A stretch of 64,000 bases of DNA from Sandaracinus amylolyticus (GTDB lineage Bacteria; Myxococcota_A; Polyangia; Polyangiales; Sandaracinaceae), in contig NZ_CP011125.1 of assembly GCF_000737325.1 (NCBI RefSeq), positions 10,263,336 to 10,327,335 on the forward strand, given 5' to 3'. The stretch's first letter is position 1, and the number at the start of each line of letters is the position of its first letter. The position numbers and the translations under genes are program-made. Below, one piece after another: positions 1 through 64,000 of this stretch. The notes under the pieces are model-generated. The model saw only the letters and a program-made list of their open reading frames with translations, ran no database searches and was not told the DNA's origin.

Positions 1-329
1 TCGACACGAACGCCGCGTTCACGATCGAAGCGGACCTGCGCGTCGAGCACCGCCTCGACGATCACTGCGTGATCAATTTCCAGGTCGGCATCGGCACCCA
101 GATCTGGCCCGACGACTCCGACTTCGGCACGCCGCAGCCCGACTTCGTCATGGGCTTCGGCAACACCGGTCTCGTGGGCGGCGCCGGGTTCCGCTACTAC
201 TTCGACGCGCTCGGCACGACGCCGGCGTTCGCGCCCGCGCCCGCCGCGTCGGCGCCGCCGCCGCCCGCGGTGCAGTCGTCGGTCGAGCCTGCTGCGGCGC
301 CGGCCGAAGATCGCCCCGACTGGGAGTGA
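1..329 (+). CDS. C-terminal end of a beta-barrel-like outer membrane protein (5' truncated by window)
   Basis: An open frame enters from the left edge (first full codon at base 3) and stops with TGA at 327-329, so only about 108 C-terminal residues are visible. The visible part alternates polar and hydrophobic residues and is Gly/aromatic-rich (for example GAGFRYYFDAL), as in the last strands of an outer-membrane barrel. A low-complexity Ala/Pro tail follows and ends in DWE rather than the usual terminal aromatic. A strong hairpin lies just downstream. The function is unknown and the barrel assignment is inferred from composition only. Confidence 0.55.
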   Translation, partial: DTNAAFTIEADLRVEHRLDDHCVINFQVGIGTQIWPDDSDFGTPQPDFVMGFGNTGLVGGAGFRYYFDALGTTPAFAPAPAASAPPPPAVQSSVEPAAAPAEDRPDWE

Positions 330-349
330 TCGACCGCTGATCGCGCGAC

Positions 350-385
350 GAAGCCGGCCTCGCTGACGAAGCGAGCGCCGGCTTC
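350..385 (+). terminator. Terminator-type hairpin after the first gene
   Basis: GAAGCCGGC at 350-358 pairs perfectly with GCCGGCTTC at 377-385. A second inner stem (CTCGCT/AGCGAG) closes on a GACGA loop, and a short T-rich stretch (ATGTTTCTT) follows. It starts 21 bases past the stop codon at 329, the usual place for an intrinsic terminator. Confidence 0.6.
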
Positions 386-491
386 ATGTTTCTTCACCGC
401 GGTCCCCGGCGTCGCTCAAACATCGCACCGCATCTTCGTTCTCCGAAGGCGATGCCCGCATCGTGCGTGGCCGCCCACGGAGGACGCGACG

Positions 492-1031
492 ATGTTGGGA
501 TTCCTGGTCGGAACTGCGTGTCTGATCGGTCTGGTGAAGGTGGTCCGCGGTGGCGGCGCGTGCGGGCGCGGCTTCGGCCATCACCGTCATGGCTGGCACC
601 ACCACGATCATCACGGCTGGGGTGGTGGTTGGCGCCGCGGCGGCTGGGGCGGCGGGTGGATGCGCGGGCTCTTCGAGCGGCTCGACACCTCGCCCGGTCA
701 GGAGAAGGTGATCAAGCAGTCGGTCGAGGAGATCTTCGCTTCGACGCGCTCGCTGCGCACCGAGCTCGACGACACGCGCCGTGACATCGCGGCCGCGCTG
801 CGCGCCGGCATCGTCGACGAGGTGCAGATGGGCGAGCTCTTCGCGCGCCACGACGAGAAGCTGCGCGAGGTGCGCAAGGCGATGGTCGGCGCGCTCGCGC
901 GCGTGAGCGACGCGCTCGACGAGACGCAGCGCAAGCAGCTCGCGGATCTGATCGACCGTGGCCTCGCCGCGGGCGGCGGCTGGGGTCGTTTCGGCGGCGG
1001 GCCGTATCGCGGCCGCAGCGACTGGGCGTGA
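492..1031 (+). CDS. His-rich Spy/CpxP-like periplasmic protein
   Basis: This 179-residue protein opens with a short hydrophobic segment (MLGFLVGTACLIGLVKVV). A His/Gly/Trp-rich stretch follows (residues about 30-55, including HHRHGWHHHDHHGW). The rest is a long charged helical region with repeated Arg/Glu spacing, resembling the LTxxQ-type helical periplasmic proteins Spy/CpxP/CnrX (DUF Spy-like). The His cluster could bind a transition metal. It is followed by a second small exported protein and an OmpR/HK pair, so it may be the envelope sensor or the output of that two-component system. Membership in the Spy superfamily is inferred from architecture. A GGAGGAC ribosome-binding site precedes the ATG. 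Confidence 0.6.
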   Translation: MLGFLVGTACLIGLVKVVRGGGACGRGFGHHRHGWHHHDHHGWGGGWRRGGWGGGWMRGLFERLDTSPGQEKVIKQSVEEIFASTRSLRTELDDTRRDIAAALRAGIVDEVQMGELFARHDEKLREVRKAMVGALARVSDALDETQRKQLADLIDRGLAAGGGWGRFGGGPYRGRSDWA

Positions 1032-1066
1032 GCGAGAGACCTTCTTCGAGACGAGGAGAGATCACG

Positions 1067-1294
1067 ATGTTCTTCGGACGAAAGCTGCTGATCGGTCTGC
1101 TCGCGTTCGGCACCGTCGCTGGGTACGCGAGCGGCTTCGCGAGCTTCGCGCACTGCGCGCGCCGCGGGCACGAGGCGCGTCGCGACGCGTTCGAGGCGCA
1201 CGTCGCCGACGTGTGCACGCGCGCCGCGCATCGCGTGTACGAAGGTGAGCGCCACGAGGCGCGCCACGACGCACGCTGGGCGCACAGCGAGTAA
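1067..1294 (+). CDS. Small exported His/Arg-rich protein
   Basis: This 75-residue protein has one N-terminal hydrophobic segment (LLIGLLAFGTVAGYASGF) and then a charged His/Arg/Glu-rich tail with two cysteines. I chose the ATG at 1067 because GAGGAGAG lies a few bases upstream. A GTG at 1028 would overlap the preceding gene but lacks a good ribosome-binding site. It sits between the His-rich protein and the response regulator and is probably part of the same operon. I recognise no family. Confidence 0.5.
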   Translation: MFFGRKLLIGLLAFGTVAGYASGFASFAHCARRGHEARRDAFEAHVADVCTRAAHRVYEGERHEARHDARWAHSE

Positions 1295-1327
1295 GATCGA
1301 GCGCGTGACCGAGGCGGGCCTCCACCG

Positions 1328-2026
1328 ATGATCCGGGTGCTCCTGATCGACGACGATCGACGGCTCTTCGAGCTGCTCGAGACGTATCTCGCGCAGAACG
1401 GCGTGACGCTCGCGTATGCGCCCGACGGGCCCAAGGGGCTCGCTGCGCTCGGTGGAGGTCAGAGCGGCGCGTACGACGCCGTGCTGCTCGACGTGATGAT
1501 GCCGCAGATGGACGGGCTCGAGGTGCTGCGCCGCATCCGGGTCGAGAAGGGCGCGCTCCCGGTGATCATGCTGACGGCGCGCGGTGACGAGACCGATCGT
1601 GTGGTCGGCCTCGAGCTCGGCGCGGACGACTACGTGCCGAAGCCGTTCTCGCCGCGCGAGCTGCTCGCGCGCCTGCGCGCCGTGATGCGTCGTGGTCGCC
1701 CCGAGACGAGCGATCAGCGCATCTCGGCCGCGGGCATCAGCGCGGATCTCGGCACGCGCGAGGTGAGCGTCGACGGGCGCGTCGTCGAGCTCACCGGGCT
1801 CGAGTTCGACATCCTCGTCGCGCTGCTCAAGCGCGCGGGGCGCGTCATTCCCCGCAACGCGCTGCTCGCGGAGGCGGGGCGCGACGACGTCGTGGTCGGC
1901 GAGCGCACGGTCGACGTGCACATCTCGCGGCTGCGCAAGAAGCTCGGCGACGATCCGCCGCAGCGCATCAAGACGGTGCGCGGCGTCGGCTACGTGCTCT
2001 CGCGCGAAGGCGTCAACGGTGCGTGA
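1328..2026 (+). CDS. OmpR-family DNA-binding response regulator
   Basis: This 232-residue protein has a receiver domain (residues about 1-120) with the acidic pair DDD near residue 8, phosphoacceptor Asp55 in LLDVMMP, and the Thr and Lys switch residues in MLTARG and PKPFSP. A C-terminal winged helix of the Trans_reg_C type follows, ending RLRKKLGD...RGVGYVL. Phosphorylation by the adjoining kinase should control promoter binding. The stop overlaps the kinase start, so the pair is translationally coupled. The upstream Spy-like and small exported genes suggest an envelope-stress or metal signal (inference). Confidence 0.93.
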   Translation: MIRVLLIDDDRRLFELLETYLAQNGVTLAYAPDGPKGLAALGGGQSGAYDAVLLDVMMPQMDGLEVLRRIRVEKGALPVIMLTARGDETDRVVGLELGADDYVPKPFSPRELLARLRAVMRRGRPETSDQRISAAGISADLGTREVSVDGRVVELTGLEFDILVALLKRAGRVIPRNALLAEAGRDDVVVGERTVDVHISRLRKKLGDDPPQRIKTVRGVGYVLSREGVNGA

Positions 2027-3347
2027 AGAGCGCTGCAGGCCCACGCCGCCGCCCTTCGGTCGCGGGCTGACGTACTGGGTCCGCGCGAAGCTGCATCGCC
2101 GCATCTTCGCGTGGTTCGGCGCGTCGATCGTGATGACCGGCGCGAGCGTGTGGCTCGTGCTCTCCCTCGCGTCCGCGCCCTATCGCGGCTGGCACGAGGA
2201 CTGGGAGCGGCTGCGCCACTTCGTGGGGCACCAGTACGCGGTGGTCTGGGACGATCCCGCGGCGCGCGACGAGCTCGCGCGCACCACGTCGGATCAGCTC
2301 GACGTGCAGGTCGTGCTCGAGGACGCGCGCGGGCACGAGCTGTCGCGCTTCGGCGCGCGCGAGTGTCGTCATCCGCGCTTCGAGGCGCCGGTGATCCGCG
2401 GTGGGCGCGAGGTCGGCCGCGTCGAGGTGTGCGCGGAGCGCGCGGCGCCGCGGCCCGGATGGTTGCTCATCCTCGGCGTCGTCGTCGCGTGCGGCACGCT
2501 CTGGGCGGCGTCGGGCGTGATCGCGCGGAGGTTGGTGCGCCCGCTCTCGCACGTGGTGCAGGTCGCGCGCGACGTGGGCACGGGCAAGCTCGGATCGCGC
2601 GTGCGCATCGGGCACCACCGCACCGGCGAGCTCGGCGTGCTCGCCGACGCGATCGACGACATGGCGGCGCGCATCGAGAAGCAGCTGCGCGATCAGCGCG
2701 AGCTCCTCGCGGCGGTGAGCCACGAGATCCGCACGCCGCTCGGGCACATCCGGATCCTGCTCGAGACCGCGCGCGACGGAGCGGAGCGCGGCGAGCCGCT
2801 CGGGACGAAGACGTGCGACGAGCTCGAGCGCGAGGTGCTCGAGATCGACGATCTGGTGGGCGAGCTGCTCGCGAGCTCACGATTGAGCTTCGACGCGATC
2901 GAGCGACGCCCGCTCGAGGCGCTCGATCTCGGTGCGCGCGCGCTGGAGCGCGCCGGGCTCTCGATCGATCTGCTGGAGAGCGACGAGGAGAGCGTGCCGT
3001 TCGACGGCGATGCGACGCTGCTCGGGCGCGCGCTCGCGAACCTGCTCGAGAACGCGAAGCGACACGCGGGCGGCATCGTGCGCCTGGTGATCGAGCGCGA
3101 CGTGCAGGGCGGCTTGGTGTTCGCGGTCGACGACGACGGGCCGGGGTTCGCGGGCGACGAGATCGAGAAGGTGTTCGATCCGTTCTATCGCGGCGAGCGA
3201 CGCGCGGGCGCGAGCGCGGGATCGCTCGGGCTCGGGCTCTCGCTGGTGCGGCGCATCGCGCAGGCACACGGCGGTCGCGCGTGGGCCGAGAACCGTCGGG
3301 GCGGCGGGGCGCGCGTCGCGTTCCGGGTCGCGCCGCGACAAACCTGA
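2019..3347 (+). CDS. HAMP sensor histidine kinase
   Basis: This 442-residue inner-membrane kinase has TM1 near residues 30-50, a periplasmic sensor of about 95 residues, and TM2 (WLLILGVVVACGTLWAASG). HAMP, HisKA (phosphoacceptor His235 in SHEIRTPLG) and HATPase_c (N box NLLENAKRHA, DDDGPGF, GLGLSLVRRIAQAHGG) follow. The order matches CpxA/EnvZ-type kinases. The GTG at 2019 overlaps the regulator gene by 8 bases. The first 25 residues are poorly conserved in character, so a later start is possible. The partner is the OmpR regulator just upstream. Confidence 0.92.
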   Translation: MREERCRPTPPPFGRGLTYWVRAKLHRRIFAWFGASIVMTGASVWLVLSLASAPYRGWHEDWERLRHFVGHQYAVVWDDPAARDELARTTSDQLDVQVVLEDARGHELSRFGARECRHPRFEAPVIRGGREVGRVEVCAERAAPRPGWLLILGVVVACGTLWAASGVIARRLVRPLSHVVQVARDVGTGKLGSRVRIGHHRTGELGVLADAIDDMAARIEKQLRDQRELLAAVSHEIRTPLGHIRILLETARDGAERGEPLGTKTCDELEREVLEIDDLVGELLASSRLSFDAIERRPLEALDLGARALERAGLSIDLLESDEESVPFDGDATLLGRALANLLENAKRHAGGIVRLVIERDVQGGLVFAVDDDGPGFAGDEIEKVFDPFYRGERRAGASAGSLGLGLSLVRRIAQAHGGRAWAENRRGGGARVAFRVAPRQT

Positions 3348-3383
3348 CATCATGCTGACAGAGGTCCGCTCCACGATGCTCGC

Positions 3384-3758
3384 ATGAGCAAGTCGAAGAG
3401 TGTGATCACCTGGTTCGAGATCCCCTGCGCCGACCTCGATCGTGCTGCGCGCTTCTACGAGGCGATGACCGGCACGAAGCTGCGCCGCATGGAGTTCGTC
3501 GGCGTTCCGCACGCGATGCTCGCGTCGTCGGAGGACGTGGACGTCGGCGGCGCGCTGGTCGCCGATCCGAACAACGCGCCGTCGGGCAAAGGCACGGTCG
3601 TGTACCTCGACGCGCGCGGCGAGCTCGACGCGTGGCTCGAGCGCGCGCAGCGCGCGGGCGGGACGATCGCGCTCCCGAAGACGTCGATCGGCGAGATCGG
3701 CGAGATCGCGTTCGTGATCGACACCGAGGGCAACCGCGTCGGGCTGCACACGCGCTGA
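3384..3758 (+). CDS. VOC (glyoxalase/bleomycin-resistance fold) family protein
   Basis: This 124-residue single-domain protein begins KSVITWFEIPCADLDRAARF and ends in FVIDTEGNRVGLHT, the two hallmark segments of vicinal-oxygen-chelate proteins (paired beta-alpha-beta-beta-beta modules). Such proteins bind metal and act in isomerase, dioxygenase or resistance chemistry, but no substrate can be assigned. It stands alone between the kinase and a convergent P-loop gene. Confidence 0.85.
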   Translation: MSKSKSVITWFEIPCADLDRAARFYEAMTGTKLRRMEFVGVPHAMLASSEDVDVGGALVADPNNAPSGKGTVVYLDARGELDAWLERAQRAGGTIALPKTSIGEIGEIAFVIDTEGNRVGLHTR

Positions 3759-3762
3759 TCGG

Positions 3763-4299
3763 TCACCGGCGGAGGTCGTGCACGAACCGCGCGACCTCCG
3801 CCGGTGAGCGCAGTCGATGCAGCGTGAGATGCGTGGGGGCGGTCTCGAAGAGCGCGTCGTAGCGCGCGCGGATGTCGTCGAAGCGCGTCCACGCCCAGAG
3901 CACGACGTTCTCCTCGGGCTCGCGGCTCGCGAGCGCGCGCCACGACTCGCGGTTTCCGTTCCACAGCTCTTCGCGCGTGATCACGCGGCGGAGGCTGCGC
4001 GCGACGAGCCGGCGCATGACGAGCCCGCGCGGCAGGTCGAGCCACACGACCGTGTCGGCGCGCCGCTGCACGACATCGCCGAGCTTCGAGACGTACTGAC
4101 CGCACACGACCCACGCGTCCGACGCGTCGAGCCGAGCCTCGACCCGCGCGCGGAATTCGGGCGTCGGAAGCGGGCGCCAATCGGCCTGGTGGTGGATCGC
4201 GTCGAGCTCGACGTGGGGGAGCGCGAGGCACGACGCGACCGTGCGCGCGAGCGTCGTCTTGCCCGCGCCGGACGAGCCGACGATCCACACCCGGCGCAT
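3763..4299 (-). CDS. P-loop nucleoside/adenylate kinase-like protein
   Basis: This 178-residue protein carries a Walker A motif right at the N-terminus (GSSGAGKTTLA, residues 8-18), then HVELDAIHHQADW and VVWLDLPR, typical of the small kinase/FlaR-like (DNA topology modulation) family of P-loop proteins. These phosphorylate small substrates or nucleotides, and the substrate is unknown here. The stop codons of this gene and the VOC gene converge with only 4 bases between them. Confidence 0.75.
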   Translation of the reverse strand: MRRVWIVGSSGAGKTTLARTVASCLALPHVELDAIHHQADWRPLPTPEFRARVEARLDASDAWVVCGQYVSKLGDVVQRRADTVVWLDLPRGLVMRRLVARSLRRVITREELWNGNRESWRALASREPEENVVLWAWTRFDDIRARYDALFETAPTHLTLHRLRSPAEVARFVHDLRR

Positions 4300-4312
4300 C
4301 GACGCGATCGTG

Positions 4313-5323
4313 TCACGTCGGCGGCGTGACGCGCAGCGTGTCGTCGACGTGCACGCGCGGGGTCGGCTTCGTCGTCTCGTCGGCGGGCGCGGTCCAGCGC
4401 ACCCGTTGCTGAGGCTCGTAGCCCAGCTCGCGCTTCGCGCGCGCGCCGTCGAGCACGCCGCTCCACCGGAAGCGCCGGCGGTTGAGCGACCACTCGAACT
4501 CGGTGCCGCGCACCCGCGCGCGCGCCGTGTAGAGCGGACCGATCAGCGACGCGCCGATCGGGATCGCGATCCGCTTCGCGTACGCGATCGCCGCGCTCAG
4601 CGGGAGCACGTCCGCGCCGGGCACGTTGAACACGCCCTGGGCGCGCGATCCGAGCGCGAGCTCGGTGGCGCGCGTCGCGTCCTCGATCGAGATCACGTCG
4701 AGCATCGGATCGTGCCCGATGGGCCGATAACAAACGCGCGACGAGAGGTAGTCGAAGAGCTGGCTGCCGCACTCGGGCGCGAAGGTCTCGGCGAGGCGCA
4801 GCACCGCGATCGAGAGCGGTGAGAGCCCCATGCGCACGCACACCGTGAGGTCCGCCTCGACGCGATCACGCACCCGCTGCGGCATCTCGGGGCCCATCTC
4901 GATCGGATGATCTTCGCCGATCAGCGCGGGCAGCTGCGCATCGACGCGATAGATCTCCGCGGACCCGACGTACACGAAGCGACGGATCGTCGGGTGGCGC
5001 TCGGCGAGCTGAAGCATCTCGCGCGTCGCGTCGACGTTCAGCGCGTGCACGCGACGGCCCTCGGCGCGCACGCTGCGGTGATGCGCGGAGTGCACGACGG
5101 CGTCGATCGCGAGATCGCGCGCGGGACCGAAGAGCAGCTCGCGCACGTCGCGCGAGCGCGTGAGGTCGAGCGGCAAGTAGTGCAGCCGTCGATCCTGCAC
5201 GCCGGGCCACGTCCGCTCCGCGGCGACGGCGAGCACCGTGGTGCCGTCGCGCCGCGCGAGGAGGCGCTCCACCAGCGCGCGACCGAAGAGCGTCGTCGCG
5301 CCCGTCACCAGCACGCCGGTCAT
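4313..5323 (-). CDS. Extended SDR/NAD-dependent epimerase-like protein lacking YxxxK
   Basis: This 336-residue protein starts VLVTGATTLFGRALVERLL, a Rossmann glycine motif of extended SDRs. It continues with the DLTRSRDV nucleotide-contact loop and FVYVGSAEIY, where the catalytic Ser would lie. The expected YxxxK is missing: the equivalent stretch reads MPQRVRDRVEAD. It may therefore bind NAD(P) without standard epimerase/dehydrogenase chemistry. The ATG overlaps by 4 bases (ATGA) the stop of the upstream acyltransferase gene, so the two form an operon, suggesting a role in lipid or envelope metabolism (inference). Confidence 0.82.
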   Translation of the reverse strand: MTGVLVTGATTLFGRALVERLLARRDGTTVLAVAAERTWPGVQDRRLHYLPLDLTRSRDVRELLFGPARDLAIDAVVHSAHHRSVRAEGRRVHALNVDATREMLQLAERHPTIRRFVYVGSAEIYRVDAQLPALIGEDHPIEMGPEMPQRVRDRVEADLTVCVRMGLSPLSIAVLRLAETFAPECGSQLFDYLSSRVCYRPIGHDPMLDVISIEDATRATELALGSRAQGVFNVPGADVLPLSAAIAYAKRIAIPIGASLIGPLYTARARVRGTEFEWSLNRRRFRWSGVLDGARAKRELGYEPQQRVRWTAPADETTKPTPRVHVDDTLRVTPPT

Positions 5324-6165
5324 CGGAAGATCCCCTTTCGCTCGCGCAGTCCCTCGTCGACGAGCGCCTGCACCGCGGCCTGCACCTCGCGCGCGAGCGT
5401 TCGTGCCGCGGCGGGATCGTCGGCCTGTCGCGCCGAGAAGCGCCCGCGCGGATCGATCGGCGCGCCGTAGCGGATGCGGTAGCGCACCGGCAGCGGGATC
5501 GGCGTCGCGGGGATGGGCAGGTAGGGCGCGCCCCACGCGTGGAACGACTCGATGCGCGCGAGCTCGGGCCACTGCTCCTCGGACCCGATGATGCCGACCG
5601 GCACGATCGGCGCACCGTGTTGGATCGCGAGCTCGGCGTGGCCGACGCGGAACGGGCGCAGCTGGTAGCGCTCCGCGAAGGGCTTCGCGATCCCGGGCAC
5701 GCCCTCGGGGAAGATGCCGAGGAGCTCTCCGTCGTCGAGCAGGCGGTCGACCGTCCCGCGCGTGCCGCCGACCACGCCGCTGCGGCTGAACGCGGTGCCG
5801 ACGAACGGCAGTCGCGGCACGAACGTGTCGGCGACCATGCGCGCGACGCGCGGCGGGCTCGTCTGCCGCAGCACGTCGGCCCACAGCATCATTCCGTCGA
5901 GCGGCAAGAGGCCCGCGTGGTTCGCGGCGAGGATCGCAGGGCCCGTGCTCGGGACGTGCTCGGCGCCGCGCGAGTCCACGCGGAACCACACGTCGTAGAG
6001 GAAGCGTGTGGTCGCGGCCGAGAGCTTCACCGAGTCCGGGTGCATGCCCAGCCGGTCCCAGCCGTGCCCTGCATCGCGCAGCTGCAGCCCGGCGAGGCGC
6101 TCTCGCTGCGCGGCGGGCAAGAGCGCGCGCGTCACTGCGCGCGAGACGTGGCCGGCGAGGCTCAT
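5320..6165 (-). CDS. PlsC-type 1-acyl-glycerol-phosphate (lysophospholipid) acyltransferase
   Basis: This 281-residue protein carries the catalytic NHxxxxxD box (NHAGLLPLD, residues about 84-92) and the substrate-binding FPEGVPG motif, with the later IVPVGIIGSE strand typical of PlsC-fold acyltransferases. It would transfer an acyl chain from acyl-CoA or ACP to a lysophospholipid or similar acceptor at the inner membrane. It is the first gene of a two-gene unit with the overlapping SDR gene. The acceptor is unknown. Confidence 0.88.
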   Translation of the reverse strand: MSLAGHVSRAVTRALLPAAQRERLAGLQLRDAGHGWDRLGMHPDSVKLSAATTRFLYDVWFRVDSRGAEHVPSTGPAILAANHAGLLPLDGMMLWADVLRQTSPPRVARMVADTFVPRLPFVGTAFSRSGVVGGTRGTVDRLLDDGELLGIFPEGVPGIAKPFAERYQLRPFRVGHAELAIQHGAPIVPVGIIGSEEQWPELARIESFHAWGAPYLPIPATPIPLPVRYRIRYGAPIDPRGRFSARQADDPAAARTLAREVQAAVQALVDEGLRERKGIFR

Positions 6166-6207
6166 GTCCCTCGCACGTGCGCACCGACGTGTGATCGCGC
6201 AATCCGG

Positions 6208-6822
6208 TCACGCTCGCGGGGCGCGACGCATCATCCACGCCCGCAGATCCCCGAGCGCCGGGATCGTGACCTCCTCTGCGATCTCGAACCCGTGCCGCTG
6301 GTAGAGCAGCACGCTCTCGCGGCGATCGGTCTCGAGGTACGCCAGCATCCGCGCCTGGTCGGCGCGCGCACAGAACGCTCGCAGCAGCGCGCTTCCGACG
6401 CCGCGTCCCTGCACCGCGGGCTCGACCCCGAGCACCCAGAGGTAGAAGTGCGGCTCCCGCGGATGGAACGGATGCACCTCGTGGTCGTATCGCGCGTAGC
6501 GCCATGCGCCGCGCACGCCGGTCCCGAGCGCGCCTCCCGCCATCCACGGATACACGCTCGCGCGCAGCGGCCATGCACCCGGCGCGAACGAGAGCTGCGC
6601 GCCGACGATGCGCTCGCCCTCGCGCACGACCTCGATCGTCCCCGCGCGGCGCGCCGCCTCGACGAGCCCGCGGTTGAGCCACGCGACGCGCGAGAGGCGT
6701 GTATCGCGATCGCAGAACGAGAGGCACGCCCTCGCGACCGGGTTCTCGGAGAACGCACGTCCGAGCATCTCGCCCGCCGCGCGTCCTTCGTGATCACGCA
6801 TCGCCTCGATGCGCCAGCTCAT
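6208..6822 (-). CDS. GNAT-family N-acetyltransferase
   Basis: This 204-residue protein shows the GNAT motif A acetyl-CoA loop (VQGRGVGSALLRAFC) and motif B (LLYQRHGFEIAEEV). The ATG at 6822 overlaps the stop of the upstream nuclease gene by 4 bases (ATGA), so it is co-translated as the third gene of the methyltransferase-nuclease operon. The acceptor substrate is unknown. It could act on a small molecule or on the neighbouring proteins, but nothing in the sequence decides. Confidence 0.85.
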   Translation of the reverse strand: MSWRIEAMRDHEGRAAGEMLGRAFSENPVARACLSFCDRDTRLSRVAWLNRGLVEAARRAGTIEVVREGERIVGAQLSFAPGAWPLRASVYPWMAGGALGTGVRGAWRYARYDHEVHPFHPREPHFYLWVLGVEPAVQGRGVGSALLRAFCARADQARMLAYLETDRRESVLLYQRHGFEIAEEVTIPALGDLRAWMMRRAPRA

Positions 6823-7292
6823 GCCTTCTTCCCGATCGTGAACGGCGACTTTCCGCGCACCACAAGGTCCCACCACTTGAAGGTCATCGCGAGCGCCGCA
6901 TCGAGCTCGCGCGTCTGATCGCTCGGCGCGAGCGAGTCTCCGTCGGGCTCGCAGTACGCCGCGAGCGGCGAGGCGCGCAGCATGTGCAGGATCCCACCGC
7001 TCCAGCCCTTGCCCGCGTAGACGAGGCACACCGGCATGTCGAGCTGCTCCATGTCGGCGAGCGCGTAGGGGATCTTCTCGTCCGCAGTGCCCGCCGTGTC
7101 CTGGTACTTGCACTCGAGGCCCATCGCGACGCGCGTCTGCTCCTCGAGGATCAAGATGTCGAGCCGCCGGTTCTTCCCGATGATCGTCTTGCCGAGATAG
7201 ACCTCGCGATAGACCGTGATCCCGCGGTGCCCGAAGTTGTGCACCACGTACGACGCGATCAGGTTCGCGTACTGCGTCCCGGTGAGCGGCAT
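6819..7292 (-). CDS. Small PD-(D/E)XK nuclease, likely restriction partner of the adjacent methyltransferase
   Basis: The core reads RRLDILIL...GLECKYQD, giving D-x14-E-x-K (Asp51, Glu66, Lys68 counting from the GTG at 7310; Asp45, Glu60, Lys62 from the ATG at 7292). An upstream helix Glu lies in TVYREVYLG. This is the catalytic signature of the PD-(D/E)XK fold. At about 157 residues it is close to the minimum for the fold. It lies 45 bases after a DNA methyltransferase gene on the same strand and overlaps the following acetyltransferase gene. Cleavage of unmethylated sites is inferred from this pairing. The alternative is a defence or repair nuclease unrelated to the methylase. The start could be the GTG at 7310 instead. 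Confidence 0.72.
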   Translation of the reverse strand: MPLTGTQYANLIASYVVHNFGHRGITVYREVYLGKTIIGKNRRLDILILEEQTRVAMGLECKYQDTAGTADEKIPYALADMEQLDMPVCLVYAGKGWSGGILHMLRASPLAAYCEPDGDSLAPSDQTRELDAALAMTFKWWDLVVRGKSPFTIGKKA

Positions 7293-7337
7293 GCGTGCCG
7301 CGCTTACCACCCAAAGCTCGAGACGTCACCGCGAGCG

Positions 7338-8096
7338 TCAGAACGCCAGGAGCGTGCGCGGGAAAGGCGGCGCCCCGAGCCGCGTCGCGCCCGTCGTCCC
7401 CAGCCGCTCCTCGGCGATCGCGAGCGCCTTCTCGCTGATGTCGTTGCCCCAGAACGATCGCCCGACCTCGATCGCCGCGAGCCCCGCGGAGCCGGTGCCC
7501 ATGAATGGGTCGATGACGATCTCACCCGGCGCGGTGCTCTGCTCGATCAGCACGCGGTTCACGCGCACCGGCTTCTCGGTGGGATAGCCCCGGTGGATGC
7601 GCTTCTCCACGATCACGTCGGAGATCCCGAGGTCGTTGAGCCGGCGCTTCCCCTTCTCGAAGAAGAGGATCATCTCGTACGTCGACCGGTAGTGGTAGCC
7701 CATGCCCATCGTCACCTTCGACCAGATGAGCGGCTTCCAGAACTTGAACCCGACCTTCTCGCCGACCGGCTTGGCGTGGAACGCGGTCTCCTGATCGCAG
7801 AAGAGATAGAAGTGCGTGTTCTTCCGCATCACGCGGTGCACCTCGCGGAAGAGCTCCTCGAAGCGCGCGTTCGGGAAGACCGTGAACCAGTCGTTGCTCG
7901 ACGACTTGCTGTGCTTGAGCCGCGTCGTCGTGCCCACCGCGCGGTGCTTCTCGAGCGACTCGTACGGCGGGTCGGTCACGACGAGATCGACCGACGCGTC
8001 CGGCAGGCCACGCAGCCACGCGACGGCATCGAGCCGGCTGAGCCAATACGAAGCGGTCGGAACGGCGGCCTCGGGCACGGGGTCAGGCATTAGCAC
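7338..8096 (-). CDS. Beta-class DNA (N6-adenine or N4-cytosine) methyltransferase
   Basis: This 252-residue protein has the catalytic DPPY at residues 42-45, followed late by the SAM-binding DPFMGTGSAG. That order (catalytic before SAM motif) defines beta-class amino-methyltransferases. Between them a region with KPLIWSKVTMGMGYHYRSTYE and the later GYPTEKP resembles Type II/III and CcrM-like enzymes. It is first in a three-gene operon with a PD-(D/E)XK nuclease and a GNAT protein. A GTG at 8096 has GAGG at good spacing; an ATG at 8090 is the alternative start. The recognition sequence cannot be predicted. Confidence 0.9.
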   Translation of the reverse strand: MLMPDPVPEAAVPTASYWLSRLDAVAWLRGLPDASVDLVVTDPPYESLEKHRAVGTTTRLKHSKSSSNDWFTVFPNARFEELFREVHRVMRKNTHFYLFCDQETAFHAKPVGEKVGFKFWKPLIWSKVTMGMGYHYRSTYEMILFFEKGKRRLNDLGISDVIVEKRIHRGYPTEKPVRVNRVLIEQSTAPGEIVIDPFMGTGSAGLAAIEVGRSFWGNDISEKALAIAEERLGTTGATRLGAPPFPRTLLAF

Positions 8097-8171
8097 GGGG
8101 GCCTCGTCGCGCCCTCGGGTCTCGGACTGACGTGTTGCCGGCGGCCCCGGCCGTCCTCAGGATCGCAGGGC

Positions 8172-8582
8172 GTGACCTCCGATCATCCGATCGTGCTCTT
8201 CGACGGAGTCTGCAACCTCTGCCACGGCGCGGTGCAGTTCATCGTCGATCGCGACCCGCGCGGCACCTTCCAGTTCGCGTCGCTGCAGTCGGAGCGCGCC
8301 GCCGCGATGCTGCGCGAGCACGGTCGCACGCCCCCCGAGGGCGATCCCGAGAGCGTCGTGCTGCTCGAGGACGGGCGCCTCTACGAGCACTCGACCGCGG
8401 CGCTGCGCATCGCGCGTCGTCTGGGCGGGCTCTGGCCGGTGCTCTACGCGTTCGTGATCGTCCCGCGCTTCGTGCGCGACGCGGTGTATCGATTCATCGC
8501 GCGCCATCGATACCGATGGTTCGGCCGCACCGAGCAGTGCCGCGTCCCCACGCCCGAGCTCCGCGCGCGCTTTCTCTCCTAG
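8172..8582 (+). CDS. DCC-family (DUF393) thiol-disulfide oxidoreductase-like protein
   Basis: This 136-residue protein has the family hallmark DGVCNLC near the N-terminus (Cys14 and Cys17), then FQFASLQSE and a STAALRIAR helix. It ends with an aromatic-rich RYRWFGRTEQC segment carrying another Cys. The CxxC pair suggests redox chemistry, though activity in this family is mostly unproven. The start is GTG at 8172, divergent from the methyltransferase operon. The 3' end overlaps the stop of the convergent lipoprotein gene. Confidence 0.85.
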   Translation: MTSDHPIVLFDGVCNLCHGAVQFIVDRDPRGTFQFASLQSERAAAMLREHGRTPPEGDPESVVLLEDGRLYEHSTAALRIARRLGGLWPVLYAFVIVPRFVRDAVYRFIARHRYRWFGRTEQCRVPTPELRARFLS

Positions 8583-10504
8583 GTCCCGCAGGCGCGCACG
8601 ATCGCGATCGACTCGCGACAGAGATCCGAGCTCACGCAGTCCTGCTCGCAGGTGCCGGTCAGCGTGAAGCAGTCGGGCGAGATCACGCACTCGAGATCGG
8701 CGCCTCCGCCCGTGCACTCGGCGCTCCCATCGCGCGCGTGCGCCGGGCACGTCGACACGGTCGTGCAGTCGGTCGGCGGGCGGCACTCGAGCGAGCCCGA
8801 GTCGCGCACCCAGCGCGCCGAGCCGGTCGCGCACACGCGATCGACGTAACACGCGCCGGTGCGGCCGCGCGCGGGATCGGGGCTCACGTCGCCGGCGCGG
8901 ACGCGCAGCTCGTCGAGCGTGCCGCGGAAGGGCTGGTGCACGCCGGGCGCGCCCGCCGCGATCCGCAGCGCGCCGCGGCCGCGCGCCGGCATCTCGCACG
9001 CCGGGGTGTCGTCGCATCCGATGCGCACGCCCTCGCGCGCGAGGCAGAGGCGCGGCGTCCGGTGATCGACGAGCACCTCGATCTCCTGCGGGCGCACGTC
9101 GAAGTCGACGATCGGATGCGCCTCGTCGATCACCTCGAGCGCGGGCGTCGACGGATCGCCGCCGCACGCGCCCGCGGTGACGCGGAGCCGCCTGCCCTGG
9201 ATCATCACGCCGAGATCTCCGTCGGCCTGCCAGAGCAGCGCGTGCGGGAGCGATCCTCCGTAGCTCTGCTCCGCGCTCCACCACAGCTCGACGGTCGCTG
9301 CGCCGCCGTCCTCGGGGAGCGCAGCGCTGCGCTCGAGCCAGCGCGCACCCTCGAACACGATCGCGCTCCCACACGCCGCGCGCGGCGAGAGGTGCACCGC
9401 CGCGGTGAGATCACCGCCCCACGCGAGCTGCGCGTCGAGGCGCGTGCCCGGACGATCGAAGAACGCGCGCGCGATCGCCGGCTCGTTGCGCCACCACGCG
9501 ATCGGGCACGGCGTCACGTCGTCGGTGAACCCCGACGAGAGCAGGCGCGCCTCCGAGCCCTCGCCCGCGACGAGCTCGATCATCCGCCGCACGCGTACGA
9601 CGCGCGCGACGTCGGTCCGCATGTCGCCGAGCGCCGTGCCGGTCGCGAGCAGGTAGTCGTCGTACCGATCGACGTGATCGCAGCGCGTCGTCTCGCGCCC
9701 GGTCGCGTCGCACGCATCGTCGTCGCCGGGCGTGGCGCCGTGCACGTACGCGCGCCGCGCGATCACCGCGCCGCTCGCGTCGAGCGCCTCGAGCGCGAAG
9801 ATCGCCGCGCCGCCTGCGACGTCCAGCTCGGGCACCAGCGCGGTGTGCGAGACGCTCTCGTCGAGCGCGAGCTCCTGGTACGCGCGGACCCAGCTGCCCG
9901 CCGGCGCGCCGCGAAGATCGATCTCGAGCGCGTGACGATCACCCCACACGATCGCGCCGACGCGCGTGTCGACGTCGGTCAGCCCGCTGCTCTCGATGCA
10001 CCAACCGTCGAGCCCGGGCCGGACCGTTCCGTCGCCGGGATCGCTGCAGCGCGACGTGCCGCCGTCGGCGCCGGCGTCCACGCCCGCGTCGATCGGCGTC
10101 TCGTCGCCTCCGTCGGGCGGCACGCTCGCGCCCGCGACGCACACGTTGCGTCCGTCGCGCGCGTCGCACTGCGCGCCGCGCGCGCAGTCGTCGTCGTCCA
10201 CGCACGTCGCGCGGCATCGCTCCTCGCCGCACACCAGCGGCTGCGGGCACTCCGAGTCGTCCTCGCATGCGTCCTGCGGCAGCGTGCAGACCCCTGCGCC
10301 GTCGACGAGCACGCACTCGCTCGCGAGGGGACAGTCGCGCTGCTCGACGCACTCCGAGCGGCACCGCCCGAGCACGCACGCGAACGGCTCGGGGCACTGC
10401 GAGGTGCGCTCGCATCGCGATCCGAACTCCAGGTCTCCCGGGCAGCCGACCAGCGTGACGAACAGCGTACAGACGAGGACCGCGAGCCACGGACGGAGCG
10501 ACAT
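8579..10504 (-). CDS. Large Cys-rich lipoprotein with LamG/concanavalin-like domain
   Basis: This 641-residue protein has a lipoprotein signal with lipobox near residues 17-20 (FVTLVGC). Three to four short Cys-rich knots follow (patterns such as CERTSQCPEPFACVLGRC, residues about 30-130), then a DAGVDAGADGG linker. The central/C-terminal half resembles a LamG/concanavalin A-like jelly roll (VELWWSAEQSYGGSLPH...GTLDELRVR, about 370-560). The C-terminus has more Cys-rich segments. I chose ATG 10504 because it directly precedes the signal peptide. It is probably a surface adhesin or glycan-binding protein. No catalytic motif is seen. Confidence 0.75.
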   Translation of the reverse strand: MSLRPWLAVLVCTLFVTLVGCPGDLEFGSRCERTSQCPEPFACVLGRCRSECVEQRDCPLASECVLVDGAGVCTLPQDACEDDSECPQPLVCGEERCRATCVDDDDCARGAQCDARDGRNVCVAGASVPPDGGDETPIDAGVDAGADGGTSRCSDPGDGTVRPGLDGWCIESSGLTDVDTRVGAIVWGDRHALEIDLRGAPAGSWVRAYQELALDESVSHTALVPELDVAGGAAIFALEALDASGAVIARRAYVHGATPGDDDACDATGRETTRCDHVDRYDDYLLATGTALGDMRTDVARVVRVRRMIELVAGEGSEARLLSSGFTDDVTPCPIAWWRNEPAIARAFFDRPGTRLDAQLAWGGDLTAAVHLSPRAACGSAIVFEGARWLERSAALPEDGGAATVELWWSAEQSYGGSLPHALLWQADGDLGVMIQGRRLRVTAGACGGDPSTPALEVIDEAHPIVDFDVRPQEIEVLVDHRTPRLCLAREGVRIGCDDTPACEMPARGRGALRIAAGAPGVHQPFRGTLDELRVRAGDVSPDPARGRTGACYVDRVCATGSARWVRDSGSLECRPPTDCTTVSTCPAHARDGSAECTGGGADLECVISPDCFTLTGTCEQDCVSSDLCRESIAIVRACGT

Positions 10505-10563
10505 CGCTGGCAAGGGTGAGGGCAGGGCGCGCCCCGGCAAGCGGACGCGTGCTCGTCGCGGAG

Positions 10564-12159
10564 ATGCGGCCGCTCGTCTACCCTGGTGTGGTGCGCGCGC
10601 CTCCGCTCTCCGCGTGGCTCTCCACGTCGCTCGGGCTGGCGCTCGCGCCGCTGCTCATCGGCCTGCCGCTGCTCGCGTCGGGCGTGGGCGAGCTGCTCGC
10701 GTGGGGTCACGACCTGCCGCTCGGTGCGGCGCTCTCGTCGCAGCGCCGCGCTCGCGCGGGCGCGGTCGCGATCGTCGTGCTCGCGCCCGCGGTGCTCTTC
10801 GGGCTCGTGCTCGGTGCCGTGATCGTCGATCCGATCGAGCACCTCGTCGGCGACGACGATCGCGCGGCGGCGGTCGTCGCGCTGCTCGCGCCGATGATCT
10901 CCGCGCTGCTCTTCGCGCCGTTCGTGCTCGCGCCGTCGCTCGTGCTCCGCACCGTCGGGCCCTCGCTGGCAGTGCGCGCGATCGAGCTCGCCGCGCACGT
11001 CGGGGTCGGGCGCACGCTGGTGCTCGGCGCGATGCTGGGCGCGCTCGGCGCGCTGCCGTTCGCGCTCGCGATCGTCGGCGCGTTCGTCGACGAGGCCGTC
11101 GCGGTGCTCGCGGTGCCCGTGGGGGTCGTCATCGACGTCGCCCTCGCGCCGTGGGCCCTCCGCGCCATCGCGCGCACCGCGGATCGGGCGCTCGCGTCGA
11201 TCGACGACGCCGCGCGCTCCGCGGCCACGCTCTCCCGGCTCGGCCGGTTCGCGATCGCGCCGCTCGCGCTGCTCGTCGCGACGATCGTGCTCGCGCTGAG
11301 CACGCCGCTCCCGCTCCGCGAGGATGGGCCGATCGTCGGCGGCACGCCGACCGAGCGCGCGCCGTGGATCGTGCCCGGGACCCGCGTGCACATCGCGTAC
11401 GACTGGCGCTGGGTCGACGTCACGCGCGAGGACGGCGCGAGCGAGCACTACTACGTCGGGCCCTTCCTCTCGATCGATCGTGCCTCGGCGCGCCATGCGA
11501 CGCGCGATGGGCGCGAGGTGATCGTCGTGCGGCTCGGCAACGACTATCACGAGTCGTGCGAGCTGGTGATCGACCCCTCGGGACGCCGCGTCGACGACGG
11601 GCTGCGCGATCGCATCGAGCGGCGGCTCCCCGCGGGGATCGTCGCGCTCTTGGTGCTCGCGTGCTCGCTCGGCGTGGTGTTCGCGGCGCGCAACGGGCGC
11701 GCGCAGGCGCGGGTGCGAGAGGTGCTCGCGGTGCTGAGCCCGGAGCGCGAGGGCGAGCTCGTGCGCGGCGTGCTGCGGACGCGCGGCTCGCCCGTGCTCG
11801 TCGGTGCTCGCGGTGTGCACGCCGCGGGAGGCGCGTGGATCGAGGCGGACGGCGGCGCGCTGCGCATCGCGCTGCCCGACGAGCCGGTCGCGGCGGTCGC
11901 GATCGATCCGACGCTGCCGCCCGCGCTGCTCGAGGGCACGCCGGTGCTGGTGCGATCCCACGGCGCCCGCCTCGGCGGCGTCACGCTGCGCGACGCGCAC
12001 ACGCCGTGGCCCGCGGGCGCGCTCGCGGTGTGGGGCGATCCCCAGCGCGCCGCGACCGCGCACGTGCGCGCGCTGTTCCCGTCGCTCACCCGGCTGGGCC
12101 TCGCGATCGGCGTGCTCCTCGTGATCACGTCGCTCGCGATCGCGATCGAGATCGTTTGA
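10564..12159 (+). CDS. Polytopic membrane protein of unknown function
   Basis: About 531 residues. The N-terminal half contains at least five long hydrophobic segments (for example LGLALAPLLIGLPLLASG, AIVVLAPAVLFGLVLGAVIV, LLAPMISALLFAPFVLAP). A TM near residue 240-260, a soluble beta-rich section (residues about 265-355), another TM (IVALLVLACSLGVVFAARN), a second soluble region and a final TM at the C-terminus follow. No recognised catalytic motif. The ATG at 10564 is chosen over an upstream GTG because the extra residues are not hydrophobic or conserved-looking. Divergent from the LamG lipoprotein. Confidence 0.6.
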   Translation: MRPLVYPGVVRAPPLSAWLSTSLGLALAPLLIGLPLLASGVGELLAWGHDLPLGAALSSQRRARAGAVAIVVLAPAVLFGLVLGAVIVDPIEHLVGDDDRAAAVVALLAPMISALLFAPFVLAPSLVLRTVGPSLAVRAIELAAHVGVGRTLVLGAMLGALGALPFALAIVGAFVDEAVAVLAVPVGVVIDVALAPWALRAIARTADRALASIDDAARSAATLSRLGRFAIAPLALLVATIVLALSTPLPLREDGPIVGGTPTERAPWIVPGTRVHIAYDWRWVDVTREDGASEHYYVGPFLSIDRASARHATRDGREVIVVRLGNDYHESCELVIDPSGRRVDDGLRDRIERRLPAGIVALLVLACSLGVVFAARNGRAQARVREVLAVLSPEREGELVRGVLRTRGSPVLVGARGVHAAGGAWIEADGGALRIALPDEPVAAVAIDPTLPPALLEGTPVLVRSHGARLGGVTLRDAHTPWPAGALAVWGDPQRAATAHVRALFPSLTRLGLAIGVLLVITSLAIAIEIV

Positions 12160-12171
12160 GCTCCAACGATC

Positions 12172-13908
12172 TCAGATCGCTTCGCGCCGCAGCCGATCGC
12201 AGAGCTGCGCTTCGTAGAGCGACCCCGGCAGCAGCGTGCCCTCGTCGCGCTCGAAGTGCCCCGCGGGCCCGTCGAACGGCCCGTCGCCGGTCACCGTGCC
12301 GACGGTGCCGATCGCGTAGTTCTGCCCGAGCGGAGGGCGCTGCACGACGGCGCGCCGCCCGCCGACGTCGTAGCGCCACAGCACCGAGTGCACCGACGAC
12401 CAGCCGTGCAGCGTGCCGTAGTCGCCGCGGTTGTAGAGCCCGACGACGATCTGCGTCGCGGGCGCGGTCTCCACGATCGAGTCGAAGAGCAGCCCCTGCG
12501 ACCAGCGGCGATGCCCCTCGCTCGACGCGCGCGCGCCGCTCGAGCGACCACGAAGGAACACCACGCCCGAGACCTCGGCGATCCCGTTCGAGACGAAGTG
12601 GTGGCGACCGCCCTGCGCTTCGACGTCTTCGAAGAGCACCTGCTGCGCGCCGCGCTCCACCGCGAAGTTGTACATGCGCGAGCCGGTCACGATCGCGACC
12701 GGCTCGATCGCGCGCACGTCGCGCACCGTCACCCGCGTCGACGCGGTCACGCGCACGCCCGCGAAGCCGAAGTGCAGCGCGGTCACGTCGCGCACCCACG
12801 CGTCCTCCGCGCCCACCACGCCGATCGCGCTCCACGCGTGATCTTCGTCCTCGCCGCCCGCGGTCTGGATGTCGATGCGCAGCGACTCGACCCCGACCTC
12901 GCGCGCGACGTCGGGCCCTTCGATCACCGACAGCGTCGAGACGCCGTGCGCGCGATCGAGCGTGTCGAACACCGGCACGTCGAGCGTCACGTCGCGCCCG
13001 TCGATCGCGTGCACGTAGCGCAGGTGCACGAGATCGATCTCGCCCGCGGTCCACGCGCTGGATCCACCGCCGCCGCCGAGCGCGCCGATCCACGCCGACG
13101 TCGACGGACGGCGCAGCAGCACCGGATCGCCGACCGCGAGGCCCGACGCGTCCTCCACCTCGATCGTGCGAGCGCCGACCAGCACGCGCTCGGTCGTGAC
13201 GTCCACGGTGCTCCCGCTGCGCAGCCGCGACCACGCGTTCGACGCGCCGCTGCCGACGACGATGACCGTGCGCTGGTGCGGCGTGTCGCCCGTCGCGCGG
13301 AGGATCGTGTCGCTCGCCGCATCGCTGCCGTCGCCCGCGCCGCGCAGCACGATGCCGCTCTCCTCGATGCGCAGCGTGCCCGCGATCTCGTAGGTGCCCG
13401 CCTCGAGCACCACCGCGCCGCGCTCCGCGAGCGGTCGCACCGCGACCTCGTCGATCGCGGCCTGGATGCGCGCGGTGTCGTCGCCGTCGCCTGGCGCGAC
13501 GCGCTCGACCTCGGGCACCTCGGGCAGCGCGACGCCGCCGTATCGATAACCGGCGTAGCCGAAGTCCGGCACGCGATTGCCCTGCGCATCGCTCGCGTAC
13601 TCGAGCCGCCCGTCGTCGCCGTAGAAGACGCGCGACGACTGCCACGTGCCGCTGCGATCGGCGGGCGGGAGCGCGTCGCAGAAGGCGGGCAGCGTCGGGC
13701 CCGGCGTGGTGCCGCCGTCCTCGTCGCGCGTCGCGCCGTCGGGCGGGCTCGGCGACGCGTCGGGCTCGCTGCTCGACGCGTCGGCGCGCGTGCTCGCATC
13801 GCGTGGGGCGCTCGCGTCGAGCTCGGTCGTCGCTCCGTCGTCGCCGCAGGCGAGCAAGGTCACGACGATCGCGAGCCAACCCAGGACGGTGCGGATTCGG
13901 AGGGCCAC
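12172..13908 (-). CDS. Right-handed beta-helix (pectate-lyase-3-like) lipoprotein
   Basis: This 578-residue protein starts with a GTG-initiated lipoprotein signal (LGWLAIVVTLLACG). A long Asp/Ala/Ser/Pro linker follows, and then a fold opening like pectate-lyase-3/parallel beta-helix proteins (GDGDDTARIQAAIDEV, GAVVLEAGTYEIAGTLRI, GIVLRGAG). Later repeats such as AWVRDVTALHFGFAGVRV and RVTVRDVRAIEP show helix rungs. Such proteins are polysaccharide lyases, hydrolases or adhesins, but no catalytic residue can be fixed. Convergent with the membrane-protein gene, and followed upstream by another lipoprotein on the same strand. Confidence 0.75.
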   Translation of the reverse strand: MALRIRTVLGWLAIVVTLLACGDDGATTELDASAPRDASTRADASSSEPDASPSPPDGATRDEDGGTTPGPTLPAFCDALPPADRSGTWQSSRVFYGDDGRLEYASDAQGNRVPDFGYAGYRYGGVALPEVPEVERVAPGDGDDTARIQAAIDEVAVRPLAERGAVVLEAGTYEIAGTLRIEESGIVLRGAGDGSDAASDTILRATGDTPHQRTVIVVGSGASNAWSRLRSGSTVDVTTERVLVGARTIEVEDASGLAVGDPVLLRRPSTSAWIGALGGGGGSSAWTAGEIDLVHLRYVHAIDGRDVTLDVPVFDTLDRAHGVSTLSVIEGPDVAREVGVESLRIDIQTAGGEDEDHAWSAIGVVGAEDAWVRDVTALHFGFAGVRVTASTRVTVRDVRAIEPVAIVTGSRMYNFAVERGAQQVLFEDVEAQGGRHHFVSNGIAEVSGVVFLRGRSSGARASSEGHRRWSQGLLFDSIVETAPATQIVVGLYNRGDYGTLHGWSSVHSVLWRYDVGGRRAVVQRPPLGQNYAIGTVGTVTGDGPFDGPAGHFERDEGTLLPGSLYEAQLCDRLRREAI

Positions 13909-13946
13909 GTCGGACAGTGGGCCCTCCGTCCGCGCTCGGGTCAATT

Positions 13947-15419
13947 TCACTCGGCGGCGGGCAGGACCTCGAGGCGCGCCTCGGCGCGCGCGGTGCGCAC
14001 GCCGTCGTCGACGACGATCTCCACCGTCGTCGTGCCCGGGCCGGGCATCCACACCTCGAGGTCGCGCCCGATCGCGCCCATCGCGCTGTCGCCGAAGCGC
14101 ACCGCGCGCACCACCGGGAGCGCCGCGCCTTCGACGTCGATCGTGAAGCGCGCGGGCTCGCCGCTGCGCACGACCTCGGGCGCGCTCGCCCGCACGACCA
14201 GATCGCCGCTCGGTCGCACCGGCTCCGCCGTCACGCCGCCGCACCCGAAGCGCGCCACGCCGCTCGACGCGCCGACGATGAGCCCGTCGTCGACGAAGCG
14301 CAGCGCCATCGCGACCGGCGGTCCGAACCCCGACCCGTCCTCGCGTCGGTCGAAGGGCATCGCGAGCTCCGCGGCGATCGCGCCGCTCGCCGCGTCGCGC
14401 ACCACGATCGCGCCCTCCGTGTCGACGTGCGCGATCCACGCGCCGGTCGGCGAGAGCGCGACCGCCGACTCGATGCTCGGCAGGTACGACACCGGGTTCG
14501 CGATCGCCATCCCGACCTCGATCGGCTCGCCGATCGGCTGGAGCGTCGTGGTGTCGAACCGCCGCAGCACGCCGTCGCGTCCGGTCACCGCGAGCACGCG
14601 CTCGTCGTCCGAGATCGCCGCGTCGAGCACGTCGAACGCGAGATCCAACGCGAGCGGAGGACGCGCGTCGCTCACCGCGACCACCGTGCTCACCCCGCCG
14701 CGCGCGAGGTCCACGCGCGCGATCACGTTCGCGGGCGTGCGCACGTCGTCGATCCACGCCGGTCCTCGCGGTCGCAGACCGATCACGAGCGCCGCCGTGC
14801 CGCCCGCGAGCGCGCGCAGCTCGGTGCGCCGCGGCCAGAGCTCGCTGCACCCGAGCGGCAGCGTCACGTCGTCGATCGCGCCGCTCGCGAGGTCGACGCC
14901 GCGCAGCCGCGCGTGGGTCGCGTCGCCCGACTGATCGCAGTCGAGCACCAGCGCGCGCGCCCCGTCGTCGCTCAGCCGCGCGATGGTCTCGCCCCACCAG
15001 CCCTCGCGCGTGTCGGCACCGCTCGCGATCGTGCGCACCGTCGCGCCCGTCGCGAGCTCGCGCACGATCACCTCGCGCGTCTCCGGATCGACGATGACCG
15101 ATCGCGCCCACGCGGCATCGATCGGCGGTGAGCTCGTCGTCGCGATCTGCGCGCCGTCGCGCATCCGCACCACGTCGCCGCCGAAGCCACTGCCGCGCAT
15201 CAGCAGCGCGTCACCCGGCGCGACCTCGAGCGAGACGGGATGGAAGCTGCCGTGGAGCCCGGGATCCTCGCTCACCCACGCCACGTCGAGCGAGCTCGGC
15301 GCGCACGCGAGATCGAGCGAGACGGCGGGCGCGGGGAGGGGCGCGGGATCGGCGGTCCCGCTCGAGTAACAGCCGGTCAGCGAGAGCAGCAGCGAAGTGA
15401 AGAGCAGGGGCCTGTGCAT
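13947..15419 (-). CDS. Beta-propeller-like lipoprotein
   Basis: This 490-residue protein has a clear lipoprotein signal (LLFTSLLLSLTGC) followed by a Pro-rich spacer. The body has repeated short strands with Asp-containing turns, such as ALSPTGAWIAHVDTEGAIVVRDAASG and LAVTGRDGVLRRFDTTTLQPIG, typical of WD40/YVTN-like propeller blades. A C-terminal Ig/PKD-like strand set ends in ARLEVLPAAE. It would be anchored on the cell surface or periplasmic face. The function is not deducible. It forms a unit with the beta-helix lipoprotein and is divergent from the amylase. Confidence 0.7.
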   Translation of the reverse strand: MHRPLLFTSLLLSLTGCYSSGTADPAPLPAPAVSLDLACAPSSLDVAWVSEDPGLHGSFHPVSLEVAPGDALLMRGSGFGGDVVRMRDGAQIATTSSPPIDAAWARSVIVDPETREVIVRELATGATVRTIASGADTREGWWGETIARLSDDGARALVLDCDQSGDATHARLRGVDLASGAIDDVTLPLGCSELWPRRTELRALAGGTAALVIGLRPRGPAWIDDVRTPANVIARVDLARGGVSTVVAVSDARPPLALDLAFDVLDAAISDDERVLAVTGRDGVLRRFDTTTLQPIGEPIEVGMAIANPVSYLPSIESAVALSPTGAWIAHVDTEGAIVVRDAASGAIAAELAMPFDRREDGSGFGPPVAMALRFVDDGLIVGASSGVARFGCGGVTAEPVRPSGDLVVRASAPEVVRSGEPARFTIDVEGAALPVVRAVRFGDSAMGAIGRDLEVWMPGPGTTTVEIVVDDGVRTARAEARLEVLPAAE

Positions 15420-15496
15420 CGAGTCGGACCTCCTTCGTCGCTGGTCAGACTGCCGATTGCCGTCCCATAGCGCTCATACCGATTCCTCATCGGAGC

Positions 15497-15513
15497 CATA
15501 GTCGGAAGCTATG
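15497..15513. promoter_or_regulatory. Palindrome in the divergent lipoprotein/amylase promoter region
   Basis: CATAG-TCGGAAG-CTATG is a perfect 5-bp inverted repeat with a 7-base spacer, lying 70 bases upstream of the amylase ATG and 78 bases from the divergent lipoprotein start. A similar CCATAG half sits about 30 bases away on the lipoprotein side. It could be an operator shared by both promoters. Only the sequence symmetry supports this. Confidence 0.3.
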
Positions 15514-15582
15514 TACGCCAGTGCGACACCCATCGATGCGTGACGTCTTGATCTCGCGTGAGAACGACGGGAGGATTCGCGC

Positions 15583-17943
15583 ATGCCGCGCCGCAGTTCC
15601 ACCGCTGTATCCGCTTTACTTCTGCTGCTCGCGACCGCGTGCGCCTCGGATCCCGGCACCCTCGCCGTGGACGCCGGCCCAGGCTATCGGCGCGACGGAT
15701 CGCCGGGGCCCTCGTTCCGCCCGCCCTGCGGCGGTGACGGCGGGACGAGCGGTGACGCGTCGTGCGGCGACGGCGAAGTGCCGATGCCCGAGGAGGACGC
15801 CGGACCGCCGCCTCCGCCTTGCAACGAGATCACGTTCACGCTGCGGCGCCCGGGCGCGAGCAGCGTCTGGGTGAGCGGCAGCTTCCTCGCCGACGCGAGC
15901 AGCGTCTGGCCGGGCACGCCCGAAGCGGGCGCGCTCGAGATGGTCGACGACGGCAGTGGCAACTGGAGCGTGACCCACCTCGTCGAGCCGGTCGGTCGTC
16001 ATCTCTACAAGTTCATCGTCGACGGCACGACCTGGATCGCCGATCCCGGGAACGACCAGCGCGAGTGGGACACGATCACGGGCGGCGGGTGCCAGCCCGA
16101 CGGCGCCGGCTGCAACAGCGTCCTCTCGGTGTGCGACGTGGTGCCGACCGGTCCCGTCGAGGGTCGCGTCGGTGATCTCGAGTACCGCGTCGAGCGGGAG
16201 AGCGACGGATACGACGTCACGATCCGCTACGTCGGCAGCGGCACGCTCGATCTCGCAGGGAGCACCACGCGCCTCAACGGCGAGGACGTCGATCTGAGCT
16301 CGGTCTACGACGCGTCGACGCGCACGTTCACGATCTCGCGCACCGGCCTCGCGCCCAACAAGTACAGCTACCTGCTGCGCCTGCGCACGACGGGCGGGGC
16401 GAACCTCACGCCGCTCTTCCTGCCGATCTGGATCGGTGACGACTACCGCTATGGCGGCTTCTCGTGGACCGACGGCATCGTCTACCAGATCTTCACCGAC
16501 CGCTTCGCGAACGGCGATCCGAGCAACGACATCGACAACGGCGAGGGCACGCTCGCGCAGGTCACCGATCGTCGCAGCCAGTGGCAGGGCGGAGACTTCG
16601 CGGGGATCACCCAGCAGATCCGCGACGGCTACTTCGAGGAGATGGGCATCAACGCGCTGTGGATCAGCTCGCCGATCCTCAACTCGCACGGCTCGCAGCC
16701 GGCCGTCGATCCCGGGGATACGCGCCGGTTCTCGAGCTACCACTCGTACCACCCGATCGCGACGGGCCACACGCACCTCGACGACTACGGCTATCCGAAC
16801 CCGATCGAGCCCGCGTTCGGCACGCCCGAAGAGCTGCACGAGCTCGTCAACGAAGCGCACGCGCGAGGCATCCGCGTGATCCCCGACTTCGTGGCGAACC
16901 ACGTGCAGATCGAGGCGAACATCTACGACCGGCACCCCGAGTGGTTCTTCGACTACGAGATGTGCCACGACAACTGGGACCGCCTTCGCGTCGAGTGCTG
17001 GTTCACCTCGCTGATGCCCGACGTCGACTACGGCGGGAACCCCGCGGCCGTCGACGCGGTGGTCGCGCACGCGATCTGGATGATCCAGGAGTTCGACTTC
17101 GACGGCTTCCGCGCCGACGCCCTGAAGCACATGGACGACGTGTTCACGCGCGAGCTGCGCGCCGCGATCGTCGAGCAGGTCGAGACGACGGTGCACGATC
17201 ACGCGCGCCCGTTCGAGCCCGCGTCGTTCTACATGGTCGGCGAGTCGCTCGGCGGATGGGCGCGTTACCACGTCCGCGAGGACATGGTGCAGGGCCAGGT
17301 CGACGAGGGGTATTACAACCGCGCGAAGGCATCGCTGCTGACGTTCAGCGACAGCCTCTCGAGCCTCGCGGGCTTCGCGATCGGCAACGACACCGCGTAT
17401 CGCTCGCCGCAGAGCACGATGGGCGGGGTCGGCGGCTACCCCGGCGCGGTCATGGGCAACTTCTTCGGGAACCACGACCAGTGGCGCGCGCTGACCGAAG
17501 CGGGCGGCGCGACGGCCCAGGGATATGCGCGGCTGCGGCTCGCGCAGACGTTCCTCTTCACGTCGCCGTACAACGTCCCGATGCTCTACCAGGGCGACGA
17601 CATCGGCACGCTCGGCGGGCAGGATCCCGACAACCGCGCGTTCATGCGCTTCACCGGCCTGAGCACGGAGGAGCAGCGCTCGCTGCTGAACGCGCAGCGC
17701 GCGGGCCGCGCGCGCGCCGAGCACGAGGCGCTGCGTCGTGGTCGCCGCGAGAGCGTGCTCGTCGAGACGGACTTCTGGGCGTACCGGGTGAGCCACCCGG
17801 GCGCCGAGGACGTGTACGTCGTGCTCAACCGCGGCGGCGGGCGCTCGTGGTCCCCGCCGGTGAGCGGCTACGTCGACGCGCTCGGCAACTGCACCGGCGG
17901 CAACGTGCCGGCGCTGTCGAGCTGCATCTACGTGCCCGACTGA
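15583..17943 (+). CDS. Exported CBM48-GH13 alpha-amylase-type lipoprotein
   Basis: This 786-residue protein has a lipoprotein signal (LLLLLATAC), a linker, and an AMPK/CBM48-like glycogen-binding module (residues about 80-180: [30 protein letters not shown]). After an Ig-like N domain comes the GH13 barrel with [30 protein letters not shown], nucleophile Asp512 in [10 protein letters not shown], acid/base Glu554 in MVGESLGG and the stabiliser Asp632 in GNHDQW. It should hydrolyse starch or related alpha-1,4-glucans at the cell surface. The ATG has GGGAGGA at ideal spacing. A second GH13 lipoprotein lies at 23955. Confidence 0.93.
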
Positions 17944-18159
17944 GCGAGGAGACCAGGACCGATCGGAACACCACGTCGAAGAGCGTTCCGTTCCTCTCTG
18001 CTCGAGCGCACCGCGCTGGAGACGAATGGAGAACGGACACATCTCGCGCCCCGAGCCGACACTCGCGCCGAGCCCCGTGTCCTCCTGCGCTCCTCAAAAT
18101 CTCTGCCTCTTCCGACTCCTGCTCTCCTGAGAGGCATCCCGATTGCTCGGCCTCTCCTC

Positions 18160-18471
18160 ATGGCGCGAAGGACGACCACGAGGCGCTGTTGGCCCGGATA
18201 CGAGCCGGTGCCCGGCAAGCGCGCCGGCGAGAAGGGCAGCTGCCGCAAGAAGACCGCCTCGAAGCGCACCTCGAGCGAGCAGCGCTTCGTCGACGCGCGC
18301 GAGGAGCAGCTCGACCGATGGCAGGAGCGCCATCCCCGATCGCGTCGCAGCGCGGCGCAGCACCTCGCCGCGCCCGGCACCAAGCGCCGCGCGAAGAGCG
18401 CGGCACGCCGCACGACGAAGCCGCGCACGAAGCGCTCGGGCAGCACGCGCACCCGGCGCGCCCCGACGTGA
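18160..18471 (+). CDS. Small basic protein with CxPGYEPVPGK...GSCR motif
   Basis: This 103-residue, strongly basic protein opens ARRTTTRRCWPGYEPVPGK and continues GEKGSCRKK. The Cys-ProGlyTyr...GlySerCys block is a compact motif I recall from short bacterial and phage proteins of unknown function. The remainder is Arg/Lys/Ser/Thr-rich like a nucleic-acid-binding tail. No signal peptide is present, so it is probably cytoplasmic. The two Cys could form a metal knuckle (inference). It is convergent with the gene at 18474. Confidence 0.6.
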   Translation: MARRTTTRRCWPGYEPVPGKRAGEKGSCRKKTASKRTSSEQRFVDAREEQLDRWQERHPRSRRSAAQHLAAPGTKRRAKSAARRTTKPRTKRSGSTRTRRAPT

Positions 18472-18473
18472 GC

Positions 18474-18878
18474 TCAGCCGTACGGGAAGCCCAGCGCGTC
18501 GCGCGCGAGCTGCGCGACCCGCGACCGTGAGGCGCGCGTCTCGGCGCACGAGTACACGCCGCGATCACGATCGCTCACGAGCCGCACCGAGAGCCCGAGC
18601 TCGTCGCCCTTGCGCCGCTCGAGCGCGACGTAGAGCGTGCCGTCGCCGGTCAAGAAGCTCACCGCCGCGCGCTCGCCGCGGAGCAGCTCGTCGATGCGCT
18701 TCCCGAGCTCCGCGATCTCGCGCTCACCGAGCGAGCCGCGCACGACCACACGCGTGCCGTCGGCGAGCAGCGCGAACAGCGCGCGCCATGTCGACGTGCC
18801 GTCGTCGTGGAGCTCGAGATCCTCCGCGCCGACCGCCAGCAGGTAGTGCGCGCAGCGCAGCTCGATCGCGCCGATCAT
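18474..18878 (-). CDS. Hypothetical protein, partner of YdcF-like gene
   Basis: This 134-residue soluble protein has no signal and reads IGAIELRCAHYLLAVGAEDLEL... with an alternating beta pattern (GTRVVVRGSLGEREIAELGKRIDELL). No family recognised. The ATG at 18878 overlaps by 4 bases the stop of the YdcF-like gene upstream, indicating co-translation. An upstream in-frame start would lie inside that gene. Confidence 0.6.
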   Translation of the reverse strand: MIGAIELRCAHYLLAVGAEDLELHDDGTSTWRALFALLADGTRVVVRGSLGEREIAELGKRIDELLRGERAAVSFLTGDGTLYVALERRKGDELGLSVRLVSDRDRGVYSCAETRASRSRVAQLARDALGFPYG

Positions 18879-19741
18879 CGTGCCTGGTCTCCCTCGTCGA
18901 TCCATCCACGCATCGCGTACAGCGTCCAAGCCGCGCGCTCCGTGATCCATTCCTCGAACGCGCGCACACGATCGTCGGGGTCACGCGGCGGGAGCGAGAA
19001 GTCGCGCTCCGGCGCGGGCACCGCGATCACCTCGAGGCCCATCGCGCGGAACGTCGCGGCCGCGCGGCGCTCGTGCATGGCGTCGGTGACGACGATCACC
19101 CGGCGCAGCGGGCGCGCGGCGGCGAGCTCGTCCACGCGCAGCGCTTCGTCGCGCGTGCTCGCGACCGGACCGACGCGCACGACCTCGACGCTCGTGCCTT
19201 CCGCGATCTCCAGCGCGTCGCCGGTGTCGTCGGCGTGACCGGCGCCGAGATCGGTGCGCACCAGCAGCGGTGCGTGCCCGTCGCGCGCGAGGGCGAGCCC
19301 GGCGACCAAGCGCGACAGGCCGTTGCTGCTGAGACGCCCTTCGCTCGTCACGTCGGACGAGAGCACGACGATCGCGTCGGCGGCGCGGGGTGCGTCGCGG
19401 AGCAACCACGCGTCGTACTGCGCGTCGAAGAGCGGTGTGAACGCGACGAGCACGTAGAGCACGCCCAGCGCGGCGAACGCGATCCACGGCAGCGCGCGTG
19501 CGCGTGTCGCCGCGATCGCGCCGCTGACGATCGCGAACGCGAAGACCAGCCACGCGTCCTCGAGGTCGAGCAGGCGCCGCAGACCGAGCAGCGTCACGAG
19601 CCCGAGCCGATCCGCGACGACGAACGCGAGCGCGCCCGCGCTCGCGGCGGGCAACGCGCGCTGCACGATCACGACGCGGAGCGAAGGCTCGGGCGGCGCG
19701 GACACGCGCGCGGGCATGACACGGCGCGGCACGCGGCGCAT
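18875..19741 (-). CDS. YdcF/SanA-like (DUF218) membrane-anchored protein
   Basis: This 288-residue protein has about four N-terminal TM segments and then a DUF218 domain. The domain has ADAIVVLSSDVTSEGRLS, GLSRLVAGLALARDG and VIVVTDAMHERRAAATFRAMGLEVIAVPAP, with the conserved switch from Rossmann-like strand to helix. Members (SanA, YdcF, ElyC) act in envelope integrity or peptidoglycan precursor metabolism, often with unclear chemistry. It forms an operon with the overlapping downstream gene. Confidence 0.8.
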   Translation of the reverse strand: MRRVPRRVMPARVSAPPEPSLRVVIVQRALPAASAGALAFVVADRLGLVTLLGLRRLLDLEDAWLVFAFAIVSGAIAATRARALPWIAFAALGVLYVLVAFTPLFDAQYDAWLLRDAPRAADAIVVLSSDVTSEGRLSSNGLSRLVAGLALARDGHAPLLVRTDLGAGHADDTGDALEIAEGTSVEVVRVGPVASTRDEALRVDELAAARPLRRVIVVTDAMHERRAAATFRAMGLEVIAVPAPERDFSLPPRDPDDRVRAFEEWITERAAWTLYAMRGWIDEGDQAR

Positions 19742-19779
19742 CTACACTCGCGACGCGCCCAGCCCGTGCTCGCGCTCGA

Positions 19780-20592
19780 CTACTCCTCGCGCCGATGGAT
19801 CGCCGCAGTCCACGCGGCGACGTCGACGGGATGCATGCGTCCCGTCGGCGGCAGCCGTCCGTCGCGTCGACCTGCTTCGATGTCGACGAGGTACTGCTCG
19901 CGCGAGAGCAGCGTCCCGAGGCACAAGCGCTCGCGCGTGACGATCTGCCTCTCCACCCGCAATCGCTCGAGCAGCTCGTCCATGACGTCGTCCGGGACGT
20001 TTCGCGCCAGATCGGGGTAGATGAAGCCGAACAGCACCAGGTGCGAGAGCAGGACGCGCCAGAAGCGTCCGTAGCGCCACACGAGCCGCTTCCAGTCGAG
20101 GTCCTTCGCGCGCGCCGCGAGCAGGTGCGCCACGTCCGCGCCGTCGTAGCGCTCGCGCTCCTGCACGAACGACTTCGACCAGATCGTCTCCTCGACCGGG
20201 CAGAACGACACCGGCTCGCCGAGCAGCGTTCCGGGCGACGCGTGCTCGAACCAGAGGTCGTCCACCGGCGTCGCGCCGTTGCCGGAGTTGTAGATGAGAT
20301 CGACGAACTTCCCGTGCTCGTGCGCCTTCGCGAGCCAGTGCGGGAACGCGACCTCGGTCTCGAGCCCGCTCGCCTCGAGCGTGCTCAGCGCACGCTCGAG
20401 ATCGCGCTCGTGGATGAAGAGATCGAGATCCTTGGTGTCGCGACAGAGCCCCGTGTGGTGCTGCAGGACTGCCGCGCCTGCGACGAGGAAGGGCACGTGC
20501 GCGCGGTTCAGCGTGCGGATCACCTTCGCGTAGAAGGCGAGCTCGGGATCCTCGGGCGGACGCTCGGGCGATGCTCGGGACGCGAGGCGCAT
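19780..20592 (-). CDS. Nucleotidyltransferase-fold protein (NTP_transf, AbiEii-like)
   Basis: This 270-residue protein has VPFLVAGAAVLQHH...RDTKDLDLFI: a G-A substrate loop followed by the paired acidic DLDLF metal site of pol-beta-type nucleotidyltransferases. FVDLIYNSGNG supplies the likely third Asp. The rest is helical. Relatives modify small molecules, tRNA or antibiotics, or act as AbiEii-type toxins. No antitoxin-like partner is adjacent, so a toxin role is not supported. The start is firm because AGGGAGGTGA lies 6 bases upstream of the ATG. Confidence 0.8.
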   Translation of the reverse strand: MRLASRASPERPPEDPELAFYAKVIRTLNRAHVPFLVAGAAVLQHHTGLCRDTKDLDLFIHERDLERALSTLEASGLETEVAFPHWLAKAHEHGKFVDLIYNSGNGATPVDDLWFEHASPGTLLGEPVSFCPVEETIWSKSFVQERERYDGADVAHLLAARAKDLDWKRLVWRYGRFWRVLLSHLVLFGFIYPDLARNVPDDVMDELLERLRVERQIVTRERLCLGTLLSREQYLVDIEAGRRDGRLPPTGRMHPVDVAAWTAAIHRREE

Positions 20593-20695
20593 CGTGGTTC
20601 ACCTCCCTGTCACGTCCAGACAGCAATCGATGCGCCAGGACGCGCTGCTCGCGGCGCATGCATTGCACCCCTCGAGGCGCACGGAGCTCTTCGAG

Positions 20696-21463
20696 ATGAC
20701 ACAACGCCCCATTCGCGTCGCCGCGGTCGGCGACCTGCACTGTCGCAAGACGTCTGCGGGCACGATCGCGCCGCTCCTCTCGCGCGTGAACGAGCACGCC
20801 GACATGCTGCTGCTCTGCGGCGATCTCACGGACTACGGCACGCCGGAAGAAGCACACGTGCTCGCGAAGGAGCTCGCGGTCGCGCGCGTGCCGATGGCCG
20901 GAGTGCTCGGCAACCACGACTACGAAGGCGGCGCGCAGCAGGAGATCACGAAGATCCTCACCGACGCCGGCGTGCAGATCCTCGACGGCGACGCGATCGA
21001 GATCCACGGCATCGGCATCGCGGGCGTGAAGGGCTTCGTCGGAGGCTTCGGCCGCGGCACGCTCGGCCCGTGGGGCGAGCGCATGATCAAGGCGTTCGTG
21101 CAGGAAGCGATCGACGAGGCGCTCAAGCTCGAGGCGGCGCTGCAGCGCCTGCGCACCGAGCGCCGCATCGCGATCATGCACTACGCGCCGGTGCGCGGGA
21201 CCGTCGAGGGCGAGCCTCCGGAGATCTTCGCGTACTGCGGCTGCGGCCGGCTCGAAGAGCCGCTGCATCGATATCCGGTCGACGTCGTGTTCCACGGCCA
21301 CGCGCACCACGGCTCTCCGACCGCGCGCACGGAGAACGGCATCCCGGTGCACAACGTCGCGCTCCCGCTGATGCGCCGCCTCCACGCCGAGCACCCCGGC
21401 TTCCACGTCGTCGAGCTCGAGCCGCTCCACGAGCCGATCGAAGAGATGCCCCTCGTGCGCTGA
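20696..21463 (+). CDS. Calcineurin-like metallophosphoesterase
   Basis: This 255-residue protein contains the full metallophosphoesterase signature: GDLHCRK, GDLTDYG, GNHDYEG, the MHYAP strand and HGHAHHG, which together bind two metals. It is likely a cytosolic phosphodiesterase or phosphatase; the substrate is unknown. I start it at ATG 20696, directly before PIRVAAVGDLH. An upstream in-frame start at 20594 would add 34 residues of non-conserved character. Divergent from the nucleotidyltransferase gene. Confidence 0.88.
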   Translation: MTQRPIRVAAVGDLHCRKTSAGTIAPLLSRVNEHADMLLLCGDLTDYGTPEEAHVLAKELAVARVPMAGVLGNHDYEGGAQQEITKILTDAGVQILDGDAIEIHGIGIAGVKGFVGGFGRGTLGPWGERMIKAFVQEAIDEALKLEAALQRLRTERRIAIMHYAPVRGTVEGEPPEIFAYCGCGRLEEPLHRYPVDVVFHGHAHHGSPTARTENGIPVHNVALPLMRRLHAEHPGFHVVELEPLHEPIEEMPLVR

Positions 21464-21652
21464 GCCTCCCGCCTCGCGCGAGCACGGCTCCTGGCGAGAG
21501 CTTCGCTGAGGAGAGGAGGAGAATTGCCGCTCAGGAGAGCAGGAGGAGCAGGAGGGGAGAGCGAGAGAGGAGACGTCTGAGGTCGCACTTCGGACGTCGA
21601 GCGTAGGAAGTTCGGAGCGTCGGAGCCTCGGAGCCCGAGCTTCCAGAGGCGC

Positions 21653-21790
21653 GCAGTGCGCGATCGCCTTCGCTTCCGCCAAATCGCGCGGCTCGACCGC
21701 GCGCTGGGCGTGCGCTCGAGGCATCAATCGCGTGCGCAACGCGCTGTGAGTCGAGATCGACTCCACCACAGCGCGCGCATCGCGCACTGC
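21653..21790. other. Nested stem-loop cluster (possible structured RNA or palindromic repeat)
   Basis: GCAGTGCGCGAT at 21653-21664 is the exact reverse complement of 21779-21790. The enclosed 114 bases hold a GCGCGG-CTCGA-CCGCGC hairpin (21686-21702) and a longer one at 21740-21775. The longer one has a 9-bp stem (CGCGCTGTG/CACAGCGCG) that continues into GAGTCGA/TCGACTC. A near copy of the first hairpin recurs at 21808-21830. The multibranch arrangement suggests a folded RNA or a mobile palindromic unit. Neither is proven. Confidence 0.4.
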
Positions 21791-21921
21791 TCCGCATCAG
21801 GCTCCAGTCGCGCGGCCTCGCCGCGCGCTGCTACTCGCGAGCGTCAGAGCCGCGCGAACAGCGCGGATCGGTCGCGAGCTCTCCCCAGCCTAAGCTCTCG
21901 AGACGGCAGACGCAGCGTACC

Positions 21922-22111
21922 GGGCGAGGGTGAGGGGGTCCGGCGCTCTCGTGAGCGCGGGCCGTACGACGCCGACCACAGACTGATCAGGTCGAGCGCG
22001 GCAGAGCGCAACGCGCGCGCCGCGATCGACCCTCCGCCTCCCCCGACGCTCGCGCCGCCGCTGACGAGCAGCCGCGATCACCCCGAGCGCCGGACCCCCT
22101 CACCCTCGCCC
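21922..22111. repeat. 190-bp MITE-like element with perfect 27-bp terminal inverted repeats
   Basis: Bases 21922-21948 (starting GGGCGAGGGTGAGG) are the exact reverse complement of 22085-22111; the match stops abruptly on both sides. The 136-base core encodes nothing recognisable. The right repeat ends 35 bases before the acetate kinase-PduL start codon, so the element lies in its promoter/leader. No target-site duplication is obvious. It may be a non-autonomous transposable element or a dispersed palindromic repeat. Confidence 0.6.
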
Positions 22112-22146
22112 CTCGTCGACGCCGATCCGTCTATGATCCCCGATCG

Positions 22147-23949
22147 ATGCGAGTCCTCGTCGTCAACGTCGGATCGACCTCCGTCAAATACAACCTCTAC
22201 GAGATGGACACCGAGGCGCGCCTCGCCGCCGGGCGCGTCGAGCGCGTCGGCACCGCGGACGCGACGCACATCCACGAGGGCGGCAGCGATCGCATCGACG
22301 GACGCGACGTCACCGGCGCGCTCCGAGCGATCCTCGCGCACCTCACGCGCGAAGGCGGCCCGCTGCCCGATCCCACGGCGCTCGCCGCGGTCGGTCATCG
22401 CGTCGTGCACGGCGGCGAGCAGCTCGTCACGCCCACGCCGGTCGACGAGCGCGCCGAGCGCATCATCGAGGAGTGCGCCGCCTACGCGCCGCTGCACAAC
22501 CCGGTGAACCTCGCGGGGATCCGCGCCGCGCGCGCCGTGTTCTCGCAGGTCCCGCACGTCGCGGTGTTCGACACCGCGTTCCACGCGCAGCTCCCACCGC
22601 ACGCCTACAGCTACGCGATCCCGCACGAGCTCTATCTCGAGAAGGGCATCCGTCGTTACGGCTTCCACGGCCCGAGCCACCAGTACATGGCGCTCTCCGC
22701 GGCCGAGCACCTCGGGACGCACCTCTCGCGCCTCAAGCTCATCACCTGTCATCTCGGCGGCGGCGCGAGCGTGAGCGCGATCGAGCACGGCGTGTCCGTC
22801 GAGACCTCGATGGGCATGACGCCCCTCGAAGGCCTGGTGATGGGCACGCGCGCCGGCGATCTCGACCCCGCGATCCCGATGCTCCTCGCGAAGCAGGGCA
22901 TGGCCGCGGGCGACATCGACGAGCTGCTCAATCGTCGCTCCGGTCTCGCGGGGCTCTCGGGCATCGGCGCCGACTTCCGCGACATCCAGCAGGCCGCGGA
23001 GGGCGGCGATCCTCGCGCGCGCCTCGCGATCGAAGTGTTCGTGCATCGCCTCCGCAAGTACGTCGGCGCGTACGCCGCGACGCTCGGCGGCGCCGACGCG
23101 ATCGTGTTCACCGGCGGCATCGGCGAGAACTCCGCGCTCGTGCGCAGCAAGGTCTGCGAGGGCCTGATCTTCATGGGCGTCGCCCTCGACGAGCGCGCGA
23201 ACGAGACGAAGCGCGCCGCCGATCACGGCGGCATCGTCGAGATTTCCGCGCACCGCGCGCCGACCAAGGTGCTCGTCGTGCGCACCGACGAAGAGCGCAT
23301 GATCGCGCGCGAGGTGATGCGCTGCGTGGTCGGCCCCACCGCGACCATCCGCAGCGTGCGCGCCCGTCCGATCCCGGTCGGCGTGAGCGTGCGCCACGTG
23401 CACCTCTCGCGCGCCGACTGCGACGCGCTCTTCGGTCCCGGCTACGAGCTCACGAAGAAGCGCGACGTCACACAGCCCGGCCAGTACGTCACCCGCGAGA
23501 CCGTCGATCTCGTGGGCCCCAAGGGCGAGATCCGCCGCGTCGCGATCATCAACCCGCTGCGCAAGCAGACGCAGGTCGAGGTCGCGCGCACCGACGCCAT
23601 CACGCTCGGCGTGAGCCCGCCGCTGCGCGAGTCGGGCAAGCTCGAGGGCACGCCGGGCCTCACGCTGCGCGGCCCCGCGGGCTCGGTGGAGATCCCGAGC
23701 GGCGTCATCCTCGCGCATCGCCACGTGCACATGTCGCCCGACGAGGCGCGCGACTTCGGCGTGAACGATCGCGACGTGATCAAGGTGCGCGTCGACGGAG
23801 ATCGCGAGATGACGATGGGCGACGTGATCGTGCGGGTGCACCCCGAGTTCACGCTCGACATGCACGTCGACACCGACGAGGCGAACGCCGCGGGCCTCAC
23901 CAGCGACAGCGTCGTCGCGTTCGAAGGCGTGCAGGAGCCGCGCGAGTAG
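22147..23949 (+). CDS. Acetate kinase-PduL phosphotransacylase fusion
   Basis: This 600-residue protein carries two complete enzymes. Residues 1 to about 395 are acetate/propionate kinase: VVNVGSTSVKYNLYE, GHRVVHGG, YGFHGPSHQY, CHLGGGASV, FTGGIGENS and the usual C-terminal ERMIAREV. Residues about 405-600 are a PduL-type phosphate acyltransferase with its zinc-binding VRHVHLS and LAHRHVHMSPDEA (about residue 523). Together they would convert acyl-CoA to acyl phosphate and then to the acid with ATP formation, or the reverse. Acetate kinase normally ends near residue 400, so this is a genuine fusion without a frameshift. No microcompartment shell genes are nearby. The next gene, 5 bases on, is a GH13 amylase. 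Confidence 0.93.
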   Translation: MRVLVVNVGSTSVKYNLYEMDTEARLAAGRVERVGTADATHIHEGGSDRIDGRDVTGALRAILAHLTREGGPLPDPTALAAVGHRVVHGGEQLVTPTPVDERAERIIEECAAYAPLHNPVNLAGIRAARAVFSQVPHVAVFDTAFHAQLPPHAYSYAIPHELYLEKGIRRYGFHGPSHQYMALSAAEHLGTHLSRLKLITCHLGGGASVSAIEHGVSVETSMGMTPLEGLVMGTRAGDLDPAIPMLLAKQGMAAGDIDELLNRRSGLAGLSGIGADFRDIQQAAEGGDPRARLAIEVFVHRLRKYVGAYAATLGGADAIVFTGGIGENSALVRSKVCEGLIFMGVALDERANETKRAADHGGIVEISAHRAPTKVLVVRTDEERMIAREVMRCVVGPTATIRSVRARPIPVGVSVRHVHLSRADCDALFGPGYELTKKRDVTQPGQYVTRETVDLVGPKGEIRRVAIINPLRKQTQVEVARTDAITLGVSPPLRESGKLEGTPGLTLRGPAGSVEIPSGVILAHRHVHMSPDEARDFGVNDRDVIKVRVDGDREMTMGDVIVRVHPEFTLDMHVDTDEANAAGLTSDSVVAFEGVQEPRE

Positions 23950-23954
23950 GTCGG

Positions 23955-25625
23955 ATGATCCGCCGATCTGCCGTCGCGCTGCTCGCGCTCTGCGCCGCTG
24001 CGTGTGATCCCGATCCCGCTCCGCCCGTCGCGACCCACGTCGACGACTGGCGCGATCGCGTCATCTACCAGATCCTCGTCGACCGCTTCGAAAACGGCGA
24101 TCCGAGCAACGACGACGCCGACGGCATCGCGCCGGTGCCCGGCGATCTCTCGCGCGTGCAGGGCGGCGACTGGCGCGGCGTCGAGGACCGCCTCGACTAC
24201 GTCGCGCGACTCGGCATGAGCGCGATCTGGATCTCGCCGATCGTCGCGAACGTGCCGCGCATCGAGAGCGAGGACGGATACCACGGCTACTGGGCGAGCG
24301 ACTTCACCGCGCACAACCCGCGCTTCGGCACGCTCGAGGAGCTCCAGTCGCTCGTCGCCGCCGCGCACGCGCGCGACATCGTCGTGATCGTCGACATCGT
24401 CACGAACCACGCGGGCCGCGTCTTCGCGTACGACCTCGACCGCGACGGAGCGCTCGATCCCGACGAGGACCTGCCGCCGTATCGACGCGAGGGATACGAC
24501 GCCCCGATCCTCTGGCACGACGGGCCGCTGCGCGTCTTCGCCGCGGACGGCGCGATCGTCGAGCTCGGCCGCGAGCACTTCCACCGCCGCGGCATCGGCA
24601 ACCTCGGCGACTACGAAGAGCGCCGCTACGGCGACTTCCCCACCGGCCTGCGCGACCTCGACACCGCGCGTGACGACGTCGTCGAGGCGATGATCGAGAC
24701 GTACGCGCACTGGATCCTCACGACCGACGTCGACGGCTTCCGCATCGACGCGGTCCCGCACGTCGAGCTCCCGTTCTGGCAGGCGTTCTGCGACGGACTG
24801 CGGCGTCGCCTCGCCGCGCACGGAAAAGAGCGGTTCTTCCTGCTCGGCGAGATCTACGAGGGCGACCCGCGCGAGATCGCGCGTCACACCGCGGAAGGCG
24901 CGCTCGACGCGGGCTTCGACTTCCCCGCGAAGATGACGCTGATCGACGGAGTGATCCTCGGCGGCGCGCCGCCCTCCACTGCGCGCGCCGCGCTCGAGAC
25001 GAACCGCGCGCTGTTCCGCGACGTGCCGCAGCCGCTCGGCATCGGTCTCTCGCCGTGGCAGGCGCGCGTCACGATCGCCGACAACCACGACCTACCGCGC
25101 GTCCGCGCCGAGGTCCCCGACGCGTTCGCCGTGGACCAAGCGCTCGTCGCGATGTTCGTGCTCGATTCGATCCCCGGCATCTACTACGGCACCGAGCAGG
25201 AATTCACCGGACGCTCGCACCACGAGGCGCGCGAGGTGATGTGGGAGTCGGAGTTCCGCGAGGATCTCCCGAGCTTCGCGCTGATCCAGCGCCTCGCCAC
25301 GCTGCGCCGGAACTCGATCGCGCTGCGTCGCGGCACGCTCGTCCTGCGCCACGCGAGCGACGTCGGCGGCATCGAGCTCGAGTCGCCCACGCCCGACGCG
25401 GGCATGCTCGCGTGGGAGCGCACGCACGACGACGAGCGCGTGCTCGTCGGGCTCAACACCCATCCGCTGCAGACGTCGCGCGCCCGCGTCGCGACGAGCT
25501 TTTCGCCCGGCACGGTGCTCGAAGATCGCCTCGGCGGTGCGCTCACGTTCGAGGTCGCGCCCGACGGAACGATCGAGCTCGCGATCCCGCCCCGCGAGTC
25601 GGTGGTGCTGTTCCCGATTCCGTGA
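23955..25625 (+). CDS. GH13 alpha-amylase family lipoprotein
   Basis: This 556-residue protein has a short lipoprotein signal (LLALCAAAC) and then a GH13 barrel. It reads DRVIYQILVDRFENGDPSND, VDIVTNH, nucleophile Asp265 in GFRIDAVPH, Glu299 in LLGEIYEG and Asp379 in ADNHDLPR, plus a C-terminal beta domain. It should cleave alpha-glucans outside the cell. There is no CBM48, unlike the amylase at 15583. It begins 5 bases after the acetate kinase-PduL stop and is probably co-transcribed with it. A hairpin overlaps its stop codon. Confidence 0.92.
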   Translation: MIRRSAVALLALCAAACDPDPAPPVATHVDDWRDRVIYQILVDRFENGDPSNDDADGIAPVPGDLSRVQGGDWRGVEDRLDYVARLGMSAIWISPIVANVPRIESEDGYHGYWASDFTAHNPRFGTLEELQSLVAAAHARDIVVIVDIVTNHAGRVFAYDLDRDGALDPDEDLPPYRREGYDAPILWHDGPLRVFAADGAIVELGREHFHRRGIGNLGDYEERRYGDFPTGLRDLDTARDDVVEAMIETYAHWILTTDVDGFRIDAVPHVELPFWQAFCDGLRRRLAAHGKERFFLLGEIYEGDPREIARHTAEGALDAGFDFPAKMTLIDGVILGGAPPSTARAALETNRALFRDVPQPLGIGLSPWQARVTIADNHDLPRVRAEVPDAFAVDQALVAMFVLDSIPGIYYGTEQEFTGRSHHEAREVMWESEFREDLPSFALIQRLATLRRNSIALRRGTLVLRHASDVGGIELESPTPDAGMLAWERTHDDERVLVGLNTHPLQTSRARVATSFSPGTVLEDRLGGALTFEVAPDGTIELAIPPRESVVLFPIP

Positions 25626-25650
25626 GAGTGCCAATCTGATTGGCACTCTC
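25624..25650 (+). terminator. Hairpin overlapping the amylase stop codon
   Basis: GAGAGTGCCAAT at 25624-25635 pairs perfectly with ATTGGCACTCTC at 25639-25650 across a CTG loop. The stem takes in the last bases of the stop codon. A third copy of TGGCACTCTC occurs at 25663-25672, 22 bases on. There is no U-tract, so it may be a 3'-end stabiliser or a binding site rather than a classical terminator. Confidence 0.45.
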
Positions 25651-25850
25651 CGGTGTCGCGACTGGCACTCTCGTCGTCGACACCACGCGTCGCTCCGAGC
25701 CCCCATCGCACATCGGCGATCCAATCGGGCTGCAAACCGACCCGCCGTCTCCGAGCGTGATGTGCACGTTTCGTACGGGGAAACTCGGTGATCGAACTTG
25801 GAAACACTGCGTTCGGACGTTGACACGGCAACGTCGACGATCCGAGACTC

Positions 25851-27875
25851 GTGACTCGGGGAGGAATGACGAGCCCTGGAGCCAGTTCGAACCGCGCCTC
25901 GGGCACCCTCAGTGGGGAAGAGACGCGAGCCTACACGCTGCAGGCGATCCCTCCTCAGCCGTTCGGCAAGTACACGCTGATCGGCAAGCTCGGGCACGGC
26001 GGCATGGCGGAGGTCCTTCTCGCCGTCATGGCGGGCAAGGGCGGCTTCCGGAAGCTCGTGGTGCTCAAGCGGCTGCACCAGCAGCTCGAGGCCGAGCCCG
26101 GCTTCATCGACATGTTCCTCGACGAGGCGCGCCTCGCGGCGCAGCTCGATCACCCGCACTGCGTGCAGACGCTCGAGGTGGGCGAGGCCTCCGGCCATCA
26201 CTTCCTCGCGATGGAGTACCTCGACGGCCAGGGCCTCGAGCGCCTCCTCCGATCGAGCGCGCAGATGGGCACGATGCTGCCGGTGCCGCTCGCGGCGCGC
26301 ATGATCGCCGACGCGCTCGACGGGCTCGGCTACGCGCACGACCTCACGAGCTACGAAGGCCGCGCGCTCGGCGTCGTGCACCGCGACGTCAGCCCGCAGA
26401 ACATCTACGTCACGTACAACGGCGTGGTGAAGCTGCTCGACTTCGGCATCGCGAAGGCCGAGTCGAACGTCGTCGAGACGCGCACCGGCGTGGTGAAGGG
26501 CAAGTACGCGTACATCGCGCCCGAGCAGGCCCTCACGAACAACGTCGATCAGCGCGCGGACCTCTGGAGCATGGGTGTCGTGCTCTGGGAGGCGCTGACG
26601 TCGCGACGTCTCTTCAAGAGCGTCAACGAGCTCGCGACGCTGCAGGAGACGCTGCAGGGCGAGATCCGACTGCCCAGCATCCACAATCCGGCGGTGCCGC
26701 CGGAGCTCGACGCGATCGTGATGCGCGCGCTGCAGCGCGACGTGTCGGCGCGCTACCAGAGCGCGAAGGAGTTCCGCACCGACCTCGAGCGCTGGCTCGC
26801 GTCGCAGCCGAACGCGCCGACGCGCGCGACGATCGCGCAGCTGATGCAGACGCGCTTCGAGGAAGTGCAGAAGGCGCACAAGGAGAAGCTCGCGGCGTGC
26901 CTCGCGTCGCTCGAGGTCGGGGCGAGCTCGATCCAGCGCCTCGTCGATCCGAGCTCGCCGGGGACGGCGATGCCCGACGCCGGAATCTCGGGTCAGTTCG
27001 CGCACATGACGCCCTCGACGGCGTCGCGCGTGGTGTCGACCGGATCGAGCGTGACGCCGACGCCGTCGCCCTACGGCGCGTCGGGTCAGTACACGCCGTC
27101 GGGTCAGTACACGCCGTCGGGTCAGTACACGCCGTCGGGTCAGTACACGCCGTCGGGTCAGTACACGCCGTCGGCGCCTTCGCAGCACGGCACGTTCGCG
27201 CAGCCCGGCGCGGTCACGCACCCGGGGACGGCGGAGCCGCGCGAGCAGAAGCGCCGCGCGCTCGGATGGCAGCTCGTGGTCGTCGCCGCGGTGGCGTTGC
27301 TCGCGGTCGCGGTGGCCATCGTGATCCCGCGCGGAGCCGACGAGGCCGCGCCCACCGCGTCGACCGGTGCGGTCGCGGTGCCGCCGGTCGCGACGCCGAC
27401 ACAGCCGACCCCGCCGGCGCCCGATCCGATCGTGCCCGTCACGGCCGACCCGATCGCGGTCGCTCCCGACGCGCCGCCCGCCGACCCGCCGCCGGCGGAT
27501 CCGGAGGTCGCCGCCGACGAGCCCACGCGCGCCGCGACCGGCAGCCGCGGTGGATCGCGTCGCCCCCGCGGCGGGCGCGGCACCGAGACCGCGACGACCA
27601 CGACGACGAGCACCGGCACGACCGGCGCGACCCCGACGACGACCCCGACGCCCGCGGCGACCGGCGAGGACGGTTTTCTGTCGCTCGTGACCTCGCCGTG
27701 GACGACGGTGTCGCTCAACGGTCGCGACCTCGGGACCACGCCGCTGGTGCGCGTGCGACTCCCGGCGGGACGTCACGTGCTGCGCCTCGTGAACGACGAA
27801 GCCGGGATCACCGAGACCTACGAGGTCGACATCCGGGCGGGTGAGACCACGACGCGGAGGTTGGGCCTGCGATGA
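25851..27875 (+). CDS. Transmembrane Ser/Thr protein kinase with PEGA-like sensor domain
   Basis: This 674-residue protein has a kinase domain at about 38-310: Gly loop GKLGHGGMAEV, VVLKRL lysine, VVHRDVSPQN catalytic loop, LDFGIAK and APEQA. The HRDVSPQN form is typical of myxobacterial kinases. A Ser/Thr/Pro-rich juxtamembrane linker includes five exact copies of SGQYTP. Then come one TM (QLVVVAAVALLAVAVAIVIP), a Pro/Thr-rich spacer and a C-terminal PEGA domain (TVSLNGRDLGTTPL). It heads a four-gene overlapping operon. ATG 25866 is an alternative to GTG 25851, although its ribosome-binding site is too close. Confidence 0.9.
   Translation: MTRGGMTSPGASSNRASGTLSGEETRAYTLQAIPPQPFGKYTLIGKLGHGGMAEVLLAVMAGKGGFRKLVVLKRLHQQLEAEPGFIDMFLDEARLAAQLDHPHCVQTLEVGEASGHHFLAMEYLDGQGLERLLRSSAQMGTMLPVPLAARMIADALDGLGYAHDLTSYEGRALGVVHRDVSPQNIYVTYNGVVKLLDFGIAKAESNVVETRTGVVKGKYAYIAPEQALTNNVDQRADLWSMGVVLWEALTSRRLFKSVNELATLQETLQGEIRLPSIHNPAVPPELDAIVMRALQRDVSARYQSAKEFRTDLERWLASQPNAPTRATIAQLMQTRFEEVQKAHKEKLAACLASLEVGASSIQRLVDPSSPGTAMPDAGISGQFAHMTPSTASRVVSTGSSVTPTPSPYGASGQYTPSGQYTPSGQYTPSGQYTPSGQYTPSAPSQHGTFAQPGAVTHPGTAEPREQKRRALGWQLVVVAAVALLAVAVAIVIPRGADEAAPTASTGAVAVPPVATPTQPTPPAPDPIVPVTADPIAVAPDAPPADPPPADPEVAADEPTRAATGSRGGSRRPRGGRGTETATTTTTSTGTTGATPTTTPTPAATGEDGFLSLVTSPWTTVSLNGRDLGTTPLVRVRLPAGRHVLRLVNDEAGITETYEVDIRAGETTTRRLGLR
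27081..27170 (+). repeat. Five perfect tandem 18-bp units encoding SGQYTP
   Basis: The unit TCGGGTCAGTACACGCCG is repeated five times without a mismatch inside the kinase juxtamembrane linker, giving (SGQYTP)5. Perfect DNA identity including third positions implies recent expansion by slippage, so copy number may vary between strains. The Thr/Tyr/Ser residues could be phosphorylation sites (inference). Confidence 0.9.
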
Positions 27876-29134
27876 ACGCGAGATCGCTGGTGGTGTTCGC
27901 CACGCTCTTGCTCGCGCTCCTCGGATGCGCCCCCGAACGAACGCTTCCGACCGACGACACCGCGACGGTGCGCATCGGCATGATCGCCCCGCTCTCGGGC
28001 GAGCTCGGCGCCGACGGGCCCGACTGGCGCGACTCCGCGCGCCTCGCGGTGCGCGAAGTGAACTCCGCGGGCGGCGTGCTCCCGGGACGACGCGTCGAGC
28101 TGATCATCGCGGACGGCGAGAGCCGCTCCGACATCGGGGTCGCGGTCGCGCAGGACATGATCGACGACGGCGTGGTCGCGATCATCGGCGACTCCGCGTC
28201 GAGCGCGACGATCGCGGTCTACGAGGTGACGCGTCCCGCGGGCGTGCTCCTCGCGAGCGGCCTCTCGACGTCTCCTCTGCTCACCGAGATCAACGGCGCG
28301 CTCGAGCCCGCGCAGCGCTTCTTCCTGCGCACCGTGCCGCCCGACGATCGCCAGGCCCCGGCGCTCGCCGAGGCGATGTACTCCCAGGGCTGCCGCAACG
28401 TGAGCGTGCTCTTCGCGGACAACGACTACGGTCGCCCGTTCTACGAGCGGACGTCGATGCGCTTCACCGCGCTCGGCGGCATGGTCACGCCCGCGGCCGG
28501 CGTCCCGTACACGGAGGAGCTCAGCTCGTACCGCGACGAGGTGATGGCGATCGCGTCGGCGCAGCCGCCGCCCGACTGCGTCGCGCTGATCGGCTATCCC
28601 GCGTCGGCCGGCATCATCATGCGTGACTGGGACTCGCTCTCGACGAAGCCCGAGGTCACGTGGTTCGGCACCGACGGCGTGCGCCAGCCGGGCTTCGCGA
28701 CCGAGGTCGGCAACACCGCGCTGATCGACGACTTCTACGGCACGGCGCCGGTCACCGACCCCGAGACGCCGGCGTACAACCGGTTCCACGATCAGTTCTT
28801 CGCGACGTTCGGCAACGATCCCGTCGCGTTCTCCTCGACCGTCTACGACGCGGCCGCGCTCGTGCTGCTCGCGATCGCGAAGGCGGGCACCGCCGACGAT
28901 CCGAACGCGATCCGCGACGCGGTGTTCCAGCTCAACGATGCCTCGGGCGTGGTCGTGCAGGCGGGACGCCTCGCGGAGGGCCTGCGCCTGATCCGCGAGG
29001 GGCGCCCGATCAACTACGAAGGCGCGGCCGGGCCCTCCGACATCGATGCGTTCGGAGACGCCGAGCTCGCGTACGAGCTGTGGCGCTTCGAGGCGGACGG
29101 GGAGACCTTCGAGCGCGTGCGGATCCTCGAATGA
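27872..29134 (+). CDS. ABC-type branched-chain amino acid/ligand binding lipoprotein (Peripla_BP_6)
   Basis: This 420-residue protein has a lipoprotein signal (LLLALLGC). The two-lobe periplasmic-binding fold opens VRIGMIAPLSGELG and continues SARLAVREVNSAGGVLPG, VAIIGDSASSATIAV, GCRNVSVLFADNDYG and YDAAALVLLAIAKAG. This is the LivJ/LivK class I fold. No permease or ATPase gene is adjacent, so it may be a sensor binding protein for the kinase operon rather than a transporter. The ATG overlaps the kinase stop by 4 bases. Confidence 0.85.
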   Translation: MNARSLVVFATLLLALLGCAPERTLPTDDTATVRIGMIAPLSGELGADGPDWRDSARLAVREVNSAGGVLPGRRVELIIADGESRSDIGVAVAQDMIDDGVVAIIGDSASSATIAVYEVTRPAGVLLASGLSTSPLLTEINGALEPAQRFFLRTVPPDDRQAPALAEAMYSQGCRNVSVLFADNDYGRPFYERTSMRFTALGGMVTPAAGVPYTEELSSYRDEVMAIASAQPPPDCVALIGYPASAGIIMRDWDSLSTKPEVTWFGTDGVRQPGFATEVGNTALIDDFYGTAPVTDPETPAYNRFHDQFFATFGNDPVAFSSTVYDAAALVLLAIAKAGTADDPNAIRDAVFQLNDASGVVVQAGRLAEGLRLIREGRPINYEGAAGPSDIDAFGDAELAYELWRFEADGETFERVRILE

Positions 29135-29631
29135 GCGGTAAGACGGCGGCTTCTCCGATGACACGACGATCTCTCCTCCTCGCGTCGCTCCTGCTCGGTG
29201 CGTGCGCGCCCTCGCCGGTGACGGTCGACGTGAATTTCCCGACGACCGAGGCGTTCATGCGCAGCGAGCAGGCGCGCGTCCTCGTGTTCCCGCTCGAGAG
29301 CACGACCGAGCAGCTCGGCGCGTGCCCGCAGCTGCTCGACGAGCTGCCGACGCAGTCGTTCTCGATCGAGCCGGTCTACGACTCCGACCTGAGGAGCGTG
29401 TGCGCGATCCGCGGCGGCATGTCGCTGCCGGAATTCGGCGAGGGCCCGCACGCGTACGTCGTCGAGATCTTCAGCGCGGGCAACCGCCGCATCCTTCAGG
29501 GCTGCAGCATCGGCGAGATCTACGTCGACGGGCCCGACGTGCAGGTGCAGCTGCATCCCACGATGGACTTCGACGCGGCGACCGCCGCACCGGGCACGCC
29601 CGAGTCGTACTGCGCGGCGGGAGGAACGTGA
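29131..29631 (+). CDS. Small lipoprotein of the kinase operon
   Basis: This 166-residue protein has a lipoprotein signal after an optional N-terminal extension (LLLASLLLGAC). The body contains four further Cys (for example GACPQLLDELPTQ and CAIRGG), probably in disulfides, and a beta-rich pattern. No known family. ATG 29131 overlaps the binding-protein stop by 4 bases; ATG 29158 immediately before the signal is an alternative start. Its fixed place in the operon suggests it works with the binding protein. Confidence 0.65.
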   Translation: MSGKTAASPMTRRSLLLASLLLGACAPSPVTVDVNFPTTEAFMRSEQARVLVFPLESTTEQLGACPQLLDELPTQSFSIEPVYDSDLRSVCAIRGGMSLPEFGEGPHAYVVEIFSAGNRRILQGCSIGEIYVDGPDVQVQLHPTMDFDAATAAPGTPESYCAAGGT

Positions 29632-30518
29632 TGCGCGCGAGCCAGCGAACGTTCGTCGCCGTCGCGCTGCTGATCGGCGTGGTGATCTCGGCGAGCAGCG
29701 CCGACGCGCAGCGCCGGCGTCGTGGGAGCGAGCCGGTCGATCCCCTCACCGCGGCCGAGCAGGCGTACACCGAGGTCGACTTCGAGCAGACGCTCGAGCA
29801 CGCGGGCGCCGCGCTCCAGGCGGGCGGTCACACGCCCGATCGACTGGTGCGCATCTACATGCTGCTCGGCGTGAGCGCGGCCGCGCTCGGTGATGCCGAG
29901 GGCGCGCGCGACTTCTTCCAGCGCATGCTCGCCGTCGATCCCGAGGCGCAGCTCGACGACACGGTGCCGCCGCGTCTTCGCGCGCCGTACCTCGAGGCGC
30001 GCGGCATCGTGAGCGCGCGTCCCGAGCAGCTCGGCGTCGAGGTCGGCATCGCGCGCGCGCAGAGCGCGATCCGCGTGGCGCTGATCGATCCGTTCCAGAT
30101 GGCGCGCACGGTGCGCGTGCACGCGCGCATCGAAGGCCAGGTGCAGTACACCGACGTCGAGGCCGAGGCCGAGGCCGAGGTGCTCGCGCCGCTCGACGGC
30201 GCCGCGAACGCGGATCGCATCGAGTACTGGGTCGAGGTGCTCGATCCGTACGGCAACCAGGTCGTGCTGGTGGGCAGCGAGTTCGAGCCGCGCACGGTCG
30301 GTCGTGTCGCCGCGGTCGCGGTGCCGGGCGGCGGCGGTGGTGGCGCGGGCGGCGGAGGCGCGCAGGAAGGCGGGGGAGGCTCGATCCTCGAGGACCCCCT
30401 CTTCTGGATCATCAGCGCGGGCGTGGTGTTGGTCGCGGGCGGCGTGGTCGCGGGCGTGCTGATCGATCAGTCGAGCCACGTGCCGGTGCAGACGGGCGTG
30501 TCCTTCGGCATTCCCTGA
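29631..30518 (+). CDS. Exported TPR-like protein with C-terminal TM, end of kinase operon
   Basis: This 295-residue protein begins with a signal-like segment (FVAVALLIGVVISASSADA). A TPR-like helical pair follows (residues about 40-110: EQAYTEVDFEQTLEHAGAAL, LLGVSAAALGDAEGARDFF), then a beta-rich domain, a Gly-rich hinge and a C-terminal hydrophobic segment (WIISAGVVLVAGGVVAGVLI). GGAGG lies 6 bases upstream of the ATG, whose A is shared with the previous stop. Proteins of this shape accompany Ser/Thr kinases in myxobacterial genomes. The role is unknown. Confidence 0.65.
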   Translation: MRASQRTFVAVALLIGVVISASSADAQRRRRGSEPVDPLTAAEQAYTEVDFEQTLEHAGAALQAGGHTPDRLVRIYMLLGVSAAALGDAEGARDFFQRMLAVDPEAQLDDTVPPRLRAPYLEARGIVSARPEQLGVEVGIARAQSAIRVALIDPFQMARTVRVHARIEGQVQYTDVEAEAEAEVLAPLDGAANADRIEYWVEVLDPYGNQVVLVGSEFEPRTVGRVAAVAVPGGGGGGAGGGGAQEGGGGSILEDPLFWIISAGVVLVAGGVVAGVLIDQSSHVPVQTGVSFGIP

Positions 30519-30599
30519 GCGCTGCCGGACGACAGGGCACGCGCGCCGGTGGACCCTTCCGGACCACCCGACTATGCTCCGCGCCTCGGTTTTTCCAGC

Positions 30600-33545
30600 A
30601 TGAGCGAGCGCGACGAGGAAGCGGGCAGCAGCTCGACGGGCGATGGCCCGAAGGGCCGCAAGTCGAGCCAGAAGACCGGCGCCGAGCCCGCGAAGCCCGC
30701 GTCGAGCGGCGGCGCGTCGCATCGCGTGCGCGGCGGCGCGATCTTCGGCGTGGGCATCATCGCGACGTTCGCGCTGATGGCGTTCCACGAGCAGGTGTCG
30801 CACGGCGCGCTCGTCGGGATGATCACGACGCTCGTCGCGACGCTCGGGCTGCTCGATCTGCTCGGGCTCTTCGCCCCTCGCAGCGAGCCAGGCGCGATCG
30901 CGTGGCGCGACACCGCGCTCTGGGCGCGCGCGGGCGAGCCGATCTTCCTCGCGCCGGTGATCACGGTGCCGCTCGCGATCGCCATCGCGGTGCTCGGCGC
31001 GATGGTCGGCGGCGTCGACGCGCTCCCGATCGTGATCGTCGCCGCGCTGGTGCCGCTCGCGCTCTCGGCGCTGCGTCGCCCGGCGATGCTCGTCTTCGTG
31101 CTCGGCGCCGCGATCGTGCTGCCGTTCCTCGGCGCGTACGGGCTCTGGGATCCCTGGGAGACGCACTACGGCGAGGTCGCCCGCGAGATCCTCGCGCGCG
31201 ACGACTGGATCAGCCTGTGGTGGGCCCAGGAGGACTGGTTCTGGTCGAAGCCGATCTTCATCTTCTGGATCGAGGCGCTCTCGATGAGCGCGCTCGGGGT
31301 CGACTTCCAGCCCGACGCGAACCCCGCGCACCCCGAGTGGGCGCTGCGCCTCCCGCACTTCCTGCTGACGATGGGCGCGCTGCTCGCGATCTACGCGGTC
31401 GTGGCGCGCGGGTTCGGTCGTCGCGCCGGTGTCGTCGCCGCGTTCGTGCTCGCGACGATGCCGTACTTCTTCTTCCTCGCGCACCAGGCGATCACCGACA
31501 TGCCCTTCGTCAGCACGATGACGATGGCGATGGGCATGCTGGGCCTCGCGATCGCGACGCCCGCCGATCGCGAGGTCACGCGCTATCGCCTCGGATCGCT
31601 CGAGGTCTCGGGACAGCACGCGCTGATCGGCGCGCTCGCGATGACGTGCATCCCGCAGATCATGCTGCTGATCACGCGCAACGTGACGCTCGTGACGGGC
31701 GGCTTCGCGTGGCACCGCGATCGCTTCATGTTCGGCTCCGCGGGCAACGCGGGGAACCCCGGCAACGCCGAGGCGCGCGAGGTCGCGCCCGCGTTCGACG
31801 GCATCCTCGCGCAGCCGTTCGTGCAGGGCCTGCTGTGGCTCGCGGGCTTCGCCGCGGTCGTGTGGCTCCTGCGGAACGAGCGCCGCGCGCGCTCGCTCCT
31901 GATGGTCGCGTTCTACTTCTTCTGCGCGCTCTCGTTCATGGCGAAGGGCATCCCCGGCTTCGCGCTGCCGGGCATGGTCGCGCTCTTCTGGCTCATCGCG
32001 ACGCGGCGCTGGGATCTGCTGCTCGAAGGGCAGCTGCGCGTCGCGGCCGGCATCCTCGTGGTCGCGACGGTGGGCCTTCCCTGGTACGTCGCGATGTACA
32101 TCCGGCACGGGCAGGGCTTCACCGATCGCCTGCTGGTGCACGATCACATCAACCGCCTCACGTCGGGCGTGCACGGCGACACCGGGAGCGCGGAGTACTT
32201 CCTCGAGCAGCTCGGCTACGGCTTGTTCCCGTGGGTCGCGCTCGCGCCGCTCGCGATCGCTGGATGGGTCGTGATCGCGGGTCGCACGCGCGAGAGCGAG
32301 CGAGCCCCCGCGACGGTGTCGGCGTCGACGCAGCGGGTCGCGGACGAGCTCGAGATGCCGCTGCAGCCGCCGGCTCCGACGACCGCACCGAAGGTCGCGA
32401 CGGGTCTCCTCGTCGACGCGCAGCTGCAGCGCGAGCTGCTCGCGTTCATCGGGCTCTGGGGCACGGGCGCGTTCGTGCTCTTCAGCGGGATGACCACGAA
32501 GTTCCACCACTACATCTTCCCGGCGGTACCCGCGGCGGGCGCGCTCGTCGGCATCGCGGTGGACGCGCTCTTCGGGCCGCGCAGCGATCTCGAGCGCTTC
32601 GACGCGAAGAAGATCGCGGGCACGGTGCTCGCGGCGGTCGCATCGCTGCCGATCGTGATCGGTGTCGCCGGGATGTGGGGCGACGTTCGCGGCGTGGTGC
32701 CCGAGGACGTGCCCGCGAACCGGATGCGCGACTGGGTGCTGCGTCATCCGTGGTTCGGCGAGCACACGATCCCGCTCGTGCTGCTCGGTGTCGCGCTCGC
32801 GGCGGCGGCGTGGTGGCTGCTGCGTGACGAGCCCCGTGATCGGATCGCGGAGGACGGCGAGACGCCGCGCTGGGCGCCCTCTGCGGCGACCGCCGGGCTC
32901 TTCGCGGCGCCGGCGATCCTCGCGATGGTGGGTCGCGATCTGTCGTGGGTCACGTCTGCGCGCCCGCACGGCTACGAGCGGCTCATCCACCTGTTCGTCT
33001 ACAACTACCAGCGCGCGTGGCCGGAGCACTTCGACTACCGGCCGATCCTCACCGGCTTCGCGATCACCGCGGGCGTGGTGATCGGCGTCGCGGCGCTGCC
33101 GATCGTGCGTCAGGTCGCGCTGCGCGCGTTCCTCGGGGTCGCGTTCTTCTTCGCGGTGTGGTGCCTCGACGTGTACCTGATCGACCTCTCGCCGCACTGG
33201 GGCCAGCGCGAGCTCGTTCGTGCGTACTACGAGCAGCGACGCAGCGCCGACGAGCCGCTGATCGCGTGGCAGATGAACTGGAAGGGCGAGAACTTCTACA
33301 CCGGCAACGCGGTGTACGCGTTCGTCGACCTCGACAACCGCCGGCTGAACGAGTGGGTGCGCGCGCATCCCGGACAGCGCGTGTACTTCGTCCTCGAGCA
33401 CCAGCGGCTCGCGAACCTGCGCAGCGTGCTGCGCGGCGCGACGATCGAGGAAGTCACCGACGAGCGGCTGGACAACAAGTTCGTGCTGGTGAGCGCGGAC
33501 CTGCCGGGCGCGGCGGGCCCGGTGCGCGATCGAGCGCGCGACTGA
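30600..33545 (+). CDS. GT39/ArnT-type integral membrane glycosyltransferase
   Basis: About 981 residues with more than ten TM helices and an early lumenal loop WDPWETHYGEVAREILARDD, matching the acidic motif of GT-C dolichyl-/polyprenyl-phosphate sugar transferases such as ArnT and PMT. EDWFWSKPIFIFWIEAL follows, as in that family. It would move a sugar from a lipid carrier to a protein or lipid on the periplasmic side. It is unusually long because of an extended C-terminal soluble/TM section and a Ser/Lys-rich N-terminus. I start at ATG 30600. A GTG at 30549 is also in frame. Confidence 0.85.
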   Translation: MSERDEEAGSSSTGDGPKGRKSSQKTGAEPAKPASSGGASHRVRGGAIFGVGIIATFALMAFHEQVSHGALVGMITTLVATLGLLDLLGLFAPRSEPGAIAWRDTALWARAGEPIFLAPVITVPLAIAIAVLGAMVGGVDALPIVIVAALVPLALSALRRPAMLVFVLGAAIVLPFLGAYGLWDPWETHYGEVAREILARDDWISLWWAQEDWFWSKPIFIFWIEALSMSALGVDFQPDANPAHPEWALRLPHFLLTMGALLAIYAVVARGFGRRAGVVAAFVLATMPYFFFLAHQAITDMPFVSTMTMAMGMLGLAIATPADREVTRYRLGSLEVSGQHALIGALAMTCIPQIMLLITRNVTLVTGGFAWHRDRFMFGSAGNAGNPGNAEAREVAPAFDGILAQPFVQGLLWLAGFAAVVWLLRNERRARSLLMVAFYFFCALSFMAKGIPGFALPGMVALFWLIATRRWDLLLEGQLRVAAGILVVATVGLPWYVAMYIRHGQGFTDRLLVHDHINRLTSGVHGDTGSAEYFLEQLGYGLFPWVALAPLAIAGWVVIAGRTRESERAPATVSASTQRVADELEMPLQPPAPTTAPKVATGLLVDAQLQRELLAFIGLWGTGAFVLFSGMTTKFHHYIFPAVPAAGALVGIAVDALFGPRSDLERFDAKKIAGTVLAAVASLPIVIGVAGMWGDVRGVVPEDVPANRMRDWVLRHPWFGEHTIPLVLLGVALAAAAWWLLRDEPRDRIAEDGETPRWAPSAATAGLFAAPAILAMVGRDLSWVTSARPHGYERLIHLFVYNYQRAWPEHFDYRPILTGFAITAGVVIGVAALPIVRQVALRAFLGVAFFFAVWCLDVYLIDLSPHWGQRELVRAYYEQRRSADEPLIAWQMNWKGENFYTGNAVYAFVDLDNRRLNEWVRAHPGQRVYFVLEHQRLANLRSVLRGATIEEVTDERLDNKFVLVSADLPGAAGPVRDRARD

Positions 33546-33593
33546 GACGGGCTGACGAGTGATTCGCCGGCGCCGCCGGCTTACGCTCTCGGC

Positions 33594-34658
33594 ATGTCGA
33601 TCACATTCTCGGTCAGCCGCGTCGAGCCCGCGGGCTCGCGTTTGCCGAGCTTCGATGCGCGCGGCGCGATCGAGCTGCTCCTCCGCGCACCGGTCGAGGC
33701 TTGGTGGACCCCTTCGTGGCCCGTCGTGCGCATGCTCGAGCGGCGTACGGTCTACGCCGACGGCCAGCGGCGCGACGAGCACGTCGCGCTCCATCCGTTC
33801 GTCGCGGCGGCGCACGCTGCGTTCGACGAGCATCGGCCGCTCGAGCTCTCGCCCGATGCCGTGTGGCTCTGCATCGCGCAGGGCTTCGCGACGCACGTGC
33901 AGACCCACGCGCGCGAGCTCCGCGCCGAGCTGGTCGCCCGCGAAGGGCGCGAGACGATCATCGTGCGGCGCGACGACTTCGTGCTCGGCTCGCCGCGGAA
34001 CCCCTGGCCCGACGTGTTCGCCGCGATGTCGGCGCAGGTCGCGGCGCGCACCGGCGAGCTCCACGCCCTCGTGGTGAGCGACTTCTCCACCACGGATCCC
34101 GTGTCGCGCGCGGCGAGCGAGATCACGCTCCTCGCCGCGATGCAGCCGTTCTTCGGCTATCAGGTGCACACGCGGTGCGGCATCCCCGCGATCACGCTGA
34201 CCGGTACGCCCGACGACTGGCGCGCGATCGAGCGTCGCGCGGCCGCGCTCTCACGCTTCGATCTGTCGTGGTGGACGGACGCGCTCGCGCCCGTGCTCGC
34301 GCATTTCACGCGCGCATCGCAGGGCGACGTCGACGTCGCGTTCTGGCAGTCGTTCTACAAGCTGAGCGACGGGTCGGGCGGTCCGCGCATCACCGGGTGG
34401 GTCAACGTGCTGCTCCCGTACCTCGTGGGTCGCGACGGAAGACCGGAGCGCAACGCTGCGCTTCGTGCGTGGCGTGACGGCCACGGTCCCACGACCGAGC
34501 GACTGCCGTCGGGGATCTGCTGCGTGCCGTTCCTCTGGAAGTACATGGGCAGCGAGTACCGCATGGAGTTCGTCGGTGGCCACGCCGCGGTCGGCCAGCA
34601 TCCCCACACCGGCTGCGTCCGGCCCGAGCTCGGATGGGCCGTGCGTCGCGCGCCGTGA
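33594..34658 (+). CDS. DUF4419 protein, copy 1
   Basis: This 354-residue soluble protein shares its whole length with the next gene: HRPLELSPDAVWLCIAQGFATHVQ, RRDDFVLGSP, LVVSDFSTTD, LTGTPDDWRAIERRAAALS and the C-terminal AVGQHPHTGCVRPELGWAV. This is the DUF4419 family, found in bacteria and fungi with unknown function. Compared with copy 2 it lacks about 35 residues in the variable segment after the LLPYLVGRDG strand. There is no signal peptide. Confidence 0.8.
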   Translation: MSITFSVSRVEPAGSRLPSFDARGAIELLLRAPVEAWWTPSWPVVRMLERRTVYADGQRRDEHVALHPFVAAAHAAFDEHRPLELSPDAVWLCIAQGFATHVQTHARELRAELVAREGRETIIVRRDDFVLGSPRNPWPDVFAAMSAQVAARTGELHALVVSDFSTTDPVSRAASEITLLAAMQPFFGYQVHTRCGIPAITLTGTPDDWRAIERRAAALSRFDLSWWTDALAPVLAHFTRASQGDVDVAFWQSFYKLSDGSGGPRITGWVNVLLPYLVGRDGRPERNAALRAWRDGHGPTTERLPSGICCVPFLWKYMGSEYRMEFVGGHAAVGQHPHTGCVRPELGWAVRRAP

Positions 34659-34679
34659 TCGTCGCGTAGCATCGCCGGC

Positions 34680-35855
34680 ATGGGCACGACGTTCGCGGTG
34701 AGCCGGGTGGAGCGCGCGGGATCGCCACTTCCGACGATCGACGCGCGCGATGCGATCGAGTCGCTCTCGCGATCGCGCGTCGAGGCGTGGTCGCGTCCAT
34801 CGTGGGCGGTCGCGCGCGCGTTCGAGTCGCGACCCGAGCTCGTCGATGGCGCGTGGGTCGAGCGCCACGTCGCGATCCACCCGTTCGTCGCGGCGGTGCA
34901 CGCGGCGTTCGACCAGCACCGGCCGCTCGAGCTGTCGCCGGACGCGGTGTGGCTCTGCATCGCGCAGGGCTTCGCGACGCACGTGCAGACGAACGCGGAC
35001 CGACTCCGCGCGCAGCTCGTGTCGCACGAAGGGCGAGAGACGATCGTGGTGCGGCGCGACGACTTCGTGCTCGGCTCGCCCGACAACCCGTGGCCCGAGG
35101 TGTTCACCGCGCTCTCGACGCAGGTCGCGGAGCGCACGGGGGATCTCCACGCGCTCGTGGTGAGCGACTTCTCGACCACCGACGCGACGTCGCGCGCGGC
35201 GAGCGAGATCGCGCTGCTCGCGGCCGCGCAGCCGTACTTCGGCTACCAGATGCACTCGCTTTGCGGCATCCCGGAGATCACGCTCACCGGGACGACCGAC
35301 GACTGGCGGGCGATCGAGCGACGCGCCGCCGCGCTCTCGCGCTTCGATCTCTCGTGGTGGACGGACGCGCTCGCGCCCGTGCTCGCGCAATTCACCCGCG
35401 CATCGCAGGGCGATGTCGACGTCGCGTTCTGGGAGTCGCTCTACAAGCTGAAGAACGCGTCGGGCGGCCCGTACGTGACCGGATGGATCAACGTGCTGCT
35501 CCCGTACGTGGGCGGGCGTGACGAGGCGCGCCGCGGGCGGTTCAGCAAGGCCGAGCTGGCGGGCGCGAGCAAGGCCGAGCGGGCGCGCGTGATCGCGGAG
35601 CTCCTCGCGCGCGACGCGACGATCCGCAATTCCGCGGTCGAGTCCTGGCAGCAGGGCCTGTCCTCGCCGCTCGGCGGAGGCCCGACCACCGACGCGTTGC
35701 CCTCCGGGCTCTCGTGCGTGCCCTTCCTCTGGAAGTTCCTCGCGACCGAGCACCGCATGGAATTCCTCGGCGGCTTCGTGGGCGTCGGGCAAGACCCCGC
35801 GACGATGCGGGTGCGACCCGAGCTCGGCTGGGCGGTGCGACCGGCGCCGCGCTGA
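34680..35855 (+). CDS. DUF4419 protein, copy 2
   Basis: This 391-residue paralogue starts 22 bases after copy 1. The shared regions are nearly identical (for example RFDLSWWTDALAPVLA and FTRASQGDVDVAFW), while an extra segment (GRFSKAELAGASKAERAR and on) explains the greater length. The arrangement is a tandem duplication in the same orientation. Same unknown function as copy 1. The two probably form one transcript. Confidence 0.8.
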   Translation: MGTTFAVSRVERAGSPLPTIDARDAIESLSRSRVEAWSRPSWAVARAFESRPELVDGAWVERHVAIHPFVAAVHAAFDQHRPLELSPDAVWLCIAQGFATHVQTNADRLRAQLVSHEGRETIVVRRDDFVLGSPDNPWPEVFTALSTQVAERTGDLHALVVSDFSTTDATSRAASEIALLAAAQPYFGYQMHSLCGIPEITLTGTTDDWRAIERRAAALSRFDLSWWTDALAPVLAQFTRASQGDVDVAFWESLYKLKNASGGPYVTGWINVLLPYVGGRDEARRGRFSKAELAGASKAERARVIAELLARDATIRNSAVESWQQGLSSPLGGGPTTDALPSGLSCVPFLWKFLATEHRMEFLGGFVGVGQDPATMRVRPELGWAVRPAPR

Positions 35856-35858
35856 CGG

Positions 35859-36107
35859 TCACGCCGCGGCCGCGAGATGGATCTCGCGCCCCTGCGCCGC
35901 CGACGACGCGAGCGCGAGACCGACCAACGTCAGCCGGCAGCGCACCGCGTCTGCGAGCCCGCGCACCTCGAGCCCGCGCAGCGCGGCGCGCGTCTCCTCG
36001 ACGCCGAGGTCCAGACGACGCGCGATGCGCTCCACGTTCGCCGGCCGATTCGCACGCGCGAGCTCGAAGAGGACCACCAGCACCGAGACCATCGTGTTCT
36101 TGTCCAT
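35859..36107 (-). CDS. Small winged-helix-like transcription regulator
   Basis: This 82-residue protein reads MDKNTMVSVLVVLFELARA and ERIARRLDLGVEETRAALRGLEVRGLAD, a helix-turn-helix followed by the recognition-wing style GLAD...LTLVGLAL seen in small winged-helix regulators. ATG 36107 is chosen because the extra 10 upstream residues of the longer frame are basic and unlike the fold. Its own promoter region carries several CTGAAC-type boxes, so autoregulation is plausible (inference). Confidence 0.55.
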   Translation of the reverse strand: MDKNTMVSVLVVLFELARANRPANVERIARRLDLGVEETRAALRGLEVRGLADAVRCRLTLVGLALASSAAQGREIHLAAAA

Positions 36108-36129
36108 GCGTCGGACCCTACCCGCGCAC

Positions 36130-36241
36130 CTGAACACGAGTCCAGTTTTGTGCGTTCAGTGCTCGCGGCTACTGAACATCGCGTCGAAGCTCTTGAATTC
36201 AGGCATGAATTCGCCTCGCTCACGGCGCGTGTGTGTTCAGT
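36130..36241. promoter_or_regulatory. Cluster of CTGAAC/GTTCAG operator-like boxes
   Basis: Four related boxes occur within 112 bases upstream of the small regulator: CTGAACAC (36130-36137), GTTCAGT (36154-36160), ACTGAAC (36171-36177) and GTTCAGT (36235-36241). The middle two form a perfect 7-bp inverted repeat with a 10-base spacer. Between them are two copies of TGAATTC 12 bases apart. These AT-richer motifs stand out in a high-GC sequence and could be binding sites for the adjacent winged-helix protein. Confidence 0.4.
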
Positions 36242-36602
36242 GGTCGTCTTCGTCGGGGAGATTTCCGCGCTCGGGCGCGAGCAGGATCGCTCGACCGGTG
36301 CGCTCCAGGAGGACGTTCCGCTCGATTTCCGCGTCGCGCAGCGCACGCCGCAGCTCCGAGCGCTCGTCGTCGCTCGTCGCGTTCGCGAGCGCGCCGCGCA
36401 GCTGCTCGACCTCGATCATGCGATCGACCTCCGGCGGCGCGCCGCCGACGCTCGCCGCGACGCGCGCGTCCATCCGCGCCTCCGCGGGCAGCCCCGAGAG
36501 ATCGTCGTCCTGCATCGGACGACCACGACCGCGCAGTCGATCGAAGACCCCGCGCGCTCTCGCCTCGCGGATGCGCGCTTCGATCAGATCGACCCACCGC
36601 AT
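36237..36602 (-). CDS. DUF1992 (DnaJ-C28-like conserved domain) protein
   Basis: This 121-residue protein has WVDLIEARIREARARGVFDRLRG.GRPM followed by a long charged helix with EIERNVLLER, the DUF1992 pattern also found in the mitochondrial DnaJ-like DNAJC28. It is cytoplasmic and the molecular role is not established. The ATG at 36602 fits the known N-terminus. The longer in-frame extension would overlap the RsgA gene. Confidence 0.8.
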   Translation of the reverse strand: MRWVDLIEARIREARARGVFDRLRGRGRPMQDDDLSGLPAEARMDARVAASVGGAPPEVDRMIEVEQLRGALANATSDDERSELRRALRDAEIERNVLLERTGRAILLAPERGNLPDEDDH

Positions 36603-36687
36603 GCGCAGAGCATGAGGCGCGCGGCGCGTCTCGTCAGCACGCGCCCACGTGGCCACGCGGCTTCGCGTCTCGTAGCCTGCGCGACGA

Positions 36688-37611
36688 ATGAGCGATCGGA
36701 TCACGGGGCGGGTGCTGCGCGCGACGGCGGGGTTCTTCCGCGTGCGCACCGCCGAGGGCGACGTCGAGTGCCGCATGCGCGGTCGCCTCAAGAAGGAGCG
36801 CGCGGACACCGATCTCGCGGTGATCGGCGATCTCGTCGCGATCGAGAAGAGCGGCGACACCGGGGTCATCGTCGAGGTCGAGCCGCGCGGGACGAAGTTC
36901 TCGCGGCTGCATCCGACCTCGCGCGGGCGTGCGATCGAGGACGTGCTCGTCGCGAACCTCGATCAGGTGCTGCTCGTGTTCTCGGCGAGCCTTCCGCGCA
37001 TGAACCCGCGGCTCGTCGATCGGTTCCTCGTCGTCGCCGAGCACAACGACGTCGCCGCGGTGATCGTCGCGACGAAGATGGACGAGCCCGAGGCGCACGA
37101 CGCGCGCGAGCGCTTCGGTGTCTACGAGCGCATCGGCTATCCGGTGCTCTACACGAGCGCGAAGGAAGGCGTCGGCGTCGACTCGGTGCGCGCGCGTCTC
37201 GCGGGGCGCATCTCCGCGCTCACCGGACCTTCCGGCGCGGGCAAGAGCAGCATGCTCAACGCGGTGCAGCCCGGGCTCGCGCTCGCGGTCGGCGAGATCG
37301 GCGACATGGTCCGCAAGGGTCGTCACACCACGCGCGTCGCCGAGCTGCATCCGCTCGAGGGCGCCGAGGACGGCTTCGTCGCGGACACGCCGGGCATCCG
37401 AGAGCTCGCGTCGTTCGCCATCCCGCCGCGCGAGCTCGCGCGCTGCTTCGTCGATCTGCGCCCGTTCCTCGGCGACTGCGCGTTCGGCGACTGCGTGCAC
37501 GATCGCGAGCCCGAGTGCGCGGTGCGCGCCGCCGTCGAGCGCGGCGAGATCGCGCCCGAGCGATACGACAGCTACCTGCGCCAGCTCCGGGGCGAAGATC
37601 TGCGCGCCTGA
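36688..37611 (+). CDS. rsgA: Ribosome small-subunit GTPase RsgA
   Basis: This 307-residue protein is a circularly permuted GTPase. It has an N-terminal OB fold (about 1-75) and G motifs in the permuted order, with TKMDE (G4) before GPSGAGKSS (G1) and DTPGIREL (G3). The RKGRHTT switch and a C-terminal zinc knuckle (CAFGDCVHDREPEC) complete the signature. It assists late 30S subunit maturation by releasing assembly factors. Divergent from the DUF1992 gene. Confidence 0.93.
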   Translation: MSDRITGRVLRATAGFFRVRTAEGDVECRMRGRLKKERADTDLAVIGDLVAIEKSGDTGVIVEVEPRGTKFSRLHPTSRGRAIEDVLVANLDQVLLVFSASLPRMNPRLVDRFLVVAEHNDVAAVIVATKMDEPEAHDARERFGVYERIGYPVLYTSAKEGVGVDSVRARLAGRISALTGPSGAGKSSMLNAVQPGLALAVGEIGDMVRKGRHTTRVAELHPLEGAEDGFVADTPGIRELASFAIPPRELARCFVDLRPFLGDCAFGDCVHDREPECAVRAAVERGEIAPERYDSYLRQLRGEDLRA

Positions 37612-37647
37612 CGTCGACGAGATACGCTGGTCCGCTGGAGGTGGGCC

Positions 37648-38853
37648 TTGCTCGGACGTCCCTGGACCGGCGCGATGATCACGACGACGCTCTCGCTGGC
37701 GCTCGTCTCGGGCTGCGACTGCTCGGGCGATACCGGTGGCGGTCCATGCGCGACCACGCCCGAGTGCGACGACGGCGAGGTGTGCGTCGAGGGGCGGTGC
37801 GCGCCTCGCGACGACGGCGGCGCGAGCGACGCGGCGATCACCGGCGACGCGATGCGGCCGACCGGCAACGACGCCGGGCCGTGCCGCGCGATCAACGCCG
37901 AGTCCACGGTGGAGTCGATCCCGGTCGACATCATCATCGTGATCGACAACTCGGGCTCCATGGACGACGAGGCGGCCGAGGTGCGCCGCAACATCAATCG
38001 CTTCGCCGAGATCATCGCGGCGAGCGGGCTCGACTATCGCGTCGTGCTCATCAGCCGCGAGGACGGCGACACCGGCGTGTGCGTCCCCGAGCCGCTCGGC
38101 TCCGGCGAGCCCGACTGCGCGAGCGGGCCCGAGGGACGCTTGCTCGCGATCCACGAGTCCGTCGGCTCGCACGACGCGCCCGACCTCGTGCTCGAGCACT
38201 ACCCCGAGTACCGCGACTTCCTGCGCGCCGAGGCCGCGAAGGTGTTCCTGTGGATCACCGACGACGAAGCGGACGAGTACACGGCCGACGAGTTCCGCGC
38301 CGCGCTCGCCGACCTCGAGCCTGCGGGGATGTTCGAGCGGACGATCCACGACGCGATCGTCGGGTTCTACGGCGACGCGCCCGCGGACTGGTCGGACGAG
38401 GACACCGGCACCTGCGACACGCTCGCGAACGTCGGCACGACCTACCTGCGCCTCGCGGCCTGTCTCACCGACGGCGATGCGCCGATCGCCGGCTGCATCA
38501 GCGGCAGCCGTGGGCGCGTCTGCGAGACCGACTGGACGGTGATCTTCGAGGACATCGCGCGCGGCGTCGTCGCGGGCGTGCCGGTCGTGTGCGAGTTCGA
38601 AGTGCCCGATCCGCCCGAGGGCCTCACGCTCGATCTCGACGCGATCGGCGTGACCTATCGCTCGGGCGACGCCGTGCGCGCCGAGCTGACCCGCGTGGAC
38701 GGAGCGGGTGCGTGCACTGCGAGCGGCTGGTACTTCGACGATCCCGTCGCGCCCACCACGATGTCGCTCTGCCCCGACGTGTGCCGCACGGTGCAGGCCG
38801 ATCCCGACGCGCGGCTCGACATCGCGCTGGGCTGCGATCCGCGCCTCGACTGA
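37648..38853 (+). CDS. Exported lipoprotein with VWA-like MIDAS domain
   Basis: This 401-residue protein is read from a TTG start (37648) with an excellent GGAGGTGG ribosome-binding site. It has a lipoprotein signal with lipobox LVSGC, a Cys-rich knot (CATTPECDDGEVCVEGRC) and an Asp/Ala linker. A VWA-like domain with MIDAS motif DNSGSMDDE (about residue 100) and FLWITDDEADEY follows. The rest is Cys-rich. VWA domains bind ligands through a divalent metal, suggesting a surface adhesion or scaffolding role. The C-terminus has several disulfide-like Cys pairs. Confidence 0.72.
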   Translation: MLGRPWTGAMITTTLSLALVSGCDCSGDTGGGPCATTPECDDGEVCVEGRCAPRDDGGASDAAITGDAMRPTGNDAGPCRAINAESTVESIPVDIIIVIDNSGSMDDEAAEVRRNINRFAEIIAASGLDYRVVLISREDGDTGVCVPEPLGSGEPDCASGPEGRLLAIHESVGSHDAPDLVLEHYPEYRDFLRAEAAKVFLWITDDEADEYTADEFRAALADLEPAGMFERTIHDAIVGFYGDAPADWSDEDTGTCDTLANVGTTYLRLAACLTDGDAPIAGCISGSRGRVCETDWTVIFEDIARGVVAGVPVVCEFEVPDPPEGLTLDLDAIGVTYRSGDAVRAELTRVDGAGACTASGWYFDDPVAPTTMSLCPDVCRTVQADPDARLDIALGCDPRLD

Positions 38854-38868
38854 GCGAGTGTCCAAGTC

Positions 38869-39130
38869 GCTCGCCGGCGCAGAGCCCTCCGTACGCGTGC
38901 GGCGCACGCTGCCGTGCGGGCGCTGCGCCAGCGAGCACTCCAGCTGGACTGATCGGCTCGCCCGCGCAGAGCCCTCCCGTACGCGTGCAGCGCACGCTGC
39001 CGTGCGGGCGCTGCGCCAGCGAGCACTCCAGCTGGACTGATCGGCTCGCCGGCGCAGAGCCCTCCCGTACGCGTGCGGCGCACGCTGCCGTGCGGGCCCT
39101 GCGCCAGCGAGCACTCCAGCTGGACTGATC
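38869..39130 (+). repeat. Three tandem 87/88-bp units downstream of the VWA lipoprotein
   Basis: The units begin with GCTCGCC at 38869, 38956 and 39044 and end with ACTGATC. They are nearly identical, differing by single substitutions and one indel. Each contains the hairpin GCGTGC-N3-GCACGC; in unit 2 the loop is AGC instead of GGC, so variation lies in the loop and the stem is kept. All three reading frames cross the units without a convincing protein. Their position right after a stop codon suggests a 3' structural element or minisatellite. Confidence 0.7.
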
Positions 39131-39158
39131 GGCACGCGGCGTGCGGAGCAGGGTCCGC

Positions 39159-40361
39159 ATGCACTTCGGAATCGCAGGAGAATCGCCGAGATCGCGCGTC
39201 GAGAGCGCGCGCTCCGCGATCGAGACCTGGTCGGCGACCGCGCGATGGAGGCACGGCGCTGCGGCGTGGTGGTCGCAGCGCGCGTCGCTCGCGAGCTCGC
39301 TCGTGGCGCTCGCGCTCGGCTGCGGAACGACGCCGAGCACCGAGCTCGACGCCACCGTCCCAGCTGCGCAGGACGCGGCGCGCGACGACGACGCGGGCGC
39401 GTCCGATCCGATCGACGCGAGCGCGCCTCCGACGTGTCCGTGCTTCGACGGCGAAGGCACGTACTGCGAAGCATCGATCGCCGCGCGCGCGGCCGCGGAG
39501 GGCTGCGTCGTCGGCGACGTGGGCGCCGAAGGAGCGCGTGTCTTCGCGTGCGACGCGTCGGGATGGCGCGCCGGCGAGGCGTGCGCGAACGGATGCGAGA
39601 TCGGCGAGAGCGGCGCGAGCGCAGCGTGCGCGCTGCCGGAGTGCGAGTGCTTCGTGCGGAGCGCGTGGTGCGGCGCGAGCGCCGCGCGTCACGGCCTCAC
39701 GCTCGACCCGCCGTGCCGCGTCCCGCTCGCGGCCGATCACGACGACGACGTGCTCGGGTGCGACGGCACGACGTGGATCGTGCAGAGCGAGTGCGAGGAG
39801 GGCTGCCACGAAGCGCCCACCGGCACCGCCGACGCGTGCAACGAGGATCGCGGAACGCCCGCGGATCCCGGCTGGCCCGACTGCCCGCACCGCGCGCTGC
39901 TGCACTACGGCATCCACCCCGAGGCCTCGGATCGCCTGCGCTGCGCCGGCATCACCGCGGACCGCATCACCCAGACGATCGGCAACGCGGCCGCCTCCGC
40001 GGGCTTCCACGCGTCCGACGGAACCGCCGACGGAATGCCGTACACCGCCGCGATCGATCTGCGCACGCGCGACATGAGCGAGAGCGAGATCCGCGTGCTG
40101 CTCGATCGCCTCGGCACCCACGGCTTCGCGGCGTGGTACCGCAAGCCGGGCAGCGACGGATGGCCCTCGAGCCAGGCGCCGCACATCCACGCGGTGTTCG
40201 CGGGCGTGCCGATGAAGTCGGAGCTGCGCAGCCAGGTGCGCGACTTCCTGCTCGGCCGGAACGGCCTCTCGTCGCACGATCCGTATCGGTTCTGGACCCC
40301 GAGCCCCGCGATCCTCGAGACCGTGCGGCTCCTCTACTCGCGCAACTACACGCCGCCGTAG
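39159..40361 (+). CDS. Lipoprotein with C-terminal M15/Hedgehog-like peptidase fold
   Basis: About 400 residues. A lipobox-type segment lies unusually far in (SLVALALGC), preceded by a long basic N-terminal region, so the true start is uncertain. A Cys-rich section follows. The C-terminal part has GFHASDG, TAAIDLRTR and PHIHAVFAG, the His...Asp...HxH zinc ligands of M15/DD-peptidase or Hedgehog-type folds. If active it would cut peptide crosslinks in peptidoglycan. I rate the fold as moderately supported. Confidence 0.55.
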   Translation: MHFGIAGESPRSRVESARSAIETWSATARWRHGAAAWWSQRASLASSLVALALGCGTTPSTELDATVPAAQDAARDDDAGASDPIDASAPPTCPCFDGEGTYCEASIAARAAAEGCVVGDVGAEGARVFACDASGWRAGEACANGCEIGESGASAACALPECECFVRSAWCGASAARHGLTLDPPCRVPLAADHDDDVLGCDGTTWIVQSECEEGCHEAPTGTADACNEDRGTPADPGWPDCPHRALLHYGIHPEASDRLRCAGITADRITQTIGNAAASAGFHASDGTADGMPYTAAIDLRTRDMSESEIRVLLDRLGTHGFAAWYRKPGSDGWPSSQAPHIHAVFAGVPMKSELRSQVRDFLLGRNGLSSHDPYRFWTPSPAILETVRLLYSRNYTPP

Positions 40362-40375
40362 TACCGTCGCCGGAC

Positions 40376-40771
40376 GTGGCATCCATCCGCTTCGACGACT
40401 CGCAGTTCCCGCTCGTCGTGACGGAGTGGCCCGACGGCGAGATCACCGACGCCGAGCTCGAGCAGTGGATCGCGAAGTGCACCGCTGGCTGGCCACGGGG
40501 CCGTCAGATCACGCTGCACCTCGGGATGCGCGCGACCGGGCTCACGTCGCTGCAGCGAAAGCGCATGAGCGAGTTCGCGAAGACGAACGAGCGCATGCTC
40601 GCGAAGGTGATCGTCGCGACCGCGATCGTCGCGGACTCGCCGGTCGTGCGCGGGATCATCACCGCGATCAACTGGCTCGCGCCTCCGCCCTACGCGCAGC
40701 GCGTGTTCGCGCGTCGCGGCGAGGCGGAGACGTGGCTGCGCGAGCAGCTCGCGGCCGATCGCGCCGCGTGA
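40376..40771 (+). CDS. STAS/SpoIIAA-like domain protein
   Basis: This 131-residue protein, from GTG 40376, reads FDDSQFPLVVTEWPDGEITDAELEQWI then ITLHLGMRATGLTSLQR and a final AEAWLREQL-like helix (AETWLREQL). This alternating beta/alpha pattern matches the SEC14/SpoIIAA-like STAS-fold proteins common in myxobacteria. The function is unknown; no anti-sigma or kinase partner is next to it. Confidence 0.6.
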   Translation: MASIRFDDSQFPLVVTEWPDGEITDAELEQWIAKCTAGWPRGRQITLHLGMRATGLTSLQRKRMSEFAKTNERMLAKVIVATAIVADSPVVRGIITAINWLAPPPYAQRVFARRGEAETWLREQLAADRAA

Positions 40772-40854
40772 GACGCGTTTTCGGGTCGCGGCTCGCGGCG
40801 TCTCGAGCACGAGCAAGCGGGGTGGGGGCCCGCGCGTCGTGTTTGGGGTGGCGG

Positions 40855-40880
40855 CCCCGATCCGGCTTCGCCGGTCGGGG
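40855..40880. terminator. Rho-independent-type hairpin between convergent genes
   Basis: CCCCGATCCGGC, TTC and GCCGGTCGGGG form a stem of about 11 bp with one mismatch. It lies between the ends of the convergent STAS-like gene (stop 40771) and the gene ending at 40894, so it may serve both. Confidence 0.5.
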
Positions 40881-40893
40881 GAGGGGCGCAAGC

Positions 40894-42141
40894 TCAGCGC
40901 TCTTCGACGTGGACGAGCGAGCTCCACGTCTCGAGCGCCCACTCGCGATCGTCGTCCTTCGTGATCACGACCGTGCCGAACGCGGCGTGCGCGCCGAGCG
41001 CGGCGTGCGCGTGGAGCTGCACGAGCCGCTGCCCGTCCTCTTCGCCGTCCGCGAAGCGCGCGACCGCGCGCAGCGGACCGCGATCGAAGCCCATCAGGTC
41101 GCCCTCGCCCTCGATCTCCGGGAGCGCAGCGAGCGTCTTGTCGCTGCTCGTCGTGCCCTCGACCTCGAGCGAGTTGAACCACACCGATCGCGACGCGTCC
41201 CACGCGACCCAGGTGCCGCGCTCTTCCCAGCGCTCCGCGAGCTCGCCGGGCACGCGCATCGACCAGCCGCCCGAGAGCGTCACGCGCACCGGGTTGCGGC
41301 GGTAGCCGATCGCCGCCGCGGGAGGCAGCGCGCTCGCGCGCAGGTGCACGCGCGTCGCGCGCAGCGAGTCCTCGCCGAGGCGCTCGAGCAGCTCGCTCTG
41401 CTCGCGCCACGGCCACTCGAGGTCGGGCGCGAGCGTCTGCCCACGATCGAGCCAGCCGAGGACGCGCTCGAAGAGCGCGCGCTCGGCGTCGAGGATCGGA
41501 GGGCGCCACCGCACGTCGATCCACATCGCCGCGATCGCCGCGTCGCGCAGCGTCTTCGCGGTCTCGCCGTGCTCCCACCACGGGAAGACGTCGATGCCGT
41601 CGCCGGGCGTGCGCGCGACGCGCTCGATCCACGCGACGTCGCGCGGTCCCATCGGCGTGGCGAGCACGCCCGGGTGCTCGAAGATCGTGCCCTCCGGCAG
41701 CGAGAGCTGCACGCCGCGGACGCCGCGCGCGTGAAGCGAGAGGATCTCCATCGCGGTGGTCGCGAGCCAGATCTTCGTCGCGTCCTCGAGCGCGCGGCGA
41801 TCGCGCGACTCGAAGTAGCCGCTCTCGTCCTCGACGTGATCCCACGCGATGCCGAGCGCGTCGCTCGCCGCGTGGAGCAGCTCCGCGACGTGCGCGTGGT
41901 AGCCGGGCCCCGCGGTGCCGGTGGTCGCCTCGACCACGATCCGGCCGCGCCCGACATCGATCACGCGCAGCGGCTCGGCCGCGGGATGGATCGCGAGCGC
42001 GAGCAGAGGTCGTCCGTCTTCGTCCTCGGCGCGGCTCGCGAGCGGCACGAACGCGCCTCCACGCGAGGTCGCGAAGGCCTCGATCGCATCGAGCGCGCCG
42101 CTCTCACGACACGCTCCACGCAGCAGGATCGCGGTGCCCAT
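40894..42141 (-). CDS. Hypothetical protein of unknown family
   Basis: This 415-residue soluble protein has no signal or TM. It is mixed alpha/beta with Trp-rich stretches (WPWREQSELLERLGEDSL, WEERGTWVAWDASRSVW). I do not recognise it. It stands alone on the minus strand between the STAS-like gene and the divergent Fur-family gene. Confidence 0.6.
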   Translation of the reverse strand: MGTAILLRGACRESGALDAIEAFATSRGGAFVPLASRAEDEDGRPLLALAIHPAAEPLRVIDVGRGRIVVEATTGTAGPGYHAHVAELLHAASDALGIAWDHVEDESGYFESRDRRALEDATKIWLATTAMEILSLHARGVRGVQLSLPEGTIFEHPGVLATPMGPRDVAWIERVARTPGDGIDVFPWWEHGETAKTLRDAAIAAMWIDVRWRPPILDAERALFERVLGWLDRGQTLAPDLEWPWREQSELLERLGEDSLRATRVHLRASALPPAAAIGYRRNPVRVTLSGGWSMRVPGELAERWEERGTWVAWDASRSVWFNSLEVEGTTSSDKTLAALPEIEGEGDLMGFDRGPLRAVARFADGEEDGQRLVQLHAHAALGAHAAFGTVVITKDDDREWALETWSSLVHVEER

Positions 42142-42239
42142 GGCGGCGCGAGCCTGACGCGCGCGCGTGCGCCGGTCGAGCCCGCCGCGCCACGCATTCC
42201 GTGGTAGGGTGCCCCGATCGTACGCACTGCGTTGGAACG

Positions 42240-42695
42240 ATGACTTCGAACACCACGATCTCGCGAATCGAGCGACGCTGCATCGAGAAGGGGCTTCGGA
42301 TGACCGAGCAGCGCCGCATCATCGCGCGCGTGCTCTCGGAGTCCGACGATCACCCGGACGTCGAGACCGTCTACGCGCGCGCGAGCGCGGTGGACAAGCG
42401 CATCGGGCTCGCGACGGTGTACCGCACGCTGCGCCTGTTCGAGGAAGCGAGCATCCTCGAGCGCCACGACTTCGGTGACGGCCGCGCGCGCTACGAAGAG
42501 GCGCCCGAGGAGCACCACGATCACCTGATCGACGTGCAGAGCGGGCGCGTCATCGAGTTCACGAGCCCGGAGATCGAGGCGCTCCAGAAGAAGGTCGCCG
42601 AGCAGCTCGGGTTCCGCCTGATCGATCATCGCCTCGAGCTCTACGGCGTGCCGATCGGCAGCGAGACCGAGGTCGATCCGCGCAAGAAGAGCTGA
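42240..42695 (+). CDS. Fur-family metalloregulator
   Basis: This 151-residue protein has an N-terminal winged helix (CIEKGLRMTEQRRIIARVL, GLATVYRTLRLFEEASILERHDF). The Fur dimer/metal domain follows with EEHHDHLIDVQSGRVIEF and a C-terminal HRLELYG. The CxxC structural-zinc cysteines are absent: the strand after HHDHLI reads DVQSG. This resembles alpha-proteobacterial Fur/Mur forms. It should bind iron (or manganese) and repress uptake genes. I start it at ATG 42240. Confidence 0.9.
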   Translation: MTSNTTISRIERRCIEKGLRMTEQRRIIARVLSESDDHPDVETVYARASAVDKRIGLATVYRTLRLFEEASILERHDFGDGRARYEEAPEEHHDHLIDVQSGRVIEFTSPEIEALQKKVAEQLGFRLIDHRLELYGVPIGSETEVDPRKKS

Positions 42696-43631
42696 TCACT
42701 CGAGCTCGCTCGCGCGCTGCCACATCCGCTTCGCGTCCTCGGCGCGGCCCGCGAGATCGTGGGCATCGCCGAGCAGCTGCGGGAACGTCGGATCGCTCGG
42801 GAACCGCGCCATCGCGGCCTCGCACAGCGCGACCAGCTCGTCGGAGAACGAGGGAGCGCGCAGCGGGCCGCGCTCGAGGTCGAACCCGAGCGTCCCATCG
42901 GGGCGCACGCGCGCGGTGGAGAACGACACGTTCACGTGCATCGCGCGCGAGAGCACGCGCGCCTCGACGCGCAGCGGTCGCGGATCCTCGGGCGCGAGCT
43001 CGCGCGCGATGCGCGCGGCTTCGATCGCGCGCCACGTGCGGCCGTGCGGCGTGATGTCGAGCTCGCCGCGCGGGGGCAACGCGGCGAGGCAATCGGCGAG
43101 ATCGAGCGCGGCGCCGGGATCGCGCGGTCGCAGCGCCGTGATGCGGCGGAGCAGCGTCTCGCTCGCGTCCATGCGGCCGAGGTGCCGCTCGAGGATCGCG
43201 CTGCAGCGCAGCGCGGGCACGAAGTCGCGATCGATCGCGAGCGCGGCCCCGAACGCGGCGCGCGCGTCGTCCTGCCGGCGGCTCTGGAAGAGCGCGATGC
43301 CGCGGTTCGTGTGCGCCTCGGGATGGCGCGCGTGGAGCGCGAGGCTCGCGTCGTAGTGAGCGATCGCGTCGTCGGGCCGGCCGAGCGCGAGGAGCGCGTT
43401 GCCGGCGTCGTAGTGATCGACGTACGAGGGCTCGAGCGCGATCACGCGGCGGAACGCGGTGAGCGCATCGCCGTGACGTCCGAGCGCCACGAGCCACACG
43501 CCGCGTCGACGCAGTCGATCGACGCGCTCGCCGCCGGTCTCGATCAGCGCGTCGAGGGCCGCGAGCGCGCCCTCGCGATCACCGGTGTCCCATCGTGCGT
43601 CGATCGCATCGAGCTCGGGGTCGATCACCAT
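42696..43631 (-). CDS. Tetratricopeptide repeat protein
   Basis: This 311-residue cytoplasmic protein has at least three TPR units in the first two thirds (for example GDREGALAALDALIETGG, GRHGDALTAFRRVIALEPSY, GRPDDAIAHYDASLALHARH). These form helical scaffolds for protein contacts. Its start (ATG 43631) has GGAGA upstream. The stop abuts the Fur gene. Divergent from the GST gene. Partner unknown. Confidence 0.8.
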   Translation of the reverse strand: MVIDPELDAIDARWDTGDREGALAALDALIETGGERVDRLRRRGVWLVALGRHGDALTAFRRVIALEPSYVDHYDAGNALLALGRPDDAIAHYDASLALHARHPEAHTNRGIALFQSRRQDDARAAFGAALAIDRDFVPALRCSAILERHLGRMDASETLLRRITALRPRDPGAALDLADCLAALPPRGELDITPHGRTWRAIEAARIARELAPEDPRPLRVEARVLSRAMHVNVSFSTARVRPDGTLGFDLERGPLRAPSFSDELVALCEAAMARFPSDPTFPQLLGDAHDLAGRAEDAKRMWQRASELE

Positions 43632-43683
43632 CGTCTCCGCAGATTTCGCTTGCAAACGTGGGCTCCCGCGAATAGTAAGCTGT

Positions 43684-44385
43684 ATGGCTAACAAACGCTC
43701 GGGCGCGCGTCCGACGCTCTACTACCACCCGCTCGCGTCCTTCTGTCACAAGGTGCTGGTCGCGTTGTACGAGAGCGAGATCGACTTCGAGCCCCGCCTC
43801 GTCGACTTCGCCGATCCCGCGTCGAGCGCGGAGCTCTTCGAGCTCTGGCCGGTGGGCAAGATCCCGCTGCTGCGCGACGGCGATCACCTCGTGCCCGAGA
43901 CCACGATCATCGTCGAGCACCTCGCGCTGCATCACGCGGGCGCGCGTGCGTTGATCCCGAGCGATCCCGCGCTCGCGCTCGAGGCGCGGCTCTGGGATCG
44001 CTTCTTCGATCTCTACGTGGGGGTGCCGATGCAGCGGATCGTGCTCGAGCGGCTCCGCCCGACCGACCGGCGCGATCCGCTGGGCGTCGACGAGGCGAGG
44101 GCCGCGCTGCGCACCGCGTACTCGATGCTCGAGCAGCGCATGGCCACGCGCACCTGGGCCGCGGGCGACTCGTTCGGGCTCGCGGACTGCGCCGCGGCGC
44201 CCGTGCTCTTCTACGCGGAGATCGCCGAGCCGTTCTCGAGCACGCACCCGAGGGTGGCCGCGTACCTCGAGCGTCTCCTGAAGCGCCCGTCGTTCGCGCG
44301 CGTGCTGCGCGAGGCGAAGCCGTACCTCGGGCTCTATCCACTGCGCGACCAGATGCCGGCGCGCCTGCTCGCGGCATGCGAATGA
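43684..44385 (+). CDS. Glutathione S-transferase family protein
   Basis: This 233-residue protein has the N-terminal thioredoxin-like half (TLYYHPLASFCHKVLVALYE, GKIPLLRDG, VPETTIIVEHL) and the C-terminal helical half with AAGDSFGLADCAAAPVLF. The Ser/Cys in SFCHK sits where GSTs activate thiol. It likely conjugates or reduces glutathione substrates. It is first in a unit with an ArsR-type regulator whose ATG overlaps its stop. Confidence 0.88.
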   Translation: MANKRSGARPTLYYHPLASFCHKVLVALYESEIDFEPRLVDFADPASSAELFELWPVGKIPLLRDGDHLVPETTIIVEHLALHHAGARALIPSDPALALEARLWDRFFDLYVGVPMQRIVLERLRPTDRRDPLGVDEARAALRTAYSMLEQRMATRTWAAGDSFGLADCAAAPVLFYAEIAEPFSSTHPRVAAYLERLLKRPSFARVLREAKPYLGLYPLRDQMPARLLAACE

Positions 44386-44717
44386 GCGCGGCGGTCGTCT
44401 CGCTCGAGCGCACGTTCCACGCGCTCGGTGATCCCACGCGGCTCGGCATGGTGGAGCGGCTGAGCCGCGGGCCGGCGTCGGTCACCGAGCTCGCGGCGCC
44501 GCTCACGATGGCGCTGCCCTCGGTGCTGAAGCACCTCAAGGTGCTCGAGGAGGGCGGCGTCGTTCGCTCGGAGAAGGCCGGCCGCGTGCGCACGTATCGA
44601 CTGCAGCCCGATGCGCTCGCCGCGATCGATCGCTGGGTCGCGCAGCGGCGCGATGCGTGGAACGCGTGCTTCGATCGCCTCGATCGGATGCTCGCCGAGG
44701 AGGACGAGGAGTCATGA
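44382..44717 (+). CDS. ArsR-family repressor (SRPBCC-linked)
   Basis: This 111-residue winged helix reads FHALGDPTRLGMVERLS, VTELAAPLTMALPSVLKHLKVLEEGGVVRSEKAGRVRTY, typical ArsR/SmtB-like DNA binding without obvious metal cysteines. It overlaps the GST stop by 4 bases and the following SRPBCC start, so all three are coupled. Such pairs usually regulate a small-molecule binding protein. Confidence 0.88.
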   Translation: MSAAVVSLERTFHALGDPTRLGMVERLSRGPASVTELAAPLTMALPSVLKHLKVLEEGGVVRSEKAGRVRTYRLQPDALAAIDRWVAQRRDAWNACFDRLDRMLAEEDEES

Positions 44718-45169
44718 GATCGGCCGATCATTCGACGTTCGTGATCGAGCGCGTGCTCGCCGCGTCCCCGGCGCGGGCGTTCGCGGCGTGGTCGGATCCC
44801 GAGAAGAAGCGGCGCTGGATGTCGTGCCACGACGATTGGAGGCTGATCGACGATCGCCTCGACTTCCGCGTCGACGGCGCGGAGATCCGCGACGTGCGTC
44901 GGCCCGACGGAGTCGTGCACGCGTTCCGCGCGCGCTACCTCGACATCGTGCCCCTCGAGCGCGTCGTCTACGCGTACGAGATGCGGGTCGGCGACGCGCG
45001 CACCTCGGCGTCGCTCGTGACGGTGGAGCTCGCGCCGTCGGGTGCGAAGACACGGATGCGGTTCACCGAGCAGGTCGTGTTCTTCGACGGTCACGGCGAC
45101 GTCGAGGAGCGCCGCCGCGGCACCGAGATCGGGCTCGATCAGCTGGTCGCGATGCTCGACGGCGCGTGA
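44714..45169 (+). CDS. SRPBCC (AHSA1-like) ligand-binding protein
   Basis: This 151-residue protein starts FVIERVLAASPARAFAAWSDPEKKRRWM and ends with GLDQLVAML, the helix-grip fold of the AHSA1/START-like superfamily that encloses hydrophobic ligands. It is translationally coupled (ATGA) to the ArsR-type gene, the common two-gene arrangement in which the repressor controls the binding protein. Ligand unknown. Confidence 0.88.
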   Translation: MRSADHSTFVIERVLAASPARAFAAWSDPEKKRRWMSCHDDWRLIDDRLDFRVDGAEIRDVRRPDGVVHAFRARYLDIVPLERVVYAYEMRVGDARTSASLVTVELAPSGAKTRMRFTEQVVFFDGHGDVEERRRGTEIGLDQLVAMLDGA

Positions 45170-45172
45170 CGC

Positions 45173-46171
45173 TCACTCCGGCGCGCGATCGAGCACCTGC
45201 AGCATCACGCCGACGAGCACCACGCGCTCGGGATCGCGCGCGCCGGCGAGCGTCGCGTCGAGCCGCTCGTAGAGCTCGGCGAGCCCGCGGCGCAGCGTCT
45301 CGAGATCGGACTCCGCGACCGACACGAGGTGGAAGCGCGTGACGTCGCCCGGCACCCGCGCGGTGCGATCGGCGGCGACGCGCGCCCAGTGCTGCTGCAG
45401 GCGCGCGACGGTCGCCCGATCGTGCCGCACGTCGACGCGGCGATCGTGGAGCACCTCCCACTTGCCGCGATGTCTGCGGATCGCGCCTGCGGCCTCGAGC
45501 AGCTCGAGCGCGCGTCGCTCCTGTGCGACGTCGATGCCGACGCGCTTCGCGATCCATCCCTCGCGATGCCGCGCGAGCCGCCGGTAGTCGCGCAGCGTGA
45601 GCACCGGGAGCACCACCGCGAACGCGGGATCTTCGCGGAGCAGCGCGCGCTGTGCCTCGATGCGCGCGTGCTCGTGCGCGACCGCGGGGATCGCGGCGGG
45701 ATCGGCGAAGCACGCGACGAAGTCGACGAGCCGGTGCGTCGTGAGATCGACGATGCGCAGCAGATCGCCGAAGCGCGGCGCGGTGCGACCGAGGGCCCAG
45801 CGCGCGACGGTGGTGCGCGTCTCGCCGAGCGCACGCGCGACCTCGGTGTGCGTGCGCTCGTCGATCAGCGTGCGCAGGATCGACGCGACGAGCTCGGGGC
45901 CCGCGGGCTCGCGCGCCGCGATCACCGCGTCGAGGCGCGCATCGAACGCGACCAGCGCGGCGCGCACGTCACGACCCACGCGACGCGCGAGCCGCAGCAC
46001 TTCGTGGGCGGGGGGCGCGCGCTTGCCGGACTCCCACCCGGTCAGCACGTTGACGCGGTAGCCGAGCCGCGCCGAGAGCGCGCGCTGCGATCGTGCGCCT
46101 CGCAGGGCGCGCACGATCTCCGCGCTCGCGGCGCGTGCATCGAAGGGCGTCGACGTACGCTCGGTGGTCAT
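45173..46171 (-). CDS. XRE-like/DUF4423 transcription regulator
   Basis: This 332-residue protein has an N-terminal helix-turn-helix (RSQRALSARLGYRVNVLTGWESGKRAP) and then a second HTH-like stretch (TEVARALGETRTTVARWALG). A C-terminal DUF4423-type domain follows with VLTLRDYRRLARHREGWIAKRVGI and a conserved FHLVSVAESDLE strand. This is the TIGR02147-like family abundant in Myxococcota and Fibrobacter-type bacteria. It stands alone and its targets are unknown. Confidence 0.82.
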   Translation of the reverse strand: MTTERTSTPFDARAASAEIVRALRGARSQRALSARLGYRVNVLTGWESGKRAPPAHEVLRLARRVGRDVRAALVAFDARLDAVIAAREPAGPELVASILRTLIDERTHTEVARALGETRTTVARWALGRTAPRFGDLLRIVDLTTHRLVDFVACFADPAAIPAVAHEHARIEAQRALLREDPAFAVVLPVLTLRDYRRLARHREGWIAKRVGIDVAQERRALELLEAAGAIRRHRGKWEVLHDRRVDVRHDRATVARLQQHWARVAADRTARVPGDVTRFHLVSVAESDLETLRRGLAELYERLDATLAGARDPERVVLVGVMLQVLDRAPE

Positions 46172-46190
46172 CGGCTATCGAACGAATCGG

Positions 46191-46253
46191 CTCGCCCGCC
46201 GGGCCCTACCGTCCGCGCGCTTCGCGCGCTCCCGTCGGGACCGGCGGGACGAG
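46191..46253 (-). terminator. Large stem-loop terminator of the lipoprotein gene
   Basis: CTCGCCCGCCGG (46191-46202) pairs with CCGGCGGG-A-CGAG (46241-46253, one bulged A). Inside lies a second CGCGCGC-TTC-GCGCGC stem. A smaller GAGCAC/GTGCTC hairpin (46251-46270) overlaps the stop codon of the minus-strand lipoprotein gene. The position fits its transcription terminator, just before the promoter of the XRE-like gene. Confidence 0.5.
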
Positions 46254-46268
46254 CACTCCTGCGGGTGC

Positions 46269-47261
46269 TCATCCTTCCGGGAGCTCGCAGGCGCGCTCCG
46301 GCGGGTAGCGATAGAGCTCGGAGCGCGCGGTGAACGTCGCGGTGAAGGGCCGCGTCTGCTCCGACCCGTAGTGCAGCGTCGCGTCGATCGTGCCCTCGAT
46401 CACGCCCGCCTCGTCCCGGGTGATCGTCACGTCGAGATCGTCCGGCCACGCGAGGATGTCCGCGCTCCAGATCTCGCCGACGCTGCCGTCGTAGTGCTGG
46501 ATCTGCAGCGGCTCGACCACGCCCTCCGCCGAGATCGTGAAGCGGAGATCGACCTGCACGAACCCGCTGTCGCCGCTGCGGCGGAAGAGCAGGGTGAGCG
46601 TGCGCCCCTCGCCCGGATCTTGGTCGATCGCGTGGCCCTCGGGGTCGACGTCGATCTCGTCCTCGATGCCGCCGAACGTGAAGTCGATGCGACCCTCACC
46701 GAGGCCGGTGAGGCGCTCGGGGTAGGGCGTCGGATCGTGCAGCGCGACGAACGTGCCGAGCGCGCGGAAGCTCTGCGAGATCGTGGTCTCGGTCACCTCG
46801 CACGACTCGAGCAGCAGCCAGCCTTCGTCGGTCTGCGCCGCCATCTCCATGCGCGGTCCGCCGTCGTGCGGGAGCACGACGGTGACCGAGTCCGAGAACA
46901 GCACGCCGGGCGCATCGAAGATGAACGCGGGGCCCGCGAGCACGTGGGGCGCGAGCGGAGCCGGCGGGCTCGCGACGCGCTCGATCGAGAGCTCGGCCGC
47001 GCTCGCCATCGCGCCCGGCGGGACGACGAGCGACGCGCCGTCGCAGTGCGCGAGCGTGCCGCCCTCGGGGCCGATCGTCGCGGTCACGCGCGCGCCGCAT
47101 CCGCCGGCGTCGCTCCCCGCGTCGGAGCCGCCCGCGTCGCTCGCGCCGGCATCGCTGCCCGCGTCGATCGCGACCGAGGCGTCGGGCGTCGCGGCGCCGT
47201 CGTCGTCGCCGCACGCCGAGAGGAGGAGCACGCAGCACGTGAGTCGCAAAAAGCGCGTCAT
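46269..47261 (-). CDS. Lipoprotein with DAG-repeat linker
   Basis: This 330-residue protein has a lipoprotein signal (LTCCVLLLSAC), a run of Asp/Ala/Gly (DAGSDAGASDAGGSDAGSD) and then a beta-rich domain with IGPEGGTLAHCDGASLVVPPGA, resembling ZU5-like modules. The remainder is an Ig-like/beta-sandwich pattern. It would be exported and anchored. No enzymatic motif. ATG 47261 is chosen because it directly precedes the signal peptide. Confidence 0.7.
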   Translation of the reverse strand: MTRFLRLTCCVLLLSACGDDDGAATPDASVAIDAGSDAGASDAGGSDAGSDAGGCGARVTATIGPEGGTLAHCDGASLVVPPGAMASAAELSIERVASPPAPLAPHVLAGPAFIFDAPGVLFSDSVTVVLPHDGGPRMEMAAQTDEGWLLLESCEVTETTISQSFRALGTFVALHDPTPYPERLTGLGEGRIDFTFGGIEDEIDVDPEGHAIDQDPGEGRTLTLLFRRSGDSGFVQVDLRFTISAEGVVEPLQIQHYDGSVGEIWSADILAWPDDLDVTITRDEAGVIEGTIDATLHYGSEQTRPFTATFTARSELYRYPPERACELPEG

Positions 47262-47377
47262 GACCTCTGGCGTGGACCACTCGCGCGCGCGGGTCAACGA
47301 CGCAGATGCACGTTTAGGGCGCGCAGACGCGCTCCAGCGTGCACGTCCGTCACCATCGCGGCCTTAGATCGCTGGAG

Positions 47378-47860
47378 ATGCAGGTCGGTCTGATCTCCGA
47401 CACTCACGGGCTGGTGCGCCCCGAGGCGCTCGCCGCGCTCGCGGGCGTCGCGCGCGTCGTGCACGCGGGCGACGTCGGAGGACGGCACGTTCTGGACGCG
47501 CTCTCGGCGATCGCGCCGGTGACCGCGGTGCGCGGCAACAACGACGACGACGCGTTCGGGCGCACGCTGCCCGAGCGGGCGACGATCACGCTCGGTGGCG
47601 CGCGCGTCCACGTGGTGCACGAGCGCGCGCACGTCGCGCTCGACGAGCACGTCGCGCTCGTGGTCACGGGTCACTCGCATCGGCCCGCGATCGAAGCGCG
47701 CGACGGAGTCACGTGGATCGACCCGGGCAGCGCGGGGCCGCGCCGGTTCTCGTTGCCGATCACGATCGCGCGCATCGAGATCGTGCGCGGCGTGGTGCGC
47801 GACGCGCGCATCGTGACGCTCGACGTCGCACCGCCGCGCGGCAGGGCTCGGAAGCGCTGA
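47378..47860 (+). CDS. YfcE/MJ0936-type phosphodiesterase
   Basis: This 160-residue protein holds the compact metallophosphoesterase set: GLISDTHG, VHAGDVGG, VRGNNDDD, VHERAH and TGHSHRP. The short length matches the YfcE/MJ0936 phosphodiesterases that act on nucleotide-type phosphodiesters with Mn or Ni. Divergent from the DAG-linker lipoprotein. Substrate not assignable. Confidence 0.88.
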   Translation: MQVGLISDTHGLVRPEALAALAGVARVVHAGDVGGRHVLDALSAIAPVTAVRGNNDDDAFGRTLPERATITLGGARVHVVHERAHVALDEHVALVVTGHSHRPAIEARDGVTWIDPGSAGPRRFSLPITIARIEIVRGVVRDARIVTLDVAPPRGRARKR

Positions 47861-47875
47861 TGCATCCGCCCGCGC

Positions 47876-48742
47876 ATGGCGTACGCTCGCGCCGTGCTCG
47901 GCCTCGTGCTGTCCGCGATCGTCCTCTCGCTCGTCGGTGCGCTCGCGCAGCGTGGCGCGGCGGCGATGCTCGGCGTGCCGGCGCGCCTCGTGCTCGGCAC
48001 CGGGCCACGCATCGGGCCGCGTGATCGCGAGCCGGGGCCGATCGAATTCCGGCCGCTCCCGGTGTGGGTCTCGGCGCGCATCGTCGACGTGCGTGGCGGG
48101 CTCGGCCGCGCCGTCGCCGCGCTCGCGGTCGGCCCGATCGCGATGTTGCTGCTGCCCGCGGCGATCCTCGTCGTCGCGGTGGTGGAGCGCGGCGCGGAGG
48201 AGATCGATCCCGGTCCGCCGCTCGTCGTGGGCTTCGTCGAGGAGGGATCCCCCGCGCACGTGGCGGGCATCGCGCCCGGCGACGTCGTCGAGTCGGTCGA
48301 CGGACGCGCGATCGACACCCTCGCGTCGTTGATCGACGCCGTGCGCGCGCGCGGCGGGATCGAGACGCCGGTCGTGGTCCGGCGCGGCGAGACGCGGCGC
48401 GAGGTCGCGCTCGTGCCGCTCTCGATCGGTGATCGCGCCGTGATCGGAGTGCGCGCCCGACCCGAGCGGCGCGCAGTCGGGGTGGGCGAGGCGATCGCGG
48501 TGTCGGCGCGCGCGGTGGTCGGGCTGTGGCGCAACCTGATCTCGTCGGTCGCGCCCGACGATCACGACGGAACCGAGCCGATCGTGGGCCCGGTGGGCCT
48601 GCGCGGCGCGCGCGACGGCGCGCTCGACGGAGCGACGCGCGTCGCGCTGATCGCGCTCGCGTGGACCGCGGTCGCGCCGCTGTGGGCGATCGTCGCGAGC
48701 ATCGGCTCGGCGATCGCGTTCGTCGGCGCGCGTCGGCGTTGA
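47876..48742 (+). CDS. PDZ membrane protein resembling an inactive M50 site-2 protease
   Basis: This 288-residue protein has TM helices at both ends and a central PDZ domain (about residues 125-180: EEGSPAHVAGIAPGDVVESVDGRAI). The layout and the late GPVGLRG segment (like GPIGI in RseP) match M50 site-2 proteases. However, the N-terminal helix reads LVGALAQRGAAAMLG with no HExxH, so the zinc site is lost. It could act as a regulatory pseudoprotease (inference). It starts 15 bases after the phosphodiesterase gene. Confidence 0.6.
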   Translation: MAYARAVLGLVLSAIVLSLVGALAQRGAAAMLGVPARLVLGTGPRIGPRDREPGPIEFRPLPVWVSARIVDVRGGLGRAVAALAVGPIAMLLLPAAILVVAVVERGAEEIDPGPPLVVGFVEEGSPAHVAGIAPGDVVESVDGRAIDTLASLIDAVRARGGIETPVVVRRGETRREVALVPLSIGDRAVIGVRARPERRAVGVGEAIAVSARAVVGLWRNLISSVAPDDHDGTEPIVGPVGLRGARDGALDGATRVALIALAWTAVAPLWAIVASIGSAIAFVGARRR

Positions 48743-48749
48743 GCCTCGC

Positions 48750-49241
48750 TCAGCGCGGCACGCAGCCCGGGCCCTCGACCGGCGGCAGATCGTGCTCGCC
48801 GCGCGCGAGCGCCTCGAAGCGCGAGAGCACCGGGCCCCAGCCGCCCTCGAAGAGGCCACGCACGAACGACGCACGCGCGCCGAGCCGCTCCCACTGGCGA
48901 TGCTCGAGCTCGACGCGCGTCGACGTGTCACCGGTCGACGTGAAGCGGACCTCGACCTCGGTCGCGGCGGTCTCGGGCGCACCCGGGTGCCACGAGAACA
49001 CCGCGCGCGCGGGCGCTTCGAGCACGCGGAAGCGGCCCCAGTCGGACTCGTCGCCGGTGTCCGATCGCTCGTAGAGACGACCGCCGACCCGCGCTTCCAC
49101 GTGGCACGAGAGCGCGCGCTCGAGGCCCACCGAGCGTGTGCGCAGCGGCCACCACTCGGGCAGGCGCCGCACGAAGAGATCGAACGCGGCATCACGGGCG
49201 AGCGGCACGTCCACGGAACGACGGAGCGGGGGCAACGACAT
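48750..49241 (-). CDS. SRPBCC-family protein, second module
   Basis: This 163-residue helix-grip-fold protein reads RSVDVPLARDAAFDLFVRRLPEWWPL and VFSWHPGAPETAATEVEVRFT, as in AHSA1/activator-of-Hsp90-like START domains. It lies downstream of an ArsR gene on the same strand, so the pair repeats the regulator-ligand-binder layout of 44382-45169. The AGGAGG ribosome-binding site sits in a small hairpin (49249-49264). Confidence 0.85.
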   Translation of the reverse strand: MSLPPLRRSVDVPLARDAAFDLFVRRLPEWWPLRTRSVGLERALSCHVEARVGGRLYERSDTGDESDWGRFRVLEAPARAVFSWHPGAPETAATEVEVRFTSTGDTSTRVELEHRQWERLGARASFVRGLFEGGWGPVLSRFEALARGEHDLPPVEGPGCVPR

Positions 49242-49248
49242 ACGCGAA

Positions 49249-49264
49249 GTCTCCTCCTGGAGAC
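49249..49264 (-). promoter_or_regulatory. Hairpin containing the SRPBCC Shine-Dalgarno sequence
   Basis: On the minus strand GTCTCC-AGGA-GGAGAC folds perfectly with AGGAGG in its loop and right arm, about 11 bases before the ATG at 49241. It could modulate translation. The stem is short, so the effect may be weak. Confidence 0.3.
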
Positions 49265-49339
49265 CCCTAGAATGTCCCGAAATCGACCGCGCCGCGCGCC
49301 GGTCGAGGACCCCCGCGGTTTCGAGGATCGCGCGAGCGC

Positions 49340-49687
49340 TCAGCGTCGCTTCGGCGCGCGGGGCGTCGGCGCGCGTGACGCGGCCTCGGACTCGGCGATC
49401 GCGGCGTTCTGAAACGCGGTGAGCACGTCGTCCCAGTAGCCCTCGATGTAGCCGCGCAGCAGCGTCAGCCCGCGCAGATCGAGCCCGTAGAAGTTGTGAC
49501 GGCCGCTGCGCTGCGGGCGCACGAGCTGCGCGTCGACGAGCACGCGCAGGTGCTGCGAGACCGCGGGGCGGCTCACGTCGAAGTCGGTCGCGATGTCGCC
49601 CACCGAGCGCGGCCCGTGACGCACCGACTCGAGGATCGCGCGACGCGTCGGATCGGCGATCGCGGCGATCACGGTTCCCACGTCCAT
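49340..49687 (-). CDS. ArsR-family repressor, second module
   Basis: This 115-residue protein reads AIADPTRRAILESVRHGPRSVGDIATDFDVSRPAVSQHLRVL, a classical ArsR-like winged helix with the non-metal form common for regulators of SRPBCC proteins. Upstream, on the plus strand, lies a VOC-family gene, so it may also control that divergent gene. ATG 49687 is chosen over a GTG at 49726. Confidence 0.88.
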   Translation of the reverse strand: MDVGTVIAAIADPTRRAILESVRHGPRSVGDIATDFDVSRPAVSQHLRVLVDAQLVRPQRSGRHNFYGLDLRGLTLLRGYIEGYWDDVLTAFQNAAIAESEAASRAPTPRAPKRR

Positions 49688-49787
49688 GCCGTCAGCGTGG
49701 AGGAGCGAAGTGGCGCTCGCAACCACGATTCGCTTGACGCTCGCCGCGCGAACACGTAAGTCATGACTAACCAGTGAGGAGGACGAG

Positions 49788-50150
49788 ATGAGCCATCCGG
49801 TGATGCACTTCGAGCTGATCGCAAACAGCCCCGAGCGCCTGAAGCGCTTCTACGCAGGGCTCTTCGGCTGGCGCGCCGAGGACCAGGAAGGCATGGATTA
49901 CGCGATGATCCGCGCCGGGGAGGGCCGCGGCATCGACGGCGGGCTCGGCGGGACGAGCACCGGGCTGGCGCCGGGCCTCGCGATCTACGTGCAGGTCGAC
50001 GACGTCGACGCGCACCTCGCGCGGGCGCGCGAGCTCGGCGCGAGCGAGGTGCTGCAGGAGCCCTACGACGTGCCGGGCTTCGGTCGGTTCGCGGTGCTCC
50101 GCGATCCCGAGGGCAATCGCGTGGGGCTCTGGGCGCAGCCGCGCGGCTGA
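49788..50150 (+). CDS. VOC-family protein
   Basis: This 120-residue protein starts SHPVMHFELIANSPERLKRFYAGLFGW and ends FAVLRDPEGNRVGLWAQ, the vicinal-oxygen-chelate signature. It follows GGAGGA. It is divergent from an ArsR-type repressor, which may control it. The substrate is unknown. Confidence 0.85.
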   Translation: MSHPVMHFELIANSPERLKRFYAGLFGWRAEDQEGMDYAMIRAGEGRGIDGGLGGTSTGLAPGLAIYVQVDDVDAHLARARELGASEVLQEPYDVPGFGRFAVLRDPEGNRVGLWAQPRG

Positions 50151-50163
50151 GAGGAGCGGTACG

Positions 50164-50598
50164 ATGCGAGATCGCCTCACGACCACGCTCTTCCTGCGCC
50201 TCGCCGCCGTGCTGACGGTGCTCTACGCGCTCGGCCACACCTCGGGCTATCCGTGGACGCCCGCGCTCGGGCCCGAGCACGCCCCGGTGATCGAGCAGAT
50301 GCAGACGCTGCGCTTCGAGGCCGAAGGGGCGATCCGCACGTACTGGGACTTCTACGTGGGCTTCGGCGTGATCATCAGCGGGCTGATGATCGCGCTCGGC
50401 GTCGTGCTCTGGCAGCTCGGCACGCTCGCGCGCGAGGACGCGCTGCGGGTGCGCCCGATCGCCGCGACGATCGCGATCTCGTTCGCCGTCAATGCGGTGC
50501 TCTCGCAGCTCTACTTCTTCGCGCTGCCCACGATGTTCGCGGTCGCGATCGTCGTCAGCACGGTTGCGGCGATCGCGCTCGCGCGGCGCGCGAGCTGA
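50164..50598 (+). CDS. Four-TM membrane protein
   Basis: This 144-residue protein has TM helices near residues 10-28, 60-85, 100-118 and 120-140 (for example VGFGVIISGLMIALGVVLW and MFAVAIVVSTVAAIALA). A periplasmic loop with GHTSGYPWTP lies after the first. This pattern is seen in small uncharacterised inner-membrane proteins. It starts 13 bases after the VOC gene and so may share its transcript. Its 3' end overlaps the convergent TPR-like gene by 44 bases. Confidence 0.7.
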   Translation: MRDRLTTTLFLRLAAVLTVLYALGHTSGYPWTPALGPEHAPVIEQMQTLRFEAEGAIRTYWDFYVGFGVIISGLMIALGVVLWQLGTLAREDALRVRPIAATIAISFAVNAVLSQLYFFALPTMFAVAIVVSTVAAIALARRAS

Positions 50599-51793
50599 GC
50601 TCGAGCCGCAGGAGGCGCACGCGGTCGCGATCCTCGTCACGCGGCAGGACGAGCGCGAGCAGACGCTCGGCGTCGTCGAGGTCGCCGGTGCCGCACGCGA
50701 TCTCGGCCGCGCGCAGCAGCGCGAGCGACGCCTCGTCGCGATCGACCGTCGCGCGCGCCGCGCGCTCGTGGACGCGCCACGCATCACGCGCGCGGCCCGT
50801 CGCGAGCAGGTGCGCGCCCGCGACCGACGCGGCTCGTAGATCGTCGGCGAACCGCTCGACGAGGCGAGCCACCGCGGTGTCCGCGGTGCGCGTCAGCCCG
50901 CGCTGCGACGCCTGTCGCACCACGACCTCGAGATCGGCGACCGGCGTCTGCGACGCGCCGGTCATCGCATCGAGTGCCTCGACGAAGAGCGCCTGTCGCG
51001 CGTCCTCGCGCTCTCGCGACGTCTCGGCGATGCCGCCGAGCGCGCACACCCACTCGGGGGTCCTCCAGGTCGCCCACGTCGCGATCGTCGCGGCCTCGTC
51101 GAGCGCTTCGTCGAAGGCGTCGTCGGCAGGCGCGCCGAGCACGATCTTGCCATCGCCGCCGAAGAGCGGGCCCGGGGTCGCCATCGCGGGCCGCAGCAGC
51201 GCGATCGCGTCGTCCACGCGTCGCGCGACGAGCAGGAGCGCGCCCTCGCGTCGGAGCGCGCGCGCCGCTCGCCTCGGCTCTCCGCCCGCGAGCGCGGCGG
51301 CCTCGCGCACCGCGGTGAGCCCTTCGTCGATCGCGCGCGCTTCGTGCGCGCGCTGAGCGACGAGCATCAGCGCCTCGAACCGCATCGTCGCGCTCGCGCC
51401 GCGCAGGTCCGCGACGAGCGCGCGCAGCGCGGGCAGCGCGTCCGGTCCGGTGCGGGCCTTCGCCTCCTGGAGGCGGAGATCGAGCACCGCGGGATCGTCG
51501 GCGGGACGCGCGCGCCGCACGCCCTCGGCGATCCACGCTTGCACGCGCGCTCGCGCCTCCCGTCCAGCTGCGGCGGAGATCGTGTCGATCGCGACGTCGA
51601 TCCCACGCGCCGTGCGCCTCCGCCACGACGCGAGCTCGGGATCGAGCGCCAGCATCGCGTCCACCAGCGGCGCCGGCGCCGCATCGCCGGCCCGAACGTG
51701 CGCGAGCAGCGCCTTCCAGGCGGTCGCGTCGCCCTCGTGCAGCGCGGCGACCGCAGCCCGGTCGCCGGCGAGGAGCGCCTCGAGATCCGTCAT
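50555..51793 (-). CDS. TPR-like helical repeat protein
   Basis: This 412-residue all-alpha protein has repeated helix pairs such as RVDDAIALLRPAM and GRARDAWRVHERAARAT, matching degenerate tetratricopeptide repeats. No signal. ATG 51793 is chosen; an earlier GTG-type start would add basic residues only. The stop overlaps the convergent membrane-protein gene. Function unknown. Confidence 0.6.
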   Translation of the reverse strand: MTDLEALLAGDRAAVAALHEGDATAWKALLAHVRAGDAAPAPLVDAMLALDPELASWRRRTARGIDVAIDTISAAAGREARARVQAWIAEGVRRARPADDPAVLDLRLQEAKARTGPDALPALRALVADLRGASATMRFEALMLVAQRAHEARAIDEGLTAVREAAALAGGEPRRAARALRREGALLLVARRVDDAIALLRPAMATPGPLFGGDGKIVLGAPADDAFDEALDEAATIATWATWRTPEWVCALGGIAETSREREDARQALFVEALDAMTGASQTPVADLEVVVRQASQRGLTRTADTAVARLVERFADDLRAASVAGAHLLATGRARDAWRVHERAARATVDRDEASLALLRAAEIACGTGDLDDAERLLALVLPRDEDRDRVRLLRLELSSRAARARSPQPC

Positions 51794-52363
51794 GCGACGG
51801 AGCGTACGCCGAGCGCGCGGCGGTCTTCTCCTCGCCGGCAAGCCATCACGTTCGCGCTATCTTCGCGCGCGATGGTGCGTCGTGACGCAGACGAAGGTCG
51901 AGCCGTAGGGCCGACGTCTGCGCGCTGCGCTTCTCCTGCGGGTGAGAGTCCCGCCTCGGTAGGCGCCGGAGCGCCGAGTAGCAGGCCCCGGGCGTCGGGA
52001 GAGATCCCGTCGTCCCGAGCGGGGCGTCGAAAGCCCGTCAGGCAGCGAGAGCTGTGCAGCGGGGAGCAAGATCGCGGGCCGCAACATGAAGTGAAGCCTG
52101 CAGCCTCGTCAGATGAACAATCCGAGAGCCGAGCCGCTCATTTCACGGCGAAGGCCACGCTCGAAGCGTCTGTTCCGGAGCGCGCATCGAGTCTCGGCGG
52201 GGTATGGGGCGCAGCACGCGATCACGGAGAAGCGCGGAACACGAGAGGCCCGTCTGCGCAGCCCTCGTCGGGGCGAAGCGCGCCGTATAAGCCGAAGGCG
52301 AAATCGGCCGCCGCGCAGCGGGAGTCCGAGGGGATCGTAGTACCGCACGGCATCGCCACGGCG

Positions 52364-53815
52364 ATGTCGACGAACGTCGTGCAGAACAACGCGACGGGAG
52401 GGAAGGGTCCCTGGGGCAGTCACGTCGAGGAAGCAGGTAAGCGCGAGGGAATGGCCGGCAGGACCGGACCTAACGACCCCGGCGGCCGTAGGCCGCGCGA
52501 AGAAGTGCGACAACTGCAGAGGCGACTGTGGGTCGCGGCCAAGCGAGCACCTGGAAGACGTTTTCACGCTCTTTATGACCACATCTGGAGGAGTGACGTC
52601 CTTCGGGAAGCGTGGAAGCGAGTCGAGGCGAACAAGGGCGCGGCGGGCGTCGATGGCCGGACGATCGCCGAGGTGAAGCAGTACGGAGTCGAGCGCTTCC
52701 TCGAAGAGCTCGGCGACGCACTGCGGAGCAAGACGTACCGGCCCGAGGTGGTGCTGCGCCGGTACATCCGGAAGGCAGATGGAAGGAAGCGGCCGCTGGG
52801 GATTCCGACGGTCCGGGATCGAGTGGTCCAGATGGCGGCGAAGCTGGTGCTGGAGCCGATCTTCGAGGCGGACTTTCTTCCGTGCTCGTGGGGCTTCCGG
52901 CCGAAGCGGGGCGCGCTGGGTGCGCTGGAGACGCTGAGGAAGCTCGGCGCGAAGGGGCATCACCACGTGCTCGACGCCGACATCCGCGACTACTTCGGGA
53001 GCATCGACCACGACAAGCTGATGAAGCTCGTCGCTCGACGCATCTCGGATCGGCGGATGCTCAAGCTGGTGCGGCAGTGGCTCGAAGCGGGCGTGATGGA
53101 CGGGGGCGTCGTGACTCGCAACGTCGCGGGAACGCCGCAGGGCGGAGTCATCTCTCCGCTGCTCTCGAACATCTACCTGCACGTGCTCGACGTGACGTGG
53201 ATGCGCAGGAGCGCCCCGCCCGGGACGCTGGTGCGCTACGCGGATGACTTCGTCGTGATGTGCAAGACGAAGCGCGAGTGCGAAGAGGCAGAGAGGCGCA
53301 TTCGAGTCATCCTCGGGCGCCTCGGTCTCGAGCTGCATCCGGACAAGACGAGGCGAGTCGAGCTCTACGATGGCAAGCAGGGCTTCGATTTTCTCGGACA
53401 TCACCTGCACAAACGCATGAGCGGAGCGCTGTGGGAGAAGAAAGGCAGACGCCTCTATTTCCTGCATCGCTGGCCGTCCGCGCGCGCGATGAAGCGGGTG
53501 AGACAGCGCGTGAAGGAGCTGACCCCGAGGAGGCGGTGCCACGCGGATCTTCGCGAGGTGATCGCCGATCTCAACCCCGTGCTGCGGGGCTGGGGCAACT
53601 ACTTCCGCACCGGAAATGCCGCCAAGAAATTCAACCAACTCGACAGCTACGTCTGGCGTCGGCTGCGGGACCTGCGCGTGGAGCGCAAGGGCCGGCATCT
53701 GAAGCCGGGGGAGTCGAGCAGGTGGACGCGCGAGTACTTCTGGAGCCTCGGACTTCATCGCCTGCGAGGGACCGTGCAGTACCCCGAGCGAGCCTTCTTC
53801 CGGGAGGTCGCGTAA
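52364..53815 (+). CDS. ltrA: Group II intron reverse transcriptase/maturase
   Basis: About 483 residues. The RT domain carries GIPTVRDRVVQMAAKLVLEPIFE, GTPQGGVISPLLSNIYLH and catalytic YADD. A maturase X domain follows with NPVLRGWGNYFRTGNAAKKFNQLD. No H-N-H endonuclease domain is seen at the C-terminus, so mobility may depend on the RT and host target sites. It helps fold and splice the intron RNA. The start is uncertain because the frame is open upstream; ATG 52364 is chosen and ATG 52451 is possible. Confidence 0.92.
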   Translation: MSTNVVQNNATGGKGPWGSHVEEAGKREGMAGRTGPNDPGGRRPREEVRQLQRRLWVAAKRAPGRRFHALYDHIWRSDVLREAWKRVEANKGAAGVDGRTIAEVKQYGVERFLEELGDALRSKTYRPEVVLRRYIRKADGRKRPLGIPTVRDRVVQMAAKLVLEPIFEADFLPCSWGFRPKRGALGALETLRKLGAKGHHHVLDADIRDYFGSIDHDKLMKLVARRISDRRMLKLVRQWLEAGVMDGGVVTRNVAGTPQGGVISPLLSNIYLHVLDVTWMRRSAPPGTLVRYADDFVVMCKTKRECEEAERRIRVILGRLGLELHPDKTRRVELYDGKQGFDFLGHHLHKRMSGALWEKKGRRLYFLHRWPSARAMKRVRQRVKELTPRRRCHADLREVIADLNPVLRGWGNYFRTGNAAKKFNQLDSYVWRRLRDLRVERKGRHLKPGESSRWTREYFWSLGLHRLRGTVQYPERAFFREVA

Positions 53816-53838
53816 TGCAGCGACTCGAGAGACTGCCC

Positions 53839-53873
53839 GTAAGCCGTGTGCGGGAAATCCGCACGCACGGTTT
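53839..53873 (+). ncRNA. Group II intron domain V
   Basis: The stem AAGCCGTGTGCG / CGCACGCACGGTT with a GAAA-like tetraloop (GGGAAATCC) carries the invariant AGC catalytic triad near its base. This 34-nt hairpin is the most conserved piece of group II introns and fixes the family assignment and strand. Confidence 0.88.
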
Positions 53874-53929
53874 GAACGGGGGTCTTGACCAACCGCCGGC
53901 GCAGGCCGGTAGCAGGTAAGGATCTACCA

Positions 53930-54319
53930 ATGACGACGACCAACACGCACCTCGGGATCGATCGACGGCTCTGCGGAGAGCCGGTGTCGCTCGGCGAAGG
54001 CACCGCGACCGTTCGTTTCGTCGCGAGCGCGGACATGGCGGCCGACGATCGCGGGCTCGTGCACGGCGGGTTCGTGTTCGGCCTCGCCGATCACGCGGCG
54101 ATGCTCGCGGTGAACGATCCCTTCGTGGTGCTCGGCAGCGCGGAGACGCGCTTCCTCGCGCCGGTGCGGGTGGGCGAGGAGGTGATCGCGACCGCGACGC
54201 GCACCGAGCAGAAGGGCAAGAAGCACGTGCTCGCGGTGAGCGTGAAGGTCGGCGAGCGCGAGGTGCTCTCGGGCACGATGACCGCGTTCGCGCTCGACGC
54301 GCACGTGCTCGATCGATGA
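53930..54319 (+). CDS. PaaI-like hotdog-fold thioesterase
   Basis: This 129-residue protein reads SADMAADDRGLVHGGFVFGLADHAAMLAVN, the HGGxxxxLxD-type signature of hotdog thioesterases that cleave acyl-CoA, then ETRFLAPVRVGEEVIATATRTEQ. The start ATG 53930 has AAGGA at 53918-53922, which lies within the intron's domain VI region. The intron therefore ends just before the gene. It overlaps the following TrmO gene by 4 bases (ATGA). Confidence 0.85.
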   Translation: MTTTNTHLGIDRRLCGEPVSLGEGTATVRFVASADMAADDRGLVHGGFVFGLADHAAMLAVNDPFVVLGSAETRFLAPVRVGEEVIATATRTEQKGKKHVLAVSVKVGEREVLSGTMTAFALDAHVLDR

Positions 54320-54879
54320 CGCGCCACACGCCGCGTCGGCCTCCGCAGGACCACACGAGCGCGTTCTCGCCCGGCGAGAGCGCGCGCTTCGTGATGGAGC
54401 CGATCGCGATCGCGCACACGCCGTACAAGGAGCGCTTCGGCACGCCGCACCAGGCGACGACGGTGCGCGGCACGCGCGAGGGCGAGCCGCTCGAGGCGAC
54501 GATCGAGCTCCTGCCGCACGTGCCGGTCGAGGCGCTGCGCTCGCTCGAGGGCTTCGAGCGGGTGTGGCTGATCTACGTGTTCCACATGAACGAAGGGTGG
54601 AGCGCGATGGTGCGGCCTCCGCGCGGACCGCGCGTCAAGCGCGGGGTGCTCGCGACGCGCTCGCCGCACCGGCCGAACCCGATCGGGCTGAGCGCGGTGC
54701 GACTGCTCGGCGTCGAGGGGCGCACGCTGCGCGTTCACGGTCTCGACCTGCTCGACGGGACGCCGGTGCTCGACATCAAGCCGTACGTTCCGTACGCGGA
54801 CGCGTTCCCGGAGTCGCGCGCGGGCTGGGTCGACGAGGTCGACGCGATGGAGCGCGAGCAGCGCGACGACGACGACTGA
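54316..54879 (+). CDS. trmO: TrmO/TsaA-like tRNA methyltransferase
   Basis: This 187-residue protein has the UPF0066/TsaA signature: RSPHRPNPIGLSAVRLLG, LDGTPVLDIKPYVPYADAFP. TrmO-type enzymes use SAM to methylate N6-threonylcarbamoyladenosine at tRNA position 37. It is translationally coupled to the thioesterase gene. The first 25 residues are variable, and an internal start near MEPIAIAHTPY is possible. Confidence 0.85.
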   Translation: MTRHTPRRPPQDHTSAFSPGESARFVMEPIAIAHTPYKERFGTPHQATTVRGTREGEPLEATIELLPHVPVEALRSLEGFERVWLIYVFHMNEGWSAMVRPPRGPRVKRGVLATRSPHRPNPIGLSAVRLLGVEGRTLRVHGLDLLDGTPVLDIKPYVPYADAFPESRAGWVDEVDAMEREQRDDDD

Positions 54880-55833
54880 TCACCGCGCGCGAGCGCGCGG
54901 ATGTGCGGGCACCAGCGCGGGGCCGAGCGCCTCGATGACGAGATCGACGAACGCGCGCACCTTCGCGGGCGCGGCACGACCGCTCGCGTGAACGACGTGC
55001 ACGGTGCGGCGCGGAAGGCTCGCGCGTGGGAGCACACGCTCGAGCGCGCCGCGCTCGAGATCGTGCGCGACGAGGTACACCGGGAGCGCTGCGACGCCGG
55101 CGCCGGCGAGCGCTGCGCGATGCAGCGCGCCGAGGTGCGTCGAGAGCAGCGCGATCTGCGGGCGCACCACCTGCGCGCGACCGGCGACGGTGAGCGTCCA
55201 TCGGCCGCGATCGAGCGAGTGCGCGAGATCGAGGCAGCGCCGCGACTCGAGGTCGCGCGGCTCGCGGATCGGCGCGACCGACGCGAGCCAGCGCGGGCTC
55301 GCGACCAGCACCGGCTCGTACACGCCGAGCTTGCGCGCGACGAGCCCGCTCGAGCGGAGCGAAGGCGCGATCCGGATCGCGACGTCCACGCGCTCCGCGA
55401 CGAGATCGACGTAGCGATCGGCGAGCACGAGATCGATCGAGAGCGCGGGGTGTCGCTCGAGGAGCGTGGCGAGGTGCGGCGCGAGCAGCTCCTGACCGAG
55501 CAGCGTCGGCGCGCTCACGCGCAGCAGACCGCGGATCTCGCGGTGCTCGCCGCGGGCCTCGCGCGCCGCGCGATCGACCTCGGCGAGGATGCGCTCGGCG
55601 TGCTCGGCGTAGCGCGCGCCGGCGGGCGTCGGGGCGAGCGACCGCGTGGTCCGCCGCACCAGCGGCACGCCGAGCTGCTGCTCGAGACGCGCGAGGCGCT
55701 TGCTCACCGCGGACGGCGTGAGGTGGAGCGAGCGCGCCGCGGCGGCGAGCGAGCCCTCGGCGAGCGCGCGAACCAGGATGCTCATCGCGAAGAGCGTGTC
55801 GTCGTCGTGCCGCTCGATCGGTCGTTCCAGCAC
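54880..55833 (-). CDS. LysR-family transcription regulator
   Basis: This 317-residue protein has a winged HTH (LVRALAEGSLAAAARSLHLTPSAVSKRLARLEQQLGVPL) and an effector domain of the periplasmic-binding type. It starts with GTG 55833 and is divergent from an SDR gene, the usual arrangement for LysR regulation of an adjacent enzyme. Co-inducer unknown. Its stop overlaps nothing and lies next to the TrmO stop. Confidence 0.9.
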   Translation of the reverse strand: MLERPIERHDDDTLFAMSILVRALAEGSLAAAARSLHLTPSAVSKRLARLEQQLGVPLVRRTTRSLAPTPAGARYAEHAERILAEVDRAAREARGEHREIRGLLRVSAPTLLGQELLAPHLATLLERHPALSIDLVLADRYVDLVAERVDVAIRIAPSLRSSGLVARKLGVYEPVLVASPRWLASVAPIREPRDLESRRCLDLAHSLDRGRWTLTVAGRAQVVRPQIALLSTHLGALHRAALAGAGVAALPVYLVAHDLERGALERVLPRASLPRRTVHVVHASGRAAPAKVRAFVDLVIEALGPALVPAHPRARAR

Positions 55834-55912
55834 GGAACGACTGTACGGCGGATTCGTTCCTGGCGCGCGCGACGCGGATCGCGCCAAGGTCGATGCCGGA
55901 ACGGAGGCGAGG

Positions 55913-56707
55913 ATGGAGCTCGAGCTGTCGGGAAAGCGTGCGCTGGTCACCGGGTCCACGGCGGGGATCGGGCGCGCGATCGCTGCGCGTCTCGCGGCGG
56001 AAGGCGCGGAGGTGATCGTGCACGGGCGGACCGCCGCGCGCGTCGAGGAGGCGATCGCCGCGATCGTGCCGCAGGCGAAGGGCGCGCGTCCGCGCGGGCT
56101 GGTCGCGGACCTCGCGACCGCGGAAGGCGTCGCGCGCGCGATCGCGGAGGTGCCGGAGGTCGACGTGCTGGTGAACAACGTCGGCGCGTACGAGGCGGTG
56201 CCGCTCGAGTCGCTGGAGCGCGCGAAGTGGGAGCGCCTCTTCGCGATCAACGTGATCTCGGGCGCCGAGCTCGCGCGCCATCACCTGCCGCGCATGCTCG
56301 CGCGCGACGCCGGGCGCATCGTGTTCATCTCGAGCGAGTCCGCGCTGCAGGTGCCGTCCGAGATGATCCACTACGGCGCGACGAAAGCTGCGCAGTCGGC
56401 GCTCGCGCGCGGGCTCGCGGAGCTGACGCGCGGCACGCGCGTGACGGTGAACAGCGTGCTCGCGGGACCGACGCGCTCCGAGGGCGTCGAGCGCTTCGTG
56501 GGCGAGCTGGCGCAGGCGCGAGGCACGAACGAGCAGGAGGTCGAGGCCGAGTTCTTCCGCACGGTGCGGCCGACGTCGCTGATCCAGCGCTTCCTCGCGC
56601 CCGAGGAGATCGCGGACGTGGTCGCGTTCCTCGCGAGTGCGCGCGGCGCGGCGATCTCGGGCGCTGCGGTGCGAGCCGAAGGCGGGCTCCTCAAGGGCGC
56701 GTTCTGA
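55913..56707 (+). CDS. Short-chain dehydrogenase/reductase
   Basis: This 264-residue classical SDR has KRALVTGSTAGIGRAIAARLA (TGxxxGIG cofactor loop), LVNNVGAY, catalytic Ser in IVFISSESAL, and YGATKAA (YxxxK), with NSVLAGPTRSEGV after it. It would use NAD(P)H on an unknown alcohol/ketone. It is divergent from the LysR gene. Its TGA stop is part of the 5-bp duplication made by the following IS element, which does not damage it. Confidence 0.92.
   Translation: MELELSGKRALVTGSTAGIGRAIAARLAAEGAEVIVHGRTAARVEEAIAAIVPQAKGARPRGLVADLATAEGVARAIAEVPEVDVLVNNVGAYEAVPLESLERAKWERLFAINVISGAELARHHLPRMLARDAGRIVFISSESALQVPSEMIHYGATKAAQSALARGLAELTRGTRVTVNSVLAGPTRSEGVERFVGELAQARGTNEQEVEAEFFRTVRPTSLIQRFLAPEEIADVVAFLASARGAAISGAAVRAEGGLLKGAF
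56703..56707. repeat. Left copy of IS target-site duplication TCTGA
   Basis: TCTGA precedes the left inverted repeat and recurs at 58128-58132 after the right one. It contains the stop codon TGA of the SDR gene. Confidence 0.7.
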
Positions 56708-56723
56708 CTCGCCTTTCGCGCTT
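56708..56723. repeat. Left terminal inverted repeat of the IS
   Basis: CTCGCCTTTCGCGCTT, the exact reverse complement of 58112-58127. Confidence 0.85.
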
Positions 56724-56746
56724 TTAATCGTCGGCGAGATCGAGTA

Positions 56747-56800
56747 GCCACGTGGCCCGAGTTCTTGGTTGTTGCAGCAACCGAGGGAGGGCCACGTGGC
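56747..56800 (+). promoter_or_regulatory. Hairpin covering the transposase ribosome-binding site and start codon
   Basis: GCCACGTGGCCC at 56747-56758 pairs perfectly with GGGCCACGTGGC at 56789-56800, enclosing a second palindrome GGTTGTTGCAGCAACC (56767-56782). The start codon GTG (56796) lies in the right arm and GAGGGAGG directly before it overlaps the stem. Transcripts that read in from outside the IS would fold this way and block translation, as known for IS10, IS50 and related elements. The role here is inferred. Confidence 0.6.
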
Positions 56801-58112
56801 CGAAAGCAGGCTTCGCACACTTGCCGAGGTTCTGGAAGTCGTCCGTCCAGCGTTCACGCGTCCGACGTTCGAGCGCTTCGTTGCGCTCATGCGCGGGTGG
56901 CTGCTCACCCAGCAAGCGGGCGCGGTGACCAGCGCTCTGCTCGGCGCCGGTCTCGCGGGCAGGGCGCATCACGCTGCGTTCCATCGCTTGTTCGCGGAAG
57001 CCGCTTGGGACGTCGACGAGGTCGGCACCGAGCTGCTGAAGTGGATCGTGCGGACGTGCGCGACGCGCAGATCGCTGCAGCTCGCGATCGACGACACCGT
57101 CGTTCGGAAGAAGGGCCCGATGGTGTTCGGCCTCGGCACGTATCTCGACCCGGTGCGGTCGAGTCGACGCGTGCGGAACTTCGTGTTCGGTCACCTCTGG
57201 GTCGTGCTCGTCGCGATCGTGGAAGTTCCGTTCTCGAAGCGGCGCTGGGCCGTCCCGATCTTCTTCCGGCTCTACCGCCAGGAGCGCGACTGCACGCGCA
57301 CCAACGATCCCTACGCGAAGCGCACTTCTCTCGCGCGCGAGCTGATAGATCTCGCTGCGCGCGTCGCGCCAGAACTCACCATGCACGTCTCTGCGGATGC
57401 CGCGTACTGCTGCGAGACCGTGCTTCGCGGTCTGCCGAAGAACGTCGTGGTGTACGGCACGTTGCGAGACAACGCAGTGTTGACCGCCGCCCCGATTGCG
57501 CGTCGCGGTTGCACCGGTCGTCCGCGCGTTCGCGGAGAGCGGATGCCGACGCCTGCGCAGCTCGCGGCTGATCCGTCGCGGTGGCGGTCCACACGCGCGG
57601 CGCTCTACGGACGCACTCGAGCGCTCGCGTTCAAGCAGATGGATGCGCAGTGGTACCAGGGCCGTGGTCCCGAGCTGATGCGCGTGGTCGTCGTGCGCCT
57701 GAGCGCCGGTAAGCTCAAGCACCGCGTCTACTTCTGCACCGATCCGACTCGGACTCCCGCCGACATCGTCGAGCGGTACACCGCTCGATGGCAGATCGAG
57801 GTCTGCTTCCGCGACCTGAAGCAGCACCTCGGATTCGGCGCGTCGCCGGCATGGTCGCGGCGAGCAGTCGAGCGTGTGACGCCCTTCGCTGGCTTCGTCT
57901 ACTCGATCGTCGTGATGTGGGCACGACTGTCGCTGCGACGGCCCGAACGCGCTCCACAGATCCGACGACCGTGGTACCGCGACAAGGTCGGCTTGAGCTT
58001 CGCCGACCTGCTTCACATCGCGCGGACGGACCTTTTGGATCCAGCCGCGCGCACGCAGCTCGCGAGAAACTCGCCGGTGAGCGACCGGTCGCGCTCGTTT
58101 GCAGCTGCATGA
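56796..58112 (+). CDS. IS transposase (DDE, IS701/IS4-like)
   Basis: This 438-residue DDE transposase has LQLAIDDTVVRKKG (first Asp), HVSADAAYC (second Asp) and ERYTARWQIEVCFRDLKQHLG (Glu, in the Y-x2-R-x3-E-x6-K-type signature of IS4/IS701-like enzymes). It cuts and joins the IS ends. GTG 56796 has GAGGGAGG upstream; an in-frame TTG at 56769 is unlikely. Read-through from the upstream SDR gene would be in the same direction. Confidence 0.9.
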   Translation: MAESRLRTLAEVLEVVRPAFTRPTFERFVALMRGWLLTQQAGAVTSALLGAGLAGRAHHAAFHRLFAEAAWDVDEVGTELLKWIVRTCATRRSLQLAIDDTVVRKKGPMVFGLGTYLDPVRSSRRVRNFVFGHLWVVLVAIVEVPFSKRRWAVPIFFRLYRQERDCTRTNDPYAKRTSLARELIDLAARVAPELTMHVSADAAYCCETVLRGLPKNVVVYGTLRDNAVLTAAPIARRGCTGRPRVRGERMPTPAQLAADPSRWRSTRAALYGRTRALAFKQMDAQWYQGRGPELMRVVVVRLSAGKLKHRVYFCTDPTRTPADIVERYTARWQIEVCFRDLKQHLGFGASPAWSRRAVERVTPFAGFVYSIVVMWARLSLRRPERAPQIRRPWYRDKVGLSFADLLHIARTDLLDPAARTQLARNSPVSDRSRSFAAA

Positions 58113-58127
58113 AGCGCGAAAGGCGAG
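58112..58127. repeat. Right terminal inverted repeat of the IS
   Basis: Exact reverse complement of 56708-56723; followed by the right TCTGA copy at 58128-58132. Confidence 0.85.
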
Positions 58128-58153
58128 TCTGATTATGAGATGCGCGCGCGCGC

Positions 58154-58756
58154 TCAGCGCGTGTGACCGATCCCGACGGCGCGCACGACGAGCCGACCGT
58201 CGGCGTCGAGCGGCTCGAGCGCTCGCGTGTCGCTGCGGAACGCGTCGCGATGCGTGTCGCGACCGGGGCAGAGCGCGAGGCACACGCCGAGATCGATCTC
58301 GACCCAGAGGCGCTGCTCGGCGTCGAGCGGCGCAGGCTCGTCGAGCGCGAGCGAGAGCGTGCCCGGCGCGTCCGCGTGCACGTCGCGATCGAGGACCACG
58401 AGCGCGCTCGCGTCGAGCGTCTCGCCCTCGCTCACGAGGACGCGCACTCGATGGGCGCGGGACGCGTCGCATCCGTCGCGCTCCGCGAGCTCGTACTCGA
58501 CGTGGGTCACCTCGAACGGCACGTGCACCGGGTACAGCGCGACGACGGCCGTGGTCGACGTCGTGCCCACGGGCGCGCTCACGATCGACGGGTGCTCGCA
58601 GCCCGCGCGGCCGATCGTCGCGTGCGTCGGCGTGGTGCCTCCGTCGGGGTCGAGCGGCATCGACGCGTCGCCCGCTGCGTGCACGCGCGTGTCGCACGCC
58701 GCGAGCACGATCGTGGACGCGATGAGACCGAAGCAGCGGAGCCGATCGGAGCGCAT
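58154..58756 (-). CDS. Small lipoprotein
   Basis: This 200-residue protein has a lipoprotein signal (LIASTIVLAAC) and an exported beta-rich domain with Cys (CEHPSIVSAP, CLALCPGRD). No known family. ATG 58756 precedes the signal; upstream in-frame residues are not signal-like. Its stop lies 22 bases beyond the IS duplication, so the IS sits between two convergent gene ends. Confidence 0.65.
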   Translation of the reverse strand: MRSDRLRCFGLIASTIVLAACDTRVHAAGDASMPLDPDGGTTPTHATIGRAGCEHPSIVSAPVGTTSTTAVVALYPVHVPFEVTHVEYELAERDGCDASRAHRVRVLVSEGETLDASALVVLDRDVHADAPGTLSLALDEPAPLDAEQRLWVEIDLGVCLALCPGRDTHRDAFRSDTRALEPLDADGRLVVRAVGIGHTR

Positions 58757-58931
58757 GGGCGCGGTCGCGCTCTGCAGGCGGTGGGCCAGCACGAAACCGG
58801 CGATTTCGCCGATGTACGCGCTCGGTCGTGCACAGCGTGGCGCACTCGTGCAGTGCACGCCGTGACGTCGGCTCACGCTCGCGACGGAGGCGCGTGCGCC
58901 GAGCCCATGGGCTGCCCACTGGGCCTGTGCA

Positions 58932-59765
58932 TCAGCGCGCGGCGAGCGCGCGCTCGAGCGCGGCGCGCATGATCGCGACGGGCGCCGTGCGGCCGGTCCA
59001 TCGCTCGAGCGCGAGCGCGCCCTGGTGCACGAGCATGCCGAGCCCGTCGACGGTGCGGAGCCCGTGGGCCTCGGCGGCCGCGAGGACCGCGGTCACGCGC
59101 GGTCGGTACACGAGATCGATCACCGCTGCGCCGCGCGGCATCGTCGCGAACGGCAGCGCGCCCGCGAGCTCGCGTCCCGCGTCGGTGTGCAGCGTCGCGC
59201 TCGAGGCCTGCACGAGCAGGTCGCAGTCGACGAGCAGGCGCGGTGCATCGAGCGCGCACGCGTCGATCGCGCCTCCGAGGTCGCGCGCGATCGACTCGGC
59301 CTGCGCGGGACGTCGCGCCGCGATGGTGATCGAGCGCGCGCCGGCCTGCGCGATGCCGTACGCCGCTGCGCGCGCCGCGCCGCCCGCGCCGACGATCACC
59401 ACGCGCGCGCCCGCGAGCGCGACGCCGGCCTCCTCGAGCGAGCGCACGAGCCCGCGCGCGTCGGTGTTCGTGCCGATGACGCGCGCGCCCTCGCGCACGA
59501 CCGTGTTCACCGCGCCGACCGCGCGCGCCGCGTCGTCGATCGCGTCGAGGTGCGCGACGATCGTCTCCTTGTGCGGCAGCGTGACGTTGAAGCCGAGCGC
59601 TCCGATCGCGCGCAGCCCGCGCACCGCGTCTCCGAGCGCGTCGGGCGCGACGTCGAACGCGAGGTACGCCGCGTCGATCCCGAGCGCCTCGATGGCGGCG
59701 CCGTGCATCGCCGGGGAGAGCGAGTGATGGATGGGATGCCCGATCACCGCGAGCAGCTGCTTCAC
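58932..59765 (-). CDS. aroE: Shikimate dehydrogenase
   Basis: This 277-residue protein has the shikimate-binding HSLSPAMH, catalytic Lys in NVTLPHKE, VGAVNTV and the NADP loop GAGGAARAA, ending in GMLVHQGALALERWTG. It reduces 3-dehydroshikimate to shikimate with NADPH in aromatic amino-acid synthesis. The GTG start at 59765 overlaps the xseA stop by 4 bases, so the two are co-translated. Confidence 0.95.
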   Translation of the reverse strand: MKQLLAVIGHPIHHSLSPAMHGAAIEALGIDAAYLAFDVAPDALGDAVRGLRAIGALGFNVTLPHKETIVAHLDAIDDAARAVGAVNTVVREGARVIGTNTDARGLVRSLEEAGVALAGARVVIVGAGGAARAAAYGIAQAGARSITIAARRPAQAESIARDLGGAIDACALDAPRLLVDCDLLVQASSATLHTDAGRELAGALPFATMPRGAAVIDLVYRPRVTAVLAAAEAHGLRTVDGLGMLVHQGALALERWTGRTAPVAIMRAALERALAAR

Positions 59766-61213
59766 GCGTCCTCCTCGTCGCGAACGCGCTCGACGACGGT
59801 CTCGATCGTTCCTTCGTGCACGCGGATCGACACACGGTCGCCGGGCGCGGCATCGCGCGCGCGCACCAGCGCGGCACCGCTCGGCTGGTGCAGCGCGATC
59901 GCGTAGCCACGCGCGAGGATCCCGAGCGGCGAGAGCGCGTCGAGCGTGCCGACGAGCCGCGCGAGGCGCTCGCGCGGCGTGCGCACCATCGCGGGGCCGA
60001 GCGCGCGCACGCGGCGATCGTGATCGACGATCGTGCGGCGCGCGTCGTCGAGCCGCGCGCGCATCGCGCGCACCAAGCGCGCTTCGAGCGCGACCAGCCG
60101 ATCCCGATCGCGCGAGAGCCGCGCCCGCGGCTCGTGCACCGCGAGCCGCGCCCGCAGCCGATCGAGCGCGCGGTGCGCATCGCCGAGCCGGCGCGCGATC
60201 GATCGCTCGAGCGACGCGTGCAGCGCCGCGAGCGACTGCCGCGGGGCCGCGATGCGACGCCGCGGATCGTGGATGCGCCGCAAGAGCCGCTCGATGCGGA
60301 GCCGCTCGCGCTGCACGCGTTGATCGAGCGCGCGGGCGAGCGCGCGCTCGAGCCCTTCGAGTTCGGCGCGCAGCTGCACCGCGTCGGGCACCACGATCTC
60401 CGCGGCGTTCGAGGGCGTCGCGGCGCGCACGTCGGCGACGAGATCGACGATCGTCACGTCGACCTCGTGGCCCACGCCGCTCACGGTGGGCACGCGACAC
60501 GACGCGACTGCGCGCGCCACGCGCTCGTCGTCGTACGCCGAGAGATCCTCCGACGCGCCCCCGCCGCGCGCGACGATGACCACGTCGAGGTCCGGCACGT
60601 GCTGGATGCCGCGGATCGCGCGCACGATCGAGAGCGGCGCGTCGGGCCCCTGCACCTGACAGTGCGCGAGCACGAGCCGCACGCCCATGCGCGCGCTCGC
60701 GACGCGCACGACGTCGTGGATCGCGGCGCCGTCGCGGCTCGTGACGATGCCGACCACGCGCGGCACGCGCGGCAGCTTTCGTTTGCGCGTGGGATCGAAG
60801 AGCCCTTCGCTCGCGAGCTTCTGCTTGAGGCGCGCGACCTCGGCCGCGCGATCGCCTTCGCCCGCGGGCAGCGCGACACGTGCGACGAGCTGGAACGTGC
60901 CGCGCGCCTCGTAGATCGTGAGCCCGCAGCGCAGCCGCACGCGCGCGCCGTTCTCGAGGCGCGCCCGCGCGCGGCTCGCGTCGTTGCGGTACATGACGCC
61001 ACGCACCTGCGCCGGCATCTCCGCGTCGCAGAGCGTGAAGTACACGTGACCGCTCGCGGGGCGCGAGACGTCGGCGAGCTCTCCTTCGACCCACACGTCG
61101 CGGAACTGGTCCTCCATCACGAACCGCGCGACGCGGTTGAGCTCCGCGACACGAAGCACGCGCGGCGCGTGCTCCGCCGATCGAGTCCACCCGGGGATGG
61201 GATCCTGCGCCAT
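59762..61213 (-). CDS. xseA: Exodeoxyribonuclease VII large subunit
   Basis: This 483-residue protein has an N-terminal OB fold (residues about 25-120), the catalytic domain with [36 protein letters not shown] and [16 protein letters not shown], then a long coiled helical region. It degrades single-stranded DNA to oligonucleotides together with the XseB subunit, which is not in this window. The ATG at 61213 starts MAQDPIPG. It is divergent from the fibro-slime lipoprotein. Confidence 0.95.
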
Positions 61214-61283
61214 CGCTCGCGCGTTCGTACCACGCCGTCGCGACCGTGACCCGATCGACGTCGGGCGCGCCTCTCTCCTCGCG

Positions 61284-62084
61284 ATGGCGAGGATCTCGCG
61301 GACGGTGATCGCGGCGCTGGCGCTCTGCATCGGGTGCTCCGAGCCCACCACGGACGACGACGACGCAGGGGCGATCACGCAGGGCCCCGACGCGCGCACC
61401 ACGATGCCGCGCGATGGCGGCGGTGGGGCGCGCTGCGATCGCCTGGTCGCGACGGTGCGCGACTTCCGCGAGGACCACGTCGACTTCGAGAACCACGCCT
61501 ATCAGGTCGGCGACTCGCGCGTCGCGCGCACCGGGCTCGTCGCCGATCGCCTCGACGACGAAGGCAAGCCGGTGCACGCCGCGCCCGGCGCGACGGTGAT
61601 GACCGCGGGGCCCGATGCGTTCCGCGAGTGGTATCGCGACGTCGACGGGACCAACCAGCGCTTCACGGTCGAGCTGCCGCTGAGCGCGACCGGCGACGGG
61701 CGATGGGTGTTCGACAGCAACGCGTTCTTCCCGGTCGACGGACGCGGGTTCGGCGACGGCACCTACTACGAGGGCGGCGTCGCGGTGACCCACAACTTCC
61801 ACTTCACGACCGAGCTGCACACGCGCTTCCGCTATCGCGGCGGCGAGCGGCTCACGTTCCGCGGCGACGACGATCTCTGGATCTTCGTCGAGGGCCAGCT
61901 GGTGCTCGATCTCGGTGGGCTGCACGAGCCGGTCGAGGGCACGATCGACTTCGACGCGATCGCGCCGCGACTCGGGCTCGTGCCGGGCGGCGAGTACCGC
62001 TTCGAGCTCTTCCACGCCGAGCGTCACTCGACCGGATCGAACTTCCGCATCGAGACGTCGATCGAGTGCTTCACGCTGATCTGA
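61284..62084 (+). CDS. Fibro-slime domain lipoprotein
   Basis: This 266-residue protein has a lipoprotein signal (ALALCIGC) and the fibro-slime domain: [49 protein letters not shown] and [21 protein letters not shown], ending [12 protein letters not shown]. The domain was named from adhesive proteins of Fibrobacter and Dictyostelium and is common in myxobacteria. It is probably a surface carbohydrate-binding or adhesion protein. Promoter shared with divergent xseA. Confidence 0.88.
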
Positions 62085-62126
62085 CGCGGCTCGACCCCTC
62101 GTCGCGTCGCGCGGCCGCTTCGTGCG

Positions 62127-62756
62127 ATGCTCGATCGCGTGTCCGACGACGCGTTCGAGCGCGAGCATCTCGGCGGCGCGCAGGCCCTCCATCGCGAGCG
62201 CATCGCGTCGCGGCCCACGTTCGCCACGCTCGCCGGGATCTCGGGGACGCTCGGCGTGTTCGCGACGATCGGCATCGCGGCGGGCGTGTCGGGTGACTGG
62301 CAGGGGCTCGTCGCCGGCGGCGCGATGGGCGCGCTCGCGGGGTTCCTCGGGCTGATGAGCATCACGCACTCGGTGCTGCGCGTGATCGTCACCGCGCGCG
62401 AGGTCGTGCTGCACGTCGGCTTCCAGGAGCGCCGCATCGCGCTCGCGTCGATCACGCGCGCGGTCCCCGCGACGTACGACGACGAGCATCGTGCCCGCAT
62501 GCTGCGCGAGGGCAGCGGCGACTTCGCGACGATCACGCCGGAGCGCAAGCTGGTGCGCATCGAGTACACCGACGCGAGCGGCGCGGCGAAGGCCGCGTAC
62601 GTGGGATCGCTGCAGCCCGAGGTGCTGGTCGAGGCGATCGATCGCGCGCGCGGCGCGACGAAGGGACCGCGGGTGCGCGTCGCGGCGGATGCGCCGGCGC
62701 ACGAGCTCGAAGAGGACGCGTCGCCCGCGTCGCGATCGCGCGAGCAGCGTCGCTGA
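62127..62756 (+). CDS. Two-TM membrane protein, unknown family
   Basis: This 209-residue protein has two TM helices (FATLAGISGTLGVFATIGIAAG and VAGGAMGALAGFLGLMSI), then a soluble PH-like beta domain (VVLHVGFQERRIALASI...RIEYTDASGAAKAAYVGSL) and a charged tail. No family recognised. It starts 42 bases after the fibro-slime gene and may share its transcript. Confidence 0.6.
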   Translation: MLDRVSDDAFEREHLGGAQALHRERIASRPTFATLAGISGTLGVFATIGIAAGVSGDWQGLVAGGAMGALAGFLGLMSITHSVLRVIVTAREVVLHVGFQERRIALASITRAVPATYDDEHRARMLREGSGDFATITPERKLVRIEYTDASGAAKAAYVGSLQPEVLVEAIDRARGATKGPRVRVAADAPAHELEEDASPASRSREQRR

Positions 62757-62896
62757 GCGCGCGCCGAGGACGCGAGGCCCACCTCGCACGCCCGGAGCGG
62801 AGCACGCGCCGCGCGGCGCGGTGCGCGCGGGAGTGCCCACGAATGCCGGGAATTCGCGCGGCACGCGGCGTGCGGAGCGGCCCCTGCGTGGGCACG

Positions 62897-63846
62897 ATGC
62901 GAACGTTCGTCGGTGCCGCTGCGGTCGTGACCGCGGCGATCCTGGTCGTCGTCGCGATCGACGCGATCCCATCGCCGGCGGTCGCGCAGCGTCGACCGCG
63001 CGTCGAGCGTGCGCGTGGGCGCCGGAGACCGTCGCGCCAACGCGCGTCGATCGACGCGCGCGCGCAGGCACGCCGCACGATCCACGCGCCGCCTCCCGAT
63101 CCGCTGCCGCCCGCGCCGCGTGTCGACGAGACGCCCGACGACGCGATCGTCGCGCGCCGAGGAGACGCCCGCCGACGTCGAGCACGACGAGGACGATCAC
63201 GACGAGGAAGAAGATCGCGGCGTCTTCGCGATCTCGGCGGCGACGCACGTGCCGATCTCGATCGGCGCGTCGATCTACGTGCGCCCGCCGCGCTTCCCGA
63301 TCTTCGCTCGCGCCTACGTCGGCTGGATGCCCGAGCCCTACGTCACGCTCGTCGACGGCGTGCTCGTCGACGCGCGCGCCTACGACGCGGCGTTCTCGCC
63401 GCACGTGCGCGCGATCGCGACGGGCACGACGATGGCGTCGTTCTCGCTCGGCGTCGCGCACCAGGTGCTCGACCTCGCGCGGGCTACACGCTGCTGCACC
63501 GCATGCCGCAGATCTCGCGCGATCTCGTGGCGCGCGTGATGGGCCAGGACGGCGTCGCCGCGCCGGGCCTCGAGCGGCGGCTCCCGAGTCGTTCCCCGCC
63601 GAGGTGATGATCCACATGGTCCACGTCGAGCTCGGCGCGCGCATGGTCGCGTTCGAGCACCTCGTGGTGCGCGTCGGGGTGCGCTGGGATCACGCGATCG
63701 CGGCGAACGCGGACGTCTCGATCGACGCCGGTGGCGAGGTCGAGCTGGAGCGCGCGATCGACGAGGCCGAGCACGAGGTCGGTGAGCGCCTCGCGACCTT
63801 CACGTTCTTCCCGAGCCTGGTGATCGCGCTCGGCTATCAGTTCTGA
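62897..63846 (+). pseudogene. Exported outer-membrane-like protein gene broken by three frameshifts
   Basis: A signal peptide (FVGAAAVVTAAILVVVAID...AVAQ) starts in one frame at 62897. Coding character then moves by +1 near 63155-63160 (AEETPADVEHDEDDHDEEED...), back by -1 near 63480 in a G-run (GYTLLHRMPQISRDL), and again by -1 near 63590 (ESFPAEVMIHMVHVELGARM), ending FFPSLVIALGYQF at 63846. The C-terminal Phe and alternating strands fit a barrel. All shifts lie in G/C runs, so either decay or sequencing error could explain them. Confidence 0.65.
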
Positions 63847-63960
63847 GCTGCGCCCGGCTCCCGCGTCGGTGTGCTCGCCGATCGGGCTCACCGGACCGGG
63901 CGCGCTCGCCACGACCTGGAGCGCACGAACGAGGGTGCGCGTCGCGAGTGCCTCGCCCAT
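63847..63960 (-). pseudogene. Possible galactokinase N-terminal remnant
   Basis: From ATG 63960 on the minus strand the frame reads VVASAPGPVSPIGEHTDAGAG, which closely matches the galactokinase signature APGRVNLIGEHTDYNGG, but with P/S replacing R/N. The frame then continues as the antisense of the gene ending at 63846, so only about 36 residues are galactokinase-like. It may be a broken fragment or chance similarity. Confidence 0.25.
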
Positions 63961-64000
63961 CGCGTCTCTGCTCCGTGTACCCGGCGACGAGGCGCCTCGC

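Follow-up and report, generated by a model that had tools for sequence, protein, structure and literature searches.

The analysed window, a stretch of 64,000 nucleotides from the genome of Sandaracinus amylolyticus, encodes a single protein of 600 residues in which an acetate kinase (AckA) runs into a phosphotransacylase of the PduL type. It is a genuine AckA–PduL fusion and, judged from its residues, probably bifunctional, and it is quite likely that it catalyses in the cytosol the reaction acetyl-CoA + phosphate + ADP ↔ acetate + CoA + ATP. The protein belongs to a widespread kind of AckA–PduL fusion which has been in print since 2016. What is new is that in the 56 relatives compared PduL is always fused to the kinase, and that the fusion stands where other genomes have a phosphotransacetylase (Pta) or a phosphoketolase (XFP).

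The fusion protein and its active sites

The gene and its parts are arranged as follows.

22147..23949, + strand: AckA–PduL fusion gene, 600 aa, a stop-free single frame with both Pfam domains above cut-off
22147..23331, + strand: acetate kinase half, residues 1–395 (PF00871 at 3–388)
23332..23370, + strand: linker of 13 residues, 396–408, the stretch separating the two domain matches
23371..23922, + strand: PduL half, residues 409–592 (PF06130 at 410–584; alignment to 5cuo at 409–591)

Both halves are recognized well above the thresholds of their families. Over residues 3–388 the protein matches PF00871 (Acetate_kinase) with 432 bits (Pfam cut-off 22) and its kinase half matches TIGR00016 with 424 bits (NCBIfam cut-off 293.4), while residues 410–584 match PF06130 (PTAC, PduL) with 248 bits (cut-off 25) and the PduL half NF011652 with 256 bits (cut-off 209). 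With PF00871 and PF06130 in one chain the window protein is an Ack–PduL fusion of the type pointed out in 2016. The GC content by codon position, calculated per block of 100 codons, has the pattern of coding DNA over the entire frame including the block with the join. Within its own genome (10,327,335 bases, one contig) the window copy is the only match to the fusion.

A well-studied relative of the kinase half is the stand-alone acetate kinase of Methanosarcina thermophila (1g99, 1tuu), which is 47% identical. All of its catalytic residues N7, S10, S12, K14, R91, H123, D148, H180, R241, G331, and E384 are present, as N7, S10, S12, K14, R85, H117, D142, H174, R235, G324, and E382 in the numbering of the window protein. 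The two enzymes differ at Ser11 (PHOSPHATE1), which is Thr11 in the window protein and Thr in 118 of the best 120 of 7,997 homologues, and at Asn211 (PHOSPHATE2), which is Gly205 and Gly in 119 of the same 120. At the latter position Asn is kept in 101 of 115 members of a second fusion group and in 38 of 44 stand-alone kinases. In the M. thermophila enzyme the exchange Asn211Ala is reported to raise the Km for acetate from 14 to 165 mM and to halve kcat approximately (PMC4390882). As the exchange thus leaves a reduced activity, we take both changes as variant positions and not as grounds for exclusion.

On the PduL side the Rhodopseudomonas palustris protein (5cuo, 5cup) is a fold match of 49% identity with the same zinc ligands and phosphate-binding arginine. 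It is a stand-alone protein that has been investigated as an enzyme of microcompartments, whereas the PduL of the window follows a kinase as the C-terminal part of the same chain. The ligands of the two zinc ions, H48, H50, and E109 and H157, H159, and H204, correspond to H417, H419, and E478 and to H526, H528, and H573, and Arg103 (R. palustris numbering) corresponds to R472. These six ligands, Arg103, Ser127, Gln74, Gln107, and Arg194 are retained in 119 or 120 of the 120 best homologues. Among the CoA contacts Ser45, His204, and Asn211 are retained; Lys70 is changed to Arg, Arg97 to Ala (in 116 of the 120 best homologues), and Leu99 to Ile.

The earlier note, which had been made from the letters alone, described a kinase running without interruption into a PduL with its zinc histidines. 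The stop-free frame, the two domains, and the ligands bear this out, and nearly all catalytic and metal-binding positions of both halves are retained. Both halves thus look active, with clade-wide substitutions close to both substrates, so that the rates or the preferred substrate (propionyl versus acetyl) of the fusion may differ from those of the model enzymes.

A structure predicted with AlphaFold2 from an alignment of 54 rows has a mean pLDDT of 86.8 and a pTM of 0.66; the pLDDT falls below 50 at the linker (398–405) and at 228–237, the kinase loop with Arg235. With such values the model does not fix how the two halves and their sites are placed toward each other. A Foldseek search paired the kinase half with 1g99 and 2iir (47–50% identical) and the PduL half with 5cuo (49%), and confirmed the two known folds with nothing further.

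The fusion stands in place of Pta or phosphoketolase

Acetate kinase usually acts together with a separate Pta or PduL. In the whole genome of S. amylolyticus the only match to PF01515 (24.1 bits) is PlsX, which matches PF02504 with 283 bits, PF03894 finds no phosphoketolase, and the single match to PF06130 lies within the fusion. As these family searches yielded no Pta, no phosphoketolase, and no second PduL, the fusion is the only candidate phosphotransacetylase of its genome.

The same picture is found in the 56 relatives. PF06130 occurs in 18 of these genomes, and in 18 of 18 it lies inside the fusion gene. XFP occurs in eight genomes. By sequence the PF01515 matches divide into Pta (AAA_26–DRTGG–PTA) and malic enzyme, with PlsX as a further class in the own genome; representatives of these classes were scanned with Pfam, and the remaining matches of the fusion genomes were assigned to malic enzyme because they cluster with one scanned representative. 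All 11 genomes which have a stand-alone AckA only possess Pta (G019, G024 at a contig end, G038, G040, G047, and G050) or XFP (G018, G023, G026, G034, G040, and G046), and in eight of the 11 the gene adjoins the kinase gene. Among the fusion genomes only two of 18 have either: G016 has Pta, and G002 has XFP adjoining a second kinase. The difference between 11/11 and 2/18 gives a Fisher p of 2e-6, a value that ignores kinship and gaps in draft genomes. The pta–ackA and xfp–ackA pairs of other Myxococcota likewise combine a maker of acetyl phosphate with acetate kinase, but they consist of two proteins and use Pta or phosphoketolase instead of PduL. Beyond the relatives, 19 further loci with a stand-alone kinase from the phylum comprise nine with a Pta-like match and one with an XFP match within about 3 kb, and nine with neither, some of the last nine being cut by contig ends, so that these loci give no clear case for the same rule; in one of the nine without a match (L116) the frame of a kinase with a cyclic-nucleotide (cNMP) domain runs off the contig end.

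Likely reaction and its direction

We suggest that the PduL half with its two zinc ions would convert acetyl-CoA to acetyl phosphate, and that the kinase half would transfer the phosphate of acetyl phosphate to ADP. With both sites on a single chain less acetyl phosphate might be released. The net direction probably leans to the formation of acetate and ATP, because Gly occupies the position of Asn211 and the reported exchange of Asn211, to Ala and in another enzyme, raises the Km for acetate.

That the fusion works mainly in reverse, activating acetate (or propionate) as acyl-CoA so that it can be assimilated, is possible but rather unlikely. The Ack/PduL pathway is described as reversible (PMC4784909), and an aerobic life is described for the myxobacteria apart from Anaeromyxobacter (PMC5010890), so that fermentation is no obvious need. 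A search of plasmids found fused copies in Polaromonas (L231) and Paracoccus (L232), one between fabI and a DUF3141 gene and the other near a phasin gene; these neighbours hint at a polyhydroxyalkanoate setting and may mean a supply of acyl-CoA. On the other hand, the change of Asn211 to Gly is expected, by extrapolation, to weaken acetate binding, and the fusion is adjoined by no widely conserved neighbour of any kind. Clustering of the genes around the window fusion and 20 others (the fusion itself being called in 20 of the 21 regions, as the gene caller missed L058) gave no neighbour cluster present in more than four of the 21.

The immediate neighbours of the gene in the window are as follows.

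20630..21463, + strand: calcineurin-like phosphoesterase (PF00149), upstream neighbour, also in the congener G002
23955..25625, + strand: alpha-amylase (PF00128), downstream neighbour, with a lipoprotein-like start by eye

The earlier note had taken the nearby exported amylase as a hint to a route from starch to acetate. The amylase and the gap of five bases between the end of the fusion and its ATG (23955) are as described, and this amylase follows the fusion in each of the three genomes sampled from the genus (in G002 with an overlap of four bases, if the called TTG start is right). However, a tblastn comparison with flanks of up to 1.5 kb, some shorter where a contig ends, did not find it at the other 40 of 43 loci, so that the arrangement is confined to the genus. 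As 16 alpha-amylases have been reported for S. amylolyticus (PMC5010890), one amylase as neighbour says little for a dedicated route from starch to acetate. A scan for promoters and terminators yielded nothing above chance. Upstream of the fusion there is a perfect inverted repeat of 27 nt (21922–21948 and 22085–22111) with arms 136 nt apart, which stops 35 bases before the start of the gene. A core of 19 bases occurs in exact form nowhere else in the genome than in the two arms, and a congener (L044) has similar arms at the corresponding place. A group II intron with matches to RF02003 and RF00029 lies at 51936–53898 on the + strand of the window, with a frame at 52823–53815 that by eye resembles a reverse transcriptase.

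A role in a microcompartment is not indicated. A PduL of such organelles would have an encapsulation peptide and shell genes in its genome; here the kinase precedes the PduL half, which therefore has no N-terminal encapsulation peptide, and the shell family PF00936 has no match in the whole genome, so that the absence of microcompartment genes noted earlier for the surroundings holds genome-wide. Nine of the 18 fusion genomes among the relatives do have shell genes, but every time on a different contig from the fusion, and the two are thus probably unlinked. Five genomes (G011, G013, G027, G028, and G033, the last with a single weak match) have shell matches yet no PF06130; their microcompartments would need another phosphotransacylase or none.

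Variants of the module

In 11 proteins of four phyla a cyclic-nucleotide-binding domain (PF00027, all above cut-off) precedes AckA–PduL: six from Myxococcota, one of which is a MAG close to two others, two from Thermodesulfobacteriota, one from Nitrospirota, and two from Pseudomonadota (L025, L027, L029, L090, L091, L156, L157, L158, L160, L161, and L163). The frame of L156, for example, has 781 aa. This form is possibly a gated acetate module; we found no description of it in the open-licence PMC literature.

Among the short PduL proteins closest to that of the window are some with CBS domains and others, about 261 residues long, which are extended at the N-terminus. The former (P0296–P0300) carry CBS domains (PF00571) next to PduL and no kinase. 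Of 34 such extensions compared, 12 match a profile of the first 110 residues of the kinase with 9.0 to 28.7 bits, the best of 1700 shuffles reaching 8.7, and the top three matches fall on profile positions 2–37. The extensions resembling the kinase start are those of P0283–P0288, P0290–P0294, and P0302, P0286 being from Kofleriaceae. Short PduLs of this kind seem to have lost their kinase, with some of them keeping a remnant. Such an apparent decay is what could be expected if one half of the fusion were inactive and now had only a structural or regulatory role. For the window protein this is very improbable, as it and the close homologues listed keep almost every catalytic position in both halves, and a bifunctional enzyme is the better explanation.

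A more far-reaching idea, which we consider doubtful, is that the fusion keeps acetyl phosphate off the free pool and that the module, switched by sensor domains, would act as an acetate/ATP valve gated by second messengers or by the energy state. It is based on the finding that PduL hardly ever occurs without the kinase in the sampled Myxococcota, and on the variants with a cNMP domain before kinase and PduL or with CBS domains on a PduL lacking the kinase. If true, two-component systems would be spared cross-talk from acetyl phosphate. The fusion offers a natural single-chain pair for asking whether fusing limits the release of acetyl phosphate, and the proteins with Gly for Asn211, with a cNMP domain, and without the kinase are natural variants for comparison. 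Most worth following are the cNMP-bearing form and the replacement of Pta or XFP by the fusion.

Distribution, prior description, and origin

The fusion is neither a product of the assembly nor rare. The congener G002 has a full-length copy of 98% identity without a stop, which rules out that two genes were merged by a sequencing error, and with matches across the join in at least 105 of the 377 Myxococcota genomes sampled (some copies being shortened by contig ends and weaker matches lying beyond those listed) an assembly or sequencing artefact at this place, a worry of the earlier note, is hardly conceivable. Stops are listed for G037, G387, and G289 in this sample, of which the first two were cleared and the last stands as listed. 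The 56 relatives contain 18 fused copies, that of G002 and others of 83–50% identity; in the two rows with a listed stop, G037 and G052, the loci have both halves in one stop-free frame. Among the matches listed in the Myxococcota sample there are 109 PduL loci in 107 genomes, and 106 of the 109 are fused. Of the other three, that of G324 and the second of two in G227 are stand-alone, and in G218 the kinase and the PduL both end at contig ends. Of 7,997 homologues scored for the window protein, the top 120 (query included) all have both domains.

Fusions in one frame also occur in at least five phyla beyond Myxococcota, namely Bacteroidota (Neolewinella agarilytica and others), Pseudomonadota, Thermodesulfobacteriota, Nitrospirota, and Spirochaetota, the last being truncated at a contig end. 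In Caldalkalibacillus mannanilyticus the kinase and PduL genes are adjacent yet separate, and in a Sinorhizobium plasmid copy the annotation splits the fusion into two pieces. The count of lineages which the earlier note had called for thus shows the architecture in several phyla and contradicts its view that the fusion is uncommon: PduL usually takes this form in the sampled Myxococcota, and the fusion is no curiosity.

Nor had it gone unnoticed. Erbilgin et al. (2016, PMC4784909) pointed out that PF06130 in multidomain proteins is found mostly in proteins annotated as Ack, and proposed the same idea as the earlier note, that fusion may aid channelling. Their fusions resemble that of the window in the Ack annotation and in having no encapsulation peptide; the section on these fusions lists no organisms and describes neither residues nor partners nor an assay. 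The clade of the window is marked by Gly at the position of Asn211 and by Ala at that of Arg97. The possibility raised beforehand that the fusion is common and already characterized therefore applies in its first half, as the fusion is common and known in print, whereas we found no characterized AckA–PduL fusion in the open-licence PMC literature. As all listed full-length copies bear kinase names at NCBI, the phosphotransacylase half is hidden in the annotation. Metabolic models which rely on a pta gene would overlook the acetate metabolism of many fusion genomes.

Two independent fusion events were suspected but not upheld, as the AU test does not speak against a tree that unites all fusions in a single clade (p 0.572, without the three long rows L158, L162, and P0346). 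The suspicion came from the stand-alone PduLs, which are as close to the PduL half of the window (53–58% identical) as members of the second fusion group are (52–57%), and in the PduL tree the two fusion groups are set apart by starred branches. In the kinase tree all fusions fall within one cluster of 62 rows which includes four stand-alone kinases (support 89). The trees, which are unrooted, are compatible with one or two origins, and a single fusion followed by later losses is the simpler reading.
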